DNA of 64,000 bases from Acinetobacter piscicola (GTDB lineage Bacteria; Pseudomonadota; Gammaproteobacteria; Pseudomonadales; Moraxellaceae). Position numbers and translations under genes: made by a program. Numbering within the stretch: position 1 is the first letter of the stretch; each line of letters begins with the position of its first letter. The notes below the pieces were generated by a model. That model was not told where the DNA came from, did no database searches, and saw only the letters and a list, made by a program, of their open reading frames with translations. Positions 1 through 64,000 of the stretch are shown here, one piece after another. The DNA lies in contig NZ_KZ268709.1 of NCBI RefSeq assembly GCF_002233755.1, forward strand, positions 1 to 64,000. Direction: 5' to 3'.

Positions 1-673
1 ATCGGTTAAAGCTCAGATAAAAGTGGATCACATACCGCTGCTGAACATCATCCCGTACAATTTGATAAAAGCGGTAAATGGCTTGTGTTCTATACCAATA
101 CTCAGCTGCTAGACTTTTTTGGAAATTTGATAAAAATCGCTCTAACTGTCGCAAATCGATAATTTCATTTCCACCGTCATTTAGACTTAGTTCCAGTTTT
201 AAATCCGCTGCATCAGGATAGATCTGGCTTGTATTACGGTAGGATTCTCTCAACTTTTCAATCCGCTTTTCGTAGCACTCATTCAGCTTATGCATTTCTT
301 CAGTTAAGCTGGTGCTTTCAAACAGCACTCTCAGCCGCTTTACGATCTTATCGATATAAAAACCAGCGCTTCTTTGCGCCGTGACCTCAAAGAACCGAAT
401 CTGCTCTTCCTGTAATACACTGCAGTAAGCCTGAAAGAACTTGTCTGCCCAAAAGGAAAAAGACAAATGCTCATGAATGCCAACAGCCATCATCCTGCGC
501 CATGCTGAAAAATAACCAGACAGTTTCCGCTTGAACTCCTGATCTATATTTTTTTGATGAGCATCGTAATCAGTACCTTCTGGAATTGGAGCAAAGCGAA
601 TCGTTTGGTAATGCTCTAAAACGTCTTGTTCTAATCGGGGTGCTGTAACAAACTCCAACTCTGAATGGCTCAT
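1..673 (-). CDS. Element protein, possible diverged YagK/inovirus Gp2 relative (partial)
   Basis: This is an open frame of 224 codons running off the left edge, so only the N-terminal part is visible. It starts at the ATG at 671-673, 42 bases after the stop of the Gp2-type gene, in the same direction. The visible part is mostly charged helix. Near its end comes a strand-like stretch (LKLELSLNDGG), then a helical stretch, then RYVIHFYLSFNR. That order and the H-x-x-L-x-x-N-R pattern recall the upstream neighbour, where IRVDLSYSKD is followed by FHAHLTLVINR. I infer a diverged relative, but the similarity is by eye and weak. Function unknown; its place suggests a replication or maintenance role in the element. 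Confidence 0.6.
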   Translation of the reverse strand, partial: MSHSELEFVTAPRLEQDVLEHYQTIRFAPIPEGTDYDAHQKNIDQEFKRKLSGYFSAWRRMMAVGIHEHLSFSFWADKFFQAYCSVLQEEQIRFFEVTAQRSAGFYIDKIVKRLRVLFESTSLTEEMHKLNECYEKRIEKLRESYRNTSQIYPDAADLKLELSLNDGGNEIIDLRQLERFLSNFQKSLAAEYWYRTQAIYRFYQIVRDDVQQRYVIHFYLSFNR

Positions 674-682
674 GTATTGTCC

Positions 683-703
683 TATGAATCAATTGATTTC
701 ATA
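683..703. repeat. Near-palindrome between two element genes
   Basis: The 21 bases between the two Gp2-like genes read TATGAA-T-CAATTG-AT-TTCATA, an inverted repeat with one offset base. It could fold in the mRNA between the two genes or bind a protein. There is no T-run, so it is not a typical terminator. Confidence 0.4.
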
Positions 704-715
704 GAACTGGCATGT

Positions 716-1717
716 TCATAATTTTTTAAACCAAATCTCCTCTTCCAGCTTTGCTAAAGCGGTCTGCGCATCCCATTCTTTGATTCTTCTATTTTCTTCT
801 GTATCAGGTATTGGGCGACCATGATGCTGATAATCCCCCTTATAAAACGTTTTACGCCCTCGTGGTTTAACCAATAACGACTGCTCGTATTTATCAGGGT
901 CACTGAGATAAGCAACTGCACCCAAAGCATTGTTGCCTTGTTCGGGTGTCGTTCGACGAATATCTCCAATACCTAAACGACCTTGCTTCTCGTAGTTCTC
1001 TTTATTCGCTGTCGTGTTGATGTTCCGCCCAAAACCCTTATCGAATGTGATTTCCTTCCACTTATCGATCACTCCCTCAGCAATTTTATAATCACTCTTA
1101 TGCTTCGATCTATTAATCACCAATGTTAAATGAGCATGAAAGCCTTTGGTTATACCCTGCTCCAGTGCGATCGCATAGGTCAAAAGTGCATCAAAATATC
1201 CATTCTTATCAGTGATCAAATCACGTAGTTTTCCGATATGCTGATAGAAGTCATTTACAGTAATTTCACTCATGCTGTCCTTGCTATAGCTCAAATCCAC
1301 TCTGATCACTAGAACCGAATAATACCCCTTAATTGCACCTTCGAACTCCTCAAGTAATGCCACTCGATTCAATTCTTTCCGCCTCGCAAAGCTTTTGATC
1401 TCATCACGTATCAGCCCTCGATGCGCATGTAATATCCGTCTTAATGCCTTAATTTCCCCTATTGAAAGCCCTGTCAGATATTCAGCAAAGCTAAGCATGC
1501 CACGTTGGCTATTGACGTATTCAGTGACTGCAATAAATGCCCGAATCGATGCTGCATACTCAAGCCCTTCTTGTTTAAACGCTTCAAATGCACACCATAA
1601 GCGTTCGAGATTGAAAATGAACGCTTCATTCGGCATATCAAAATTAAGACATACATCCACAAAGGTATGAATGGCATACATCACCCCTGCCTGATGATCT
1701 AAATCGGATTGCAACAC
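716..1717 (-). CDS. Inovirus Gp2 / YagK-YfjJ family protein
   Basis: A 333-residue protein whose C-terminal half looks like the YagK/YfjJ C-terminal domain, also called inovirus Gp2, found on prophages and genomic islands. Visible marks are the strand VLVIRVDLSYS near residue 140, the motif KGFHAHLTLVINRS near 195, and GALGAVAYLSDPDKYE near 265 followed by a basic tail. His-x-His next to a hydrophobic strand recalls rolling-circle initiators, but I do not see a clear catalytic tyrosine motif, so a nicking role is only inferred. The GTG start at 1715-1717 is supported by AAGGAAG just upstream. The gene follows a 455-base repeat-rich spacer. Confidence 0.75.
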   Translation of the reverse strand: MLQSDLDHQAGVMYAIHTFVDVCLNFDMPNEAFIFNLERLWCAFEAFKQEGLEYAASIRAFIAVTEYVNSQRGMLSFAEYLTGLSIGEIKALRRILHAHRGLIRDEIKSFARRKELNRVALLEEFEGAIKGYYSVLVIRVDLSYSKDSMSEITVNDFYQHIGKLRDLITDKNGYFDALLTYAIALEQGITKGFHAHLTLVINRSKHKSDYKIAEGVIDKWKEITFDKGFGRNINTTANKENYEKQGRLGIGDIRRTTPEQGNNALGAVAYLSDPDKYEQSLLVKPRGRKTFYKGDYQHHGRPIPDTEENRRIKEWDAQTALAKLEEEIWFKKL

Positions 1718-1809
1718 GTTGAACTTCCTTAACTATGATTAACGTCATAGTTAAGCAATCGACTTATTTTTTTAAATAGTGTTTTTATCTAGAGTAAGAA
1801 CAAGTCATC

Positions 1810-1834
1810 CACTATTCGCATATATCGAATAGTG
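1810..1834. repeat. Perfect 9-bp inverted repeat upstream of the Gp2-type gene
   Basis: CACTATTCG at 1810-1818 and its exact complement at 1826-1834 are separated by 7 bases. It lies about 95 bases upstream of the Gp2-type start. The sequence ATATATCGARTA, which overlaps its right arm (1820-1831), recurs at 1946-1957. This would suit an operator or a replication-initiator site. Confidence 0.6.
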
Positions 1835-1937
1835 CTCTCATCCTGCATGGCTATACTCAATAGCATCGTCCACATTGGGATATCTATTCAGCTTGTATGA
1901 CATATCAAACTGTTCTTATAGGTATGAGTAATAGTGA

Positions 1938-2105
1938 TTGTATTGATATATCGAGTATTTATAGTTCTATACGCTACAGTCATTAATCTATTATTAGTAT
2001 TAATCTATATATTAATAATAGATAAAACCGTCTTAGCGTAAAAGCAATAACCATAGCCCAGCCGATCAGTAGGATTTCTAGACCTTCGGCTAAGCTCGGC
2101 TTTTT
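1938..2105 (+). ncRNA. Possible counter-transcript with terminator in the Gp2 leader
   Basis: On the plus strand, AGCCGA at 2060-2065 can pair with TCGGCT at 2096-2101 (or 2086-2091), followed directly by a T-run ending at 2105. No plus-strand gene ends here, so the terminator has no obvious owner. A weak promoter-like pair (TTGTAT, 16 bases, TATAGT) starts near 1939. A short RNA antisense to the leader of the minus-strand Gp2-type gene is one reading. The evidence is structural only. Confidence 0.25.
1986..2023. repeat. AT-rich 15-bp inverted repeat, 14 of 15 matched
   Basis: ATCTATTATTAGTAT at 1986-2000 faces the inverse of ATCTATTATTAATAT at 2009-2023, with an 8-base centre. It sits in the spacer between the double winged-helix gene and the Gp2-type gene. 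An AT-rich dyad beside an initiator-like gene could be a duplex-opening or binding site. Confidence 0.5.
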
Positions 2106-2172
2106 ATATATTTTAGCGTTACGATAGTTAAGTCAGAAAAATGGTTTTTCAAAAAAAACTTAGCGCAAAAAA

Positions 2173-4026
2173 CTATTCGAATAATGACAAACAGTGATGA
2201 TGCAGCAGTCCGTAATCTTTAAGTTCTGCCAGTGTTGGTGAAGTTTCTGTTATTTGCTGTGTAGGAAAATCAAAGCGAGTTCCATCCTGAAAGGGTTCTT
2301 GAAACGCCAATTCACTTAAGAAATACCTGTTAGTTTCCGCATGCTGATCAGGGACAAAGCAACAGCTGTATGTATTCTGTATAAATGACCGAGGTAAAAT
2401 CCTAAAAGGCGTCACTATTTCAGTTGCATTTACCAACACCCTTTCCAAACTACTTTTAGTTGCACTGAGCTTTTGGTCAATATCAGAATGTTTCCGCATA
2501 CATTGCTGAAAAAAATAAATTTGGTTATATGCAATTAGATCCATAAGGGCCATTAAAAACTGATGAATTCTGGACTGCTCAGCATTTAACTTGAAGGTGA
2601 TCATTGATTCAATTTTATCAGACTCATTTTTTAGCGTCATATCCTCTTTGATTGTTTTGATTTGAGTCGCTTGCAATGAATACGGATAGAGAAAGTCTGT
2701 GCACCCTAAACGCTCAAAGCTTTCATCATCGATTACTACTGGGTTAGCTTCTTTCAGCATTTTAAAAAGCGATTTATTCTGACTGTATATCTGGCAGCAC
2801 CACTGTTCAAGCAAGCTTTGAAAAAGACCTAAGCGGTTGTTCATCCCGCTGAGTTTAGTATGCTGGATAGATGCTAAATGACCCAAAACCGCCTCATCCT
2901 TCAAAATATTTTCATGCGGCTTTAAATAAAACGTCGCTGATAATGGGTTCTCTGGATGTAACCGCTTTAGCTCGACATAATGATCATATAACTTCATTAT
3001 TTCCTGCTGTTGTAACACAACATAATTTGCATAACCTACAGCATCACGAGACCGAAGAATAAACGGTTTCATCCAGCACAAAGGATCATGTAACAAATAA
3101 TAGTTTTTGCAATTCAACACCTTCAAGCCAACATCTGAATCTTCACTTTTAGTGTTTGACAACAAGTCGCTCTTTAGATTTAGCATAGTAAAAATAGAGG
3201 CCACTTTCTGAACTTCAAAAACATGCGGCTGGGGGTACTTCAAAATATAAAATTTGCCGTAGATCGCAGCATCCCCCCAAAACCTATGCGAAAGGTTTAA
3301 AGCGTATATTGGAGACTCTGTTTGAATAAAACTATTTCGAATTGCGCCATCCGCTTGGCAGCGGATAAATCCGTTTTTTTTAAGCTGCTGTATAGCGCGA
3401 TAAATAGATTGTTTGCTTAAACCCGTGGCTCGCTCAATTTCAACAATTCCACACCCTATAACAATCCCAAATGAATCTGCACTGTAAAGCAATCGCAATA
3501 AAACAAGATAACTTCGATAATCAAGATTGCAATCGGTCTCTATTTTTTTAGGTAAATTGCTGATGCTTATCCCATCACTTTTTATAAATAGAATTGAAAT
3601 AAAATTTAATAAAGGAAATTTCTTGTACATGCTTTTAGTACTATTTACCATCCAGCTAGCCGGCATTATTAAATCAACACCAATATAATCGAGATTAAGG
3701 CGTAAGTGACGAACACGAGCCCTCTTCCCCGTTTCGGGAAAATCTATTTTTAAAATCCCCTGCTGCTCCAACTCATTAAGTACATCACGTAATCTTTTAA
3801 TCTGTATGCCTGTGACTTTTGCCAATTGGGCAAGCGGCAATGATGTACTCTCTACCCCAAAATTTCTAATAAAAGTGATTAGAGCCCAAACAGCTTTGGC
3901 TGAAAGCTCCCCATCTATTCTCTGATAGAAAGCTAAAAACAGGCTCAAGAAATCATGCTCAGAAAGCTTCTCATCCACAATAAAAATCTCCACTTCATCA
4001 ATCCATACCCCATGCAGAGATATCAT
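2173..4026 (-). CDS. Large element protein with two winged-helix segments
   Basis: A 617-residue protein of unknown function. Near residues 40-100 there is a winged-helix-like segment (LPLAQLAKVTGIQIKRLRDV, then LEQQGILKI). Near residues 200-235 there is a clearer one (GIVEIERATGLSKQSIYRAI, then LKKNGFIRC), of the kind seen in MarR-like regulators and plasmid initiators. The C-terminal 380 residues show no motif I recognise. I chose the ATG at 4024-4026 over a TTG six bases further out. It diverges from the coiled-coil gene across a spacer holding four AACATTTA-type repeats. DNA binding is well supported; whether it is a regulator or a replication protein is not. Confidence 0.65.
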   Translation of the reverse strand: MISLHGVWIDEVEIFIVDEKLSEHDFLSLFLAFYQRIDGELSAKAVWALITFIRNFGVESTSLPLAQLAKVTGIQIKRLRDVLNELEQQGILKIDFPETGKRARVRHLRLNLDYIGVDLIMPASWMVNSTKSMYKKFPLLNFISILFIKSDGISISNLPKKIETDCNLDYRSYLVLLRLLYSADSFGIVIGCGIVEIERATGLSKQSIYRAIQQLKKNGFIRCQADGAIRNSFIQTESPIYALNLSHRFWGDAAIYGKFYILKYPQPHVFEVQKVASIFTMLNLKSDLLSNTKSEDSDVGLKVLNCKNYYLLHDPLCWMKPFILRSRDAVGYANYVVLQQQEIMKLYDHYVELKRLHPENPLSATFYLKPHENILKDEAVLGHLASIQHTKLSGMNNRLGLFQSLLEQWCCQIYSQNKSLFKMLKEANPVVIDDESFERLGCTDFLYPYSLQATQIKTIKEDMTLKNESDKIESMITFKLNAEQSRIHQFLMALMDLIAYNQIYFFQQCMRKHSDIDQKLSATKSSLERVLVNATEIVTPFRILPRSFIQNTYSCCFVPDQHAETNRYFLSELAFQEPFQDGTRFDFPTQQITETSPTLAELKDYGLLHHHCLSLFE

Positions 4027-4073
4027 ACACAAATTAAGATAGGCACAAAATGATAATTAAAAATATAATAATC

Positions 4074-4132
4074 AACATTTAATATTTAATTAACATTTAC
4101 TTAATGTTTATTTATTGATATATAAACATTTA
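4074..4132. promoter_or_regulatory. Cluster of four AACATTTA-type repeats in a divergent promoter
   Basis: AACATTTA occurs at 4074-4081, 4092-4099 and 4125-4132, and an inverted near-copy (TAATGTTTA) at 4102-4110. The first two are 18 bases apart. They fill the space between the divergent double winged-helix gene and the coiled-coil gene, so they are good candidates for operator or iteron sites. The last copy lies upstream of the start chosen for the plus-strand gene. Confidence 0.55.
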
Positions 4133-4156
4133 TTTAATATCTATGAAAAATATAAA

Positions 4157-5098
4157 ATGACACGACCACATTTAACTTTAGAGAAATGGTTATCTACTGA
4201 GACAGATCTAAAAAAAATATTCTTAGAGCAGGAAATTTTACTAAGACCAAATGAAATCAATAAGCGAGTTAAATCAGGTGAAAAGGAAATTTTTTATTCT
4301 ATAAATCACCCACAGATTAAACCCAATGAAAATTCAGCAATATCTCCTCAGCATAACCAATATAATTCGACTGATATAAGCGAACTATTCACCAACCCAC
4401 TTAAATTTTCAGTTGATAATTTCATTTGTAAAACAAATAATGAACACTTTGAAATTTTAAAAAAGAGATACCGTATATTTAAATATAACTACACAAATAA
4501 AAAAGATAAACGTATCAATAAACAAATCACACTGGATCAAAAGACATTAAAAGAACTAGAGAGAATCACAGAGAAGTACAAATTAAAAAGCCTGCAAAAC
4601 TGCTTAGACTTTTTAATTGATCAACATAATTTTAAATTAACAGAAAAGGATAAAGTAATATCAAAGCTTCAAAAATCACTCATCGAAAACAATGATTCCC
4701 AATTAAAACAAGAGCTGAAATTAAAGGATGAAGAAATTAATCAACTTAAAACAGAGCTTGGGCAGCAAAAACATACCATTCAAGAAAACATGCGCTTATC
4801 AGCAAAAGAATTTGAGGACTACTTAATACAAACAGCTGTAAGCAAGACTATTGAATTGGAGAAAATTAAGGCTTTTTTGGGTGAAATTTCCGAAGAGGAT
4901 CAGCAGACAATAAATGAAACTCTTGCACCCGAGGCTCTTAGCCAAATTGAAACCCAATTGAGAAATGAATGTGCTGAACAAAAACAATTTTTAACAATGA
5001 AAAATCAACCAAATACCAATATTGCTTTAGGGTTTGATCAACATAATCAATATAGTAATACCGTACAAAATGACGGTGAATTTCAGTCTAAGCCTTGA
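4157..5098 (+). CDS. Uncharacterised coiled-coil element protein
   Basis: A 313-residue, lysine- and glutamate-rich protein that I do not recognise. Around residues 120-165 a basic helical stretch (KRINKQITLDQKTLKELERI) resembles the start of a ribbon-helix-helix or similar DNA-binding segment. Residues about 165-225 form a strong predicted coiled coil, and the last 60 residues are glutamine- and asparagine-rich. The frame also opens at a TTG at 4115, but that would place an operator-like repeat inside the gene, so I prefer the ATG at 4157. Its codon use is more AT-rich than the core genes, in line with the mobile element. A DNA-binding or partition-like role is possible but unproved. Confidence 0.6.
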   Translation: MTRPHLTLEKWLSTETDLKKIFLEQEILLRPNEINKRVKSGEKEIFYSINHPQIKPNENSAISPQHNQYNSTDISELFTNPLKFSVDNFICKTNNEHFEILKKRYRIFKYNYTNKKDKRINKQITLDQKTLKELERITEKYKLKSLQNCLDFLIDQHNFKLTEKDKVISKLQKSLIENNDSQLKQELKLKDEEINQLKTELGQQKHTIQENMRLSAKEFEDYLIQTAVSKTIELEKIKAFLGEISEEDQQTINETLAPEALSQIETQLRNECAEQKQFLTMKNQPNTNIALGFDQHNQYSNTVQNDGEFQSKP

Positions 5099-5130
5099 GC
5101 GTATCAATTTACCACCCTGACTAAAAAGTA

Positions 5131-6018
5131 TTAAGTTTCACTGCAACATTGTATTATTTCGCGTATTAAATCAGGACGACGCCTTAAGTGATTTACCAGT
5201 ACTTCATCACAGTATGCCGTATTAAACGGCAATTGCTTCTGCTGTGGAAAATATCGATCAGGGTATTGTAAAAATTGCTGCCATTTTTTATTTTCGTTTT
5301 GTAATTCTCTAATTTGATTTAAATAAGTGCGATCCTGAATTTTAAATGACACATCAAAATCACCATCTTCACAGATTTCTTTCTTTTCATTGTTTTTTTT
5401 GGCTTCAGTTAAATCTAAAATTTTCTGTTTATTCGCCTCTAATCTGCTTTGAACCCACTGCAAATCAAACGCTCTAAACTTTATTTGCAGTGTGGGTAAA
5501 ATCAGCTGTACAGCCTGCGAAGCATTTTTGAATCTGCCATTTTTCTGTGCATAACTAGTTAATTCTGAATAGAATATCTCAAGCTTTTTATGCAACAGCG
5601 GCGCATATCGTTTACGTACATTTAAAATTCCATTAATTCTACGCTTTAAACTCGGGTTATAGGTGTAGACTTTCCCACTTTCATCTTCAACCAATTCTAT
5701 GTATTTATTTAATATTTCTGAATATTTTTCATTAACCTGCTGCTGTCTATAGTCACTAATTCCTGTTGTCACCGTACTCATTTGATCAAGTAAATTCAGT
5801 AAATCCTGTACCGTATACATTTCCCCTAAAAACTGCATTTGCTGGCACTCTACCATCAGTTCAACCAACAATTTGCGTTCTGACGCGTCAAACTCAGTCT
5901 TTGGGTCAGGATCACTCATTATTTTATGTTCTCTTAAAAAGCGTCCAGCATGATCCAAAAAGCAATTCAGAATTTCGACCTTCAGTTGCTCAAAATCAAA
6001 AAGAGTGCAATTTTTCAT
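5131..6018 (-). CDS. Uncharacterised helical element protein
   Basis: A 295-residue, largely helical, charged protein with no motif I recognise and no signal peptide or membrane segment. A short stretch near residues 205-220 (AKKNNEKKEICEDGD) looks like a flexible linker between two helical parts. It converges on the coiled-coil gene with only 32 bases between them and diverges from the PrtN-type gene. Its position next to the integrase module suggests cargo or a regulator of the element. I cannot assign a function. Confidence 0.55.
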   Translation of the reverse strand: MKNCTLFDFEQLKVEILNCFLDHAGRFLREHKIMSDPDPKTEFDASERKLLVELMVECQQMQFLGEMYTVQDLLNLLDQMSTVTTGISDYRQQQVNEKYSEILNKYIELVEDESGKVYTYNPSLKRRINGILNVRKRYAPLLHKKLEIFYSELTSYAQKNGRFKNASQAVQLILPTLQIKFRAFDLQWVQSRLEANKQKILDLTEAKKNNEKKEICEDGDFDVSFKIQDRTYLNQIRELQNENKKWQQFLQYPDRYFPQQKQLPFNTAYCDEVLVNHLRRRPDLIREIIQCCSET

Positions 6019-6205
6019 TTTCAGTTCTAAATAATATTTTTCAGTATCTTATATCAACATTCTAGTAAAATATTATTTTTAATTATTAGGATTACATAAA
6101 AATCTATGTAAAAAAAATAGGATGAAGGCATCGAGATGGTTAACCTTCAGTCAAAAGGTATCCCATTTGAATTTAAAACTGTTCTGGTATGGAGTACCTG
6201 AATTC

Positions 6206-6478
6206 ATGAGTTGCTTTCAAATTAATACTACTGACCTTCTTTTTATAAAATATCGCTCTATGATTGTCGAACTGATGACAATTGTTGCTGACTATTACCC
6301 TCATCTTAGTAAAGCTGAAGCTTTAAGAAAGGCGAATAATCAAGAATTCCCTTTTTCAGTGTTTAAAATAGATCAAAGTAAACGTGCACCTTTTTTGGTG
6401 CACATTAAAGATCTCGCAGATATTTTAGATAGTAAGTATTTAGAAGCTTCTAAAGATTATGCTACGTTTCATCGATGA
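6206..6478 (+). CDS. PrtN-type (pyocin activator family) regulator
   Basis: A 90-residue protein fitting the pyocin activator PrtN family: an N-terminal helix, then HLSKAEALRKANNQEFPFSV (helix-turn-helix-like), then KRAPFLVHIKDLADILDSK, which matches the family's closing V-H-x-x-D-L-A-x-x-L-D pattern. PrtN activates pyocin genes in Pseudomonas; relatives are common beside prophage integrases. The frame opens upstream at 6122, but the ATG at 6206 gives the usual family length and has GGAG 11 bases before it. Its last 17 bases overlap the end of the convergent integrase gene, so the two transcripts are antisense at their 3' ends. Confidence 0.72.
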   Translation: MSCFQINTTDLLFIKYRSMIVELMTIVADYYPHLSKAEALRKANNQEFPFSVFKIDQSKRAPFLVHIKDLADILDSKYLEASKDYATFHR

Positions 6479-7610
6479 GGCGTAGTACTTCCTCTAACTG
6501 CATAACATCCCTTCTCGCCTTCACTGACACATAACGCTGTAAACTGCTCCAAGAATCATGCAGACTTACTTTCTGAATCTCAGGAATAGTAAAGCTCTGT
6601 TCAGCTAGTCTAGTACATCCTTCATGTCTCAAATCATGAAAGCGTAGATCATCGATACCCAACATTTTACAAGCCTCTCTAAACTCTTTACCCAAGCTTT
6701 TAGGATTCAATGGCAACAGTAAGTTTTCATCATGCCCAAGCATCAACATCCGTTCTCGAACTTCTGACTGCTTTATTCTTTTAATCATTTCCTTACAAGG
6801 TTCAAGGACATCAAATGATTTATGATTACCTTTAGAGCCATTTGGATTTTTTAGATCATGTACTTTCCATGTTGAGTGATGTGAATCATAATCTCGAAGA
6901 AATAATCGTGTTAACTCAGCTTCACGTCTGCATGAGAAAACAGCAAACCAGATTATTAAATGCATTGGGTATTTAGAACCGTTACGGTTTAGCTTCCATC
7001 GCTCTGTGAAATACTTCGTCAATGCAATCAGCTCATCCGTTGAAGGAAGCCGGTCTCTTTTTTGACTGGAAGATATTTGACGTGTTTTTCTTAACTGCGC
7101 CGTAGCCTTATCAAAACCGTTTAAATCAATATCCATTTCCCACATAACAGCAGCATGAGAAAGTACACCACGGATATGTAAAAGCTCATGTTGCTGCGTA
7201 CTAGTCGCAATAGGCTCAAGTTCCAAATGAGGGACTCCCCCCTTCCTTAAAGCAACATGCTCGGCCAAATGTACTGATTTTATTTTTGTGATAATATTGC
7301 GCGCGATTGGTAGCTTCTTAATTAAAAGCAGAGAATAGCGTTTCGTCCTTCCGTACTCGCTCCCGACTTCATCCAAATATTTATCTATGGCATCTGATAA
7401 GGTCAGATCAATCAGCTTTTCTTTGCCAAGTAAAATATCAGGATTTTCTTGAATTTCGACTTCTCGTTTCTTAACCCAGTTTTCAGCCAACTTCTTTGAG
7501 TGAAATGTTTTACTTTCAGAGAATGTAGGAAAGCCCTTTCGATTAATTCGAATCGCAGCACGATAGTTAACTTTACCATCTGCACCTTTCCTTGCTGTAA
7601 TTGACCCCAT
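6462..7610 (-). CDS. Tyrosine recombinase/integrase of the dusA-site element
   Basis: A 382-residue site-specific integrase that excises and inserts the element. The catalytic set is complete by eye: Arg in CRREAEL (228-229), a Lys in the hairpin near 254, H325-D-L-R328, His351 in SLHDSW, and Tyr360 in QRYVSV. The N-terminal 65 residues form an arm-type DNA-binding domain and residues 65-175 a core-binding domain. It begins 133 bases before dusA and points away from it, the usual layout for integrases that use the 5' end of dusA as target. The start at 7608-7610 lies next to a TTTACACCA repeat, so the integrase may control its own promoter. It looks intact. Confidence 0.9.
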   Translation of the reverse strand: MGSITARKGADGKVNYRAAIRINRKGFPTFSESKTFHSKKLAENWVKKREVEIQENPDILLGKEKLIDLTLSDAIDKYLDEVGSEYGRTKRYSLLLIKKLPIARNIITKIKSVHLAEHVALRKGGVPHLELEPIATSTQQHELLHIRGVLSHAAVMWEMDIDLNGFDKATAQLRKTRQISSSQKRDRLPSTDELIALTKYFTERWKLNRNGSKYPMHLIIWFAVFSCRREAELTRLFLRDYDSHHSTWKVHDLKNPNGSKGNHKSFDVLEPCKEMIKRIKQSEVRERMLMLGHDENLLLPLNPKSLGKEFREACKMLGIDDLRFHDLRHEGCTRLAEQSFTIPEIQKVSLHDSWSSLQRYVSVKARRDVMQLEEVLRLIDET

Positions 7611-7612
7611 AA

Positions 7613-7661
7613 TTTACACCACAACCTGTTTTTTTGATTATGGTGTAAAATTTGGTGTAAA
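7613..7661. repeat. TGGTGTAAA repeats upstream of the integrase
   Basis: TGGTGTAAA occurs at 7641-7649 and 7653-7661 as a direct repeat with a 12-base period, and inverted as TTTACACCA at 7613-7621. Such spaced copies beside an integrase gene are typical of arm-type integrase sites or an excisionase/repressor operator. Confidence 0.6.
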
Positions 7662-7689
7662 TGCAAACCGATTAACCCACCTAAATATA

Positions 7690-7770
7690 GGTTCAAACAG
7701 ATTCGCGCAGGTTGCGAAATATAGATTAAAGGTATGATTTTTAATGACTATTAACAAAAACATTGAAAAC
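7690..7770. other. Probable element-chromosome junction (attachment site) at dusA
   Basis: The element must end between the integrase and the coding part of dusA. An inverted repeat TTCGC (7702-7706), GCAGGTT, GCGAA (7714-7718) and the first dusA codons are the candidate core. The exact crossover cannot be placed without the other end of the element. Confidence 0.4.
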
Positions 7771-8766
7771 ACTCAATCTCCGCGAATCAGTGTTGCACCG
7801 ATGATGGATTGGACTACAAAAGATTATCGTTTCTTTGCGCGTCTATTTAATCCAAATGTCATTCTTTATACAGAAATGGTGACGACAGGCGCGATTCTAT
7901 TTGGCGGTGCAAATCGTCATCTTGACTATAACAATGAAGAACACCCTATCGTTTTACAACTTGGTGGCTCAAATCCAAAAGATCTTGCGACTTGTACTAA
8001 AATGGCACAAGACTGGGGCTATGATGAAGTCAATTTAAATGTGGGCTGTCCAAGTGACCGCGTACAAAATAATAAAATCGGGGCATGTCTTATGGCAGAA
8101 CCTGAACTTGTTGCCGAATGTATAGCTGAAATGCAAAATGCTGTTGATATCCCAGTCACCGTAAAGCATCGTATCGGTATTGATGACATGCACTCTTATG
8201 AGGAAATGCTGCATTTTGTTGATACTGTAGCAAAAACAGGTTGTAATAATTTTATCGTACATGCACGAATCGCATTGCTTCAGGGACTATCGCCAAAAGA
8301 AAACCGTGACGTTCCGCCACTTCGCTATGAAGATGTCTATCGCTTAAAACAAGAACGTCCAAATCTACTCATTGAAATTAATGGTGGAATTAAAACCTTT
8401 GCAGAAACACAAGCACATTTAGAACATGTCGATGGTGTCATGATTGGTCGTGAGGCCTATCATAATCCCTATCTTTTGGCTGAGATTGGTCAATTGTGGA
8501 ATTTGGATTTACCTGATCGTTTTGAAATTATCGATCAAATGCTGCCTTATATTGCTAAGCGTATGCAAGAAGGCGCACCATTGTCGATTATCACTCGTCA
8601 TATTTTAGGTTTATTTCAAAATCTTCCTGGTGCTCGAAAATGGCGTCAGGCTTTAAGTGGTGGCAACGCTAAAACTTTTGCAGATGTTGAAAATGCCATT
8701 TTCAATATTAAAGAAGCGATGAAAAGAACTGAAGATTACTTAAAAGAGCACAGTATCGCTCAGTAA
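7744..8766 (+). CDS. dusA: tRNA-dihydrouridine(20/20a) synthase DusA
   Basis: A 340-residue flavoenzyme that reduces uridine 20/20a in the tRNA D-loop using FMN and NADPH. Family marks are RISVAPMMDWTTKDYRFF at the N-terminus, YTEMVTTGAI near residue 40, the catalytic cysteine in NLNVGCPSDRVQ near residue 100, the FMN-binding NGGIK near residue 215 and VMIGREAYHNPY near residue 235. Length is normal. The start has AAAGG about 11 bases upstream. The element has inserted just before or within the first codons, so promoter and perhaps N-terminal residues may now come from the element. A hairpin at 8790-8813 ends the unit. Confidence 0.95.
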   Translation: MTINKNIENTQSPRISVAPMMDWTTKDYRFFARLFNPNVILYTEMVTTGAILFGGANRHLDYNNEEHPIVLQLGGSNPKDLATCTKMAQDWGYDEVNLNVGCPSDRVQNNKIGACLMAEPELVAECIAEMQNAVDIPVTVKHRIGIDDMHSYEEMLHFVDTVAKTGCNNFIVHARIALLQGLSPKENRDVPPLRYEDVYRLKQERPNLLIEINGGIKTFAETQAHLEHVDGVMIGREAYHNPYLLAEIGQLWNLDLPDRFEIIDQMLPYIAKRMQEGAPLSIITRHILGLFQNLPGARKWRQALSGGNAKTFADVENAIFNIKEAMKRTEDYLKEHSIAQ

Positions 8767-8789
8767 CTGAAACGTTGATCTATAATAGA

Positions 8790-8813
8790 AAAGCGAAGTA
8801 CCTGTTTCGCTTT
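8790..8813. terminator. Hairpin terminator after dusA
   Basis: AAAGCGAA at 8790-8797 pairs with TTCGCTTT at 8806-8813 over an 8-base loop. It lies between convergent dusA and the small membrane protein gene, and may serve both. Confidence 0.7.
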
Positions 8814-8827
8814 ATTTTGTCTTTCTT

Positions 8828-9337
8828 TTATAATCGTGTACAAGGCTTTACTAAAGAACGTTTTTGGATGTTGGTGAAACATTTAATTTCTTTGGTTTTA
8901 AAATCATAACGATAAGAAATGTATTTCCCTGAAAGATACTCACTGACAATTGGCGCTTTTCTAAAGTAGGTTGTGGTAATGCAACTGTGTAAATCAGATG
9001 TAGGATTCACTTTGATCTGCTCAACAAATCGAGTTTGCTGGCGAATTTGATCTTGTAATTTTAAAATACGATTCATATTTTGGAATTCTGCGGACTGGGT
9101 AAGCTGTTGTATATTTTTAAAATGACAAGCCTTGATCACATCATCATGAAATTGATGCATTGACCAAACCAATAATGCCTGCACATCACTCATCATTTCT
9201 TTAGCTTCATTGACTTGATTTTTAATATAAAAATGACGAACCGTTGAATAAATAAAATATGCCATTCCGAAAATCAAAATTATCCCGAGAGCTAGCGTTT
9301 TAAAATCTAGTCTAGGGCGATCTGAAAAATGAGTCAT
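8828..9337 (-). CDS. Hypothetical single-pass membrane protein
   Basis: A 169-residue protein I do not recognise. Residues about 13-32 (FKTLALGIILIFGMAYFIYS) form one membrane helix after a short basic N-terminus. The remaining 135 residues are probably periplasmic, with helical character up to residue 105 and cysteines near 89, 120, 153 and 166 that could form disulphides. There is no lipobox. It lies downstream of tcdA on the same strand with a 46-base gap, so the two may be cotranscribed. It is probably a genus-level conserved protein; function unknown. Confidence 0.65.
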   Translation of the reverse strand: MTHFSDRPRLDFKTLALGIILIFGMAYFIYSTVRHFYIKNQVNEAKEMMSDVQALLVWSMHQFHDDVIKACHFKNIQQLTQSAEFQNMNRILKLQDQIRQQTRFVEQIKVNPTSDLHSCITTTYFRKAPIVSEYLSGKYISYRYDFKTKEIKCFTNIQKRSLVKPCTRL

Positions 9338-9383
9338 GATATTGATCTACAAGCTTAACTTAGCAAGGAAAACAAGAAATCAT

Positions 9384-10154
9384 CTATTGCTTCGATTTAA
9401 TCTGATCTAGTTTCTTCAATACTTCCGCCACAGCGATCATGGCAAAACTTGAAGTCACAACCACAGCAGAGCCATAACCACCACAACGCAATCCAGCACT
9501 TGCACAGACATCAGCACTCGAAAATGGATTATCGATTGAATAAACACAAGTAATACCAAACTTCTCTTTTGGCTTTTTACAAATCCCTTTAGAACGTAAT
9601 TGTGCACGTAACTTTGCGAGCATCGGATCTTGTTCAGTTTTGGATAAATCCGCAACTCGTATTTTGAGTGGGTCTAATTTTCCACCTGCGCCACCTGAAA
9701 CAATCAGTGGAATTTTATTAAATCGACAATGTAACATCAGTGCCAATTTTGCTTTGACATCATCAATACAATCTAGGATTAAGTCAGGGACGTTTTCTAA
9801 AATGTCTTTGACATTTTCAGGTGTTAAATAGTCTTCGATTAAGTTTATTTTGATTCGAGGATTAATCGAACGGCAACGCTCTGCCATGACTTCAATTTTT
9901 TCCTGACCTAAAGTAGAGGTCATCGCAGGCAATTGTCGATTAATATTCGATGCTGCAATGGAGTCCATATCGACCAGTGTCAATTCACCAACACCTGTCC
10001 GCGCCAAGGCTTCCACAGCCCAAGAACCCACACCACCGATTCCAATCACCATCACATGACTTTTTTCATAGTGATTAAATGCATCCTCTCCATAAATTTT
10101 AGCTACACCTGCAAAACGGCGGTCATATTCATCATCTTGGAGAAGGTCGGTCAT
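9384..10154 (-). CDS. tcdA: tRNA threonylcarbamoyladenosine dehydratase TcdA
   Basis: A 256-residue E1-like (ThiF/MoeB superfamily) enzyme that uses ATP to cyclise t6A at position 37 of tRNAs to ct6A. The nucleotide-binding motif VMVIGIGGVGSWAVEALAR is at residues 34-52, followed by LVDMDSIAASNINRQ, the family's acidic and Arg/Asn ATP-contact region. The C-terminal part carries YSIDNPFSS and CGGYGSAVVVTSSFA, typical of CsdL/YgdL proteins. Length is normal. It follows acnA on the same strand, but a strong terminator lies between them, so it probably has its own promoter. Two unrelated tRNA modification genes, dusA and tcdA, lie close together here. Confidence 0.9.
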   Translation of the reverse strand: MTDLLQDDEYDRRFAGVAKIYGEDAFNHYEKSHVMVIGIGGVGSWAVEALARTGVGELTLVDMDSIAASNINRQLPAMTSTLGQEKIEVMAERCRSINPRIKINLIEDYLTPENVKDILENVPDLILDCIDDVKAKLALMLHCRFNKIPLIVSGGAGGKLDPLKIRVADLSKTEQDPMLAKLRAQLRSKGICKKPKEKFGITCVYSIDNPFSSADVCASAGLRCGGYGSAVVVTSSFAMIAVAEVLKKLDQIKSKQ

Positions 10155-10225
10155 GTTCTACATCAATTCAAAAGGTACATCTTGCTATTTTACTCATTTA
10201 TCCAAAAGGTGTCTTGTTTAAGCTC

Positions 10226-10258
10226 AATAAAAAAAGCCCTGCAAGATCAGCAGGGCTT
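10226..10258 (-). terminator. Terminator of acnA
   Basis: On the minus strand AAGCCCTGC, a 7-base loop and GCAGGGCTT (arms 10250-10258 and 10234-10242) are followed by a run of T. It isolates acnA from tcdA. Confidence 0.85.
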
Positions 10259-10281
10259 GGAAAACTGAAATCTAACCCGTA

Positions 10282-13038
10282 TCAAGAAGCAATTAAATTA
10301 CGTAAAACGTAATGCAAAATTCCACCTGCTTTAAAGTATTCAACTTCGTTTAAGGTATCGATACGACATAACACTTGAAAATGATCTAAGTGTCCATCTG
10401 CACGTTTAACCTCAATCTTTAATATTTGATGAGATTGAATATCATCCGAAATTCCCAAAATAGAAAGTTGTTCATGTCCTGTGAGCTGTAAACTTTGACG
10501 GGTTTCACCATCTACAAACTGTAAAGGTAAAACACCCATACCGACTAAATTAGAACGATGGATACGCTCAAAACTTTCTGCAATCACCGCTTTGATGCCA
10601 AGTAAGTTAGTACCTTTAGCCGCCCAATCTCGTGATGAACCTGTACCATATTCTTTACCGGCAATAATGACCAATGGTGTACCATCATGTTGATATTTCA
10701 TGGCCGCATCATAAATAGCCAGTTGCTCTCCTGTCGGAATATATAAAGTATTACCACCTTCAGCACCACCTAACATTTCGTTTTTAATACGAATATTGGC
10801 AAATGTTCCTCGCATCATGACTTCATGGTTACCACGACGAGAACCATAGGAATTAAAATCGCTCGGTGCAACACCTTGGGTCTGTAAGTATCGTCCTGCT
10901 GGACTATCCTTTTTAATATTTCCTGCGGGAGAAATATGATCCGTTGTAACTGAATCACCTAAAACAGCAAGGATTCTGGCATTTTCAATATTATGAAGTG
11001 ATTTAATCGGTTGATTAATTTCATCAAAGAACGGTGGGTGTCGAATATAAGTTGAATGAATATCCCACTCATACGTTTGACTGTCTGGAATTTGAATCGC
11101 TTTCCACTGTTCATCGCCCTCAAAAACAGCCGCATATTCTTTATGGAACATCGCTGTATTGACTTTTTGCAGTGCATCATCAATTTCAGCTTGAGATGGC
11201 CAAATATCTTTGAGATACACATTCTGTCCGTTGCCATCGACACCTAAAGGCTCAACCGTAATATCATATCGAATCGTACCCAATAATCCAAAAGCCACCA
11301 CCAAAGGTGGTGAAGCCAACCAATTGGTTTTAACTAAAGGATGTACTCTTCCTTCAAAGTTACGATTCCCGGACAGTACAGAGGCAACATTCAAGTCATA
11401 ACATTGAATTGCATCTTCAATTGGTTTAGGCAATGGTCCTGAATTACCAATACACGTGGTACAACCATAACCAACTAAGTTATATCCCAGTTGATCTAAA
11501 TAGGTCATTAAACCAGAGGCTTTGAGATAATCAGTCACGACTTTTGAACCCGGAGCCAGTGAACTTTTCACCCAAGGTTTACGCTGTAAGCCACGTTCAA
11601 TTGCTTTTTTAGCCAATAAACCTGCTGCTAACATCACACTTGGATTCGATGTATTGGTACATGAGGTGATCGCCGAAATGACCACATCACCATGAACCAA
11701 AGGATAGCTTTTACCATTAATTACACAATGTGGATGCTCAGCTTGTACGGTTGATTGTTTTGCATCAACAGCAGTCCCCGCCCCACCTTCATTGATTAGA
11801 CGTTCTTGGTCATTCTTGGTTGGTTTAAGATCGAGTTCGATCAATTTTTGGAAAGTTTGTGGAATATCGGATAATTTAACACGGTCTTGAGGTCGTTTAG
11901 GCCCTGCAACACTGGCTTCAACTGTCCCCATATCTAAAGACAAGGTATCGGTAAAAATTGGCTCATCACCTGCATGACGCCAAAACCCTTGTTCTTTGCA
12001 GTAAGCTTCAACCAATGCAATACGATCAGCATGACGTCCTGTTAATTTTAAATATCCTAAAGTCACGTCATCTATAGGGAAAAAGCCACAGGTTGCACCA
12101 TATTCAGGTGCCATATTGGCAATGGTAGCACGGTCTGCGAGTGGTAAATCGGCTAAACCGTCACCATAAAATTCGACAAATTTTCCAACAACACCTTTCT
12201 GACGTAACATTTGGGTAATGGTCAGAACAAGATCTGTAGCAGTAATACCTTCAGGTAATTTTCCAGTCAGTTTAAAACCAATCACTTCAGGAATAAGCAT
12301 TGAAATCGGCTGTCCGAGCATGGCTGCTTCAGCTTCGATCCCACCTACACCCCATCCCAGTACCCCTAAACCATTGATCATGGTGGTATGGGAATCTGTA
12401 CCAACTAAGGTATCTGGAAAAGCGAAAGTTGCTCCATCATGCTCATTTAACCAAACCACTTGGGCTAAATATTCAAGATTAACTTGATGGCAAATCCCTG
12501 TCCCCGGCGGTACGACACTAAAATTATTAAAGGCAGATTGTCCCCAACGCAAGAATTGATAACGTTCACCATTACGTTGCATTTCAATTTCGACATTCTC
12601 AGAAAAAGCATTCTTATTACCGAAATAATCAACCATAACTGAATGGTCAATGACTAAATCTACAGGTGATAATGGATTGATCAGATTAGGATCTTTTCCT
12701 GCATTTTGCATTGCTGCACGCATGGCAGCTAAATCAACTACAGCGGGTACACCCGTAAAATCCTGCATTAAAACCCGCGCAGGTCTGTATTGAATTTCTT
12801 GATCAGAAGTTCGCGTTTTCTGCCAATTCACAATGGCTTCAACATGCGCCTTATTCACCGTAATATCATCTTCAAATCTTAGTAAATTTTCCAATAACAC
12901 CTTGAGTGATTTGGGTAATTTGGAGAGATCACCTAATGTCGATTGAGCTTCTTTAAAACTGAAAATTTGGTAGTCTTTTGAACCTACTTTTAGATCTTTT
13001 AAAGCTTTAAAACTATTGATATGACTATACGTTGCCAT
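10282..13038 (-). CDS. acnA: Aconitate hydratase A (AcnA type)
   Basis: A 918-residue monomeric [4Fe-4S] aconitase interconverting citrate and isocitrate in the TCA cycle. The cluster cysteines are in ISAITSCTNTSNPSV (near residue 455) and YGCTTCIGNSGPL (near 520). TDSHTTMINGLGVLGWGVGG near 215 and YGTGSSRDWAAKG near 795 are substrate-site motifs. Length and domain order match the AcnA/IRP branch, not AcnB. The start has a strong site, GGAGG, eight bases upstream. No iron-responsive or Fur-type box is obvious in the 140-base upstream space. Confidence 0.96.
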   Translation of the reverse strand: MATYSHINSFKALKDLKVGSKDYQIFSFKEAQSTLGDLSKLPKSLKVLLENLLRFEDDITVNKAHVEAIVNWQKTRTSDQEIQYRPARVLMQDFTGVPAVVDLAAMRAAMQNAGKDPNLINPLSPVDLVIDHSVMVDYFGNKNAFSENVEIEMQRNGERYQFLRWGQSAFNNFSVVPPGTGICHQVNLEYLAQVVWLNEHDGATFAFPDTLVGTDSHTTMINGLGVLGWGVGGIEAEAAMLGQPISMLIPEVIGFKLTGKLPEGITATDLVLTITQMLRQKGVVGKFVEFYGDGLADLPLADRATIANMAPEYGATCGFFPIDDVTLGYLKLTGRHADRIALVEAYCKEQGFWRHAGDEPIFTDTLSLDMGTVEASVAGPKRPQDRVKLSDIPQTFQKLIELDLKPTKNDQERLINEGGAGTAVDAKQSTVQAEHPHCVINGKSYPLVHGDVVISAITSCTNTSNPSVMLAAGLLAKKAIERGLQRKPWVKSSLAPGSKVVTDYLKASGLMTYLDQLGYNLVGYGCTTCIGNSGPLPKPIEDAIQCYDLNVASVLSGNRNFEGRVHPLVKTNWLASPPLVVAFGLLGTIRYDITVEPLGVDGNGQNVYLKDIWPSQAEIDDALQKVNTAMFHKEYAAVFEGDEQWKAIQIPDSQTYEWDIHSTYIRHPPFFDEINQPIKSLHNIENARILAVLGDSVTTDHISPAGNIKKDSPAGRYLQTQGVAPSDFNSYGSRRGNHEVMMRGTFANIRIKNEMLGGAEGGNTLYIPTGEQLAIYDAAMKYQHDGTPLVIIAGKEYGTGSSRDWAAKGTNLLGIKAVIAESFERIHRSNLVGMGVLPLQFVDGETRQSLQLTGHEQLSILGISDDIQSHQILKIEVKRADGHLDHFQVLCRIDTLNEVEYFKAGGILHYVLRNLIAS

Positions 13039-13179
13039 AGGTGAATCCTCCGGCTGAGCATGATTTCCATTCGAACTTTTATTATTCAGGTTGACGCGAG
13101 GTACAACACTATTCTTCTAATGTAAGCCAAATCTCGGCTATTCGTGTTATGAATTGGTTATTTTTCACGCTTAGTTTTT

Positions 13180-14001
13180 TCAATGAGGTAAAGCCAAAGC
13201 CTTCAAAGAATTTTGCCACAATTGCTGCGCAAGCTGTTGTTGGGGAATGGATAATGTCTTCGCTAAGCCTTCCAATACATAAGGTAAATTAACTGGCGTA
13301 TTACGTGTGTGATGCTCACTTGAAGTTTGACAACATAACGGTGTCATATCGGGACAATCCGTTTCAATGACTAAATGCTCTACACCAATCTCTTGAACCA
13401 CGCGATGTAATTTTTTGGCGTTTGGATTGGTGATTTGTCCCGTCACACCAATTTTAAAACCTAATTTAATGAAAGCCTTCGCTTCTTCCACTCCACCACT
13501 AAAAGCATGAGCGATACCACCGTTATTGAATTGATGCTGTTTCAACATTGCCAAAACATCTGCATGCGCTTTTCGAATGTGTAAAAGAATCGGTTTATGG
13601 AATTGCTGTGCTAATTCAATTTGTTTTGAAAAGAAATCTTTTTGTTTTTGAAAAACTTCAGCTTGCTTATGTTGTTTTAGAAAAGTATCCAGACCAATTT
13701 CACCGACTGCAACACAATCATGTGTTTTAAGCATTTTTTCTAAATCATCTAAATATTCAGGTTGATGTTGCTCGATGTAAAATGGATGCAAACCGGGGGC
13801 AAGATAACTTTTCGGTGCATTCACCAATTGATTCAGATAATGATGTGTATCTACTAAATCATTAAAACGCTCATGTAAAAAGCCAATCAAAATTAAGCGT
13901 TCAACCCCAACAGCCTTGGCTTGATACGCTAAAATTTCCCGATCGACATCAAAATCGGGAACATCGAAATGTGTATGCGTATCAAACAAAGGTAAAGTCA
14001 T
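13180..14001 (-). CDS. TatD family metal-dependent hydrolase/DNase
   Basis: A 273-residue TIM-barrel metal hydrolase. Visible metal ligands are FDTHTHFDVPDFD at residues 6-18, AVGEIGLD near 95, PILLHIRKAH near 138, IAHAFSGG near 163 and VIETDCPDM near 214. TatD proteins are Mg-dependent 3'-5' exonucleases or related hydrolases. The start overlaps the stop of the upstream lipoprotein gene by one base (TAATG), so translation is probably coupled. Which TatD paralogue this is (TatD, YcfH or YjjV) I cannot settle; the PDM motif and length resemble the YjjV group. Confidence 0.88.
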   Translation of the reverse strand: MTLPLFDTHTHFDVPDFDVDREILAYQAKAVGVERLILIGFLHERFNDLVDTHHYLNQLVNAPKSYLAPGLHPFYIEQHQPEYLDDLEKMLKTHDCVAVGEIGLDTFLKQHKQAEVFQKQKDFFSKQIELAQQFHKPILLHIRKAHADVLAMLKQHQFNNGGIAHAFSGGVEEAKAFIKLGFKIGVTGQITNPNAKKLHRVVQEIGVEHLVIETDCPDMTPLCCQTSSEHHTRNTPVNLPYVLEGLAKTLSIPQQQLAQQLWQNSLKALALPH

Positions 14002-14969
14002 TATGAAGCTACTTTTGCATTGGTAACAGCAGACGATGCCGCAGGTTGATCGACTTGCATATCTACTGGAAAATATTGTGGTTTTAACACCCCTTTTAAC
14101 TGATCATAAGGAATCGTTAAGCGCGGTAATCCAACGACATAAGGCCCAATGTCATATTCACCATATTGCAATATCAAGCCTTGTTTACCTAAATAGAAGT
14201 TGTCTGTTAATTTGAATTTCCAAGCTTGTTCATACTCTGCTACATTTTCAGCCAGTTTAGAATCAATGACCCATACTTTAAATGCATCATGCGCCAATTG
14301 TTTTAATTTTTCTTTTTGATTCGCTTCAAGAATTTGATCCAATGCAACTTGTTTCTTGGTTTTTAAATCAAAGTTAAAATAAGTTTGTGCAGAAGAACCA
14401 TGCGCACCACCCAAATAACTACTGCTATTTAATACCACAGTTGCCAATGGCAACTCTGCATTTAAGATCTTTGGACTTAAAGTTAAACTAATTTGACCAC
14501 TTGCGCCCAAATTTTGTAATTCTTTCTGCAATTCAAGGAACGAATTGACATAAGGTTGTACTCGATCTTGCATTTGCTGTGCAGGCGTTTTGCTGGCATT
14601 TTCCTGTATTTCACTTGCAGAAGATTGATTTTTCTCAAGGTCTTTTTTAGATTTATTGACTTGAGTAACATCTAAAATACGATCCAAATTACTCAGAATC
14701 GCTTGATCAATCATTTCATCAACAAACGGTTGGTTGCTGTGTAAGCGATCCACAGAAAATTCAGGACAACTATTTCCACCACACTCAGGTAAAGTCAGCT
14801 TGAGTTTTTCCGTGTCACCTTGTAGAAGCATTGATGTATCAATAACTTGTGAAGCAGTACTTTGATCTACAGGTTTATCTGTATTTTTAGGGTCAGTTTT
14901 TTGACACCCTGTCATTCCTACAACGATGACCAATATTGATAATGCCAAAACATTCTTTTGATTAAACAT
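14001..14969 (-). CDS. DUF3298-like lipoprotein
   Basis: A 322-residue lipoprotein: the signal ends in VVGMTGCQKT, with the lipidated cysteine at about residue 22. A polar linker follows, then a domain that fits the RsiV/DUF3298 type (LNSSSYLGGAHGSSAQTYFN, then FDLKTKKQVALDQIL, and later LTDNFYLGKQGLILQYGEYD near 265). In Bacillus RsiV this fold binds lysozyme; here the role is unknown, perhaps envelope protection. The +2 residue is Gln, so outer-membrane sorting is expected. It is coupled to tatD and 138 bases from a second, shorter gene of the same kind. Confidence 0.78.
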   Translation of the reverse strand: MFNQKNVLALSILVIVVGMTGCQKTDPKNTDKPVDQSTASQVIDTSMLLQGDTEKLKLTLPECGGNSCPEFSVDRLHSNQPFVDEMIDQAILSNLDRILDVTQVNKSKKDLEKNQSSASEIQENASKTPAQQMQDRVQPYVNSFLELQKELQNLGASGQISLTLSPKILNAELPLATVVLNSSSYLGGAHGSSAQTYFNFDLKTKKQVALDQILEANQKEKLKQLAHDAFKVWVIDSKLAENVAEYEQAWKFKLTDNFYLGKQGLILQYGEYDIGPYVVGLPRLTIPYDQLKGVLKPQYFPVDMQVDQPAASSAVTNAKVAS

Positions 14970-15107
14970 CTCACAAACCTGTCTGAGATTTAAAAATATG
15001 TATATTCAATAGCCTATTCTTCTCAATACAAATGCTCAACCAAAATTTGTATTGAATTGGAACATTATTGAAAATACTAAAGTGATCTTTGATGTGAATA
15101 AAAACAA

Positions 15108-15923
15108 TTAAAACATTTGCTGATAAACATCGGTTTTTAAAATCTGTTTGGTCTGTTCTTTACTCAAGTAAATATCGAGCTGTGTGCCTTCTTTAACAAT
15201 TTCACTGGCGCGATAATGTAAACCGATACCCTCACCATCAAAGAACCAATCTGCTTGTCCCCAATATAGCTTTTTTGGTGCTTGCTTTTTAACATCAATA
15301 TCTTGTTTTTCTAGCCATTCTTGATATTTAACTTGTACCCAATTATTGAGTAAATTCTGCTGTTTAGGTTGAATTACGTCTAGAATACTCAATGCTTTTT
15401 TTAACTTTCGATCTGCTACAAAGAAATACTGACGTTCTTTAATACTAACATCGGCTTGTAGAGTATTAATCGAAATTTGCAGCAAAACATATTGATTTCG
15501 TTGTGAAGCCATACGGGTTTGCATATGTAATTCAAAAGCTTTATTTTTAGGAAATTCTGCTTGCCACACATCTGATTTTTTCACAAATGCATTAATCGCT
15601 TGTTGCAAAGTCATATTCTGCTTGGTGTCAATTTGCGTTTGAATCACATTCGATTGATTATTCGCAATCCACTGATTTAACCATTCGTCTTGGGTTTTAA
15701 TGGTTTGGATGTCGATTTCAATACAATTTTTCTTTTCACAAAATGGCAATGCATAATCAGCTTTTGTTTCCTGAATATTTAAATAAGGTAGTACTTCAGC
15801 CACTTCTTGCTGTGTTTTTCCTTGCTGTGTATCAGAATTTTTTTGATCTTTTTTTGAATCACACGCCACCAATAGCAGCGTACTTAAACAAAGTATTGAT
15901 GTTATTTTTTTTGTAAACTGCAT
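15108..15923 (-). CDS. DUF3298-like lipoprotein, diverged neighbour
   Basis: A 271-residue lipoprotein with signal ending LSTLLLVACDSKK. Its layout copies the downstream gene: polar linker, paired cysteines (CEKKNCIEIDIQTI, compare CGGNSCPEFSVDRL in the neighbour), a helical middle, and LYWGQADWFFDGEGIGLHYR near the end where the neighbour has FYLGKQGLILQYGE. The G-G-A-H-G motif is missing (the corresponding stretch reads QYFFVADRKLKK), so it is a diverged paralogue or has a changed ligand site. The residue after the lipidated cysteine is Asp, which in enterobacteria would keep it in the inner membrane. Confidence 0.7.
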   Translation of the reverse strand: MQFTKKITSILCLSTLLLVACDSKKDQKNSDTQQGKTQQEVAEVLPYLNIQETKADYALPFCEKKNCIEIDIQTIKTQDEWLNQWIANNQSNVIQTQIDTKQNMTLQQAINAFVKKSDVWQAEFPKNKAFELHMQTRMASQRNQYVLLQISINTLQADVSIKERQYFFVADRKLKKALSILDVIQPKQQNLLNNWVQVKYQEWLEKQDIDVKKQAPKKLYWGQADWFFDGEGIGLHYRASEIVKEGTQLDIYLSKEQTKQILKTDVYQQMF

Positions 15924-15962
15924 GACACGAGTCCCTACCTCAGAAGCCTAGTATTCTGATAC

Positions 15963-15991
15963 AAAAACAGCTTCACAAGGAAGCTGTTTTT
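15963..15991. terminator. Terminator of prfC
   Basis: AAAAACAGCTTC at 15963-15974 pairs exactly with 15980-15991 over a 5-base loop. The A- and T-rich arms let it work on either strand; it lies just after the prfC stop. Confidence 0.85.
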
Positions 15992-16017
15992 ACATTTTTA
16001 AATGAGTTTATTTAAAC

Positions 16018-17610
16018 TTAGTGCTCTCGCGTCGCACGGAATTGAATATCAGGATAACGTTCTTGCATCAATTGTAGATTTACACGACTTGGTGCAAGAT
16101 AAGTTAAATGACCACCGCCATCGACTGAAAGTTGGTCATGTGCCTTTTTCTTAAATTCATTGAATTTTTTCTCGTCATCACACGATACCCAACGCACTGT
16201 ATTGATATTGACGGGCTCGTAAACACAATCCACTTTGTATTCTTCTTTCAAACGATAGGCAACAACATCAAACTGAAGTACACCTACTGCACCAACAATT
16301 AAATCATTGTTGATTTGCGGCATAAAGACCTGTGTTGCACCTTCTTCAGAAAGTTCTTTTAAACCTTTTTGAAGCTGTTTAGATTTCAATGGATCTTTTA
16401 AACGAACACGGCGGAACATTTCAGGTGCAAAATGCGGAATACCCGTAAAGTGAAGGTTTTCACCTGCTGTAAAGGTATCACCAATTTGAATCGTACCGTG
16501 GTTATGTAAACCAATAATATCACCCGGCCATGCTTCTTCAAGTTGCTCGCGCTCACCTGCAAGGAAAGTCAATGCATCACTGATTCGCACATCTTTACCG
16601 ATGCGCACGTGATTCATTTTCATACCCTTTTCATATTTACCCGAACAAATTCGCATAAAGGCAATACGGTCACGGTGTTTTGGATCCATATTGGCTTGAA
16701 TTTTGAAAACAAAGCCAGTAAAGCCATCTTCTGTTGCATCTACAGCACGTTCTTGCGTTGGATGTGCTTTAGGTTCAGGCGCCCATTGAATAAACGTATT
16801 CAGGACATGATCTACGGCAAAGTTACCCAAAGCTGTACCAAACAATACAGGGGTTTGACGCCCTGCTAGAAATTCATCATGATCCAAAGGATCATTTGCC
16901 ATTTGAACAAGCTCTAAAGACTCTTCAAATGATGCAAATGCCAATTCTCCAACACGGTCACGTAAGTCAGGATAGTCATAACCATCACGAATTTCGATAT
17001 CTGTAATCGTCGAACCAAAACCTGCTTTATAGACATAGAATTTATTTTCTAACAGGTTATACACCCCAGCAAAATCACGTCCTGTACCCATTGGCCATGT
17101 TAATGGTACACATCTGATTTTTAATACATTTTCAATTTCATCAAGCAATTCTAATGGTTCACGAATTTCACGATCCATTTTGTTGACGAATGAAATGATT
17201 GGTGTGTCACGCATACGACACACTTCCATCAATTTAATGGTACGTTCTTCGACACCTTTCGCACCATCAATCACCATCAATGCTGAGTCAACCGCAGTCA
17301 ATGTACGATAAGTATCTTCTGAGAAGTCTTCATGTCCCGGTGTATCAAGTAAATTGATCACGTGATTTTTATAAGGGAACTGCATTACAGATGTGGTAAT
17401 CGAAATACCACGTTCTTTTTCCATTTCCATCCAGTCAGATGTTGCTGCACGATCTGACTTACGGCTTTTTACCATTCCCGCAATCTGAATCGCTTTACCC
17501 CAAAGTAACAGTTTTTCTGTCATTGTGGTTTTACCCGCATCGGGGTGGGAAATAATAGCGAACGTACGTCGCTGAGCGACCTGAGTCGCTAATTCATTTT
17601 GAAAGCTCAT
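16018..17610 (-). CDS. prfC: Peptide chain release factor 3
   Basis: A 530-residue translational GTPase that recycles RF1/RF2 from the ribosome after termination. G-domain motifs are [19 protein letters not shown] (P-loop, residues 18-36), DLTPGHEDF-type [11 protein letters not shown] near 92, and SFVNKMDRE near 145 (NKMD). C-terminal domains II and III follow with [16 protein letters not shown] near 450. Length is normal. The start is at 17608-17610 with AGTAGGT upstream. That ribosome site abuts a small hairpin at 17622-17637. It is a single-gene unit with its own terminator. Confidence 0.96.
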
Positions 17611-17621
17611 GCAAAATACCT

Positions 17622-17637
17622 ACTGCGAACACGCAGT
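17622..17637 (-). promoter_or_regulatory. Small hairpin beside the prfC ribosome-binding site
   Basis: In the mRNA ACTGCG, a TGTT loop and CGCAGT form a 6-bp hairpin whose 3' arm touches the AGTAGGT ribosome site. It could modestly limit initiation. Confidence 0.3.
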
Positions 17638-17924
17638 TGTAAGGATCAAAACTGACCCAAATATAAAATTGGCAATATTGTAGCAGAATTACGTCATGCT
17701 ACGCTGTAATCTTGAAAGTAGTTTTAACTACAGTGCCGAGTGTTCACATTGGTAAATACCTTATTTTCATGTTTCAAAGATTTTTAGCTTTTCAAGCTAT
17801 AGCGCTGCTTGAGCGGCAACATGATCGTTAGCTTGGTCGTTTTGTGTAGAATCCAGTATTACATCTAAAATCATCTGTAATCTGAATTCGATAACCTAAA
17901 ACCATTCAACTCATGATTTTTAAA
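17638..17924. other. Spacer between the MHYT protein gene and prfC, no gene seen
   Basis: This stretch holds the prfC promoter, presumably including a TACAAT-like -10 on the minus strand near 17680. I see no ORF, no clear terminator for the upstream gene and no repeats. Confidence 0.5.
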
Positions 17925-19994
17925 TCAAGCAAATACAGGGTAACACGATTCCAAACGGTCTACAGGTAAAGGCATACCGAGCAAATAACCTTGTAGTTGT
18001 TGGCAACCTAAACGTTTTAAAATTGCAGCCTGCTGTTCCGTTTCTACACCTTCTGCTGTGACCACTAATCCTAAACGGATAGCTAGCTGAATAATACTTT
18101 CTAATATAATTTCTTCTTTTGAACCCACGCTTAAATTACGAATAAATTCACGGTCTATCTTCAACTCATCCACGGGTAAATCTTTTAAATATAAAAAGCT
18201 TGAATGCCCTGTTCCAAAATCATCAATCGCTAATTTAATACCTAAATTTCTTAATTTTTCAAATGTTTGAATACTGCTTGAAATATGGTGCATTGCCGTC
18301 GATTCAGTAATTTCAATAATCAAATTACCACTTTTAACATTATACTTTTTAATCAGCTTTTCTAATGATTCAATCAAATGTTTATGTTCAAATTGCACTG
18401 CCGAAAGGTTAACGGCAATTGGTCCAAATGCATATTGCTTCTCTCCCCACTCTCGCATTTGCATACATGCCTGCTCTAATGCCCAATAACCCATCCGAAT
18501 AATTAAGCCTGTTTGCTCAGCACCTTCTATAAACATACCAGGTGCAAGCAAACCTAAAGTTGGATGCTTCCATCGAATCAATGCTTCAACACCACAAATC
18601 TGATAATCCGCAGTAAACTTAGGTTGATAAAATAATATAAATTGCTGATCTTCAACAGCTTTATAAAGATCATTGATCAGTTTGGATTGACTTCGACTGA
18701 GAAGCTGCTGATCAGAAGAATTACTATAAATACTAAAAGTATTTCGCCCTTGCTCTTTAGATTGCATCATTGCTGAATCTGCATTGATCAATAAATCTTG
18801 CAAACTCTTTCCATTATCAGGAAAAAATACGATACCAATACTTGCAGAAATATTGATTTCTTTACCAGAGATCTGAAAACTATCTTGAATTTTGTGTAAT
18901 ACCAATTCAGCAATTTTTTCAGTTTGAGTTTTATTGACACTTTCTGCAATCAGAATAAATTCATCACCACCAATCCGAATCAGCTTTTGTCCTTGTTCTA
19001 AGAGTGGATATAAACGTTGTGCTAACTTAACCAGTAACTCATCACCAACGTGATGCCCAAATGCATCATTCACGGACTTAAAGCGGTCTAAGTCAATATA
19101 AATCAACGCAATTTTAGATCTTTTTTCTTTACTCTCTAAAAATAAAGCATCTGTATATTCAACTAAAAATAAACGATTAGGTAATTTGGTTAAATTGTCT
19201 TGAAGTGCCAAACTTTCAAGTTCTTTATTGACTTGTAATAGTTGTAAATTCCGTTCTTCCAAGCGTTTTTCTAAAATCGCAACACTGAATGCAGAAACCA
19301 AGACTAAACTGGTAACAAAAATAATGGTAAAGAGCAGGATGTCTTGCCTCTCTTGAATGTGCTGTGTGACATACACAATATCGCCGACTGAATAAAATGT
19401 CGCAGAGGCCATACCAGTATAATGCATACCGACAATACTAAAAGCGATCATAAATGAAACGGCGATTTTATAAAGCGCCTTATGATGGAAAGTATTTTTA
19501 TATTTGAAAGCAAGCCAGAAGGACAAACCCGCACCGCTAATTGCGATGAGAACAGAAAATACCACCAATGGAATATTGTAGTAAACCAATTGGTCAGGAA
19601 CATTCAACCCTAACATACCAACATAGTGCATTCCAGAGACACCTAACCCCATTAACACAGCACCTAGAATCAAACGCACAATAGGCAAAGTATCACGTGT
19701 GGTTAGCCAAACGGCAAAAGTTGAAGCAATTGCAGCAATAACATAAGAAATGATGGTCAGACTAACATCGAATGAATAACCTTCAGGTAAGTGACAAGCA
19801 AGCATTCCAACAAAATGCATTGCCCAAATTGCGAAACCAAACAGCATTCCACATACACACATCATCAATTTTTTTATATGCGTAGTTTGTTGTTTAAATA
19901 TGAGTTGTTCCAATGAAATAGCCACGTAACAAATGATTACTGCAACGCATGCAGAACCTATTACGAGAGTAGTATCATAACCCATATAACTCAT
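17925..19994 (-). CDS. MHYT-GGDEF-EAL membrane c-di-GMP protein
   Basis: A 689-residue membrane sensor for c-di-GMP turnover. Residues 1-240 are seven or so membrane helices carrying three MHYT-type motifs, MHFVGM (59-64), MHYVGM (122-127) and MHYTGM (190-195), proposed to bind copper and sense a diatomic gas. A GGDEF domain (about 265-425) has intact GGDEF at 342-346 and no RxxD inhibitory site just before it. The EAL domain has EAL at 470-472, IEITES, AIDDFGTG and TAEGVET, so phosphodiesterase activity is likely. Whether synthesis or breakdown wins cannot be read from sequence. Start supported by GGGAAG upstream. Confidence 0.93.
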   Translation of the reverse strand: MSYMGYDTTLVIGSACVAVIICYVAISLEQLIFKQQTTHIKKLMMCVCGMLFGFAIWAMHFVGMLACHLPEGYSFDVSLTIISYVIAAIASTFAVWLTTRDTLPIVRLILGAVLMGLGVSGMHYVGMLGLNVPDQLVYYNIPLVVFSVLIAISGAGLSFWLAFKYKNTFHHKALYKIAVSFMIAFSIVGMHYTGMASATFYSVGDIVYVTQHIQERQDILLFTIIFVTSLVLVSAFSVAILEKRLEERNLQLLQVNKELESLALQDNLTKLPNRLFLVEYTDALFLESKEKRSKIALIYIDLDRFKSVNDAFGHHVGDELLVKLAQRLYPLLEQGQKLIRIGGDEFILIAESVNKTQTEKIAELVLHKIQDSFQISGKEINISASIGIVFFPDNGKSLQDLLINADSAMMQSKEQGRNTFSIYSNSSDQQLLSRSQSKLINDLYKAVEDQQFILFYQPKFTADYQICGVEALIRWKHPTLGLLAPGMFIEGAEQTGLIIRMGYWALEQACMQMREWGEKQYAFGPIAVNLSAVQFEHKHLIESLEKLIKKYNVKSGNLIIEITESTAMHHISSSIQTFEKLRNLGIKLAIDDFGTGHSSFLYLKDLPVDELKIDREFIRNLSVGSKEEIILESIIQLAIRLGLVVTAEGVETEQQAAILKRLGCQQLQGYLLGMPLPVDRLESCYPVFA

Positions 19995-20050
19995 AAAATA
20001 TTTCTTCCCGTAATAAATCTATTTTTGTTATAAGAAGCCCCTAAAATAAC

Positions 20051-20067
20051 GACGCATAACTGCGATC
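20051..20067 (-). promoter_or_regulatory. Leader hairpin of the MHYT-GGDEF-EAL gene
   Basis: The minus-strand leader reads GATCGCA, loop GTTA, TGCGTC, a hairpin with one bulge about 55 bases before the start. No known c-di-GMP riboswitch core is visible around it. Confidence 0.25.
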
Positions 20068-20153
20068 AGGTTCACCTTTTTTAAATATCTTTAGTTCTCC
20101 TTAAAATATCACTATCCTATTGAACGTCAAGTTATTTTTGACCAGAATAGATA

Positions 20154-20180
20154 AAAAAGCATATATTAAATATGCTTTTT
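20154..20180. terminator. Terminator of prc
   Basis: AAAAAGCATAT at 20154-20164 pairs exactly with 20170-20180 over a 5-base loop, 25 bases after the prc stop. Confidence 0.8.
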
Positions 20181-20204
20181 AATTTATCTAAATGGTGACT
20201 TTAG

Positions 20205-22388
20205 CTATTTGCTTTTCAAACTTCCCATATCCATTAAAACATTGGCAGCTTCGGTTACAAAAGTTTCTTCTTCAGCCAATGCAGGACGTTGATTCGCCTT
20301 CATTTTTGCTCTAGATTCTGCTAAAGCATCTAAGCTCGCCTGATAACTTTCCCAATTTGAATAAGGCTTTAAACCTGTTTCTGCACGGCGCTTATTTTCA
20401 GCAGCTAAGGTTTTAGCCTCAAGTGCATGTAGTTCAGCTTTACGTTGATCGATATCTAAAGATGCCTTTTTTTGATCTTTAGCTTGCTGTGCAATCGCTT
20501 TACGTGTTTCTAAATATTGAAATTGCGGATCTGCAGCCACACGTACTTTTGACTTCTCACCCAACTGTGTCACATACGGCTGAATTGACCCTTCACGCTT
20601 GAATGGTGCAGTTGGAATGGTATCCCATTTCAAAGCATTTTTAGCTTTACGTTCACCAAACTCTTCATCATAAATATCGACCAGTTTAATATCTGGAACT
20701 ACGCCTTTATTCTGCGTGCTTCCACCAGTAACTCGATAGAATTTACGTTGCGTTAAGGTTGCCTGACCATAAGCTAAACTGTCCAATTGAACCTGAGCCG
20801 TTCCCTTACCTGTCGTGGTGCTACCCAAAACAATTGCACGATCATAATCTTGCAACGCAGCAGAATAAATTTCACTAGCTGAAGCAGAAGCCAAATTGAC
20901 AAGAACAGCCAATGGTCCTGCATAGGTCTGAGCACCACCATCGGTATCTTCAAACACGCTCACATTACCATTACCATCACGGATTTGAACAACAGGTCCT
21001 TCTTTGATCACTTGTCCAATCATCTTGGCAACTTCTTCTAAAGAACCACCCGGATTGTTACGCAAATCAATAATAATACCCTCTACTTTTTGTGAAGCCA
21101 ATGATTTCAAAGCATTATTGGTATCTTCTGCAACAGAACGATATTCAGTTCCTGCTCGACGTGCACGATAGTTTAAATAGAATGAAGGAATTTCTAGCAC
21201 ACCAAATTTATGCTTCACACCATTACGTGTCACATCAACTGTACGTGAACGTACACCTGCATCTTCCTCTTGAATCACATCACGAGTGATCGTAACCACT
21301 CTCGCCTGATTCATAGATGCACCTGCAGCTAAAAGTTTGATTGAAACTTTTGTGCCACGCTTACCTCGAATTAATCCGACAATTTCAGAACTAGGCCAAC
21401 CAATCACATCGACCATTTTGTCGCCATCTTGGGCAACACCGATGATACGATCACCTGATTTTATCTGTCCTGTTTTACTTGCAGGCCCACCATCCACGAT
21501 GGTTTCAATCTTGGTGTAATCTTCATTACCACGCTCAGGACGAATAGAAACGCCAATCCCTTCCAGTTGTAAAGTCGTTTGGCGATTCAACTCCATTGCA
21601 TCGACAGGTGGAAAATAGTTACTGTGCGGATCATAAGTCAGTGTCATCGCATTTAAAATGCGCTCTAACACGTCATCGCTTTTAGTACGTCCAATACGTT
21701 CTAACTGGCGGGTATAACGTTTTGTTAAAGTCTGAACTGGGGTTAAATCTTCAGATGATGCTAGATCTTGTCCATTTGCTAAAGTAGGATCATCTTTCAA
21801 GGCTTTCTGTTTGGCCTGATCTTCTTGCTTGGCAATGGTCAAGTTAATTAATTGCGAAACCAACATCTTACGCCAATAATTTTGTAGTTCGTCCTGACTT
21901 GTAAAGAAAGCAGCTTTTTCACGATCAGTGTCAATAAACTCATTTGGCTGATGTAAGTTTTGCGTTTTCTTAAGTTCAGCTAACTCAAATTCATAAAACT
22001 GCTTTAATCGTGCACGATATTGCGCATGAATTTCATACGGCGCTGATAAATCACCCGCTTTTAAGGCTGCACCTAATGTAGGGCCATACTTTTTCTTATA
22101 GTTTTCAACTTCGGAAGCTAAAAATAACGTGTGCTCAGGATCAAGACTGTCGATATACATTTCTAAAATACGATTTGATGTATTGGCATCTAAACGCATA
22201 TTTAAATAATGTTGACGGTCAATCAACGTAGCGAGCTGTCGCGTCACCAAAGCCTGCTCTTGCGTAGGACGAATTGACTGAGAAACATTTGTAGCATTGG
22301 TTTCAGCCATTGCCTGATTGATGGTATGCGAAAAAAATAAACCACCAGTTGCCAGAGCTATAGCGCAAGCGAGAGTTTGAAGTTTCAT
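20205..22388 (-). CDS. prc: Tail-specific carboxy-terminal processing protease Prc
   Basis: A 727-residue periplasmic serine protease of the S41 family (Prc/Tsp) that trims FtsI and degrades tagged and envelope proteins. It has a signal peptide ending near AMA (residue 28). A PDZ domain lies at about 245-330 (TTLQLEGIGVSIRPE, then IKSGDRIIGV), and the catalytic core has IIDLRNNPGGSLEE near 440, Ser in NLASASASEIYS near 495 and Lys in GSTTTGKGTAQ near 520. A C-terminal helical region (about 600-727) matches the Tsp family. Length is slightly above E. coli Prc. It diverges from nagZ. Confidence 0.95.
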   Translation of the reverse strand: MKLQTLACAIALATGGLFFSHTINQAMAETNATNVSQSIRPTQEQALVTRQLATLIDRQHYLNMRLDANTSNRILEMYIDSLDPEHTLFLASEVENYKKKYGPTLGAALKAGDLSAPYEIHAQYRARLKQFYEFELAELKKTQNLHQPNEFIDTDREKAAFFTSQDELQNYWRKMLVSQLINLTIAKQEDQAKQKALKDDPTLANGQDLASSEDLTPVQTLTKRYTRQLERIGRTKSDDVLERILNAMTLTYDPHSNYFPPVDAMELNRQTTLQLEGIGVSIRPERGNEDYTKIETIVDGGPASKTGQIKSGDRIIGVAQDGDKMVDVIGWPSSEIVGLIRGKRGTKVSIKLLAAGASMNQARVVTITRDVIQEEDAGVRSRTVDVTRNGVKHKFGVLEIPSFYLNYRARRAGTEYRSVAEDTNNALKSLASQKVEGIIIDLRNNPGGSLEEVAKMIGQVIKEGPVVQIRDGNGNVSVFEDTDGGAQTYAGPLAVLVNLASASASEIYSAALQDYDRAIVLGSTTTGKGTAQVQLDSLAYGQATLTQRKFYRVTGGSTQNKGVVPDIKLVDIYDEEFGERKAKNALKWDTIPTAPFKREGSIQPYVTQLGEKSKVRVAADPQFQYLETRKAIAQQAKDQKKASLDIDQRKAELHALEAKTLAAENKRRAETGLKPYSNWESYQASLDALAESRAKMKANQRPALAEEETFVTEAANVLMDMGSLKSK

Positions 22389-22584
22389 AAATTCTTAATA
22401 TTTCCTTGGGTTTTCCAATTTCTATATCGTTTTTCAATCTGAACTCAACAGTTTCAAGATCTTAAACGACTTTATCTGTTTATGTTGTGTAGTTTTATCA
22501 TAATCTGTGCAGACTAAATGTAGCAAATCATTGCAGAAATCAGGTATTGTTTCTAGGTTTCTATAAATACAACCACGGATTCTT

Positions 22585-23604
22585 ATGATCGGCGCATTGA
22601 TGCTTGATATTGCAGGCACAAAACTTACTCAAGAAGATATTGAACTATTACAGGCTCCGCAAGTCGGCGGCATGATTTTATTTTCAAGAAATATAGAATC
22701 ACCTGCTCAAGTCCGTGCTTTAACTGATCATATGCGCCAAATTCGCCCAGATATTCTGATCGCGGTAGATCAAGAAGGTGGTCGCGTACAAAGACTCAGA
22801 ACAGGTTTTACACTTCTTCCAGCCATGGGACATTTTGGTGAACTTTACTTAACGCAACCTGAAAAAGCTTTAGATTTAGCTGAAAAATGTGGTTGGTTAA
22901 TGGCCATCGAAGTGCTTGCAGTTGGTATTGATTTTAGTTTTGCTCCTGTTTTAGATATTAATGCAATTAGCGATGTGATTGGTGATCGTGCATTTGCAAA
23001 AAATGTGCAAGATATTGTGCCACTTGCAAGTGCATTTATGACAGGTATGCAACGTGCAGGTATGGCAACCACAGGAAAACATTTTCCTGGTCATGGCTCT
23101 GTCAAAGCAGATTCACATGTTGCCGCAGCCATTGATCACCGTGAATATCAAGAAATTTATAACAATGACATGCAAAGCTTTATTCAATTGCAATCTCAAC
23201 TGAATGCGCTCATGCCAGCACATGTGATTTATGCAAAAGTTGATCCAAATCCAGCAGGTTTTTCACCCTATTGGATTCAAAAAGTATTACGTCAAGAATT
23301 GAAGTACGATGGTGTACTCTTCTCAGATGATTTGAGTATGCAAGCGGCTTGTGTTGCAGGTCATGCTGATGCGCGTATCCGTGCTGCTTTAGATGCAGGT
23401 TGCGATATGGGCTTGGTGTGTAATGATCGTGAGTCTGCATGCATCGCATTGACTGGTATTGAAAACTTACCACTCCCCAACCAAGAACGTTTAGAACGTA
23501 TGCGTGGTAAAATTCCAAACATTCAGATCGGTGAACAACTTGATTTAGGAAATGAATGGCAATCTGTCAGAAAAGTCATTGAAGATTTTAAAAATTCCCT
23601 TTAA
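22585..23604 (+). CDS. nagZ: Beta-N-acetylhexosaminidase NagZ
   Basis: A 339-residue cytoplasmic family-3 glycosidase that removes GlcNAc from anhydro-muropeptides during cell-wall recycling, a step that feeds AmpC induction in species that carry AmpR. Marks are MLDIAGTKLTQED at the N-terminus, IAVDQEGGRVQRLR near 55-70, GKHFPGHG near 168 followed by the flexible loop with the catalytic His in KADSHVA, and the nucleophile Asp in LFSDDLSM near 250. Length is normal. It ends in a strong UUCG-loop terminator. Confidence 0.95.
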   Translation: MIGALMLDIAGTKLTQEDIELLQAPQVGGMILFSRNIESPAQVRALTDHMRQIRPDILIAVDQEGGRVQRLRTGFTLLPAMGHFGELYLTQPEKALDLAEKCGWLMAIEVLAVGIDFSFAPVLDINAISDVIGDRAFAKNVQDIVPLASAFMTGMQRAGMATTGKHFPGHGSVKADSHVAAAIDHREYQEIYNNDMQSFIQLQSQLNALMPAHVIYAKVDPNPAGFSPYWIQKVLRQELKYDGVLFSDDLSMQAACVAGHADARIRAALDAGCDMGLVCNDRESACIALTGIENLPLPNQERLERMRGKIPNIQIGEQLDLGNEWQSVRKVIEDFKNSL

Positions 23605-23612
23605 AAAGAACA

Positions 23613-23636
23613 GGAACACTTCGGTGTTCCTTTTTT
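23613..23636 (+). terminator. Terminator of nagZ with TTCG tetraloop
   Basis: GGAACAC, TTCG, GTGTTCC (23613-23630) is followed by six T. It lies nine bases after the nagZ stop. Confidence 0.92.
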
Positions 23637-23690
23637 GATGTTCATTATGAATTGTAATCAAAATTAGAAAAACAAAAGTTAAGGATAACT

Positions 23691-24554
23691 ATGTCAGATA
23701 CCTCAGAACAACAGCTTTCTAAACATCGCCATATTTCATTTACAGCCCATTACACAGGTTATATTTGGTATCAAATGGGGATTTCTCATCCTTTACTTGC
23801 AACATCTAAAGGTAAGACTTTAGCTATGATTGCGCATCCAATTGAAAGTTGGGGTGAAAAATATGTGGGAGGCAGTATGCGTACCACACTCAAAGAACGC
23901 CACACCATGCTGGATGAACACCTAAAACAACTGATTGCAGAATCTCCAGACTTACAAGTTTTAGAAATTGCTGCGGGGCTATCCCCTCGTGGTTGGTGGT
24001 TCAGACAACATTATCCAACCATTGATTATCGTGAACTTGATTTGCCTGATATGGCGAAAACCAAACAAACGGCACTGAAACAAATTGATGTACAAAGTCC
24101 AGATGTACTTTCTGTCGATCTATTTACAGCAGATTTTCAAAAGGCTTTTGAGGTATTTGATACCAATCGCCCGCTTGTGGTCATCAGTGAAGGCTTGATT
24201 AATTATTTTAACAAAGATCTTTTACAACAATTGATTCAATCCATTGCACATTATGGAAAAGACTTTAAAGCGTTGCATTATTTAACTGATTTATACCCTG
24301 AACCTGTCAAAAACAAACTGGCAAAGGTCATTTGGAACAGCAGCAAACTGTTAAAAGTGATGTCACGTAGTGCTTTCAGTTTTCACTTTATTAGCCCTGA
24401 AGAAGTAAGAAATTTTATACAACAGGCAGGTTTTAGTACTGTTAGAGTGATTCAACCCAGTCTTTACTTTCATCAAGATACTACAGACTTAAATCCTGAA
24501 GAACATTTGGGTGACTTGGTTTGGATGATTGATGCTCAGTTGCAAGGCGACTGA
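23691..24554 (+). CDS. Class I SAM-dependent methyltransferase, leucine carboxyl methyltransferase-like
   Basis: A 287-residue cytoplasmic methyltransferase. The SAM-binding segment is LQVLEIAAGLSPRGWWFRQ near residues 87-105, followed by YRELDLPDMAKTKQ, a pattern seen in the leucine carboxyl methyltransferase/polyketide O-methyltransferase group. LVVISEGLINYF near 165-176 matches the motif IV region (VxEGLLxYL) of that group. The substrate is unknown; these enzymes often act on small metabolites. Start has AAGGAT upstream. It stands alone between the nagZ terminator and a repeat element. Confidence 0.8.
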   Translation: MSDTSEQQLSKHRHISFTAHYTGYIWYQMGISHPLLATSKGKTLAMIAHPIESWGEKYVGGSMRTTLKERHTMLDEHLKQLIAESPDLQVLEIAAGLSPRGWWFRQHYPTIDYRELDLPDMAKTKQTALKQIDVQSPDVLSVDLFTADFQKAFEVFDTNRPLVVISEGLINYFNKDLLQQLIQSIAHYGKDFKALHYLTDLYPEPVKNKLAKVIWNSSKLLKVMSRSAFSFHFISPEEVRNFIQQAGFSTVRVIQPSLYFHQDTTDLNPEEHLGDLVWMIDAQLQGD

Positions 24555-24570
24555 GATACTTGGAAAGAAA

Positions 24571-24776
24571 AAACAGTTATTTGACTTACTGCTAGTCAGT
24601 TAAGCATTTTTAAATCCTCCCCAACCCTCCTTTTTCAAAGGAGGGAGTATCGATAATCTAAAATTATTTTAAATTCTCAATAGTTCCCCTCTTTTTTAAA
24701 GAGGGGTTAGGGGAGATTCTTAGATGAGTAACTACCAAATTACTCTTAGCTGACTGGCATTAGTCAATTGACTGGT
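24571..24776. repeat. MITE-like repeat, copy A
   Basis: About 205 bases with imperfect terminal inverted repeats of about 33 bases (left AACAGTTATTTGACTTACTG, right end inverted AACCAGTCAATTGACTAATG, both then running into AGTCAG-TAAG). Inside are GGAGGG- and GGGG-rich hairpins. Its inverse matches most of copy B at 63225-63491, including a stretch of over 30 identical bases. It has no ORF and fills a convergent intergenic space, so it may also act as a terminator. Confidence 0.75.
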
Positions 24777-24801
24777 TTTTTGTGCCACTAAGCTTGTTAG
24801 A

Positions 24802-26133
24802 TCAAACGATCTCTTCTACTTGATCTTCTTGAGTCTGACGTGCCACAAAACGCAACAAACGATCTGCATTTTCAAAACTACCATGCTTAAACAATGCTCG
24901 CACACCTTGTTCAGACGTTTCAAAAATTAAGCATTCAATCGCAAACTCGCCTTCATCATCACTTAAATTCAGCGCCAAATCACGTGGATGATCATTCACA
25001 AAAGTTAAATCGTCTTGATTATTCAACTTCATCCATAAACCAAAATAGTTTAAATCGACGATTTCAACATTTACAACTTGCTCAGAATGACGATGCGTCA
25101 ACTGACGTTGTGATTGCAACACTTGAATACGTGCTTCGCCACGACGTTCTAATTTTTGCATGTCTTCACGTGTCAAATTGATGATGCCATCTAGACCATG
25201 AATCGACTCACCTTTTAAATAAGTGGTAAACAAAGTCATGGTTTCTTTACGACGTTGCAATTGTGGCACATGATCTGCATTGGCAATCATGGCAAACTGC
25301 ATATCTGGGCACTGCAAAGCAAAATGTGCGTTTTCATGTGGCAGTGTAAAACTGTCGTATTGACCACATGCAACCAGTGTATCTGTTTGTGGAACAGGAA
25401 CATGATTTAAACGCAATAAGCGATTGCAATTAATTTCATAACGTTCTTGCTCAGTATTTGAAAACTCAGCCATTTGTTTGAAAAACAATCTTTTCGCTGT
25501 CGGCGACATCCGAGTTTTATCAAGCTTGGCATGATTAACTAAATAGAGAATAACCGCTTGACCAAACTCATCCATGCGCTGCTCTTTCATGAGCATCAAT
25601 GATTCTTCTAACAGCATGCGCCAACTCTTACGAGTCTCTTGCATCACGCCCATGAGAATCATTTTTTCGACAAGTTCAGAACGCTGATGTGCGAAAAAAG
25701 AAGCAATCACTGAACCTAGTGAAATACCCACCACATCGACTTTCGCAATTCCAACAATGTCTAACCACTCACCGAGCATACAAGACAAATCAGGTAATTC
25801 TAATGTGCCTGCTGATCGACCGGTATCTACATTGGTGATTTGCTGATTTGCACCCATCGATGGCAAATCAATCAGAATGACGGGCCCACTTTCAAAGAAC
25901 TGTTCAACACAATACTTATAAGAGTTAAAATTTTGAAATGCGCCCCCTACAATCACAATAGGGGTATTGTGAATCGTCTTAGGATCCGCAATGGCCATAT
26001 ATTCAATTTTCCAACCATCGATCCATGTGGTACGAGGAGGTTGTTTAAAACTGTGTTTGTGATATAGATCGAAAAAACCAAAACTTGTAAAAGATTGGTG
26101 TGATTCATTGTCCATTTGGATAATGGAATTCAT
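24802..26133 (-). CDS. Alpha/beta hydrolase with C-terminal PilZ-like domain
   Basis: A 443-residue protein with two parts. Residues about 40-310 are an alpha/beta hydrolase: nucleophile Ser138 in VVGISLGSV, likely Asp260 in CGQYDSF and His288 in NADHVPQL. Residues about 325-443 look like a PilZ domain: R331-G-E-A-R335 followed 25 residues later by D360-L-N-Y-F-G365, which fits RxxxR and D/NxSxxG except Asn for Ser. PilZ domains bind c-di-GMP. I chose the ATG at 26131-26133, just after a strong GGAGGAAGG, over a start 13 codons further out. Substrate unknown; lipid or ester hydrolysis gated by c-di-GMP is an inference. Confidence 0.75.
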   Translation of the reverse strand: MNSIIQMDNESHQSFTSFGFFDLYHKHSFKQPPRTTWIDGWKIEYMAIADPKTIHNTPIVIVGGAFQNFNSYKYCVEQFFESGPVILIDLPSMGANQQITNVDTGRSAGTLELPDLSCMLGEWLDIVGIAKVDVVGISLGSVIASFFAHQRSELVEKMILMGVMQETRKSWRMLLEESLMLMKEQRMDEFGQAVILYLVNHAKLDKTRMSPTAKRLFFKQMAEFSNTEQERYEINCNRLLRLNHVPVPQTDTLVACGQYDSFTLPHENAHFALQCPDMQFAMIANADHVPQLQRRKETMTLFTTYLKGESIHGLDGIINLTREDMQKLERRGEARIQVLQSQRQLTHRHSEQVVNVEIVDLNYFGLWMKLNNQDDLTFVNDHPRDLALNLSDDEGEFAIECLIFETSEQGVRALFKHGSFENADRLLRFVARQTQEDQVEEIV

Positions 26134-26435
26134 ATCCTTCCTCCATCCCTGCTTTATTCTTTTAATATGCAAGATAGTTTAACTCACATTATTATCGCTA
26201 ATAGCAATACAAGTTGTGTTTTGTATTACGTCAATATCCTTATTGTTTCATTCTATACAGATGTGTGATTTATACGCAATCGCTAAATTGACCGCTCATC
26301 TAGTTTAAAGAGCAAAAAGATTGCAAAATATTTACATGTCCTATTTTAAGCCGCTTTATTTCAGCGCAATACTTCCTTGCTCGTGCATAGACTGTTACTA
26401 TCAAAGAGATATTTTTAGTGATCAAATAAACCGCT
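26134..26435. other. Divergent promoter region between the hydrolase gene and proA
   Basis: About 300 bases without an ORF that I would call. It should hold both promoters. I see no strong dyad, operator or terminator here. Confidence 0.5.
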
Positions 26436-27701
26436 ATGCAAGATTCTATTGAACAGTATATGCAAACTGTAGGAAAACAAGCTCGCCAAGCTGCTAGTAT
26501 TTTGGCTGGTTCAACTACACTTGTAAAAAATAATGCCTTATCTGCTATTTATACTGCTTTAAAAAATAGTGAACCCCAAATTTTAGCTGCTAATCAAATT
26601 GACATGACCAAAGGCCATGAAAATAACTTGGATAGTGCTTTACTTGATCGCCTTGAACTCAACCCCACACGTTTTAAAGAGATGCTGCAAGGCTTAAAAG
26701 ACGTCATTGGCTTGGTTGACCCGATTGGTGAAATCACCGATTTGGCTTATCGTCCAACGGGCATTCAAATTGGTAAAATGCGCGTACCTTTAGGTGTGGT
26801 TGGCATGATTTATGAGTCACGTCCAAACGTTACACTTGAAGCAGCATCTTTGGCGTTGAAATCTGCCAATGCAATCATTCTGCGTGGTGGTTCTGAAGCA
26901 TTAAATTCAAACCAAGCCATTGCTCAAGCGATTCAACATGGTTTAAAAACGGTTGGTTTACCTGAAACATGCGTACAAGTAATTAACACCACTGACCGTG
27001 CTGCTGTGGGTCAATTGATTACCATGTCTGAATATGTAGATGTAATCGTTCCACGTGGTGGCAAAGGCCTGATTGGACGTATTACCAATGAAGCAACCAT
27101 TCCAGTGATTAAACACTTAGATGGTAACTGCCATGTCTTTGTTGAAGCTCAAGCTGATTTACACAAAGCCCTTCCAATTGCATTAAACGCAAAAACACAC
27201 CGTTATGGTGTTTGTAATGCAATGGAAACGCTATTGGTAGATGAAAAGATTGCTGAAGAGTTTTTACCGCGTATTGCAGAATTATATGCTGAAAAACAAG
27301 TTGAACTCCGTGGTTGCTTAAAAGTTCAAAAAATCTTGGGTACTACAGTCAAACCTGCAAGTGAAGAAGATTGGTATGAGGAATATCTAGGGCCAATTTT
27401 AGCTGTGAAAATTGTTTCAGGAATTGATGAAGCCATTCAACATATTAATAAGTATGGTTCACATCATACTGATGCCATTATCACTGAAAACTTCAGCCTA
27501 GCACGTCAATTCCTAACACGTGTCGACTCAAGCTCTGTGATGGTCAATGCTTCGACTCGTTTTGCAGATGGTTTTGAATACGGTCTAGGTGCTGAAATTG
27601 GTATCTCTACAGACAAAATTCATGCACGTGGTCCTGTTGGCTTAGAAGGCTTAACCTCTCAAAAATGGATCGTTTTAGGTGATGGTCAAATTCGCCAATA
27701 A
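26436..27701 (+). CDS. proA: Gamma-glutamyl phosphate reductase ProA
   Basis: A 421-residue cytoplasmic enzyme of the aldehyde dehydrogenase superfamily that makes glutamate-5-semialdehyde from gamma-glutamyl phosphate with NADPH, step two of proline synthesis. Marks are [15 protein letters not shown]-type [17 protein letters not shown] near 115, [11 protein letters not shown] near 150, [14 protein letters not shown] near 205, and the catalytic cysteine in [15 protein letters not shown] near 255. Length is normal. proB is not adjacent. It ends at a perfect 12-bp terminator stem. Confidence 0.96.
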
Positions 27702-27725
27702 TTCAGTCTAAAAAGCTCCATTTGA

Positions 27726-27759
27726 ACTCAGTATTTATACGTGTAAATACTGAGTTTTT
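27726..27759 (+). terminator. Terminator of proA
   Basis: ACTCAGTATTTA (27726-27737) pairs exactly with 27744-27755 over a 6-base loop and runs into five T. Confidence 0.88.
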
Positions 27760-28071
27760 CTTAGTCTGTCCCATCACATATGCAAATTAACAATTTTGAA
27801 ATCAACACTTACAAGAAACTGTATTTTGCAGATAGATAAAAATAGTGATGAGTGCTAATTTTTACTTATTAAATGAATAATCAACTGATAAATATTAGGT
27901 ATTAATCATTTTCAGGTCGATAGTTCTAAAGTCTAATCACCTAAAGTCTAGCTAGGACAAAAAATCTACACATGGTAAAACATACACACTGATCTCATTT
28001 ACCCTATTTATAAAAAGTGTAATCAGATCAATCAGGAAGACTTTTCAAATTACAATTTCGGGTATTAAAAC
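27760..28071. other. Long leader/promoter space before ackA
   Basis: About 310 bases, AT-rich, without an ORF or an obvious structured RNA. It presumably carries the ackA-pta promoter. I see no clear operator. Confidence 0.5.
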
Positions 28072-29289
28072 GTGTCTACATCAGTATTAGTCATTAACTG
28101 CGGTTCTTCATCAATCAAATATGCGCTTATTTCTGAAGATCGTGAAAATCGCATCTTTGGTTTAGCAGAAAACTTAGGTTCTGCTGATGCACGTATTAAA
28201 GGAATCACTGCGGGTAATCAACCTCTTGAAATACCGATTCCATACGCCGACCATGAGAAAGCTTTAGAAACGATTTTAGGTCGTTTATCTGAATACAAAC
28301 CTCAAGCGATTGGTCACCGTGTCGTTCACGGCGGTACAATTACCAAAGCAGAATTATTAACACCTGAAATTATCGAAAAAATTCGTGAAGCTACGCCGCT
28401 TGCACCACTACATAATCCTGCGCACCTTGTGGGAATTAATGCAACAATGCGCTTATTCCCAGAATTACCACAAGTTGCTGTATTCGATACCGCATTCCAC
28501 CAAACCATGCCACCACATGCATATCGTTATGCATTACCTAAATTCCTATATACAGATCATAATGTACGTCGTTATGGTTTCCACGGTACCAGTCATGCTT
28601 ATGTTTCTGAACGTGGTTCTGAACTTGCAGGCAGCTTCAAACAAGGCGGTTGGCTCACTGCACACTTAGGTAATGGTAGTTCAACATGTGCGATTTGGAA
28701 TGGACAAAGTGTCGATACCTCTATGGGCTTAACACCGCTTGAAGGTGTTGTTATGGGTACACGTAGTGGTGATGTAGACCCAAGTCTTCACAGTTTCTTG
28801 GCTTCAAACCTAGGTTGGGACATCTATAAAATTGACAAGATGTTAAATAGCCAATCTGGTTTACTCGGCCTATCAGACCTCTCAAATGATATGCGTACGC
28901 TGATTGAAGCTTCTGAACAAGGCAATGAAGATGCGACTTTAGCGATTGAAGTATTTTGTTATCGCTTGGCGAAATCAATTGCTGCATTAAGTTGTGGCTT
29001 ACCGCGTATTGATGGTTTATTTTTCACTGGCGGCATTGGTGAAAACTCAGCTTATATCCGTGAAAAAACAGTTGCTTATCTACCTCATTTTGGTTTTGAT
29101 TTGAGTAAAGATAAAAATAACACCTTAAAACGTGGTACAGAAGGTCGTATCGATGCAGGTCATGGTCCTCAAATTTGGGTGATTCCTACAGATGAAGAAG
29201 GACGCATTGCACAAGAAACAGTGTATGTTGTAGAACACGAGGTACAACAGACTGCAAAAAAGTCTAAATCAGATGTTACAACAGCTTAA
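28072..29289 (+). CDS. ackA: Acetate kinase AckA
   Basis: A 405-residue cytoplasmic kinase of the ASKHA fold that interconverts acetyl phosphate and acetate with ADP/ATP. Marks are [15 protein letters not shown] at residues 5-19, IGHRVVHGG near 84, [12 protein letters not shown] near 137, [13 protein letters not shown] near 166, [11 protein letters not shown] near 200 and [15 protein letters not shown] near 320. The start is GTG at 28072, the only start that keeps the conserved N-terminal strand with little extra. It precedes pta by 50 bases; the two form the AckA-Pta pathway and set the acetyl-phosphate pool. Confidence 0.96.
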
Positions 29290-29339
29290 GTTGTTGTAAC
29301 TGTTTGTCTTAAAATATCTTTATTGTCCAAGAATAGTCT

Positions 29340-31478
29340 ATGAAAACAATTTTATTGGTTCCTACTGGGGAAGGTGTTGGTTTAACCTCTGCTTGTCTAG
29401 GTCTTGTTTATGCATTGGAATGCCAAGGTGTAAAATCAGGTTTTTTAAAACCATTCTCACAAGAGTTAAGCACTGAACCTGACCGCACCACTGCGCTATA
29501 TCGCCATATCTCTAATTCAGAAACCGTTGAACCGATTTCTTTTGTAAAAATCACTCAGCAATTAAATGCCAATGAAACGGATGAACTCTTAGAAGAGGCT
29601 GTCAGCCTGCATCGTCGAGTAGCGAAGTTACATGACATTATTATTGTTGAAGGTCTTGTTCCAACAACACGTGATTCTTTTGCAAGTGATTTAAACGCTT
29701 CTTTGGCACAAGCTTTAGATGCGAAAGTCATTTTTGTCAGTAATGCAGATATTCACAAACCTGAACAAACTGCTGAAAAAATCGAAACTCAATTGCGTAA
29801 CTTTGGTGGTGCATCTTCATCACGTAATGCGGGCGTTTTGCTCATGCGTACTCGTGGTTTACCCGCTGATTCTGCACAGATCCCTGTAACCATTGATACC
29901 GATCTGCGTTTAGTCAATGATATTGAAAAATTCAGTACTGAAATTCAAAAAAGTCATCCATACATTGGTTCTGCGAAATTACCGATCATCGGTATGGTAC
30001 CGTTCAGTGATATTTTAAGTGTGCCACGTGTTTCAGACCTTGCGAAACAAATCCAAGCCACATGGATTAATGAAGGTAAAGCAGCGACACGTCGTGTATT
30101 ACACAGTAGTTTAATCGCTTCCAATATTGAACACGAGCTAGATAAATTTATTGCAGGCGAACTGATTATCAGTGCATCAGATCGTATTGATGTGTTATTG
30201 GCGAGTAGCTTAGCCACCAGTAATGGTATTCCCTTAGCAGGTTTGGTATTAACAGAGCATTATGAACCCAATGCTTTAGTACTTGAATTCTGCCAAGCAG
30301 CGATTAAAAATGGTTTACCTATTTTACACACCCCTCTCAGCACCTTTGAAACTGCACAAAAGCTTTCAAATTTGAGCAATGAAATCCCTGTTGATGATAT
30401 CCAACGTGCTGATCAAGTAACACGTTTCGTATCTAGTCATATTGATCCCGTTTGGTTGACTCAAATGCTCAATGGTGATTACAAACCACGTTTATCTCCT
30501 TCTGCGTTCCGTCATGAATTAGTACAAAAATCAATTGCTGCGAAAAAGCGTATTGTACTGCCGGAAGGTGATGAGCCACGTACTGTTCAAGCTGCTGCAA
30601 TCTGCCAGTCACGTGGTATTGCTCAATGTGTTTTATTGGCAAAACCTGAAGCCGTGATTGAAGTTGCTAAAGCACGTAATATTGAATTGCCTTTTGATTT
30701 AGAAATTATTGATCCAGACCTGATTCGCGAAAATTATGTCACTCAAATGGTTGAATTACGCAAAGGCAAACTCAACGAACTCCAAGCTCGTGAACAACTT
30801 CAAGATACTGTGGTTTTAGGTACCATGATGTTGGCGCTTGATCAAGTTGATGGTTTAGTTTCTGGTGCAATACATACCACTGCTAATACTGTTCGACCTG
30901 CTTTTCAGTTAATTAAAACTGCACCAGACTATTCTTTAGTATCTTCTATATTTTTCATGCTGTTACCAGATGAAGTTTATGTCTATGGTGACTGTGCGAT
31001 CAATCCTGATCCTGATGCAGAACAGTTGGCGGAGATTGCCATCCAATCCGCTGATTCAGCAAAAGCTTTTGGCATAGACCCTCGTATTGCCATGATTTCT
31101 TATTCAACAGGTACTTCTGGCGCTGGAGCAGAAGTTGAGAAAGTTGCCAAAGCAACTGAAATTGCGAAACAACGTCGTCCTGATTTACTCATTGATGGCC
31201 CGCTTCAGTATGATGCTGCTTCGGTTGAAAGTGTGGGACGCTCTAAAGCCCCTGACTCTAAAGTTGCAGGTCGTGCCAATGTATTTATTTTCCCGGACCT
31301 CAATACAGGAAATACCACTTACAAAGCGGTTCAGCGTTCTGCCAATGTAGTGAGTGTAGGCCCAATGTTGCAAGGTTTAAATAAACCTGTAAATGATTTG
31401 TCTCGTGGTGCTTTGGTCGATGATATTGTCTTTACCATCGCCTTAACTGCAATTCAGTCAGCACAACAAGAAGTCTAA
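29340..31478 (+). CDS. pta: Phosphate acetyltransferase Pta (long form)
   Basis: A 712-residue enzyme that moves the acetyl group between CoA and phosphate. The N-terminal third (1-220) is a P-loop-like BioD/cobyric acid synthase-type region with LLVPTGEGVGLTSACLG in place of a strict Walker A. Residues about 220-335 are the DRTGG regulatory domain, and the C-terminal 330 residues are the catalytic PTA_PTB domain (RIVLPEGDEPRTVQAA, SYSTGTSGAG, FPDLNTGNTTYKAVQR). This is the long, regulated form typical of gammaproteobacteria. It is the second gene of ackA-pta and ends at a strong terminator. Confidence 0.95.
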   Translation: MKTILLVPTGEGVGLTSACLGLVYALECQGVKSGFLKPFSQELSTEPDRTTALYRHISNSETVEPISFVKITQQLNANETDELLEEAVSLHRRVAKLHDIIIVEGLVPTTRDSFASDLNASLAQALDAKVIFVSNADIHKPEQTAEKIETQLRNFGGASSSRNAGVLLMRTRGLPADSAQIPVTIDTDLRLVNDIEKFSTEIQKSHPYIGSAKLPIIGMVPFSDILSVPRVSDLAKQIQATWINEGKAATRRVLHSSLIASNIEHELDKFIAGELIISASDRIDVLLASSLATSNGIPLAGLVLTEHYEPNALVLEFCQAAIKNGLPILHTPLSTFETAQKLSNLSNEIPVDDIQRADQVTRFVSSHIDPVWLTQMLNGDYKPRLSPSAFRHELVQKSIAAKKRIVLPEGDEPRTVQAAAICQSRGIAQCVLLAKPEAVIEVAKARNIELPFDLEIIDPDLIRENYVTQMVELRKGKLNELQAREQLQDTVVLGTMMLALDQVDGLVSGAIHTTANTVRPAFQLIKTAPDYSLVSSIFFMLLPDEVYVYGDCAINPDPDAEQLAEIAIQSADSAKAFGIDPRIAMISYSTGTSGAGAEVEKVAKATEIAKQRRPDLLIDGPLQYDAASVESVGRSKAPDSKVAGRANVFIFPDLNTGNTTYKAVQRSANVVSVGPMLQGLNKPVNDLSRGALVDDIVFTIALTAIQSAQQEV

Positions 31479-31520
31479 ATCTAAGATTTTCAAGTTGATA
31501 TAAAAATCATATCAATATAA

Positions 31521-31556
31521 AAAGCCATCCAATCGAACAACTGGATGGCTTTTTTT
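31521..31556 (+). terminator. Terminator of pta
   Basis: AAAGCCATCCA (31521-31531) pairs with TGGATGGCTTT (31542-31552), followed by more T. Confidence 0.9.
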
Positions 31557-31649
31557 GCAATCAAATACTTCTTCAGAAATCGAGTGATGTGTTTATTCTA
31601 AGTAAAAATACCGCTGTTCCATGAAATACTGATTTACTGAAAGTATGAT

Positions 31650-33857
31650 TTAGAAGAAATAATTCATTCTAAATAAATAATTTCGTGGTGTTCCCGGCAT
31701 AGAGCTTGAACGCCAGTATTCTTTATCCGTTAAATTATTCACTGCAAAAGTTGCGCCCCATTTGTCATCTTTATAACCAATGGCTGCATCTACGCGAGTA
31801 AAGTCAGGCATTTTTGCAGTGTTTTTATCTGTCGTATAATAAGAACCAACATAAGTTACACCTACTTCGCCATACCAATTTTGCGTTGGTAAATAACGGA
31901 CAAATAAATTCCCCGTATTCTCAGAAATACCACCTAATCGGTTACCTTTTAAATTATCAGCTTCTTTTACATTACGACTATCATCTTTCCATTTAGCATC
32001 AGTAAAGCCATAGCCTCCACGAACGTAGAGATTTTCAAACACTTTACCAATAAAACTAAACTCTGCACCTTTAGATTGTTGTTTTTGCCCTACTTCCCAT
32101 TCATCTGGTTTATTTATAGCATCAGGCTGATAGCGAATATTGTTTTTGGTAATATCATAGATAGAAAGTTGTGTATTCAAGTTCCCATCTAACCAATCAC
32201 TTTTTACCCCAATTTCATACTGCTCGTTATACTGTGGTTCAGCATCATATAAATTTGGATTTATAGATGCACTCACCCCTAATAAACCTCGACCACCGTA
32301 AGGTGAAAAGCTTTTACTATAAGATGCATAGAAACTTTGACTTTCAACAGGTTGCCAAACAAAACCAATATTTGGACTTACGCTATCATCACTATAAGAT
32401 CGAGTGCTGTTCTTACGAATGTCATTGGTTTTAAAATCATAACTGTCGTATCTCAGACCAAGCATCATCTTGTATTTTTCATTAAATGAAATCAGATCTT
32501 GAAGGAAGAAACTCAGCGCATTGGCATCCGTTTGACTGTGCGATGTTTCAGCAGGTCGCGCACCATTCAATGCTGTCCAACTTGGAGACAAGAAACTATC
32601 CGTTGTATTAAACGGATTGACATAACGATAATAAATTCCCGCCTTTTCTCCACTCGAATAGTTTCCAAGGATTGGTTCTCTCTTTTCATTAGACCAATCA
32701 CTGCCTAGCATAATTTTATGGTCTAAAAGACCCGTTTTAAATTGCCCCGTAATATCAAAAGTATTCACCAATGTTTTATTTGTTGTTTGTTGCCAAGCAT
32801 AATTTTGGCGAATTTTACCTTGCCAATCACATGGCTTACCGTCATTTTGTAATCCTGCTGTTGAACACCATGTTCCAGCAAAGAAATTATCAAAATCTTG
32901 GAATGATTCACGGTGACTGAGTGCCCAATGAAACTTCCAGTCAGGTGCAAATTCATATTTTAAGTCAGTTCTAAATGACTTTGTTTCATCAACGATATTA
33001 TCATTTTCACCAGCAAACCCCGTTTTGATCGAAACACCTGCGGGTAGATTTACATATTCTGGCCCACGATCTGGCGTTCTGTTTAGGCTGTCATAGGTGA
33101 ATTCGGTTGTCCAAAACAACTTTTCATCATCACTACGATAGGTCACGCTAGGTGATAGCATTTCCTGATTAAATCCGATGCCCGAACGAAAACTATTGCT
33201 ATCAGACTTCTCGCCAACCAAACGTACTGCCCAGTTATCCGTTAAAGCTTTATTAAAATCAATGGTTCCACCTACGTTATCGTAAGAACCTACATAAGCC
33301 CCAACTGAACTTTTAGAATCAAAGTTAGCAACTTTAGTCACCATATTGATGACACCGCCGCCTGCGCTGCGGCCATAAAGTACCGATGCAGGGCCTTTTA
33401 AAATCTCGATACGTTCAATATTTGCAGTACTACGACGATACTGTCCACTTTCACGTACACCATCACGGTAAATATCATTGGTATCTGCATTAAATCCGCG
33501 AATAGAAATACCATCATTTCGCGCATCATAGCTTGTCGAAACACCAGGTGTACCTTGCAACATTACGCTTAAGTCATTTGCACCATAAAGCTTGTATTTT
33601 GATACATCAATAGTATCAATTGTTTGTGGGATATCTTTTTTATCTAAGCCATTTCGAGTGACATTTGCTTGTTTATAATCCACATAGGTTTTTATCGGAT
33701 CTCCTTCTTCCATGGCTTCAATAACAATTGTTGGAAGCGTTGCTGAACTGGTTTTTTGCGCTTCATTTATCTCTGAATTCGCAAATGTTGTAGAGGAAAC
33801 AAACAAAAAACCTGTTGATAACATCATCAGAGATAAAGAATTTTTTACAAAAGGCAC
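31650..33857 (-). CDS. TonB-dependent siderophore receptor
   Basis: An outer-membrane receptor of about 735 residues that imports ferric siderophore using TonB energy. After a signal peptide (VPFVKNSLSLMMLSTGFLFV, cut near TFA-NSE) come a plug domain (DIPQTIDTIDVSKYK, GISIRGFNADTNDIYRDGVR, IEILKGPASVLYGRSAGGG) and a 22-strand barrel ending NYLFRMNYFF with the C-terminal Phe. The frame extends 43 codons further, but that would put the Fur box inside the gene, so I prefer the GTG at 33855-33857. Its ribosome site is weak, so the start is uncertain. The siderophore is unknown; the plug sequence suggests the FhuA/FpvA-like group. Confidence 0.88.
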   Translation of the reverse strand: MPFVKNSLSLMMLSTGFLFVSSTTFANSEINEAQKTSSATLPTIVIEAMEEGDPIKTYVDYKQANVTRNGLDKKDIPQTIDTIDVSKYKLYGANDLSVMLQGTPGVSTSYDARNDGISIRGFNADTNDIYRDGVRESGQYRRSTANIERIEILKGPASVLYGRSAGGGVINMVTKVANFDSKSSVGAYVGSYDNVGGTIDFNKALTDNWAVRLVGEKSDSNSFRSGIGFNQEMLSPSVTYRSDDEKLFWTTEFTYDSLNRTPDRGPEYVNLPAGVSIKTGFAGENDNIVDETKSFRTDLKYEFAPDWKFHWALSHRESFQDFDNFFAGTWCSTAGLQNDGKPCDWQGKIRQNYAWQQTTNKTLVNTFDITGQFKTGLLDHKIMLGSDWSNEKREPILGNYSSGEKAGIYYRYVNPFNTTDSFLSPSWTALNGARPAETSHSQTDANALSFFLQDLISFNEKYKMMLGLRYDSYDFKTNDIRKNSTRSYSDDSVSPNIGFVWQPVESQSFYASYSKSFSPYGGRGLLGVSASINPNLYDAEPQYNEQYEIGVKSDWLDGNLNTQLSIYDITKNNIRYQPDAINKPDEWEVGQKQQSKGAEFSFIGKVFENLYVRGGYGFTDAKWKDDSRNVKEADNLKGNRLGGISENTGNLFVRYLPTQNWYGEVGVTYVGSYYTTDKNTAKMPDFTRVDAAIGYKDDKWGATFAVNNLTDKEYWRSSSMPGTPRNYLFRMNYFF

Positions 33858-33877
33858 AGCAACACCGGAAAAGTAAT

Positions 33878-33896
33878 GATAATAATTATCATTATA
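33878..33896 (-). promoter_or_regulatory. Fur box of the TonB-dependent receptor at 31650
   Basis: Read on the minus strand, TATAATGATAATTATTATC matches the 19-base Fur consensus (GATAATGATAATCATTATC) at 17 of 19 positions. It lies 20 bases before the chosen start. Confidence 0.88.
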
Positions 33897-34278
33897 ATAC
33901 ATCTTTTCATAAAACTTTACAAAATATATTAATTCAACTACAGAATAGGCAACTTTTACACCATAAGAACCTAAAATTATTGTCAAAATATCCGATGTAC
34001 TTTTTTTAATTTGTCATGAAAACTATTTTATTCATTTCTATTTATGACTTCTTACAACTTCAAAACAACCATTCCCCTAAAACATAAAAACAAGTCATTG
34101 CTTTATGGTTAAGTGATTTACAGATTCTAAAATTTTCATGATTTTTATCTAAATAATTTTATAAATAAAATCTATTCATTCATATTTTTATGTTGATAAA
34201 TACGTTCTATTTCAATATCTTTAAAGGGAAAAGATAAAACATAATTTGAACAGAAAATAAAAACTGGTATCCACATCA
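33897..34278. other. Divergent spacer before the MFS gene
   Basis: About 380 very AT-rich bases with no ORF I would call. The shared Fur box is at its left end; I see no second Fur box near the MFS start. Confidence 0.5.
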
Positions 34279-35619
34279 ATGAGTGAAACAAGTACAAGCA
34301 AATTTCCATTTGGACGAAATTTTTATTTCATTCAGTTCTCTGCAATTTTTAACAGTATTGCTTCTCGATGCATATATCTAGCACTTGCTTGGTGGGTACT
34401 TTCTGTCACCCATGATGCAACTGCTTTTGCAGTTTTTGTTGCTGTAGGCGCTGCGGCTGATATCTTAGCACGTGGATTATTTGGCTCACTTGGTGATACT
34501 TACGATAAACAAAAACTGATTTCCATTTGCTATTTGATGAGTTTAATTTCATCCATGGTTATTGCTCTGCTCGCTACAGCAAATTTGTATTGGTCAGGAT
34601 TGCTCATTTTTTGCCAAGTGATCGCTGGTTTAGCGGTAGGAATTCGAGAACCCTTACAAAATAGTATTATTCCTTTTCAAGTGACTAAAGCATTGCTTTC
34701 TAAAGCAATTCAATGGCGCTCAGCGGCCATCACCATCGTGACATTTTGTTCACCTATCCTTGGAACTGGATTGATTTCAATCATCGGTGCACAAAATACC
34801 CTTTGGCTAGGTGTTGGATTGATTATTGTTTCAATCGTACTTTTAGCATTTATTAAGCCGACAAATCTGCCTCAAGACTTTGAACATGCACCCCAACGCC
34901 CCAAATGGTACAGTGGTTTTTCTGCAATTTTACGACTACCACCCGAAATCAGTTTAATTAAAATTACTTTTTTCATGAATTTAGGGCTTTATCCATTTTT
35001 AGGTGTCGTTCTACCTGCGTTCTTTTATCAAAATTACAGCAAAAGTCCTTGGTTATTTGGGATCGCAGATACTGCTTTTGCGCTCGGTATGTTTATCGGT
35101 GCAACAAAGATTGGGGCCGCTGCTAATACTCATTTTGGTCGTGCGCCTACCACCTATATGGGGTATTTAGGTTTAGGTGTTGGTATTTTTATTACTGCGC
35201 TGATGTGCCAAATGTTAAGCGTTTTTCATCTAGCTTATTTTCTACTCTTATGTTTTGGAATGGGTCTAGCTGGCTGTGGCTTAATGGTGGCTGTGACCAA
35301 TACCAGTTTTATGCGTAGCGCTGCTTCTCCAAATCATTTTCTAAATAGAATCAGTGCATCAGCAACTTTTGGTACAGGTATTGCTAGTCCACTTGGCGTT
35401 GTGATTGCGGGTATGTTTATAACTTATTTAGGTTTATATACAACCATGATTGTCCTAAGTTTGATCATTGTATCTGCTTCAGTTTTATCATTTTTTAGTT
35501 CAAACCTTCGACAAGTGTTGGCTTTACCTGAAGATGAAATTCATGGGGCTTATTCTCGCTTTTACCCCAAAGCTTTTGATAAAAATGAGCAGATTGTGTT
35601 GAATGAAGATGTTGTGTAA
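34279..35619 (+). CDS. MFS transporter, EntS-like group
   Basis: A 446-residue inner-membrane transporter with about 12 membrane helices. Between helices 2 and 3 it has FGSLGDTYDKQKLI, the loop signature of the major facilitator superfamily (GxLaDrxdrrr type). Overall sequence and the N-terminus (FIQFSAIFNSIASRCIYLALAWWVL) resemble the MFS_3/EntS group that exports enterobactin-like siderophores, though many drug exporters look alike. It diverges from a Fur-boxed siderophore receptor, which supports a siderophore role, but no biosynthesis genes are in the window. The start has no strong ribosome site. Confidence 0.8.
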   Translation: MSETSTSKFPFGRNFYFIQFSAIFNSIASRCIYLALAWWVLSVTHDATAFAVFVAVGAAADILARGLFGSLGDTYDKQKLISICYLMSLISSMVIALLATANLYWSGLLIFCQVIAGLAVGIREPLQNSIIPFQVTKALLSKAIQWRSAAITIVTFCSPILGTGLISIIGAQNTLWLGVGLIIVSIVLLAFIKPTNLPQDFEHAPQRPKWYSGFSAILRLPPEISLIKITFFMNLGLYPFLGVVLPAFFYQNYSKSPWLFGIADTAFALGMFIGATKIGAAANTHFGRAPTTYMGYLGLGVGIFITALMCQMLSVFHLAYFLLLCFGMGLAGCGLMVAVTNTSFMRSAASPNHFLNRISASATFGTGIASPLGVVIAGMFITYLGLYTTMIVLSLIIVSASVLSFFSSNLRQVLALPEDEIHGAYSRFYPKAFDKNEQIVLNEDVV

Positions 35620-35753
35620 ATGTGACAGCAAATGCTCATTTTGAGGAGTTTTATTTGGACAAATAATTGAAATTATTTTAACAATCGGAATAAGTATTAA
35701 GTATAAGGATTTTAAACAGAAAAGAAGACGTATCTTTAAATTTTAGACATAAA

Positions 35754-35786
35754 AAAGAAGATAAAGCGTTAGGCTTGATCTTCTTT
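35754..35786 (-). terminator. Terminator of the 29-codon gene
   Basis: On the minus strand AAAGAAGAT pairs with ATCTTCTTT (arms 35778-35786 and 35754-35762) and runs into further T. The first arm lies in the last codons of the small ORF. Confidence 0.7.
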
Positions 35787-35858
35787 CTGACCGTAAATCC
35801 AAGTTGCTGCAATAAAGGTACTAAAAGCTACAACCATCAGGACACTTAACATTGTCAT
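35769..35858 (-). CDS. 29-residue single-pass membrane peptide under a Pho box
   Basis: An ORF of 29 codons. It encodes MTMLSVLMVVAFSTFIAATW followed by IYGQKEDQA: one membrane helix of about 20 residues and a short polar, mostly acidic tail. The gene has everything a real gene needs in order: a Pho box (35903-35920), a -10 (35887-35892) exactly 10 bases on, GAGAAA six bases before the ATG, and a terminator at the stop. I do not recognise the peptide. It resembles in build the tiny helix subunits that join large membrane complexes (CydX, KdpF), but no partner gene is adjacent. A role under phosphate starvation is inferred from the Pho box only. Confidence 0.68.
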   Translation of the reverse strand: MTMLSVLMVVAFSTFIAATWIYGQKEDQA

Positions 35859-35886
35859 ACTACATTTCTCGATTTTTGTTGAAGCT

Positions 35887-35920
35887 ATTATGTAAAAGTT
35901 TTATGACAAATTTATGACAA
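35887..35920 (-). promoter_or_regulatory. Pho box and -10 of the small membrane peptide gene
   Basis: Minus strand TTGTCAT, AAAT, TTGTCAT (35920 down to 35903) is two heptamers with an 11-base period, one base each from CTGTCAT. Ten bases later comes CATAAT (35892-35887), the spacing known for PhoB-dependent promoters, which lack a normal -35. Confidence 0.78.
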
Positions 35921-36194
35921 TATCGTCATATTTTAAAAATTAGACTTAAATTAATTTTTATATATAAATTACAAATACTTGTGAATAAAAATTTATTCCG
36001 ATCGTTAAAAATTATTAATTTTCTTTTAAAATATTACCTTAATTATGACACTGAATAATCACCAAATATGAGCTTAAATGATAAGTGATATTTATTAAAC
36101 TTTAGCCCAAATCCTAAGCAAAATACCCACAAATCTTGCTTTATCACGTATAATTTAGCCCGCTAGCTATCAGCCCGCTCACGAGATTTTCGAT
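35921..36194. other. AT-rich spacer before fumA
   Basis: No ORF seen. A TATAAT near 36150 within CACGTATAATTTAG is the likely fumA -10; the matching -35 is poor. Confidence 0.45.
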
Positions 36195-37721
36195 ATGACA
36201 ACTATTATCAAGCAAGATGACTTGATCACATCGGTCAAAGATGCGCTTCAGTTCATTTCTTACTATCATCCACAAGACTTCATCCAAGCGATGAGCCGTG
36301 CTTATGATCGTGAAGAGAACAAAGCCGCAAAAGATGCGATTGCACAAATCCTCATTAACTCACGTATGTGTGCAGAAGGTCATCGTCCAATCTGTCAAGA
36401 TACTGGTATTGTTAACGTATTTGTTGATGTGGGCTTAGATGTTAAATTTGATTTAACCATGAGCTTAGATGACGCAATCAATGAAGGTGTACGCCAAGGT
36501 TATTTAGAAAATAGTAACGTACTTCGTGCATCTGTACTTGCTGATCCTGCTTTTGGTCGTAAGAATACTAAAGACAATACGCCTGCTGTGATTCACTACA
36601 AACTCGTACCGGGTAATAAAGTAGATATCACTGTTGCTGCTAAAGGTGGCGGTTCAGAAAATAAATCTAAACTTGCCATGTTAAACCCTTCTGATTCTAT
36701 CGTGGATTGGGTATTGAAAACTGTTCCAACAATGGGTGCAGGCTGGTGTCCTCCGGGTATGTTGGGTATTGGTATTGGTGGTACTGCTGAAAAAGCCATG
36801 ATGCTTGCAAAAGAATCGCTCATGGAAGAAATCAACATGGACGAGTTACTTCGTCGTGGCCCTGAAAATAAAATCGAAGAACTTCGTATGGAAATCTTCG
36901 AAAAAGTAAATGCTCTTGGTATCGGTGCTCAAGGTCTTGGTGGTCTAACGACTGTTCTTGATATTAAAATCAAAGATTACCCTTGTCATGCTGCAGGTAA
37001 ACCAGTTGGGATGATTCCAAACTGTGCCGCAACTCGTCATGCACATTTCCAACTAGATGGTTCTGGTATTGCACACATTCAAGCACCGAAAATTTCTGAT
37101 TATCCTGAAGTGACTTGGGATTCTTCAAGCTCTAAGCGTGTTGACCTAGACAATATTACCCAAGAAGAAATGAACGCTTGGCAACCAGGCGATACATTAT
37201 TGTTGAACGGTACAATCTATACAGGTCGTGACGCTGCACACAAACGTATGTGTGAAATGTTGGATAATGGCGAAGAGCTTCCAGTCGATCTTAAAGGTAA
37301 ATTTATTTATTACGTTGGTCCTGTAGATCCTGTAGGTGATGAAGTGGTTGGCCCTGCTGGTCCAACAACAGCTACGCGTATGGACAAATTTACACGTCAA
37401 GTTTTAGAAGCAACTGGCTTGTTCGGTATGATTGGTAAAGCGGATCGTGGCCCTACAGCAATTGAAGCAATCAAAGACAACAAAGCGACTTATTTAATGG
37501 CTGTTGGTGGTGCTGCTTACTTAGTGTCTAAAGCAGTTCGTCAAGCTGAAGTCGTTGCATTTGCTGATTTAGGAATGGAAGCAATCTACAAATTTGTCGT
37601 TGAAGACATGCCTGTTTCGGTTGCTGTCGATGTGAATGGTACTTCTATTCATGCGACTGCACCAAAAATCTGGCAAGCAAAAATTGGAAAAATTCCAGTA
37701 GTCGATGCTGCTGCAAGTTAA
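36195..37721 (+). CDS. fumA: Class I (iron-sulphur) fumarate hydratase
   Basis: A 508-residue [4Fe-4S] fumarase that hydrates fumarate to malate in the TCA cycle. The N-terminal alpha domain has MCAEGHRPICQDTGIVNVFV near residues 55-75 with a cluster cysteine. A further cysteine is in PNCAATRHAHF near 277, and the C-terminal domain carries VGPAGPTTATRMDKFT near 387. Length is that of the fused FumA/FumB type. Because the cluster is oxygen- and iron-sensitive, organisms often switch to FumC under iron limitation; fumA here lies among Fur-controlled genes, but I see no Fur box at its own promoter. Confidence 0.93.
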   Translation: MTTIIKQDDLITSVKDALQFISYYHPQDFIQAMSRAYDREENKAAKDAIAQILINSRMCAEGHRPICQDTGIVNVFVDVGLDVKFDLTMSLDDAINEGVRQGYLENSNVLRASVLADPAFGRKNTKDNTPAVIHYKLVPGNKVDITVAAKGGGSENKSKLAMLNPSDSIVDWVLKTVPTMGAGWCPPGMLGIGIGGTAEKAMMLAKESLMEEINMDELLRRGPENKIEELRMEIFEKVNALGIGAQGLGGLTTVLDIKIKDYPCHAAGKPVGMIPNCAATRHAHFQLDGSGIAHIQAPKISDYPEVTWDSSSSKRVDLDNITQEEMNAWQPGDTLLLNGTIYTGRDAAHKRMCEMLDNGEELPVDLKGKFIYYVGPVDPVGDEVVGPAGPTTATRMDKFTRQVLEATGLFGMIGKADRGPTAIEAIKDNKATYLMAVGGAAYLVSKAVRQAEVVAFADLGMEAIYKFVVEDMPVSVAVDVNGTSIHATAPKIWQAKIGKIPVVDAAAS

Positions 37722-37757
37722 TCCATTATTCTTTTCAAATTCAACTTGAATCTTGAT

Positions 37758-37790
37758 AAAAAAGCACTCTATGATGAAGAGTGCTTTTTT
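37758..37790. terminator. Terminator of fumA, abutting the next gene
   Basis: AAAAAAGCACTCT (37758-37770) pairs exactly with 37778-37790 over a 7-base loop and ends in T. It finishes only 14 bases before the start of the next gene. Confidence 0.9.
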
Positions 37791-37804
37791 ATTTGGGTTA
37801 AAGA

Positions 37805-38356
37805 ATGAAAATAAAACAATGGATCACATCATTTATATTCACCAGTTTATTTTTGGGAACCCAATCTATTGTCTTTGCTAGTCCAGCAACAGATAAAAGT
37901 GTAGATAAGTTGATGCAACTTTCAAATATTTCCGAGGTCTTTAAACAAAGCACCAAAGACATGCAACCTTATTTTGATGAACAAGCGGAAGACCTTGTCC
38001 GCCAAGTGACTGGTGCTCAAACATTCAATATTGATCAACAAAATGCGGTTCTACAAATCAGCGCACTTTACAGTGAAGTCCAACAACGGATTACCACAGA
38101 CCCTAAATTCATGAACGTGTTTAAGACGCTGTTCAAAAAGACATTTACAGAAGAAGAAGTTCAAGCCAATATTCAGTTTCTGAGCACCCCAATTGGGCAA
38201 TCGATTAATCATAAAATGAATCTACTGATGTCAGATATCATGTTAGAAACAACAAAATTTTCACAAGAACAAATGTTAAAAGAAGAAAATCAAAAGTTGA
38301 TTAGACAGAAAATGGAAGCGATCTTAGTGCCCTTGGTTCAAGGGCGAGAAGACTGA
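37805..38356 (+). CDS. DUF2059 domain protein, exported
   Basis: A 183-residue protein with a signal peptide (cleavage near FA-SPA, residue 26) and a DUF2059 domain. Typical family marks are the helical repeat LMQLSNISEVFKQSTKDMQ and the motif FTEEEVQANIQFLSTPIGQS near residues 118-137 (acidic-acidic-[IVL]-x-x-x-x-x-[FY][LY]-x-[ST]-P-x-G-[QK]). The domain's function is unknown; it is found in periplasmic or secreted proteins. It is followed 50 bases later by a second gene of the same family. There is no room for a promoter after the fumA terminator, so it may depend on read-through or on a promoter inside fumA. Confidence 0.8.
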   Translation: MKIKQWITSFIFTSLFLGTQSIVFASPATDKSVDKLMQLSNISEVFKQSTKDMQPYFDEQAEDLVRQVTGAQTFNIDQQNAVLQISALYSEVQQRITTDPKFMNVFKTLFKKTFTEEEVQANIQFLSTPIGQSINHKMNLLMSDIMLETTKFSQEQMLKEENQKLIRQKMEAILVPLVQGRED

Positions 38357-38406
38357 ATTTATAAATATATCCGATTCTAAACTGAATACTCATAAAGGAA
38401 TAAAAC

Positions 38407-38934
38407 ATGAAAGCTATCAAATATTTTATCTGTGGTCTGATCTGTTGTTCTGCCAATTTAAGTTTCGCAGCTCAAGCAACGCCGCAAGATGTTGAAAAAT
38501 TGATTAATGTTATGAATTTAAATCAACTGATCCAAGATACACTCAAACAAATTCGTCCACAGCTTGATCAACAAGCTTATGTCATCGTTCAATCCATCGT
38601 AAAACATGAAAATTTAAGCCCACAAGAGCAAGTGATTGCCAATCAATTGGCGGATAAACTTTATGTGCAAAGCCAAAAAACCTTAGCTTGGGATAAATTA
38701 AAACCCATTTATTCAAAAATTTATAGCAATGTATTTAATTCAGAAGAGATCAAAGCACAAATTGATTTTTATTCAAGTCCTATTGGCCAATCGATTTTAC
38801 AAAAAACACCACAGGTCGCTCAAGAAAGTATGAAAATTATGAATGATCAATTATTTTCCGTGATGCAAACCACGCGACAAGATTTTGCAGATATTGATAA
38901 ACAGTTACGTGAGCTAAAAAAACAAGCTGAATAA
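38407..38934 (+). CDS. DUF2059 domain protein, exported, tandem paralogue
   Basis: A 175-residue relative of the gene just upstream: signal peptide ending SFA-AQA near residue 21, helical region LINVMNLNQLIQDTLKQIRP, then FNSEEIKAQIDFYSSPIGQS near residues 113-132, the DUF2059 signature. By eye the two share the signature and overall layout but not close identity, so the duplication is old. They are probably cotranscribed and may act together in the periplasm. Function unknown. Confidence 0.78.
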   Translation: MKAIKYFICGLICCSANLSFAAQATPQDVEKLINVMNLNQLIQDTLKQIRPQLDQQAYVIVQSIVKHENLSPQEQVIANQLADKLYVQSQKTLAWDKLKPIYSKIYSNVFNSEEIKAQIDFYSSPIGQSILQKTPQVAQESMKIMNDQLFSVMQTTRQDFADIDKQLRELKKQAE

Positions 38935-38964
38935 AACGACGAAAATAATGATGATAAAAACAAA

Positions 38965-38994
38965 GAAATCGAGTTAAACGCTTAACTCGATTTC
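38965..38994. terminator. Hairpin after the DUF2059 pair
   Basis: GAAATCGAGTTAA (38965-38977), ACGC, and its exact complement (38982-38994) form a 13-bp stem. The T-run is poor, so termination may be partial. Confidence 0.65.
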
Positions 38995-39062
38995 TGATAA
39001 GAGCGTCAGTCTATTTCAGCTCAAAAGCACTGATTTAAAAAACACTGACTTAACTTGTTGAA

Positions 39063-39812
39063 TTACCAAGTCATTGGATTCCAAATTTTGAATGGTTGAG
39101 TTAAATGCACATCATCACTGACTTTATAATCTTCACCTTTAATTTTTTCTTTTGGCTTAATTACACGTCCGTCAGCTGTGACTTCCCCAACAAAATTTAA
39201 TCCTGGTGATTTCAACTGTGTCATTGCGATTTCTTTCAACGCTTGACGTGTTGGCATTTGCATTAAAGGACCAACTCGCAGCAGTCCAGCTTCACCATTA
39301 GGGCCTCCACGAAATTTTTCCTCTTCATATTTCACAAAGTATTGCCCACCTGCTTCTACAGAGAAATAGGCAACTTTCGGTTTTTGAAAATGTAAAACAC
39401 CCAAAGGACGACTTAAACTTAACTTATAATCCCCTTCAGCTAATTCAACCCAATAATAATGGTTGCTGATTAGACTTGGGATATGTTCACCATTCAAAAA
39501 GAAACTGGTTGGTATGATTTCCTGCCTATTCCATCGACTATCTGGGCGATAAAAATAGACGATCGCAGCTTGTGGATTTTGAGGTTTAACCAGTTTGAAA
39601 TATTGACCTGGCTTTTGTTTCATCCAAGAGCCAGCAGAAAATGAAGCAATTTTATATTGATCAAGTTTCTCATGAACCAATGAATCTTCTTTTTTAAAAT
39701 CAACTGGATCCAAAGTCGAAACAACTTTTACAGATTGCTGTTCAACTAATTGATGACTTTGACACGCTGCTAAACCACAACTGATCAAAACAACTAAACC
39801 GATGTAACGCAT
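39063..39812 (-). CDS. Lipoprotein with DUF2846-like domain
   Basis: A 249-residue lipoprotein; the signal ends VVLISCGLAACQSHQ with the lipidated Cys at about residue 17 and Gln after it. The central part AAIVYFYRPDSRWNRQEIIP near residue 83, then FFLNGEHIPSLISNHYYWVEL and YFSVEAGGQYFVKYEEE, fits the small beta domain called DUF2846 (Y-F-Y-R-P, then a short G-loop and a hydrophobic-x-Y pattern). Function unknown. It follows clpX on the same strand but a terminator lies between. Start backed by GAGGGA. Confidence 0.65.
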   Translation of the reverse strand: MRYIGLVVLISCGLAACQSHQLVEQQSVKVVSTLDPVDFKKEDSLVHEKLDQYKIASFSAGSWMKQKPGQYFKLVKPQNPQAAIVYFYRPDSRWNRQEIIPTSFFLNGEHIPSLISNHYYWVELAEGDYKLSLSRPLGVLHFQKPKVAYFSVEAGGQYFVKYEEEKFRGGPNGEAGLLRVGPLMQMPTRQALKEIAMTQLKSPGLNFVGEVTADGRVIKPKEKIKGEDYKVSDDVHLTQPFKIWNPMTW

Positions 39813-39908
39813 GATTATCCCTCACCGCGTATTTTTTATTTTTCGTTCTTGATTAAACACTATTTTTCGCCATTGAGCTTAACATTTCAATGACCATTTA
39901 AAAATAAA

Positions 39909-39941
39909 AAACGTGTAAATAGTCAAGCTAATTACACGTTT
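39909..39941 (-). terminator. Terminator of clpX
   Basis: AAACGTGTAA and TTACACGTTT (arms 39932-39941 and 39909-39918) are followed on the minus strand by a T-rich run. Confidence 0.75.
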
Positions 39942-39981
39942 CAGATGAATTGCATCAGTTATTCAAACAAAATACACTGAA

Positions 39982-41292
39982 TTAAGCAGATTTTGTATCA
40001 AGTACCTTTAAATCCACTTTTTCTACATCCATTTGTTCTTGCTTCGGCTGACGTCCTGCTTGATAAACAGGTTCAGCTTTATCATTAATCACTGCTTCAT
40101 TGATAATCACTGTACCTACATCTTCACGACTTGGTAAGTCATACATCGTTTCAAGCAAGACATTTTCAAGAATAGAACGTAGACCACGCGCACCTGTATT
40201 ACGATCAAGTGCTTTTTTCGCAACTGCACGTAAAGCAGAGTCTTCAAAAATGAGGTCAACATTTTCCATCTCAAAGAGATATTGATATTGGCGTGTCAAT
40301 GCATTTTTAGGCTCAGTCAAAATTTGCATCAAAGCTTCTTCATCAAGCTCTTCAAGCGTTGCAATGACAGGCAAACGACCAATAAACTCTGGAATTAAAC
40401 CAAAACGAACCAAGTCGGTAGCTTCAACTTGACGGAATAACTCAGATAACTTTTTACCATCATCTTTATTCTTCACATCAGCCGTGAAACCAATACCACC
40501 CTTCTCTTGACGTTGCTGTACAACCTTTTCAAGTCCTGAGAAAGCACCACCGCAAATAAATAAGATATTTGCTGTATCCACTTGAATAAATTCTTGCTGT
40601 GGATGCTTACGGCCACCTTGTGGTGGAATGGATGCAACTGTACCCTCAATCATTTTTAACAATGCTTGCTGTACACCTTCACCAGACACATCACGGGTAA
40701 TCGATGGGTTTTCAGATTTACGGGTAATTTTATCAATTTCATCAATGTAGATAATGCCCTTTTGCGCCTTCTCTACATCATAATCCGCTTTTTGCAATAA
40801 CTTTTGAATAATGTTTTCAACATCTTCACCGACATAACCCGCTTCGGTCAATGTCGTCGCATCTGCCATAGCAAATGGAACATCAAGCAAACGAGCAAGT
40901 GTCTGTGCAAGTAAAGTTTTACCCGAACCAGTAGGCCCAATCAGCAAAATATTACTTTTAGCAATTTCAACAGCATCTGCAGGCTTATGACCTGTTTGGC
41001 TCACTTTTAGACGTTTATAATGGTTATATACAGCAACAGAAAGTGTTTTCTTTGCGGTATCTTGACCAATCACATATTGATCCAACGCAGCACGAATTTC
41101 ATGCGGTTTTGGTAATGGGCGAGTTGCCCAATCACCTGTTTCCACTTGTTGACTGGTTTGGACTAAGTCTAAGCATACATCCACACATTCATTACAAATG
41201 TATGCGTCCTCGCCTGCAATCAATTTACCGACTTCAGACTGCGTTTTACCGCAAAATGAACAATGCTTTTGTCCTTGAGGAAGATCGGACAT
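39982..41292 (-). CDS. clpX: ATP-dependent protease ATPase subunit ClpX
   Basis: A 436-residue AAA+ unfoldase that feeds substrates to ClpP. An N-terminal C4 zinc finger ([14 protein letters not shown], then ICNECVDVC) recruits substrates and adaptors. Walker A is GPTGSGKT near 120, Walker [11 protein letters not shown] near 182, and the ClpP-docking loop motif IGF occurs in [10 protein letters not shown] near 270. I start it at the ATG at 41290-41292, five bases after GGAG, not at the GTG two codons earlier. The clpP stop is 35 bases upstream, so the pair is an operon. Confidence 0.97.
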
Positions 41293-41327
41293 TTTCACTC
41301 CAAATTCTTAAATCTTGTCTTTAAAGT

Positions 41328-41939
41328 TTAGTTTTGAGGGCGTTTACTTAATACCTGATCAACTAAACCATATTCTCTCGCTTGTTCAGCAGTCATGAAG
41401 TTATCACGATCTGTATCTTTTGCGACTCTTTCAAAATCTTGACCACTGTGCTCTGCCATCAAACGATTTAATCGTTCTTTGATGAATAGAATTTCACGTG
41501 CGTGAATTTCAATATCAGAAGCCTGACCACGGAAACCACCTAATGGTTGATGGATCATCACACGTGCATTTTCTAAGCAATAACGCTTACCTTTTGCACC
41601 CGCATTTAACAAGAATGCACCCATAGATGCAGCTTGCCCCATGCAATAGGTCACAACATCAGGCTTAATAAATTGCATGGTATCGTAAATTGCCATACCT
41701 GCAGTCACAGAACCACCCGGTGAGTTGATATATAAATGAATATCTTTATCTGGGTTTTCTGCTTCCAAAAACAACATTTGCGCAACAATTAAGTTCGCCA
41801 TGTTGTCTTCAACTTCGCCTGTTAAAAAAATCACTCGCTCACGTAAAAGACGTGAAAAAATATCGAAAGAACGCTCACCACGAGAAGACTGTTCTACGAC
41901 CATTGGTACTAAAGCGTTTTCAATTGATGGAACATACAT
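41328..41939 (-). CDS. clpP: ATP-dependent Clp protease proteolytic subunit
   Basis: A 203-residue serine protease that forms the double-heptamer chamber of ClpXP/ClpAP. Catalytic Ser is in [12 protein letters not shown] near residue 100, His in [13 protein letters not shown] near 125, and Asp in KDTDRDNFM near 174. Length is normal with a short propeptide. It is first in clpP-clpX; the upstream tig gene has its own strong terminator, so clpP needs a promoter in the space 41940-42090. Confidence 0.97.
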
Positions 41940-42090
41940 ATGTTATTTATTCCTGAATTTTTGTTACTGCACACATAGTCACAATATGAGGGATAATTAC
42001 TGAAAATGCAAAATATTCCCAACCAAATATCCGATATTTTTTGCATTAGTATTGTGAATGGATCTAACAAGCTTATGTTAAATCACATAA

Positions 42091-42109
42091 AAAAAGGCGC
42101 CGAAGCGCC
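42091..42109 (-). terminator. Terminator of tig with TTCG loop
   Basis: On the minus strand GGCGC, TTCG, GCGCC is followed by a T-run. It lies 18 bases after the tig stop. Confidence 0.9.
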
Positions 42110-42127
42110 CTCTTTTCACTGAAGAAC

Positions 42128-43459
42128 TTAGCCTTGTTGACGCGCTTGTTGTTCTTTCAATAAGTCTTGGTAACTTACAACTTCGTCAGTTACTTTAGCA
42201 GCAGCTAAAATATGATCAACAACCTGATCTTCTAACACAACACCTTCAATTTGAGCGCGTTGTTGTTTATCCGTTTTAAAGTATTCAATCACTTCTGTAG
42301 GATCTTCATAAGAAGAAGCCATATCTTCGATATAAGCATCTACACGAGTAGCGTCTACTTCAAGTTTAGCATCAGCCAATACTTTGCTGACTAATACGCC
42401 AAGTTTAACTGCTTTTTCAGCTTGTTCTTTGAACAAATCATCTGGAAGCATGCTGCTATCAAATGCTTTTGCACCTTGAGCACCAAACTGTTGAGTGAAT
42501 TGTTGAATCATTTGTTGACGTTGACGGTCAATTTCTTGTGCCAACATAGACTCTGGAACTTCCACTTCGTTTGCAGCAACAAGTGCATCAAAAGTTGCAC
42601 CTTTCACTTGATTACGAAGACCATTTTTCACTTCACGTTCCATGTTTTTACGAACGTCAGCTTTTAATTTTTCAACGCCTTCTTCTTCAGTCACACCAAA
42701 GATTTTTAAGAATTCAGCATCAATTTCAGGAAGTTTTTGCTTTTCAACAAGTTTTACATTGATTTTGAATTGAGCAGCTTTACCAGCAAGGTTTTCAGCT
42801 TGGTAATCTTCTGGGAAAGTAACATCAATCACTTTCTCTTCGCCTTTCTTCATACCAACGATACCGTCTTCGAAGCCAGGGATCATACGACCAGAACCTA
42901 AAACGAGTTTAAAGTCTTCAGCAGCACCGCCTTCAAACTTCTCACCATCAACAGTACCTTCGAAATCGAAAGTTACTTGCATGTCTTTTTTAGACATACC
43001 TTTGGTTTCAGTCCATTCAGCACGTTGCTTTTGAAGATTCTCAAGCATTGCTTCAACATCTTTGTCAGTCACTTCAGATGACTTACGTGCAATTTCAAGG
43101 CCGTCAAATTTAACTTCAACTTCTGGGTAAACTTCAACAGTTGCTTGATAAACCAAAGCATCGTCTTTGTTTTCAACTTTATCGATATTTGGCATACCAA
43201 CAGCGTTGATTTTTTCTTGTTGAATCGCTTCAAATACGGTGTCACGAATAATGTCGTTGACAACTTCTTGGTAAATGCCCGCGCCATATTCACGACGTAC
43301 AACATTTACAGGCACTTTACCTTGACGGAAGCCGTTAATCTTCACAGTTTTAGCAGTGCGTTTCAAGCGAGCTTCAAACTGCTCGTTAATACGGCTCGTC
43401 GGTACAGATACATTTAAACGACGGGCAACGCCCGAAACCGCTTCAGAAGTTACTTGCAT
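42128..43459 (-). CDS. tig: Trigger factor
   Basis: A 443-residue ribosome-bound chaperone with peptidyl-prolyl isomerase activity. The ribosome-docking signature [17 protein letters not shown] is near residues 43-59, the FKBP-like domain spans about 150-245 ([39 protein letters not shown]), and the helical C-terminal arms follow. Length is normal. Start has GAGGAAG upstream. It leads the conserved tig-clpP-clpX order, though here transcription is separated by a terminator. Confidence 0.97.
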
Positions 43460-43644
43460 GGCTTCCTCGATAGAATTTAATAATTACAGTTTTTAAAAAG
43501 TGCCACATATTATATGACAACATTAAAGGATATACAAAACAGGATGACGAAACTATAAGTTTTTATTTTGTTTTATTCGATTATTTCATTTTCTTTTATT
43601 TTTTTGAGTAAAAGCTCAACTTTTGTATGATTTTTATTGCAAAT

Positions 43645-43663
43645 GATAAACTTTATCATTATC
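43645..43663 (+). promoter_or_regulatory. Fur box of the CirA-like receptor
   Basis: GATAAACTTTATCATTATC matches the inverted Fur consensus at 16 of 19 positions, and overlapping offset registers (ATGATAAACTTTATCATT) suggest more than one Fur dimer. It is 70 bases before the start. Confidence 0.78.
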
Positions 43664-43731
43664 ATTGCTATGCTTTTTTAATATTTTATTAATTTTCATA
43701 TATTTATCTCGTCCAATTTGGAATTCTATTT

Positions 43732-45906
43732 ATGAGTAAGTTCAACCTCCGCCCATTAAGCCTTGCTATTATCGGAATAACTGCAAGTTCTGCGTTTGCA
43801 AATACACAAACTGAGGATTCCTCCTCAACGCATCAACTTTCAACAATTGTGGTTTCAGCTGCGGGGTTTGAACAAGATATTAAAAATGCACCTGCTTCTA
43901 TTAGTGTCATTACACAAGAAGATATAAGAAAAAACAATGCAACTAGCATTTCGGACTTATTAGTCAATGTTCCTGGTATCGACATTCGTGATGGTGTAGG
44001 TAAAACCTCAGGTTTAAACATAAAAATGCGTGGTTTAGGCAATGAATATAGCCTCATTCTTATTGATGGCCGCCGCCAATCCACTTCATCAGATGTAACA
44101 CCAAATGGTTTTGGTGAGTCATCAAATGGTTTTCTTCCACCTTTAGCAGCAATTGAGCGAATTGAAGTCATCCGTGGACCAATGGCAACACGTTATGGTT
44201 CTGAAGCGATGGGTGGCGTGATTAACATCATCACCAAGAAAATATCTGATCAATGGAATGGAAATGTTACGGTTGGCGGTAACATAATGGAAGATAAAGA
44301 CGAAGCAGATTCTTGGAAGACAAGCTTTGTGTTGAATGGACCAGTTATCAATGACCGTTTAGGATTACAACTACGTGGTAGTTATTTAGATCGCCAAGAA
44401 TCTGCACGTATTACTGGAACATCAGGCCGTGATCCTCGTCCAAGTGAAGCAGATATTTATGATGTAGGCGCGAAGTTACATTTAAAAATAGATGAAAAAA
44501 ATGCGCTATGGGTGGATGGATTCCATTCTAGTCAAACATATAGTAACGCAGATAATCGCTTAGGAACTCAAGATACGCCGACTCGAGCAAACGGTTATAA
44601 AGATGAATTAGAATTTAATCGTGAACAATATTCTATTGGTCATGATGGCGACTATAATTTTGGTACATGGAAATCTTATGTTAGCCAAACAAAAACAGAG
44701 ACTTTAGGTCGAACTATTCCAAGAAATACATTTCCAAATAATGCTTACGCAGGACAAGACCGTACTTTAGAAAATACAGACCTTGTTGCAGACTCACATG
44801 TGATTTTGCCTATTCAGAATCACAAAGTGACTCTTGGTGGAGAATATAAAAAAGCTGAGATAGCAGATGATGTGGCTGGCGCTGGAGCAAAATTTAAGAA
44901 AGACTCATTATCATTTTATGCTGAAGATGAGTGGAGTCTAAATGATACATTACACTTAACAGTCGGTGGTCGTTATGAAGATCATTCAGGTTTTGGCGGG
45001 CAATTTAGCCCACGAGGTTATTTAGTTTGGAATGCGACAGATGCATTCACATTAAAAGGTGGTGTGAGTACAGGATATAAAGCCCCTTCTGCAAAAGCAC
45101 TACATGACGGTATTATTGGTGTGAGTGGTCAAGGTACAAACTTTTTAATTGGATCTCCAAATTTAAAACCTGAAGAATCGTTAAATTATGAACTCGGTTT
45201 TAATTTTAATCGTGGTGATTTGGATCTCACAACAACTGCATTTTTCACCAAAATTGATAATTTGATCACTGATGGTCCTGATTTATACAATTGTTCTTCA
45301 ACAGCGAATCCGAATCGACCAAACTGTGTAAGTTATGGATCTCATATTACTCAAGATACATTCTCTCAAAGTATCAATGCGAATGAAGCAGAAACAAAAG
45401 GCGTTGAACTCAGCTTAAAATACAACATCATTCCAGAATGGGATATTAAAGCTGCTTATACCTATATGGAAACCGAGATTACCAAAGGTGAAAATAAAGG
45501 CTCTTATCTGAATAATGTGCCTAAAAATGCCTTTAATATGACATCAACATGGCATATCAATGATCAGTTTGATCTTTGGTTACAACATGAATATAAGTCT
45601 GAGCGGAAACGTTATAGTACAGAGCAAACTGCTGGTGATGCTGCCATTATTTATGCAGCAACAGGAAACAAATTAAAAGGCTATAACTTATTTAATTTAG
45701 GTGCGAGCTACTTAATTAATGACAATCTACGCATTAATGGTGCAGTAAACAATTTACTGGATAAAGACTTTACAGATAATGGTACTTATATAGATGCAAA
45801 TGGTAATCCAGCCTCTTACTATGATTATATGACGATAGGTTCTAGCACTTCAGGAACTTACATTTCTGGTCGTAATTTATGGCTTTCCTTATCCTATGAT
45901 TTCTAA
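43732..45906 (+). CDS. TonB-dependent catecholate receptor, CirA-like
   Basis: A 724-residue outer-membrane receptor with a signal peptide ending SAFA-NTQ. The TonB box region is STIVVSAAGFEQ; the plug has NAPASISVITQEDIRKNN, KMRGLGNEYSLILIDGRRQS and IERIEVIRGPMATRYGSEAM. The barrel ends GRNLWLSLSYDF with the C-terminal Phe. Sequence pattern and length resemble E. coli CirA, which takes up catechol compounds such as linear enterobactin breakdown products and colicin Ia. Fur control is supported by the upstream box. It has its own terminator. Ligand not provable from sequence. Confidence 0.9.
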   Translation: MSKFNLRPLSLAIIGITASSAFANTQTEDSSSTHQLSTIVVSAAGFEQDIKNAPASISVITQEDIRKNNATSISDLLVNVPGIDIRDGVGKTSGLNIKMRGLGNEYSLILIDGRRQSTSSDVTPNGFGESSNGFLPPLAAIERIEVIRGPMATRYGSEAMGGVINIITKKISDQWNGNVTVGGNIMEDKDEADSWKTSFVLNGPVINDRLGLQLRGSYLDRQESARITGTSGRDPRPSEADIYDVGAKLHLKIDEKNALWVDGFHSSQTYSNADNRLGTQDTPTRANGYKDELEFNREQYSIGHDGDYNFGTWKSYVSQTKTETLGRTIPRNTFPNNAYAGQDRTLENTDLVADSHVILPIQNHKVTLGGEYKKAEIADDVAGAGAKFKKDSLSFYAEDEWSLNDTLHLTVGGRYEDHSGFGGQFSPRGYLVWNATDAFTLKGGVSTGYKAPSAKALHDGIIGVSGQGTNFLIGSPNLKPEESLNYELGFNFNRGDLDLTTTAFFTKIDNLITDGPDLYNCSSTANPNRPNCVSYGSHITQDTFSQSINANEAETKGVELSLKYNIIPEWDIKAAYTYMETEITKGENKGSYLNNVPKNAFNMTSTWHINDQFDLWLQHEYKSERKRYSTEQTAGDAAIIYAATGNKLKGYNLFNLGASYLINDNLRINGAVNNLLDKDFTDNGTYIDANGNPASYYDYMTIGSSTSGTYISGRNLWLSLSYDF

Positions 45907-45934
45907 GGATTTTTGAAATCTAAAATTTCAATAA

Positions 45935-45966
45935 AAAACCCTGTTTTAACAGGGTTTTATTTTTTT
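45935..45966 (+). terminator. Terminator of the CirA-like receptor gene
   Basis: AAAACCCTGTT (45935-45945), TT, AACAGGGTTTT (45948-45958), then a T-rich tract. Confidence 0.88.
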
Positions 45967-46077
45967 ACAAAAAATCATGCATTTACAAACATATTGTTAC
46001 ACTATTCCATTTATTTTTACACTCTATTTTAAATCTACAATCGTTAATAACAATTGATATGAATTGGTATAAAAAAC

Positions 46078-46096
46078 AAGAATCATTATTATTCGC
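46078..46096 (-). promoter_or_regulatory. Weak Fur-like site before the first Fiu-type receptor
   Basis: Read on the minus strand the site matches the 19-base Fur consensus at only 13 positions. It is listed because the neighbouring receptors have good boxes and this one does not. Confidence 0.25.
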
Positions 46097-46130
46097 ATAC
46101 AAATTTGCATTACTCTTTGTGAGTTCCAGT

Positions 46131-48416
46131 ATGTCTTTTATCAAATCGCGTAAAAAACTTGTTACTACAGCAATCGCCTCTTCTTTATCAGTTATCGCCA
46201 CTACAGCGATTGCACAAGAAGAAATTGCACAATTGCCAACAATCAAAGCTCAAGCAACAAACGAACAAAGCTTAAAAGTAGACCAATCTGCAAATACAAA
46301 ATTTGTAGCTCCTCTTTTAGATACACCTAAGTCTGTATCTGTAATTTCAAAACAATTAATTCAAGACACGCAAGTTACAACGCTTGCAGACGCCCTTCGT
46401 ACCGTTCCAGGGATTACCTTAGGTGCTGGTGAAGGTGGTAACCCAAATGGTGACCGTCCGTTTATCCGCGGTTACAACTCTGAAAGCTCAATGTTTGTTG
46501 ATGGTGTACGTAATTCAACCTCACAAAACCGAGAAATGTTTGCAGTAGAGCAAGTTGAAATTACCAAAGGTTCTGCATCTGCTATGGGCGGTGCAGGTAC
46601 AACTGGCGGCAGTATTAACATGATTTCTAAAGTTGCTAAACAAGGTGACTTTTTAGAAGGCTCTGTTGGCGCTGGCACAGACGATTACCAACGTATTACC
46701 TTAGATGGTAACAAAGATTTTGGTAATGGTATTGCTGCACGTGTTGCTGTCATGGGACACCACAATGACAAAGCTGGCCAAAAAGATGGTACTGAATATG
46801 CACGTGCTGGTATCGCTCCAAGCATTACTTTTGGCTTAGACAGTGATACACGTGCGACATTAAGTTATTACTACTTAAAAACTGACGATACGCCAGATTC
46901 GGGTATTCCATATAACAATCCATTTGCAGCTACAAATGCAAAAGTAGGTTTAAATGGTAATGGTAAGCCGATCGATGTTAAACAAGGCATGTACTATGGC
47001 TGGAAAGATCGCGATTTTCAAAAGCAAGAAAACCAATCGGGAACCATCAAGCTTGAGCATGATCTTACTGATAATTTAACCATTTCCAATACTGCTGTTT
47101 ATAACAAATCAAAGAACGATTACCTTTGGACTAACCCTGATGATTCAAAAGGGAACTTCTATAATGCTAAAGGTGATTTAACAGGAAATGTTTGGGCTCG
47201 TGCAAACTCACGTGTTGGCGATACCGACGCATTTACAGATCAACTGGCTTTAAAAGGCAAATTTAATACTGGTCGCTTCAAGCACAGCTTCAACTTAGGC
47301 GCTGAATACTCTGAGCAAGATACAGATCGTACGCAATATATTATTGATGGCTTGACGACTACAGGTACTGCGAATAGCGCATGTAATGCAGCTGCTATTG
47401 CTTCTGGCTGGTGTACGTCTGTACAACATCCTAATCGTGGTCAATGGACTGGTACGCTTAGTACAGTTGGTGCCGATCGTTATAAAATTGAAAATGAAAA
47501 TACCTCAGTTTACTTCCTTGACAGCATTGAATTACACCCACAATGGATTTTAGATTTAGGTCTTCGTTGGGATGATTATTCTGCTAAACAGACTATGACT
47601 TATGGTGCACGTAATAGTGCGGTATTAGGAAGTAGTACGGCTCCTGCAACAGCAAAAACAGGCGATCAAGTTGCCATTAAAAATGATTCTGATTTTGTAA
47701 ATTATCAAGCTGGCTTAGTTTATAAACCTGTAGAAAATGGTTCGATCTATGTAAGTTATGCAACTTCATCAAACCCAGTCGGTGTAGATGGTGGTGATGG
47801 TTCTGAAGGCATTACTACTGCAATCAAGAATCTAAAACCAGAAGAAGTTCGTACGATGGAACTTGGTACGAAATGGGATGTTTTAAATGACAAGTTGAAC
47901 TTAACTGCTGCCATTTTCCGTACTGAAAAAACCAATACTCGTGCAACAGCAGATGACGGTACAACCAAAAATATTGGTGAAACACGTGTCGATGGTTTTG
48001 AGTTAGGCATCAACGGTAATATCACTGAAAAATGGGGTGTATCTGCGGGTTATACTTATTTAGACAGTGAATTAGTGGATGATGGTACTGGCTTAAATGA
48101 TGGTAAACAAGTTCAAAACGTTGCAAAAAATAGTGGAACACTTTGGACGACATACCAAGTTTTACCTGAACTTACTTTAGGTGCTGGCGCAATTGCTATG
48201 GACAAAGTCTATGGGAATGCGGCGAATACTAAATTTGTTCCAGGTTATGTACGTTACGATGCAATGGCACGTTATAACGTGAATAAGAATGTTGATTTAC
48301 AACTTAATGTAAACAACCTTTCTGACAAACGTTATTTCACTAAAGCATACTCATCACACTATGCAACTGAAGCTGAAGGTCGTAGCGCAGTACTTTCTGT
48401 TAACTTTAAATACTAA
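46131..48416 (+). CDS. TonB-dependent catecholate siderophore receptor, Fiu-like (first copy)
   Basis: A 761-residue outer-membrane receptor. I start it at the ATG at 46131, which gives a normal signal peptide (FIKSRKKLVTTAIASSLSVI, cut near AIA-QEE); the frame opens 24 codons earlier. The plug has LLDTPKSVSVISKQLIQD, FIRGYNSESSMFVDGVRNST and VEITKGSASAMGGAGTTGGS; the barrel ends AVLSVNFKY with a C-terminal Tyr in place of Phe. It resembles the Fiu/BfrD group and the PiuA-type gene 600 bases downstream. The RGP plug motif reads KGSASAMGG. It probably imports ferric catecholates. Confidence 0.88.
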   Translation: MSFIKSRKKLVTTAIASSLSVIATTAIAQEEIAQLPTIKAQATNEQSLKVDQSANTKFVAPLLDTPKSVSVISKQLIQDTQVTTLADALRTVPGITLGAGEGGNPNGDRPFIRGYNSESSMFVDGVRNSTSQNREMFAVEQVEITKGSASAMGGAGTTGGSINMISKVAKQGDFLEGSVGAGTDDYQRITLDGNKDFGNGIAARVAVMGHHNDKAGQKDGTEYARAGIAPSITFGLDSDTRATLSYYYLKTDDTPDSGIPYNNPFAATNAKVGLNGNGKPIDVKQGMYYGWKDRDFQKQENQSGTIKLEHDLTDNLTISNTAVYNKSKNDYLWTNPDDSKGNFYNAKGDLTGNVWARANSRVGDTDAFTDQLALKGKFNTGRFKHSFNLGAEYSEQDTDRTQYIIDGLTTTGTANSACNAAAIASGWCTSVQHPNRGQWTGTLSTVGADRYKIENENTSVYFLDSIELHPQWILDLGLRWDDYSAKQTMTYGARNSAVLGSSTAPATAKTGDQVAIKNDSDFVNYQAGLVYKPVENGSIYVSYATSSNPVGVDGGDGSEGITTAIKNLKPEEVRTMELGTKWDVLNDKLNLTAAIFRTEKTNTRATADDGTTKNIGETRVDGFELGINGNITEKWGVSAGYTYLDSELVDDGTGLNDGKQVQNVAKNSGTLWTTYQVLPELTLGAGAIAMDKVYGNAANTKFVPGYVRYDAMARYNVNKNVDLQLNVNNLSDKRYFTKAYSSHYATEAEGRSAVLSVNFKY

Positions 48417-48470
48417 GATCGAAAAACTAAGATCGAATAATCCTATTTTTTGATAGGATAATATTGAGAT

Positions 48471-48504
48471 AAAAGGAGTCTTTATCCCTAAAGGCTCCTT
48501 TTTT
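48471..48504 (+). terminator. Terminator of the first Fiu-type receptor gene
   Basis: AAAAGGAG and CTCCTTTT enclose a second small stem (CTTTA-TCCC-TAAAG) and lead into T. A separate 7-bp hairpin lies at 48440-48459. Confidence 0.75.
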
Positions 48505-48871
48505 AATCCAAAAAATTTAGCAAATATTGAAAGCAAACTCATTATTCTAATCTTGTACGTGAACAAATAAAATCAACGCAGTCTATCTAAAACAGCCCCC
48601 TACTCTTTTATCTCCTTTATTTCTGATTTTTGACAAGTTAATTCACCTTAATAGCTGCTTCATTTTCACATCATGATTCTATGCAATAAAAATTTAAATT
48701 GATGACTGAAGTTTTTTAGACGCTAAAATTTACCATCGAATAAAAAACATTGATTTTTAACAGAAAAAATCACTCAACTTTTACATTCTGTCATTGTTTT
48801 ACTGAATCAAAATATCGAAATTAAACATTTTTTTCATCAATATTTATGCATAACCAAAGATAATAGCCATT
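48505..48871. other. Spacer between the two Fiu-type receptors, no gene seen
   Basis: AT-rich, without an ORF or repeat I can support. The promoter for the PiuA-type gene lies at its right end. Confidence 0.5.
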
Positions 48872-48890
48872 GTTAATGATAATAATTATC
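48872..48890 (+). promoter_or_regulatory. Fur box of the piuA-piuC operon
   Basis: GTTAATGATAATAATTATC matches the Fur consensus at 17 of 19 positions. It lies about 130 bases before the piuA start. Confidence 0.88.
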
Positions 48891-49018
48891 ACTAAAATTC
48901 GCATCAATTGTTACAGGCCTTAACAATATCTTCACTTTTACTGCATATTCAAATTTGCCAATACGCAATGCCATGCAGTCAAAGAATTTTGTCATTCATA
49001 TACTAGGGATACCCTACA

Positions 49019-51340
49019 ATGGCGCAGATTAAAAGCCGTAAACATAACAGATCAACTCAGCTTGTTGCTCTAGCAGCTTCGTTTCCTTTGATGGCTCATG
49101 CCGCTCAACAGGAAAGTGACACAGCAAAATTACCTGTGATCGCAGTTGAGGCAAAAGCTGAAAACAACTATAAAGCTGAGCGAGTTAGTTCTACGAAATA
49201 CACTCAGCCATTGGTGGATACCCCACAAACCATTTCTGTGATCAAAAAAGAAATTTTAAAAGAACAAGGCGCGACTTCGCTTGTAGATGCTTTACGTAAT
49301 ACGCCGGGAATCACATTGCAACTCGGTGAAAATGGCAATACCAGTGCGGGGGATTCATTCCAAATGCGTGGTTTTGATACCAAAAACTCAATTTATGTCG
49401 ATGGTATCCGTGACATTGGTGCTGTTAGTCGTGACGTATATAACCTTGAACAAATTGAAGTTGTAAAAGGACCTTCAGGGGCAGAAGCTGGACGTGGTGG
49501 TGCGGGTGGCTATATTAACCTTGTAAGCAAACTTCCTTATGCTGAAAATAGCCGTGAAGTCTCTGCGACCTATAAAACAGCAGAACATGGACGCTTAGCC
49601 GCTGACATCAATCAGGCGATTAATGACAGCGTGGCTGTACGTTTAAATGTCATGGGCCAGCAAGGTGGTGTAGATGGGCGTGATTATGTCGAACAAAATG
49701 GTTGGGCAGTCGCACCATCGATTGCTTTTGGTCTAGATAGTGACACTCGTTTTTACTTATATTCACAACATATTCAACAACGCAACGTTCCAGATGGTGG
49801 TATTCCTACAATCGGGATGAAAGGTTTTTATTATAATAATACCGACACTAAACTGACGCAGCCACAGCGCGATATTATTAACAATGCCGTTAATTCTGCA
49901 AGACCAGTTGATAGTGAAAACTTTTACGGCAGTATCGACGACTATGAAGATATTGATGCCAATATGGTCACTGCAAAAGTTGAAAGTGATTTTGCTGAAA
50001 ATGTGAAACTGACCAATATCACGCGTCTTGGTAAAACAGAAATGGATCGTGTGTTAACAGGGGTCAATGCACTGGTCATTAGCAATTTAAATACCCCTAA
50101 AGATCCAAACTCTTGGTCAGTGGTCCGTACTCGTCAAGGTGTAGATCAAACCAATAAAATTTTAACCAATCAAACTTCTCTCAACTTAAATCTTAAAACA
50201 GGTTCGATTGAACACGACGTCGTGGTAGGCCTAGAACTATTAAGAGAAGAACAGTTTAACAATACCTTGAATGTTCAAACGCCTGGACAAGCAGCACCAG
50301 TTATTCCGCCTGCAAGCTTATACGATCCTAATCCATATTCGAAATTACCAGGCTTAGTACATACTGGAGCATATGCAAAAGGCAAAACGGATACTGCTGC
50401 TGCGTATTTATTTGACACTTTAAAATTTGGTGAACGTTTTCAGTTAAATGGCGGTGTTCGTGTTGATTATTATGATACTGAATATGATGGATTGACGGTT
50501 GCAACCGATGCGAAAACGTTGGCTGTCACCAATACAGCAAGTAATTTGGGTACCAATGGCACCTTAGTCAGTTGGAAATTAGGTAGCGTATTTAAACCAA
50601 CACCTGCAAGTAGCATTTATGCATCTTATGCAAAATCATTAACCCCTCCAGGTACGGCTTTTGTTTTAAATGACAGTTCAACGTCTGCAAACAATGTTGC
50701 CAATAACCCAGCAGCGAAGCCACAAAAAACTCACCATTATGAGGTGGGGACTAAATGGACACTGAATGATGACAAAATCATTCTAACCGCTGCGGCTTAT
50801 CATACTGAAAATGAAAATCAAATTACGCAAGATCCAATTAGCCTACAATATGTTCCTGAAGGGAAAATGACGGTTAAAGGCTTGGAACTTGGTGCTGTAG
50901 GTCAAATTACACGTGCATGGAATGTTTCAGCAGGTGTTGCCTTCATGGACACTGAGCAAGAGAATCAGCAAACCTACAATGCAACGACAAAAGTTTGGAC
51001 TGAAAATAATGCCGTTCGTTGGTCACCAGACTTGACTGCGACTTTATGGACAACCTATAGCGTTGCAGGATTTAAAGCAGGTGTTGGCGCACGTTATGTA
51101 GATGAACAAAAACGTGCCATCACACCGGGTTCAACCACGACCACCAACATGCCTGCAATTCCGAGTTATGTCGTATTTGATGCCATGGCAGGTTATACGT
51201 TTAATAAAAATGCATCCGCGAGTTTGCATATTTATAATCTAGCAGATAAAGAATATATCAGTACTTTGAATAATGGTGGTTCACGTCTGGTACTAGGCCA
51301 ACCACGTTCTGCTGCATTATCTTTTAACTATAAGTTCTGA
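49019..51340 (+). CDS. piuA: TonB-dependent catecholate siderophore receptor PiuA/Fiu
   Basis: A 773-residue outer-membrane receptor closely patterned on E. coli Fiu and P. aeruginosa PiuA: VDTPQTISVIKKEILKEQGA, TPGITLQLGENGNTSAGDSF, GFDTKNSIYVDGIRDIGAVS, VEVVKGPSGAEAG-type VVKGPSGAEAGRGGAGGYIN, and DGGIPTIGMKG near residue 257. The barrel ends RSAALSFNYKF. This family imports ferric monocatechols and linear catecholates and is a known entry route for siderophore-linked beta-lactams. A Fur box lies upstream and piuC follows, as in Pseudomonas. Confidence 0.92.
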   Translation: MAQIKSRKHNRSTQLVALAASFPLMAHAAQQESDTAKLPVIAVEAKAENNYKAERVSSTKYTQPLVDTPQTISVIKKEILKEQGATSLVDALRNTPGITLQLGENGNTSAGDSFQMRGFDTKNSIYVDGIRDIGAVSRDVYNLEQIEVVKGPSGAEAGRGGAGGYINLVSKLPYAENSREVSATYKTAEHGRLAADINQAINDSVAVRLNVMGQQGGVDGRDYVEQNGWAVAPSIAFGLDSDTRFYLYSQHIQQRNVPDGGIPTIGMKGFYYNNTDTKLTQPQRDIINNAVNSARPVDSENFYGSIDDYEDIDANMVTAKVESDFAENVKLTNITRLGKTEMDRVLTGVNALVISNLNTPKDPNSWSVVRTRQGVDQTNKILTNQTSLNLNLKTGSIEHDVVVGLELLREEQFNNTLNVQTPGQAAPVIPPASLYDPNPYSKLPGLVHTGAYAKGKTDTAAAYLFDTLKFGERFQLNGGVRVDYYDTEYDGLTVATDAKTLAVTNTASNLGTNGTLVSWKLGSVFKPTPASSIYASYAKSLTPPGTAFVLNDSSTSANNVANNPAAKPQKTHHYEVGTKWTLNDDKIILTAAAYHTENENQITQDPISLQYVPEGKMTVKGLELGAVGQITRAWNVSAGVAFMDTEQENQQTYNATTKVWTENNAVRWSPDLTATLWTTYSVAGFKAGVGARYVDEQKRAITPGSTTTTNMPAIPSYVVFDAMAGYTFNKNASASLHIYNLADKEYISTLNNGGSRLVLGQPRSAALSFNYKF

Positions 51341-51363
51341 TAAATTTAGCACTCGTTTTTTAT

Positions 51364-51394
51364 ATCGTGTATTCTCAGGGATGCACGATTTTTT
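51364..51394 (+). terminator. Terminator-like hairpin between piuA and piuC
   Basis: ATCGTG (51364-51369) pairs with CACGAT (51384-51389), extended by a G-T and an A-T pair, followed by a T-run. Inside an operon it may act as a partial terminator that lowers expression of the enzymes relative to the receptor. Confidence 0.6.
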
Positions 51395-51421
51395 CTTTTT
51401 AAATCTTGGGAAAACTGAACC

Positions 51422-52105
51422 ATGATGCTGCATATCCCTGACGTTTTGACCAAACAACAGGTTATCGATATTCGTCACAGACTAGACCATTCAACAGCAT
51501 GGATAGATGGTAAAAAAAGTGCTGGCTCGCAGGCTCAGTCCATCAAAAATAATCTACAAGTCGATGTCCATTCAGAAATTTATCAAAATATTGCACCGTT
51601 TATTCTCACAGCACTCAAACAGCAAGCAATGTTTCAATCAGCAGCATTACCACGACACTGTTTAATGCCAATGCTGAATTGCTACCAAGACTCAGGAAAC
51701 TATGGCAATCATGTAGACAATGCCGTGCAATATTCATCAGAAACAGGACAACCGATCCGTACCGACGTATCTATAACGGTATTTTTATCAGAACCTGAAG
51801 AATATGAAGGCGGTGAATTGGTCGTTGAGGACAATTATGGAACTCACGAAGTTAAACTCAATGCTGGCGATGCCATACTCTACCCTGCAACCAGCTTGCA
51901 TCGGGTTGAACCTGTAACTTCGGGCAAACGTATTGCAGCATTTACATGGATACAAAGCATGGTCAAAGATGATTGGCAACGCAGCATGTTATTCAATCTA
52001 GATATGACCATTATGCAACTGCGCCAAAAGTACGGTGATTCAGAAGAAACCGTCAGTCTAACCAGTCATTATCATAATCTATTAAGACAATGGGGTGACT
52101 TATGA
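51422..52105 (+). CDS. piuC: Fe(II)/2-oxoglutarate-dependent PKHD-type hydroxylase PiuC
   Basis: A 227-residue cytoplasmic dioxygenase of the PiuC/YbiX family. The iron ligands are H and D in NYGNHVDNAVQY near residue 97 and His in YPATSLHRVEPV near 160, and the 2-oxoglutarate-binding Arg follows in SGKRIAAFTWIQS. Homologues sit beside fiu/piuA in many bacteria; the substrate is unproved but a role in handling imported catechol siderophores is widely assumed. Length is normal. Its stop overlaps the next start by four bases (ATGA). Confidence 0.93.
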   Translation: MMLHIPDVLTKQQVIDIRHRLDHSTAWIDGKKSAGSQAQSIKNNLQVDVHSEIYQNIAPFILTALKQQAMFQSAALPRHCLMPMLNCYQDSGNYGNHVDNAVQYSSETGQPIRTDVSITVFLSEPEEYEGGELVVEDNYGTHEVKLNAGDAILYPATSLHRVEPVTSGKRIAAFTWIQSMVKDDWQRSMLFNLDMTIMQLRQKYGDSEETVSLTSHYHNLLRQWGDL

Positions 52106-53214
52106 ACCACATGGATTCTAAAAAAATTCTGCCTCCTTTTGCACAAATCCCTGCTTATTTACAAACCATTGCAGACTATGAACAACAAGCAGAAAAGCAT
52201 TTAGCTGTAAATACTTGGCATTACCTACAAGGCGGTGCTATGGATGAATATAGTGTCCGAGACAATCTGCAACAGTTTAAAAATATTCAACTTATTCCAC
52301 GTTTATTAAATGACCTAACGCAAGGCGATACTGCATGTGAGATTTTAGGACAAAAATTCCCACATCCGATCTTTTTAGCACCGATTGGACATCAACAACT
52401 CTTTCATAGCGATGCTGAGGCTGCTTCTGCTCTTGCTGCTGAAGTTTTAGGCAGTAATTTTGTTTTAAGTACATTTACCAATACCAATATTCAAAATCTA
52501 AAAAAAGAAAATCCATACAAATGGTTTCAGCTCTATTGGCAAGGGGATCGCGAAAAATCATTAGCTCTGATTAAGCTCGCAGAACAACAAAACTTTAAAG
52601 CGATTGTGATTACGGTAGATTCACCGCATACCGGTATCCGAGATCGTGAGCGTCGTGTTTTCTTTCAACTGCCAGAAGGTATGCAGCATCCGCATACGCC
52701 GACTCACATTCCTTTGCCTGAAATAACAGAAGATCAACATCCTGTTTTTAACGGACTCATGCATATTGCACCCAAATGGGCAGATATTGAATTTATCATT
52801 GCCAATACAGATTTGCCTGTTATTTTAAAAGGTGTGCTCCACCCTTTAGATGCAAAAAAAGCAGTAAATATTGGTGTGAAAGGTTTAATCATTTCCAATC
52901 ATGGCGGACGTGTTTTAGATACGGCCATTTCTCCACTTAAAGCCTTAGAAAAAATAAAAACCGTTGTACCGAGTGATTTTCCATTGTTATTGGATGGTGG
53001 TGTTCGCCGTGGAACAGATGTATTTAAAGCCTTAGCACTCGGTGCTTCTGCTGTATTGATTGGTCGTCCAGCGATTTATGGACTGGCAGTTGCAGGTGCT
53101 TTAGGTGTTGCTCATGTCATCAAAATCTTAAAGGAAGAATTTGAGATTACTATGGCTTTGATGGGAACGGCTACCGTAAATGAGATTAATCAAGAATACA
53201 TTTTCCAAGATTAA
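52102..53214 (+). CDS. FMN-dependent alpha-hydroxy-acid oxidase/dehydrogenase-like protein
   Basis: A 370-residue TIM-barrel flavoprotein of the LldD/glycolate oxidase family, which oxidises 2-hydroxy acids. Marks are WHYLQGGAMDEYSVRDN near 37, FLAPIGHQQLFHSDAE near 88, KWFQLYWQGDREKS near 140, VITVDSPHTGIRDRERR near 172, the catalytic His-Gly-Gly-Arg in ISNHGGRVLDTA near 270, and LLDGGVRRGTDVFKALALGA near 298. It has no membrane-binding insert. The four-base overlap with piuC implies coupled translation. The hydroxy acid is unknown; its link to iron uptake is by operon only. Confidence 0.88.
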   Translation: MNHMDSKKILPPFAQIPAYLQTIADYEQQAEKHLAVNTWHYLQGGAMDEYSVRDNLQQFKNIQLIPRLLNDLTQGDTACEILGQKFPHPIFLAPIGHQQLFHSDAEAASALAAEVLGSNFVLSTFTNTNIQNLKKENPYKWFQLYWQGDREKSLALIKLAEQQNFKAIVITVDSPHTGIRDRERRVFFQLPEGMQHPHTPTHIPLPEITEDQHPVFNGLMHIAPKWADIEFIIANTDLPVILKGVLHPLDAKKAVNIGVKGLIISNHGGRVLDTAISPLKALEKIKTVVPSDFPLLLDGGVRRGTDVFKALALGASAVLIGRPAIYGLAVAGALGVAHVIKILKEEFEITMALMGTATVNEINQEYIFQD

Positions 53215-53323
53215 CGATTTTAAAGAAAATTTTTCTCTTAATTCGATTAAATAGTGCAAATTAAGAAAATTATTCCCGAACCATCTGTTTTACAATTAAG
53301 CTTAAGTTAAACCATTTACAAGC

Positions 53324-53338
53324 AGTCAGAGTCTGACT
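53324..53338. repeat. Palindrome upstream of leuA
   Basis: AGTCAGA, G, TCTGACT is a perfect 7-bp dyad about 155 bases before leuA. It may be a regulator site. The rest of the 279-base space shows no leucine-rich leader peptide or attenuator. Confidence 0.35.
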
Positions 53339-53493
53339 TTATGTGATGTTATTTCCATCCATAATTTTATGCCACTTTAGGCGAATATACTCCGAAAAAT
53401 ACTTGTAAATTGCGTGAATAGACACAATCTATAGAGTAGTAAGTTGCCTTTACCCAAGATACGAGCAACGACAACTACACAAGGAGTTATCTC

Positions 53494-55191
53494 ATGATGT
53501 TGGCTGATCCAAGTAAAAAATATCGTCGCATGTACCAACGTGTTGACTTGCCTGACCGTCAATGGCCAAACAATGAAATCAATAAAGCGCCGATTTGGAT
53601 GAGTACCGACCTTCGTGATGGTAACCAAGCGATTTTCGAACCGATGAACATTGAACAAAAATTCAAAATGTTCCAGATGTTGGTGAAAATTGGCTTTAAA
53701 CATATTGAAATTGGTTTCCCTTCAGCATCACAAGTTGACTTTGACTTCACACGTAAATTAATTGAAGAAGGTCATATTCCAGAAGATGTTTATATTGAGG
53801 TTTTAGTACAAGCACGTGACCATTTGATTGCACGTACTTTTGAGTCTTTGCAAGGTGCAAAACGTGCCATTGTGCATATTTACAATGCAAACTCACCAAC
53901 CTTCCGCCAAAAAGTCTTGAATGTTGACGTGGCTGGTGCAAAACAATTGGCAATCAATGCAGCAACCAAAGTCAAAGAATATGCTGCAAAACAGCCTGAA
54001 ACTGATTTTATTTTCCAATACAGCCCAGAATGTTTTACGGCAACGGAACTAGAAGTTGCTAAAGATGTTTGTGATGCTGTCACTGAAATTTGGGAAGCAT
54101 CTCCTGAGAATAAAGTGATCTTGAACTTACCTGCAACGGTTGAAGTTTCAGGCCCACACGTTTATGCAGACCAAATTGAATGGATGCACCGTAATTTACA
54201 ACGCCGTGATGGTGTGATTATTTCTGTACACTGTCATAACGACCGTGGTTGTGGTATCGCTGCATCTGAATTGGCAATCATGGCGGGTGCTGACCGTGTC
54301 GAAGGTTGTGTCTTTGGCAATGGTGAACGTACTGGTAATGTAGACGTTGCAGCAATTGCTTTGAACATGTACACCCAAGGCGTGGCATGTGAATTAGATT
54401 TCTCAAATATCAATGAAATCATTGCAACTATTGAAGAATGTACAGGCTTACCTGTACACCCTCGTCACCCATATGCAGGTGATTTGGTCTTTACAGCATT
54501 CTCAGGTTCTCACCAAGATGCGATTAAAAAAGGCTTTGAATACCAAAAGAACGAAGAAATTTGGGATATGCCTTACTTGCCAATCGACCCGAAAGACTTA
54601 GGTCGTGACTATGACGCAGTGATTCGTGTCAACTCACAGTCTGGTAAAGGCGGTATAGCTTACTTATTAGAGTCCAACTACAACGTGGTATTACCTCGTC
54701 GTTTACAAATTGAATTCTCGCAAATCGTTCAACAAGTTGCAGATGACGAAGGTGTTGAAGTTTCAGCTCAACAAATCTGGACCTTATTCCAAGACACTTA
54801 TGTTGAAATAAAAGATGCGCATTATGCTGCCAAAAACTACAGATTATCTGATGATAATGGCAACCAAGTGATTGAACTTGATGTGGTTGTAAATGGTGAA
54901 GTGCAGCATTTACGTGGTGAAGGCAATGGCCCGATTTCTGCAATCTTAAATGCGCTTCAATTACCAATTGATGTCGTTAACTATGAAGAACGCAGTATCA
55001 GTTCTGGCGCACATGCCAAAGCACTCGCTTTAATTGAACTTCAAGTACAAGGTACAGGTAAATCTGCATTTGGTGCAGGTGTACATGACAATATCGTCAC
55101 CTCATCGATTGAAGCGATTATTGCCGCAACCAACCGTTTGATTGATCAAGGTGTATTAAGCACTGAGCAAGTGATTGCTGCTGCCGTATAA
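53494..55191 (+). CDS. leuA: 2-Isopropylmalate synthase LeuA (long type)
   Basis: A 565-residue cytoplasmic enzyme that condenses acetyl-CoA with 2-oxoisovalerate, the first step of leucine synthesis. Marks are WMSTDLRDGNQAIFEPM near residue 30-46, VHCHNDRGCGIAASE near 247, FGNGERTGNVDVAA near 272, and a C-terminal LeuA regulatory dimer domain (about 430-555) for leucine feedback. Length places it in the longer LeuA type found in actinobacteria and many gammaproteobacteria. Start has AAGGAG seven bases upstream. leuB, C and D are not nearby. Confidence 0.95.
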   Translation: MMLADPSKKYRRMYQRVDLPDRQWPNNEINKAPIWMSTDLRDGNQAIFEPMNIEQKFKMFQMLVKIGFKHIEIGFPSASQVDFDFTRKLIEEGHIPEDVYIEVLVQARDHLIARTFESLQGAKRAIVHIYNANSPTFRQKVLNVDVAGAKQLAINAATKVKEYAAKQPETDFIFQYSPECFTATELEVAKDVCDAVTEIWEASPENKVILNLPATVEVSGPHVYADQIEWMHRNLQRRDGVIISVHCHNDRGCGIAASELAIMAGADRVEGCVFGNGERTGNVDVAAIALNMYTQGVACELDFSNINEIIATIEECTGLPVHPRHPYAGDLVFTAFSGSHQDAIKKGFEYQKNEEIWDMPYLPIDPKDLGRDYDAVIRVNSQSGKGGIAYLLESNYNVVLPRRLQIEFSQIVQQVADDEGVEVSAQQIWTLFQDTYVEIKDAHYAAKNYRLSDDNGNQVIELDVVVNGEVQHLRGEGNGPISAILNALQLPIDVVNYEERSISSGAHAKALALIELQVQGTGKSAFGAGVHDNIVTSSIEAIIAATNRLIDQGVLSTEQVIAAAV

Positions 55192-55228
55192 GCCATATCT
55201 ATATAAGCAATATCAATTAAATGACTTT

Positions 55229-55258
55229 AGAAAGGATGTCCCAAGTGGTATCCTTTCT
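55229..55258 (+). terminator. Terminator of leuA
   Basis: AGAAAGGAT and ATCCTTTCT form a 9-bp stem over a 12-base loop; the T-run is short. Confidence 0.65.
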
Positions 55259-55414
55259 TGCGTTAAAGCTTAAGCCTAGAAATAAACTTTAATACTCAGA
55301 CGCTATTGCAAAATTACTTTCATATCATTAATTTATTAGCAATAATGATGACGTAGATGTGCGTAACATCAGTAATTTATTCTACCTACCAAAATTTTAA
55401 GGCGAATTATTTCT

Positions 55415-56575
55415 GTGTCTTTTCCAGCTGACTCGGTGGGTGTAATCACCCCGCAAAAGTTCCAATTTGAAGAACCTTTAGAGCTAGAATGTGGCCGTAT
55501 TTTACCACGTTTTGAAATCATGGTTGAAACCTATGGTGAGCTCAATGCTGATAAATCCAATGCAATTTTGATTTGTCATGCCCTTTCAGGTCATCACCAT
55601 GCAGCGGGTTATCATCATGAAGATGATAAAAAAGCAGGTTGGTGGGATGCATGTATTGGTCCGAATAAAGCGATTGATACCTCGAAATTTTTTGTTGTTG
55701 CTTTAAACAATATTGGGGGTTGTAATGGCTCAACTGGCCCCACTTCACCGAACCCTGAAAATGAAAATCGCCCCTATGGCCCAGATTTCCCTTTAGTCAC
55801 AGTACGAGACTGGGTGAAAACGCAGACCATGCTTTCTGACCGTTTAGGTATTGATATTTGGTATTCAGTGATTGGTGGATCTTTAGGTGGAATGCAAGCT
55901 TTACAGTGGTCTGTAGATTATCCTGATCGCTTAAAGAATTGCGTGATTATTGCTAGTGCGCCAAAACTTTCAGCGCAAAATATTGCCTTTAACGAAGTGG
56001 CACGTCAGTCGATTTTATCTGATCCTGATTTTCACAATGGTCGTTATTTAGAACATGATAGCTATCCAAAGCGTGGCTTAATCTTGGCACGCATGGTCGG
56101 ACATATTACCTACCTGTCCGAAGAAGCCATGAAACAAAAATTTGGTCGTGACTTAAAATCGGGCAAATTTATGTATGGTTTCGATGTTGAATTCCAAGTC
56201 GAAAGTTACTTGCGCTATCAAGGTGAGCAATTCAGTCGTAACTTTGATGCCAACACTTATTTGATCATGACCAAAGCTTTGGATTATTTTGATCCATCTC
56301 GTGAATATGAATTGTCACTCAAAAAAGCCATGGCCAATACAAAATGTCGATTCTTGGTGGTGTCATTCACCACAGACTGGCGTTTTACCCCACAACGTTC
56401 ACAAGAAATTGTAGATTCACTCATCAGCAATCATAAGTCTGTCAGTTATATCGATATCGATGCAGAACAAGGACATGACTCCTTCTTATTCCCTATTCCA
56501 TTATATGTAAAAACATTACGTGCTTTTTTAGGTGGTCCTGAACACCTCAAAGCGACACCGAAGGAGGCATTGTAA
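55415..56575 (+). CDS. metX: Homoserine O-acyltransferase MetX
   Basis: A 386-residue alpha/beta hydrolase-fold enzyme that acylates homoserine to start methionine synthesis. The nucleophile Ser is in [14 protein letters not shown] near 152, and Asp and His are in TTDWRFTP and [11 protein letters not shown] near the C-terminus. [15 protein letters not shown] near 52 is the family's acyl-binding loop. Many proteobacterial MetX enzymes use succinyl-CoA, not acetyl-CoA; sequence reading alone does not settle which is used here. The start is GTG at 55415. Its stop shares one base with the metW start, and AAGGAGG for metW lies inside metX. Confidence 0.93.
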
Positions 56576-57168
56576 TGCGTATAGATCAACAACTATCTGA
56601 AAAATGGATTACACCCGGTGCAAGTGTGCTCGATTTAGGTTGCGGCGATGGTGAATTATTGGCACAGCTAGGCAAAAAGCAGCAAATTCGTGCTTATGGC
56701 TTAGAAATAGACCAAGAAAAGATTGCAATTGCTGTAAGCAAAGGGTTAAATATTATTCAACAAGACTTAAATCTCGGTTTGGGACGCTTTGCTGACCAGT
56801 CTTTTGACTATGTGGTTATGGCACAAGCTTTGCAAGCTGTAGATGCACCTGATGTGTTATTACGCGATATGGTGCGTGTGGGGAAACAAGCCATCATTAC
56901 TTTTCCTAATTTTGCATACTGGAAGACTCGTTCTTTCCTTGCACTTAAAGGGATGATGCCTGTTTCTGATGCATTACCGTATATGTGGTACAATACGCCA
57001 AATATCCACTTATGCACCTTTCGTGATTTTGAAGCACTGTGTGCAGAAAATCAGATTCAAATTATTGATCGACTCGCTGTAAATGGGAACCAACAAGGAA
57101 GCTTTTTAAGTAAAGCTGTACCGAATTTGTTCGGCGAAGTCGCTATTTATCGAGTGAGCGCTCTATGA
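56575..57168 (+). CDS. metW: Methionine biosynthesis protein MetW
   Basis: A 197-residue SAM-methyltransferase-fold protein with motif I SVLDLGCGDGELLAQLG at residues 18-34. MetW is almost always fused in operon to MetX and is thought to be needed for MetX activity or stability in proteobacteria of this type. Length is normal. It overlaps metX by one base and the next gene by four (ATGA), giving a three-gene coupled unit. Confidence 0.92.
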   Translation: MRIDQQLSEKWITPGASVLDLGCGDGELLAQLGKKQQIRAYGLEIDQEKIAIAVSKGLNIIQQDLNLGLGRFADQSFDYVVMAQALQAVDAPDVLLRDMVRVGKQAIITFPNFAYWKTRSFLALKGMMPVSDALPYMWYNTPNIHLCTFRDFEALCAENQIQIIDRLAVNGNQQGSFLSKAVPNLFGEVAIYRVSAL

Positions 57169-57761
57169 AAAAAATATTATTAGGTAGTACATTATTTTTT
57201 GGGCTGTTAAACATTCAAGCTCATGCAGAATATGTCTCTCAACAGCAGCCCTCTGTTTCTCAAATGGCTGCACAATATGCACATATGAATGTTGCCGATT
57301 TGCAAAAAGCAGCTAAATCTGGACAGCCAGCAGCACAATTTTATTTAGCGACTCACCTCCAAGCGGGAACAGGTGGTGTTTCTAAAGACCTTAAACAAGC
57401 TTTTGTTTGGTATAAAGCTGCAGCTGATCAAGGTGTTTCTGCTGCTCAGCTCAATGTTGGTCGTATGTATGCAGATGGTCTTGGTGTTTCTAAAAGTGAA
57501 ACTTCTGCTCGTCAATACTTTGAAAAAGCAGCAAGTCACGGCGATAACCGCGCAAGCTTTAACTTAGCGGTGATGGAAGAGCAAAAGAAAAACTACATGG
57601 GTGCTTACCAGTGGTATGAGCTTTCGACTCGTGATGGTATGTTAGATAATAAAGTCATCAATATGTCTCAAAGCAAGAAAACTGCATTGGCTGCGAACTT
57701 AACTCAAGATCAAATTCGTACTGCAACTCAACGTGCAGACCAATGGATTCAAGCCCAGTAA
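57165..57761 (+). CDS. Exported SEL1-repeat (tetratricopeptide-like) protein
   Basis: A 198-residue protein with a signal peptide (KKILLGSTLFFGLLNIQAHA, residues 2-21) and SEL1-like repeats: AAQFYLATHLQAGTGGVSKD, KQAFVWYKAAADQGVSAAQL, NVGRMYADGLGVSKSETSAR, YFEKAASHGDNRASFNLAVM and a last weaker one. SEL1 repeats build solenoids that bind other proteins. Its start overlaps the metW stop by four bases, so it is translationally coupled to methionine genes, an odd pairing for a periplasmic scaffold. It ends at a clear terminator. Partner unknown. Confidence 0.82.
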   Translation: MKKILLGSTLFFGLLNIQAHAEYVSQQQPSVSQMAAQYAHMNVADLQKAAKSGQPAAQFYLATHLQAGTGGVSKDLKQAFVWYKAAADQGVSAAQLNVGRMYADGLGVSKSETSARQYFEKAASHGDNRASFNLAVMEEQKKNYMGAYQWYELSTRDGMLDNKVINMSQSKKTALAANLTQDQIRTATQRADQWIQAQ

Positions 57762-57791
57762 GTCTGATTCTAAGATGCCTTACTAGATCCA

Positions 57792-57823
57792 AAAAACCGA
57801 CCTATATTTAAGTCGGTTTTTTT
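57792..57823 (+). terminator. Terminator of the metX-metW-SEL1 unit
   Basis: AAAAACCGAC (57792-57801) pairs with GTCGGTTTTT (57812-57821) and continues in T. Confidence 0.88.
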
Positions 57824-57868
57824 GTTAGTTTAAAAATAATCTTTTGAAATTGAAATCTAGACTATCTA

Positions 57869-58336
57869 ATGAGTAACGTTGACGCAGCTATATTCAAAGC
57901 TAGACTTGAACTTAAAACTATCAAACCTGAAGAAATTCAAGAATGGGCTATTGCAACTTTAGAAGCAGACTCATCCAATGTCCTAGCATTAGAAATATGT
58001 TTTTTCTCAAAACCAAAAGAAGTTGTAACGCACTTTAAAAAGATGTCTAAAAATATTTTTTCTCAAACCTTAACAGAAAAAATAATTAATGATCTATTGA
58101 AAGATTATATAAACAAGAACTTAAGTTTGTTTTCAATCAAAGAAGCTCAACGTTCTCTAATTCAAAAACTTTTACACTTCTCAAATGTGATCGAAAGTAA
58201 AGAGCTTTTTGAATTATTGAACTATTATGATGACCAATTTTACCTTAGTTCAGAAGGCTATACTTCTTCTGAACCAGATATTGTATTTCAAGATTTAATC
58301 AATGATTTAAAAAACTTCTTATCTAACTCAAATTAA
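57869..58336 (+). CDS. Uncharacterised 155-residue cytoplasmic protein
   Basis: A 155-residue, mostly helical, acidic-ended protein without signal peptide or membrane helix. I do not recognise it. The N-terminal half (LKTIKPEEIQEWAIATLEAD, then SSNVLALEICFFSKPKEV) resembles in pattern small proteins found as contact-dependent immunity or orphan immunity genes, but this is a loose impression. It has its own space between two housekeeping units, is more AT-rich than its neighbours and uses a weak ribosome site. It may be a strain-variable gene. Confidence 0.5.
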   Translation: MSNVDAAIFKARLELKTIKPEEIQEWAIATLEADSSNVLALEICFFSKPKEVVTHFKKMSKNIFSQTLTEKIINDLLKDYINKNLSLFSIKEAQRSLIQKLLHFSNVIESKELFELLNYYDDQFYLSSEGYTSSEPDIVFQDLINDLKNFLSNSN

Positions 58337-58449
58337 ATCAGAATTCTAAATAAAGTTATAATTCACTTATGAATAACGACAATATATATCTATTCTACTT
58401 ATAGAATCAGCTAAAATACGCCACATTATTCAAAATCAGAGCAATTCAA

Positions 58450-59076
58450 ATGTCTGCACAAGATTGGTTATCCCAAGGAACATTGGTACTCGCAAGTAAT
58501 AACAAAGGTAAAATTGCTGAATTTGAAAAAATGTTTGCCGAGTTAAATTTGCCTGTAGACGTGGTTCCACAAGGAAAACTCAATATCGAAGATGCGATTG
58601 AAGATGGTTTAAGCTTTATTGAAAACGCCATTATCAAAGCACGTCACGCAAGCCGTATTTCAGGAAAACCTGCGATTGCAGATGACTCAGGTATTTGTGT
58701 GCCAATTTTAGGTGGTGCACCTGGAATCTATTCAGCTCGCTATGCAGGTGAACATGGTGATGATGCTGCGAATAATGTAAAACTATTAGAAAATTTAAAA
58801 GCTTATCGTCAAGATGGTAGCGTAATTGAAGGTATGTTTGTTTGCGTACTGGCTTTGGTTCAACATGCAGATGACCCACTTCCACAAATTTTTCAAGGCA
58901 TTTGGCAAGGGGAAATTTTAGAACAAGCACGTGGTGAAAATGGTTTTGGCTATGACCCGCTGTTCTGGTTACCTGAACTGGGTATTTCTAGTGCTGAAAT
59001 GAGCAAAGAGGACAAAAATAAAATCAGCCATCGTGGTCAAGCAATGCAATTATTTAAAGCAAGTTTGGAAAAGTAA
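58450..59076 (+). CDS. rdgB: XTP/dITP diphosphatase RdgB
   Basis: A 208-residue HAM1-family house-cleaning pyrophosphatase that removes dITP, XTP and related non-standard nucleotides. Marks are LVLASNNKGKIAEFEKMF near residues 11-28, AIADDSGICVPILGGAPGIY near 75, ARYAGEHGDDAANN near 96, and GENGFGYDPLFWLPE near 158 with SHRGQAMQ at the end. Length is normal. The start has GAG upstream. It is a single-gene unit followed by a repeat. Confidence 0.95.
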   Translation: MSAQDWLSQGTLVLASNNKGKIAEFEKMFAELNLPVDVVPQGKLNIEDAIEDGLSFIENAIIKARHASRISGKPAIADDSGICVPILGGAPGIYSARYAGEHGDDAANNVKLLENLKAYRQDGSVIEGMFVCVLALVQHADDPLPQIFQGIWQGEILEQARGENGFGYDPLFWLPELGISSAEMSKEDKNKISHRGQAMQLFKASLEK

Positions 59077-59082
59077 AACCTT

Positions 59083-59163
59083 GTAAATCCCCTCTCCTTG
59101 TAGGAGAGGGTTAGGGTGAGGTCTATACTATATCCTCCCTCAATCCCTTCCAAAGGGAAGAAA
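59083..59163. repeat. Dispersed palindromic repeat (short type)
   Basis: Two GC-rich dyads: CCCCTCTCCTTGTAGGAGAGGG (CCTCTCC paired with GGAGAGG) and CCCTTCCAAAGGG. The GGGTTAGGG between them matches the core of the larger repeats A and B in style but lacks their ends. It lies between convergent rdgB and the AEC permease gene. Confidence 0.55.
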
Positions 59164-59190
59164 ACTTTTCCTTATTGTTATTATAATTCT

Positions 59191-60096
59191 CTACAACACA
59201 TGCACCACCACCCCATAAATCACACACACTACACAGCTTACAATGGTTCCGGAAGCAATGTATTTTGCTGAAATACCTGTGCCATGATAATGCGTTTCCA
59301 ATGCCACAATATTGGCGGCTGGTGGTAGACAGAACATCAGAAACATCACCCCGATATAATCATCGATATGTGGAATTGCAAAGAAATAATAAGCCATAGC
59401 ACAAAGCGCTGCACCACAAAGTAATTTCAACAGTGCAACACGAACACTCCACCATAAATCGTCAACATGCACTTTGGTTTTACGCAACCACATTCCCAAA
59501 ACACACATCCCTGCAAAACTCATGCACCATTTCGCTGCGCTATAAATCCAATCAATGAGAATATAATTTTGAAACTGTTGCACATCAAAACAACGAAGCA
59601 CACCAGCGACAATCAATGCGACAACAGGTGGCGATTGCAGCATTTTTTTTAGAATCGTGAGAATGGATTGGGATTCTGAGCTAATTGAAGTCACTGCCCA
59701 AGAATTGCCAAAAATAGAAACACCAATATAAAGCGGAATCATGGCGATACTATTTTCTGGCCCAAACAATGCCATTGCAATAGGAAAACCCAACCAAGCC
59801 ATATTGGTATAGCTAAAACACAATGAACTTAAACGGTCTTTTGACAGTACTAAAAAAATAAAGAATAAAATGATGCACGCAAAGAAACTAAATAGAATTA
59901 AACCTATGCTGCCCGATTTATAAAAAACCATATTGTAAATAATCACAATAGGGATAAATAAACGTGCTAGTAAGCTGGATAATAATGATTTTAATTGTAT
60001 ATTTAAGGCCGTATTTGCCAGTAATAACCCACAAATAAAAGACAAAAGTGGAAATAACAAAGCCACAGCATGCATCTCAATCGGTAGAAAATTCAT
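59191..60096 (-). CDS. AEC family transporter (auxin efflux carrier type)
   Basis: A 301-residue inner-membrane permease with about ten helices, of the AEC/BASS-like fold (MFLMFCLPPAANIVALETHY near residue 250 is the family's conserved helix-break region with Pro-Pro-Ala-Asn). Bacterial AEC proteins carry malate, malonate or other small anions, sometimes as efflux. I prefer the ATG at 60094-60096 to a GTG five codons earlier; neither has a good ribosome site. Substrate unknown. It diverges from the agmatine-deiminase-like gene. Confidence 0.82.
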   Translation of the reverse strand: MNFLPIEMHAVALLFPLLSFICGLLLANTALNIQLKSLLSSLLARLFIPIVIIYNMVFYKSGSIGLILFSFFACIILFFIFLVLSKDRLSSLCFSYTNMAWLGFPIAMALFGPENSIAMIPLYIGVSIFGNSWAVTSISSESQSILTILKKMLQSPPVVALIVAGVLRCFDVQQFQNYILIDWIYSAAKWCMSFAGMCVLGMWLRKTKVHVDDLWWSVRVALLKLLCGAALCAMAYYFFAIPHIDDYIGVMFLMFCLPPAANIVALETHYHGTGISAKYIASGTIVSCVVCVIYGVVVHVL

Positions 60097-60446
60097 GTTA
60101 ACATACAGCACTAAGCTGTCGTTTAATACAATCTAAAAAAGTGTGTTATCTAGTATTTTACAAGTAATATAGCTCATTATATCTTCTCCAACACAGGCTA
60201 TTAAAATCAAAAATCAACACAAAAATCCAACAAACTTATATGAATATTTCATAATATGTTCACGTATTCTTCTTAAATAAAACTTTAGTCTTACTTCATG
60301 AGTATTGGAATAATTTAACTCTTAAAAAATTCCCTCTAGTATGAATAAAGCCTCCCAAATTGAGCGACAATGAATAATAACTCGATATTTATAAACCAAG
60401 AGTCATTAGGATTTAGAGCAAAGAATAGAAACAGGAAAAGGATTCC
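60097..60446. other. Divergent promoter space before the agmatine-deiminase-like gene
   Basis: About 350 AT-rich bases with no ORF that I would call and no clear operator. It should hold both promoters. Confidence 0.5.
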
Positions 60447-61601
60447 ATGATGACCAATGTAACACGTAGAAAATTTTTAGGTTTATCCGTCGCAGTTGGT
60501 GCTTTAGTCCTTACAGGATGTGGCGGTAGTGGTGACGATGATGATTCATCTTCAACTGGAGGGGGGTCTACAGGAGGATCAGGTACAAATCCGACTATTA
60601 TCGGAACCATGCCTGATGAAGCTGAGCCACATACGCGTACATGGATGGTATTTGGAGCGTCTGATCAAGTTCATGAGCCTGCTAATATCAATGGTTTACG
60701 TGATGATTTAGCTAGAATTGCACTTAGTATTGCAGCTTTTGAACCTGTTTCTATATTGGTTCGTGCCAACGAAATGGATATTGCACGAGCAAAATTGAAT
60801 CATTCAAATATTACTTTGGTTACAGGTACTATGGATGATTTCTGGGCACGTGACACGGGTCCAGTCTTTGTAAAAAATGCTCAGAATAAACTGACAGGTA
60901 TCGATTTTAATTTTAATGGTTGGGGCAAAAAACAAAGTCACAATAACGATAAAACTGTTGCGGCACAAATGCTGAGTAATGTGAATATTGATCGCGTCAC
61001 CTCCACATTAACCCTTGAAGGTGGTGGTATTGAAGTTGATGGCCTAGGTACAGCCATTATCACCGAAAGCTGTGTGTTGAATGACAACCGAAATCCAGGG
61101 ATTACAAAAGCAGCTTGCGAAGCCGAATTGAAACGCTGTCTTGGGATTAACAAAGTCATTTGGTTGCCGGGTATTAAAGACAAAGACATTACAGATGGTC
61201 ATACCGACTTTTATGCTCGTTTTGTCAGTGAAGGCGTAGTTGTTGCCGCTTACGATAGCGACCCTGCATCTTATGATCATGCTGTGACCAAACGTCATCT
61301 TGAAATCTTAAAAACAGCAACAGATGCCAAAGGCAAACCAATCAAAGTTATAGAATTACAAGCACCTACGACACTTCGAGTAAAAAATCCGAGTGAAGAC
61401 TTTGCTGCTGGCTATATCAATTATTATGTATGTAATAATGCAGTGATCATGCCTGAATTTGGGGATGCTGTTGCAGATGCTGAAGCGAAGCAAAAGCTTC
61501 AATCATTGTTCCCAAATAGAAGCATCGTACAGATTAATATTGATTATATTGCTGCTGGCGGTGGCGGTATTCATTGTACGACGCAACAACAACCTGTCTA
61601 A
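60447..61601 (+). CDS. Tat-exported agmatine deiminase-family lipoprotein
   Basis: A 384-residue enzyme of the agmatine deiminase / Porphyromonas-type peptidylarginine deiminase family. The N-terminus is a Tat signal, TRRKFLGLSVAV, that ends in a lipobox VLTGC, followed by a Gly/Ser/Asp-rich linker. Catalytic marks are intact: DDFWARDTGPVFV near residue 130, TLEGGGIEVDGLGTAIITES near 190, CVLNDNRNP, DGHTDFYARF near 252, and Cys377 in GGGGIHCTTQQQP. It would make N-carbamoylputrescine from agmatine, or citrulline from arginine ends, outside the inner membrane. It sits 85 bases before tatA. Confidence 0.88.
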   Translation: MMTNVTRRKFLGLSVAVGALVLTGCGGSGDDDDSSSTGGGSTGGSGTNPTIIGTMPDEAEPHTRTWMVFGASDQVHEPANINGLRDDLARIALSIAAFEPVSILVRANEMDIARAKLNHSNITLVTGTMDDFWARDTGPVFVKNAQNKLTGIDFNFNGWGKKQSHNNDKTVAAQMLSNVNIDRVTSTLTLEGGGIEVDGLGTAIITESCVLNDNRNPGITKAACEAELKRCLGINKVIWLPGIKDKDITDGHTDFYARFVSEGVVVAAYDSDPASYDHAVTKRHLEILKTATDAKGKPIKVIELQAPTTLRVKNPSEDFAAGYINYYVCNNAVIMPEFGDAVADAEAKQKLQSLFPNRSIVQINIDYIAAGGGGIHCTTQQQPV

Positions 61602-61686
61602 TTGTATCAATTAAATTATACAAGACATATTTTTGTCATTTTAGTTTGTTATAGTGGAAAAAATTAATATTTTTAAAAGGAAATAA

Positions 61687-61914
61687 ATGATGGCAGGATT
61701 ATCAATTTGGCACGTACTGATTTTTGCAATTGTCGTGATTTTATTGTTCGGTACTTCTAAGCTTAAAAATCTCGGTAAAGATGTAGGTGGTGCAGTAAAA
61801 GACTTTAAAAAATCAATTAAAGATGAAGAAACCACTGCTGCTTCAAATACTGAAGCCCGTACATTAGAACATCAAAATACCAATACTGATGTGAACTCTA
61901 CTGTAAAACATTAA
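61687..61914 (+). CDS. tatA: Sec-independent translocase TatA
   Basis: A 75-residue pore-forming Tat subunit: one N-terminal membrane helix ([20 protein letters not shown]), the conserved FG hinge, then an amphipathic helix [20 protein letters not shown] and a short acidic tail. Start backed by AAAGGA. tatB follows after 18 bases. Confidence 0.95.
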
Positions 61915-61932
61915 TCGTAGAGGCGTAGAATC

Positions 61933-62406
61933 ATGTTAGATGTCGGTTTTTCTGAATTACTCGTTTTTGGGATCATTGCACTTTTAGTGCTTGGTCCTGA
62001 AAAACTTCCTGAAGCTGCACGTTTTGCTGCTAAATGGTATAGCAAATTTAAGCGAGCCATTACGAGTGTTCAAAATGATATTGACCGTGAATTACGTCTT
62101 TCCGAATTCCGTGAGCAAATGCAGCAAGAAATGAAACGCATTCAAGAGCTTGAGCAAAAAATGCAAGCTCAAATGAATGAGTTACAACAACAATCCATAC
62201 TTGCTGCAGAGCAACAAAGACAAGCAGCGCCATCGAATAATAAAAATTTCTCTTATACTTTTACTGGTTTCACTCAGTTAAACACTGTGGTTCCTTCAAG
62301 TTATATGGCAAAAATTTGGCTCGATCAACGCAACTGTACGCATCAAACGATCAAAACTGTAGATATCCAAAAGATGAATACAGCTGAATTCAAGGTGGCT
62401 GTATGA
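61933..62406 (+). CDS. tatB: Sec-independent translocase TatB
   Basis: A 157-residue Tat subunit that with TatC recognises twin-arginine signals. The N-terminal helix has VGFSELLVFGIIALLVLGPE with the TatB marks Glu8-type residue and L-G-P-E-K-L-P-E-A-A-R. A long amphipathic coiled region (EFREQMQQEMKRIQELEQKM) follows. The last 55 residues are not the usual Pro-rich tail but hold hydrophobic and aromatic residues (FSYTFTGFTQLN, MAKIWLDQRNC). Its stop overlaps the tatC start by four bases. Confidence 0.93.
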   Translation: MLDVGFSELLVFGIIALLVLGPEKLPEAARFAAKWYSKFKRAITSVQNDIDRELRLSEFREQMQQEMKRIQELEQKMQAQMNELQQQSILAAEQQRQAAPSNNKNFSYTFTGFTQLNTVVPSSYMAKIWLDQRNCTHQTIKTVDIQKMNTAEFKVAV

Positions 62407-63197
62407 CAGATTCTCTAGTACCTCAAATTCAAACAACAACAGAAAAAAACCAAGATGCTGAACAACCGCAACTTGAAGCAATGCCGATTACCCAACACCT
62501 TGTTGCGTTACGTAAGCATTTATTCAAAATTGTTGGTGCATTATTGCTGATTTTTTTCTGTTTATTGCCCTTTGCCAATAAAACCTATATCGCCTTATCT
62601 GAACCTCTCAGAAAGCAACTTCCTGCAAATTCAACCATGATTGCAACAGATGTCACCGCGACATTTATGGCACCTTTTAAGTTGAATTTCTTTATTGCGC
62701 TGATGTTGGCAATGCCTTTTATTATTTATCAATTATGGGCATTTATTCGACCTGCTTTATATGAAAAGGAAAAGAATCTCGCCTTTCCATTGTTATTTGG
62801 CAGTATTGTTCTGTTTTATTCAGGCATAGCTTTTGCCTACTTTGTTGCCTTGCCATCAATCTTACATTTCTTCATGAGTGTTTCTCCTGAAACTGTTGCA
62901 CCCATGACAGATATCAATAGCTATCTTAACTTTTGTTTAAAACTATTTTTGGTTTTTGGTGTGACTTTTGAGATTCCAATTATCACGCTGATCCTGATTT
63001 TAGTGGGTCTCGTTTCGACAAAAACACTTGCAGAAAAACGTCGTTTTATTATTGTTGGATGTTTCTTCATTTCAATGTTTATTACGCCACCTGATGCAAT
63101 TTCAATGATTATGTTAGCAATTCCTATGTGGATGCTGTTTGAGCTTGGCTTATTATTTGGTAAATTAATTGAAAAGCGTCATAAAACTGAAGCTTAA
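62403..63197 (+). CDS. tatC: Sec-independent translocase TatC
   Basis: A 264-residue six-helix membrane protein, the signal receptor of the Tat system. Marks are MPITQHLVALRKHLFKIVGA near residues 27-46 (the usual E-L-R-x-R-L region reads A-L-R-K-H-L), MPFIIYQLWAFIRPALYEKE near 103-122 with the conserved E-K, and FGVTFEIPIITLILI near 184. It ends the operon; an inverted repeat starts 28 bases later and may terminate it. Confidence 0.95.
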   Translation: MTDSLVPQIQTTTEKNQDAEQPQLEAMPITQHLVALRKHLFKIVGALLLIFFCLLPFANKTYIALSEPLRKQLPANSTMIATDVTATFMAPFKLNFFIALMLAMPFIIYQLWAFIRPALYEKEKNLAFPLLFGSIVLFYSGIAFAYFVALPSILHFFMSVSPETVAPMTDINSYLNFCLKLFLVFGVTFEIPIITLILILVGLVSTKTLAEKRRFIIVGCFFISMFITPPDAISMIMLAIPMWMLFELGLLFGKLIEKRHKTEA

Positions 63198-63224
63198 ATC
63201 GCAATGGAATAGTCTAAACATCAT

Positions 63225-63491
63225 AAAAAGCGACTTCACTATAAGTTAATGCCAGTCAGTTAAGAGTAATTTATAATTTAGTAGCTACTCATCTAAGAAT
63301 CTCCCCTAACCCTGAGCCATTTATGGCGCAAGGAAAAAGAGGGGAACTATTGAGAATTTAAAATAATTTTAGATTCCTTGCGTAGCAGTGCTGCTCATCC
63401 CTCCTTTATCAAAGGTGAGGAGCATGCTCCGCAAGGGGAGGATTTTAAAAGGCTTAATTGATCAGCATTACGTCCCTATAAATCGCTTTTT
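63225..63491. repeat. MITE-like repeat, copy B
   Basis: About 265 bases, bounded by AAAAAGCGA and its complement, with ends running through TAATGCCAGTCAGTTAAG on the left and the inverse of TAATGCTGATCAATTAAG on the right. The body is the inverse match of copy A (24571-24776), with a shared stretch of more than 30 bases around GAACTATTGAGAATTTAAAA. It carries two extra GC-rich pieces that can pair with each other (GCGCAAGG and CCTTGCG). No ORF. Confidence 0.72.
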
Positions 63492-63715
63492 ATATTTAAG
63501 GCTTCGCTAAAACATAAAACACAATGTTCTCAATAAAAACTTAAATGCTTTCCCTTCCCCATCAAAAAATTGCTTAAAAAATTTCAAACTTAAATAAAGC
63601 TTAAATTTAACCAATATTAAATATAAACGTAAGAAAGCTTACATATTACTCCGCTATGGTCTATGGCTTATTAAATATTTTATTTATCAATTACTTTAAG
63701 CCAAAGGAAAGCATC
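63492..63715. other. Promoter space before the PhoX-like gene
   Basis: AT-rich, with no ORF. I looked for a Pho box (paired CTGTCAT-type heptamers) and do not see one. Confidence 0.5.
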
Positions 63716-64000
63716 ATGACCGACCTCACGCCATATCATGAAGAACAAGAGTTAGACAATAACACTTCAAATAATATTCATTTTCGCGACATTTTAGAAC
63801 AACGTATCTCTCGCCGTAGTCTCATTACAAAAACAGCAAGCGGTGCAGCAGCATTGGCTTTGGCATCAAGCCTCACAGGCTGTAATGATGATGACAATTC
63901 AAGTACAACACCACCAACAACGATTAAAAAACCTGAAAAGTTAACGTTCAAACCAGTTGCAAAAAATCTAAATGATATCGTTACAGTTCCTGAAGGCTAT
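63716..64000 (+). CDS. PhoX-like Tat-exported lipoprotein phosphatase (partial)
   Basis: The first 95 codons of a gene cut by the window end. The N-terminus fits the PhoX/DUF839 alkaline phosphatase group: a charged lead, twin-arginine motif ISRRSLITK near residue 34-42, a hydrophobic stretch with lipobox SLTGC near 60, an Asp/Thr/Pro linker, then FKPVAKNLNDIVTVPEGY, the family's usual entry into the beta-propeller. PhoX enzymes are Ca- and Fe-dependent phosphatases. Start has AAAGGAA upstream. The combination of Tat signal and lipobox copies the gene before tatA. Confidence 0.8.
   Translation, partial: MTDLTPYHEEQELDNNTSNNIHFRDILEQRISRRSLITKTASGAAALALASSLTGCNDDDNSSTTPPTTIKKPEKLTFKPVAKNLNDIVTVPEGY

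Follow-up and report, generated by a model that had tools for sequence, protein, structure and literature searches.

Architecture of the minus-strand unit

The question raised by this locus is whether the signals crowded beside a fumarate hydratase gene of Acinetobacter piscicola form a phosphate-regulated gene, and what its very short product might do. The window (the whole stretch of 64,000 nucleotides that was analysed) contains a compact transcription unit on the minus strand, from 35920 down to 35752, in which a Pho box, a −10 element, a ribosome site, an ORF and a hairpin follow one another in this order. These five signals had been predicted in the right order and all of them were found, the terminator overlapping the ORF rather than standing separate.

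The Pho box TTGTCATAAATTTGTCAT (35903..35920, minus strand) consists of two TTGTCAT half-sites separated by AAAT, with an 11-base period, and was assigned by its sequence, its conservation and the presence of the same motif at phosphate genes. The −10 element CATAAT (35887..35892, minus strand) was recognised from its sequence and lies 10 bases past the box without a −35 element, a spacing kept across the genus. Both the heptamers and the −10 element were thus located at the predicted spacing. A Shine-Dalgarno-like GAGA (35867..35870, minus strand), read from the sequence, is weak in the window, and several relatives have GGAGA. The ORF of 29 codons (35769..35858, minus strand; stop TAA) encodes the putative single-helix membrane peptide MTMLSVLMVVAFSTFIAATWIYGQKEDQA, the evidence being the ORF list, homologues, dN/dS and hydropathy. 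At its end a terminator-like, AT-rich hairpin (35752..35788, minus strand) was recognised by predicted fold and conservation. Its 5′ arm is made of the AG-KEDQA codons, which in the window pair with sequence after the stop, and the stop codon is in the loop.

Outside the unit lies its divergent neighbour fumA, encoding class I fumarate hydratase (36195..37721, plus strand), which adjoins the unit in 70 of 74 loci; here 337 bases separate its start from that of the peptide ORF. The other flank is occupied by a convergent gene for an MFS-type transporter. A mechanical terminator scan gave no site at the unit. The scan is blind to this hairpin because the hairpin is AT-rich and part of the T run is inside the stem, and the terminator call rests on folding and conservation instead. 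A sigma-70 scan listed no promoter for the unit either, which is to be expected when a Pho box stands in for the −35 element, and its 4 matches equalled the shuffled expectation (3.8).

A conserved Pho promoter

In Pho promoters the box lies about 10 bases before the −10 element and takes the place of the −35 element. The unit follows this spacing rule, with its box ∼10 bases before the −10 element and no −35 promoter called. When the homologous loci described below were compared, a box with at most one mismatch to TGTCATNNNNNTGTCAT was present in 72 of the 74, the present locus included. The exceptions were L026, whose box is poor (3 mismatches), and the second copy L067. Seventy distinct upstream regions have a box. 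The box is exact in 63 of them, and in all 70 the −10 element lies exactly 10 bases past it (CATAAT in 65, GATAAT in 5). Box and −10 element form a sharply conserved island in these regions, with much less conservation of the bases on either side.

In the genome of the window itself, 37 matches to the motif with up to one mismatch were obtained, compared with 11 for the reversed control, and 34 of the 37 sites, the unit included, were inspected. The one-mismatch motif precedes phoB, pitA, ppx, a glycerophosphodiester phosphodiesterase (GDPD) gene and a porin gene, as named from their first 200 residues (NCBIfam E-values of 5e-86, 2e-50, 7e-72, 3e-24 and 2e-16, respectively; below curated full-length cut-offs). 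Many of the other matches fall within coding sequence and appear fortuitous. Only at the unit does the box plus −10 pattern match exactly in this genome, and base composition predicts about 0.0009 exact copies per genome, with the reservation that the pattern was partly fitted to the peptide family. Allowing at most one mismatch, the full pattern including the −10 element was found in 128 of the 175 genus genomes, at the unit and often at other genes; the reversed control matched none. Under the same reservation, these counts uphold the view that the arrangement is unlikely to be a product of chance.

For A. baumannii olsB a Pho box consensus of CTGTCATNNNNCTGTCAT was used, from which TTGTCATAAATTTGTCAT differs by two C-to-T changes; the same report states that aminolipid formation in A. 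baumannii requires phoR (PMC11828411). The PhoB-type promoter of the original prediction is supported by the motif before phoB, pitA, ppx and GDPD in the same genome and by the fit to the olsB consensus. By sequence, the promoter of the peptide gene is a Pho promoter.

The ORF as a protein-coding gene

Clear homologues were found in 73 of 175 Acinetobacter genomes, the present one included, by single-sequence and profile searches of the same 175, profile-search rows with E above 0.01 being treated as chance. They make up 74 loci, one genome holding two. Because genomes of one genus are related, these counts overstate the number of independent events.

Codon substitutions were compared in 62 distinct coding sequences, a set that collapses identical rows, includes the decayed second copy L067 and excludes L073 for a run of N. 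The dN/dS was 0.196 overall (Nei-Gojobori, pooled pairs), with a mean dS of about 1. By part, it was 0.308 in the helix and 0.084 in ATWxYG. A bias at synonymous sites in other Acinetobacter had been proposed as a check on the ORF, and the ratio of about 0.2 shows purifying selection. Conservation of the ORF relative to its flanks had likewise been set beforehand as a test: ORF and promoter are kept, whereas the surrounding bases and the downstream genes are conserved much less. These patterns argue that the unit encodes a protein and is under coding constraint.

Among 51 distinct proteins, F12, I16, T19, W20, Y22 and G23 are invariant, A17 and A18 are nearly so, and in every one the stretch before W20 is free of charged residues. 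Mean Kyte-Doolittle hydropathy reaches 1.87 in the best 19-residue window, a value that fits the single membrane helix predicted. The polar tail predicted along with it stood only in part as a protein feature, since the hairpin partly dictates it (see below). A helical periodicity of conservation is suggestive only, with p values between 0.008 and 0.15 over six variants of the test and significance not reached in every variant. The charge of the tail is negative or zero in 49 of the 51 proteins and positive in remote members (GKS, GHK), and either membrane orientation is therefore possible.

A hairpin that spans the stop codon

At least seven predicted pairs span the stop codon in 63 of 64 distinct loci (L073 was also left out of the folds, and of the downstream-gene comparison below, for its N run). 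Among the tail codons, those for K, E and D showed no synonymous variation (AAA 46/46, GAA 60/60, GAT 57/57), and codons for T, Y, G and Q nearby do vary. The codon bias of an AT-rich genome may add to this invariance. In seven loci representing six distinct coding sequences (L012, L013, L024, L025, L027, L030 and L071), the coding sequence is two residues shorter at its end, and the stop is still spanned by the fold (weakly in L071). L072 has just GKS as its tail and lacks the hairpin. Conservation of the tail purely as protein was rejected, because the hairpin accounts for the synonymous invariance of the K, E and D codons and the early-stop loci keep the fold. The comparison indicates that conservation of the tail is partly an RNA constraint. 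Because the hairpin constrains it, the KEDQA tail was given no weight as protein conservation, and it is the IAATWxYG core, judged by its substitutions, that counts as proof of protein function. The locus offers a naturally occurring example of a terminator built into the end of a coding sequence, in which RNA and protein constraints are separable.

Such a constraint might be taken to mean that the product is mainly a PhoB-induced small RNA of about 130 nt with a hairpin end, the ORF being secondary or the RNA bifunctional. The size and the hairpin end would fit, and the tail codons lacking synonymous change are what an RNA constraint predicts, again with a possible share of codon bias. Upstream of the hairpin, however, changes are mostly synonymous (dN/dS of 0.08 in ATWxYG and 0.31 in the helix), the promoter is better conserved than the 5′ part of the transcript, and no Rfam match was found in the window. 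A product that is mainly RNA is therefore considered unlikely.

The position of the hairpin could also point to a leader peptide, with ribosomes near the stop masking the hairpin and translation deciding between termination and read-through into the downstream gene. In favour of this, the hairpin spans the stop, and terminators close behind a gene are repressed: in E. coli, a terminator following a gene by a few bases showed almost complete repression, which was explained by ribosome-polymerase coupling, and terminators placed within the first 100 bp of coding sequence were functional (PMC4824070). Against it, what follows the unit varies from locus to locus, with no downstream gene shared by all, and where a crude ORF call found a downstream ORF (67 of 74 loci) it is convergent as often as codirectional (34 versus 33). 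The membrane core is, moreover, conserved as protein. A leader function is accordingly rated as distinctly improbable.

One could go on to imagine that, with the stop codon spanned by the hairpin, a ribosome completing the peptide would open the terminator. The locus would then represent an unrecognised, Acinetobacter-specific family of PhoB-induced membrane microproteins in which the terminator writes the C-terminal tail, and mutual control of translation and termination would determine how much peptide is made in phosphate starvation. This composite picture is put forward tentatively, as an unlikely one.

Distribution of the peptide

A distant homologue, MMTAVLLTIGFVAYTGAVWHYGHK, was found in three more genomes (G084, G100 and G153; E 0.0006), each behind a one-mismatch Pho-like box. 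In one further genome the box and the start codons are present and the ORF enters a run of N. About 100 of the 175 genus genomes gave no clear peptide match in the profile search, and the peptide is therefore not a general need of the genus. In named genomes, a degenerate DNA pattern matched 53 records, 48 of them with Acinetobacter in the name; the species include A. lwoffii, A. schindleri, A. indicus, A. variabilis, A. bouvetii, A. tandoii and A. gandensis. The other five were set aside as chance: none has a box of fewer than three mismatches, four fall within open frames that are 171 to 992 codons long, and the fifth within one of 51 codons.

Beyond the genus, the best match in other genera of the family had an E-value of 0.018 (108 genomes of other genera among 149 searched). 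The order-level search gave one match besides the own genome in 293 (E 0.010), and the class-level search four besides the own genome in 274. In none of these six does a short ORF carry the motif together with a box of under three mismatches; they look like chance and were rejected as homologues. A plasmid-borne copy was also discarded, there being no match in the plasmid collection. Searches of Pfam, NCBIfam and PDB gave no significant family or homologue of known function for the peptide, and no earlier report of it was found in open-licence PubMed Central, including a search with peptide fragments of the family. Annotation readily overlooks genes of this length, and here the product of a strong Pho promoter falls outside every curated family searched.

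The unit and its neighbourhood

Where fumA is not the immediate neighbour, the unit has other surroundings. In G019 about 7 kb lie between the unit and fumA, and in G147 and G148 the unit is beside a glutamine synthetase gene (glnA, named by eye) with its box kept. We also inspected 39 fumA-upstream regions, drawn from the roughly 100 genomes without a clear peptide match (one strand, 900 bases). In 38 of these no box with at most one mismatch was present, and the sole boxed region was that of the genome with the run of N; a two-mismatch site was seen in five of the 39. Box and peptide are thus absent together beside fumA, and they stay together where the neighbour is glnA. A chance ORF is rejected on the basis of this joint absence together with the homologues and the purifying selection.

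In G099 a decayed remnant, AAKWIYAQKGDLA (translated by eye), was found without a box. The second locus of G011 (L067) has neither ATG nor Pho box, retains the hairpin and lies beside an OprD-like porin gene and a PhoD-like gene (named by eye); it is probably a decayed or rearranged copy. In many loci (L011, L014, L015, L018, L020, L026, L068, L069 and others) tandem TCTTCAAA repeats were observed downstream of the hairpin, and neighbouring genes change there too.

Proposed function and comparison with known small proteins

We regard the unit as probably a monocistronic gene activated by PhoB, whose product would be a small single-pass protein of the inner membrane that takes part in the phosphate-starvation response and acts in trans on a membrane partner. 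Phosphorylated PhoB would bind the box in place of a −35 element and recruit RNA polymerase to CATAAT. The transcript would be about 130 nt, carrying the 29-codon ORF and ending at the hairpin that starts inside the last codons. The peptide would insert into the inner membrane as one helix, on which F12, I16, T19, W20, Y22 and G23, with A17 and A18, might dock on the partner, for which a transporter or sensor employed when phosphate is limiting is the likeliest candidate; the peptide would then probably tune a membrane protein when phosphate runs out. Low-phosphate induction, transcript ends, membrane insertion and action in trans are what we infer from the features described above. For an isolated, PhoB-induced single helix with invariant residues, action in trans on a membrane protein would be the simplest reading. 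In a genus of clinical and environmental importance, the gene is a concrete candidate for a regulator in the phosphate-starvation response, and one that is easy to delete.

In the main, the original interpretation is supported. The original prediction knew of no such phosphate-starvation peptide, however. This did not hold, as a PhoB-controlled small protein exists elsewhere. E. coli YoaI (34 residues) is, like the peptide, a small protein under PhoR-PhoB control, and it is reported to activate EnvZ-OmpR (PMC11853020). YoaI showed no significant similarity to the family profile (1.0 bit, reached by 21% of shuffles), and its gene neighbours differ from those of the peptide gene.

E. coli MgtS is regulated by low Mg and is not known to be under PhoB. 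With its 31 residues MgtS is short and hydrophobic with a polar end, like the peptide, and belongs to a nutrient-limitation response; it acts on MgtA and PitA (PMC10710835). A weak FSxFxAA resemblance to the family was noted by eye, and MgtS scored 3.8 bits, with 2.9% of shuffles as high, uncorrected for the five peptides compared. The peptide makes up a new family of a kind already known from YoaI and MgtS. Both may be considered known analogues by mode of action; sequence comparison does not place the family with either of them.

The MgtS comparison suggests a more specific possibility, namely that the peptide is an MgtS-like modulator of the phosphate transporter PitA. MgtS is thought to inhibit PitA in E. 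coli (PMC10710835), pitA has a one-mismatch Pho box in the genome of the window, and MgtS beats 97% of its own shuffles against the family profile. The score of 3.8 bits is nevertheless not significant after testing five peptides. Pit was found in 172 of 175 genomes, so its presence does not track the peptide, and PitA was not retained as partner for want of a co-occurrence signal. The distant-homologue genomes G084, G100 and G153, too, have only weak Pit matches (E 0.0001 to 0.0005). PitA modulation is consequently judged quite improbable. The weak Pit matches of these three genomes contrast with those of nearly all other genus genomes.

KdpF and CydX are like the peptide in size and in having a single helix, and KdpF reached 3.6 bits, a score attained by 7.4% of its shuffles, so that an accessory subunit of a known complex of this sort had to be weighed. 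Their genes, however, sit in the E. coli kdp and cyd operons, whereas the neighbours of the peptide gene are fumA and variable genes, those after it differing by locus. KdpF identity was rejected for lack of a KdpA match in the own genome (G000). CydX identity is unsupported, given these neighbours and a score no better than shuffles, 83% of which reach it. It is very improbable that the peptide is such a subunit. Finally, a small hydrophobic peptide might resemble a type I toxin, and 2 of 51 members matched Pfam Ibs_toxin; the best E-value (0.088) is not significant and gives no ground for an Ibs-type identity. To our knowledge, a conserved PhoB promoter and conserved W, Y and G residues, both present here, would be unusual for type I toxins. 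A toxin-like role is exceedingly improbable, and the trans-acting small protein proposed above is the reading we prefer.

Other Pho sites

Several other Pho sites were noted. In the own genome an exact Pho box plus GCATAGT (L248; G000:C7:143046) precedes a protein with a weak match to the hypothetical family PRK04517 (E 1e-8), and promoter sequences like it recur across the genus. Another small protein (MEMLPLHFNKQVF..., about 80 to 85 residues), which by eye seems to have two helices, was seen in the own genome near G000:C1:551099 (L247) and also at L261, L262, L263, L265 and L267. NCBIfam gave no family for the own-genome copy, and in several species the same type of Pho box as at the unit lies about 130 bases before the start. 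Exact Pho sites of a further kind occur in G014, G016, G044, G045, G062 and G090, and in G015 (L264), the one that was read. From position 352 of that locus on, an exact Pho promoter pattern was observed with no ORF of more than 19 codons within 250 bases and with an inverted repeat by eye, and the site is a possible source of a PhoB-driven small RNA.
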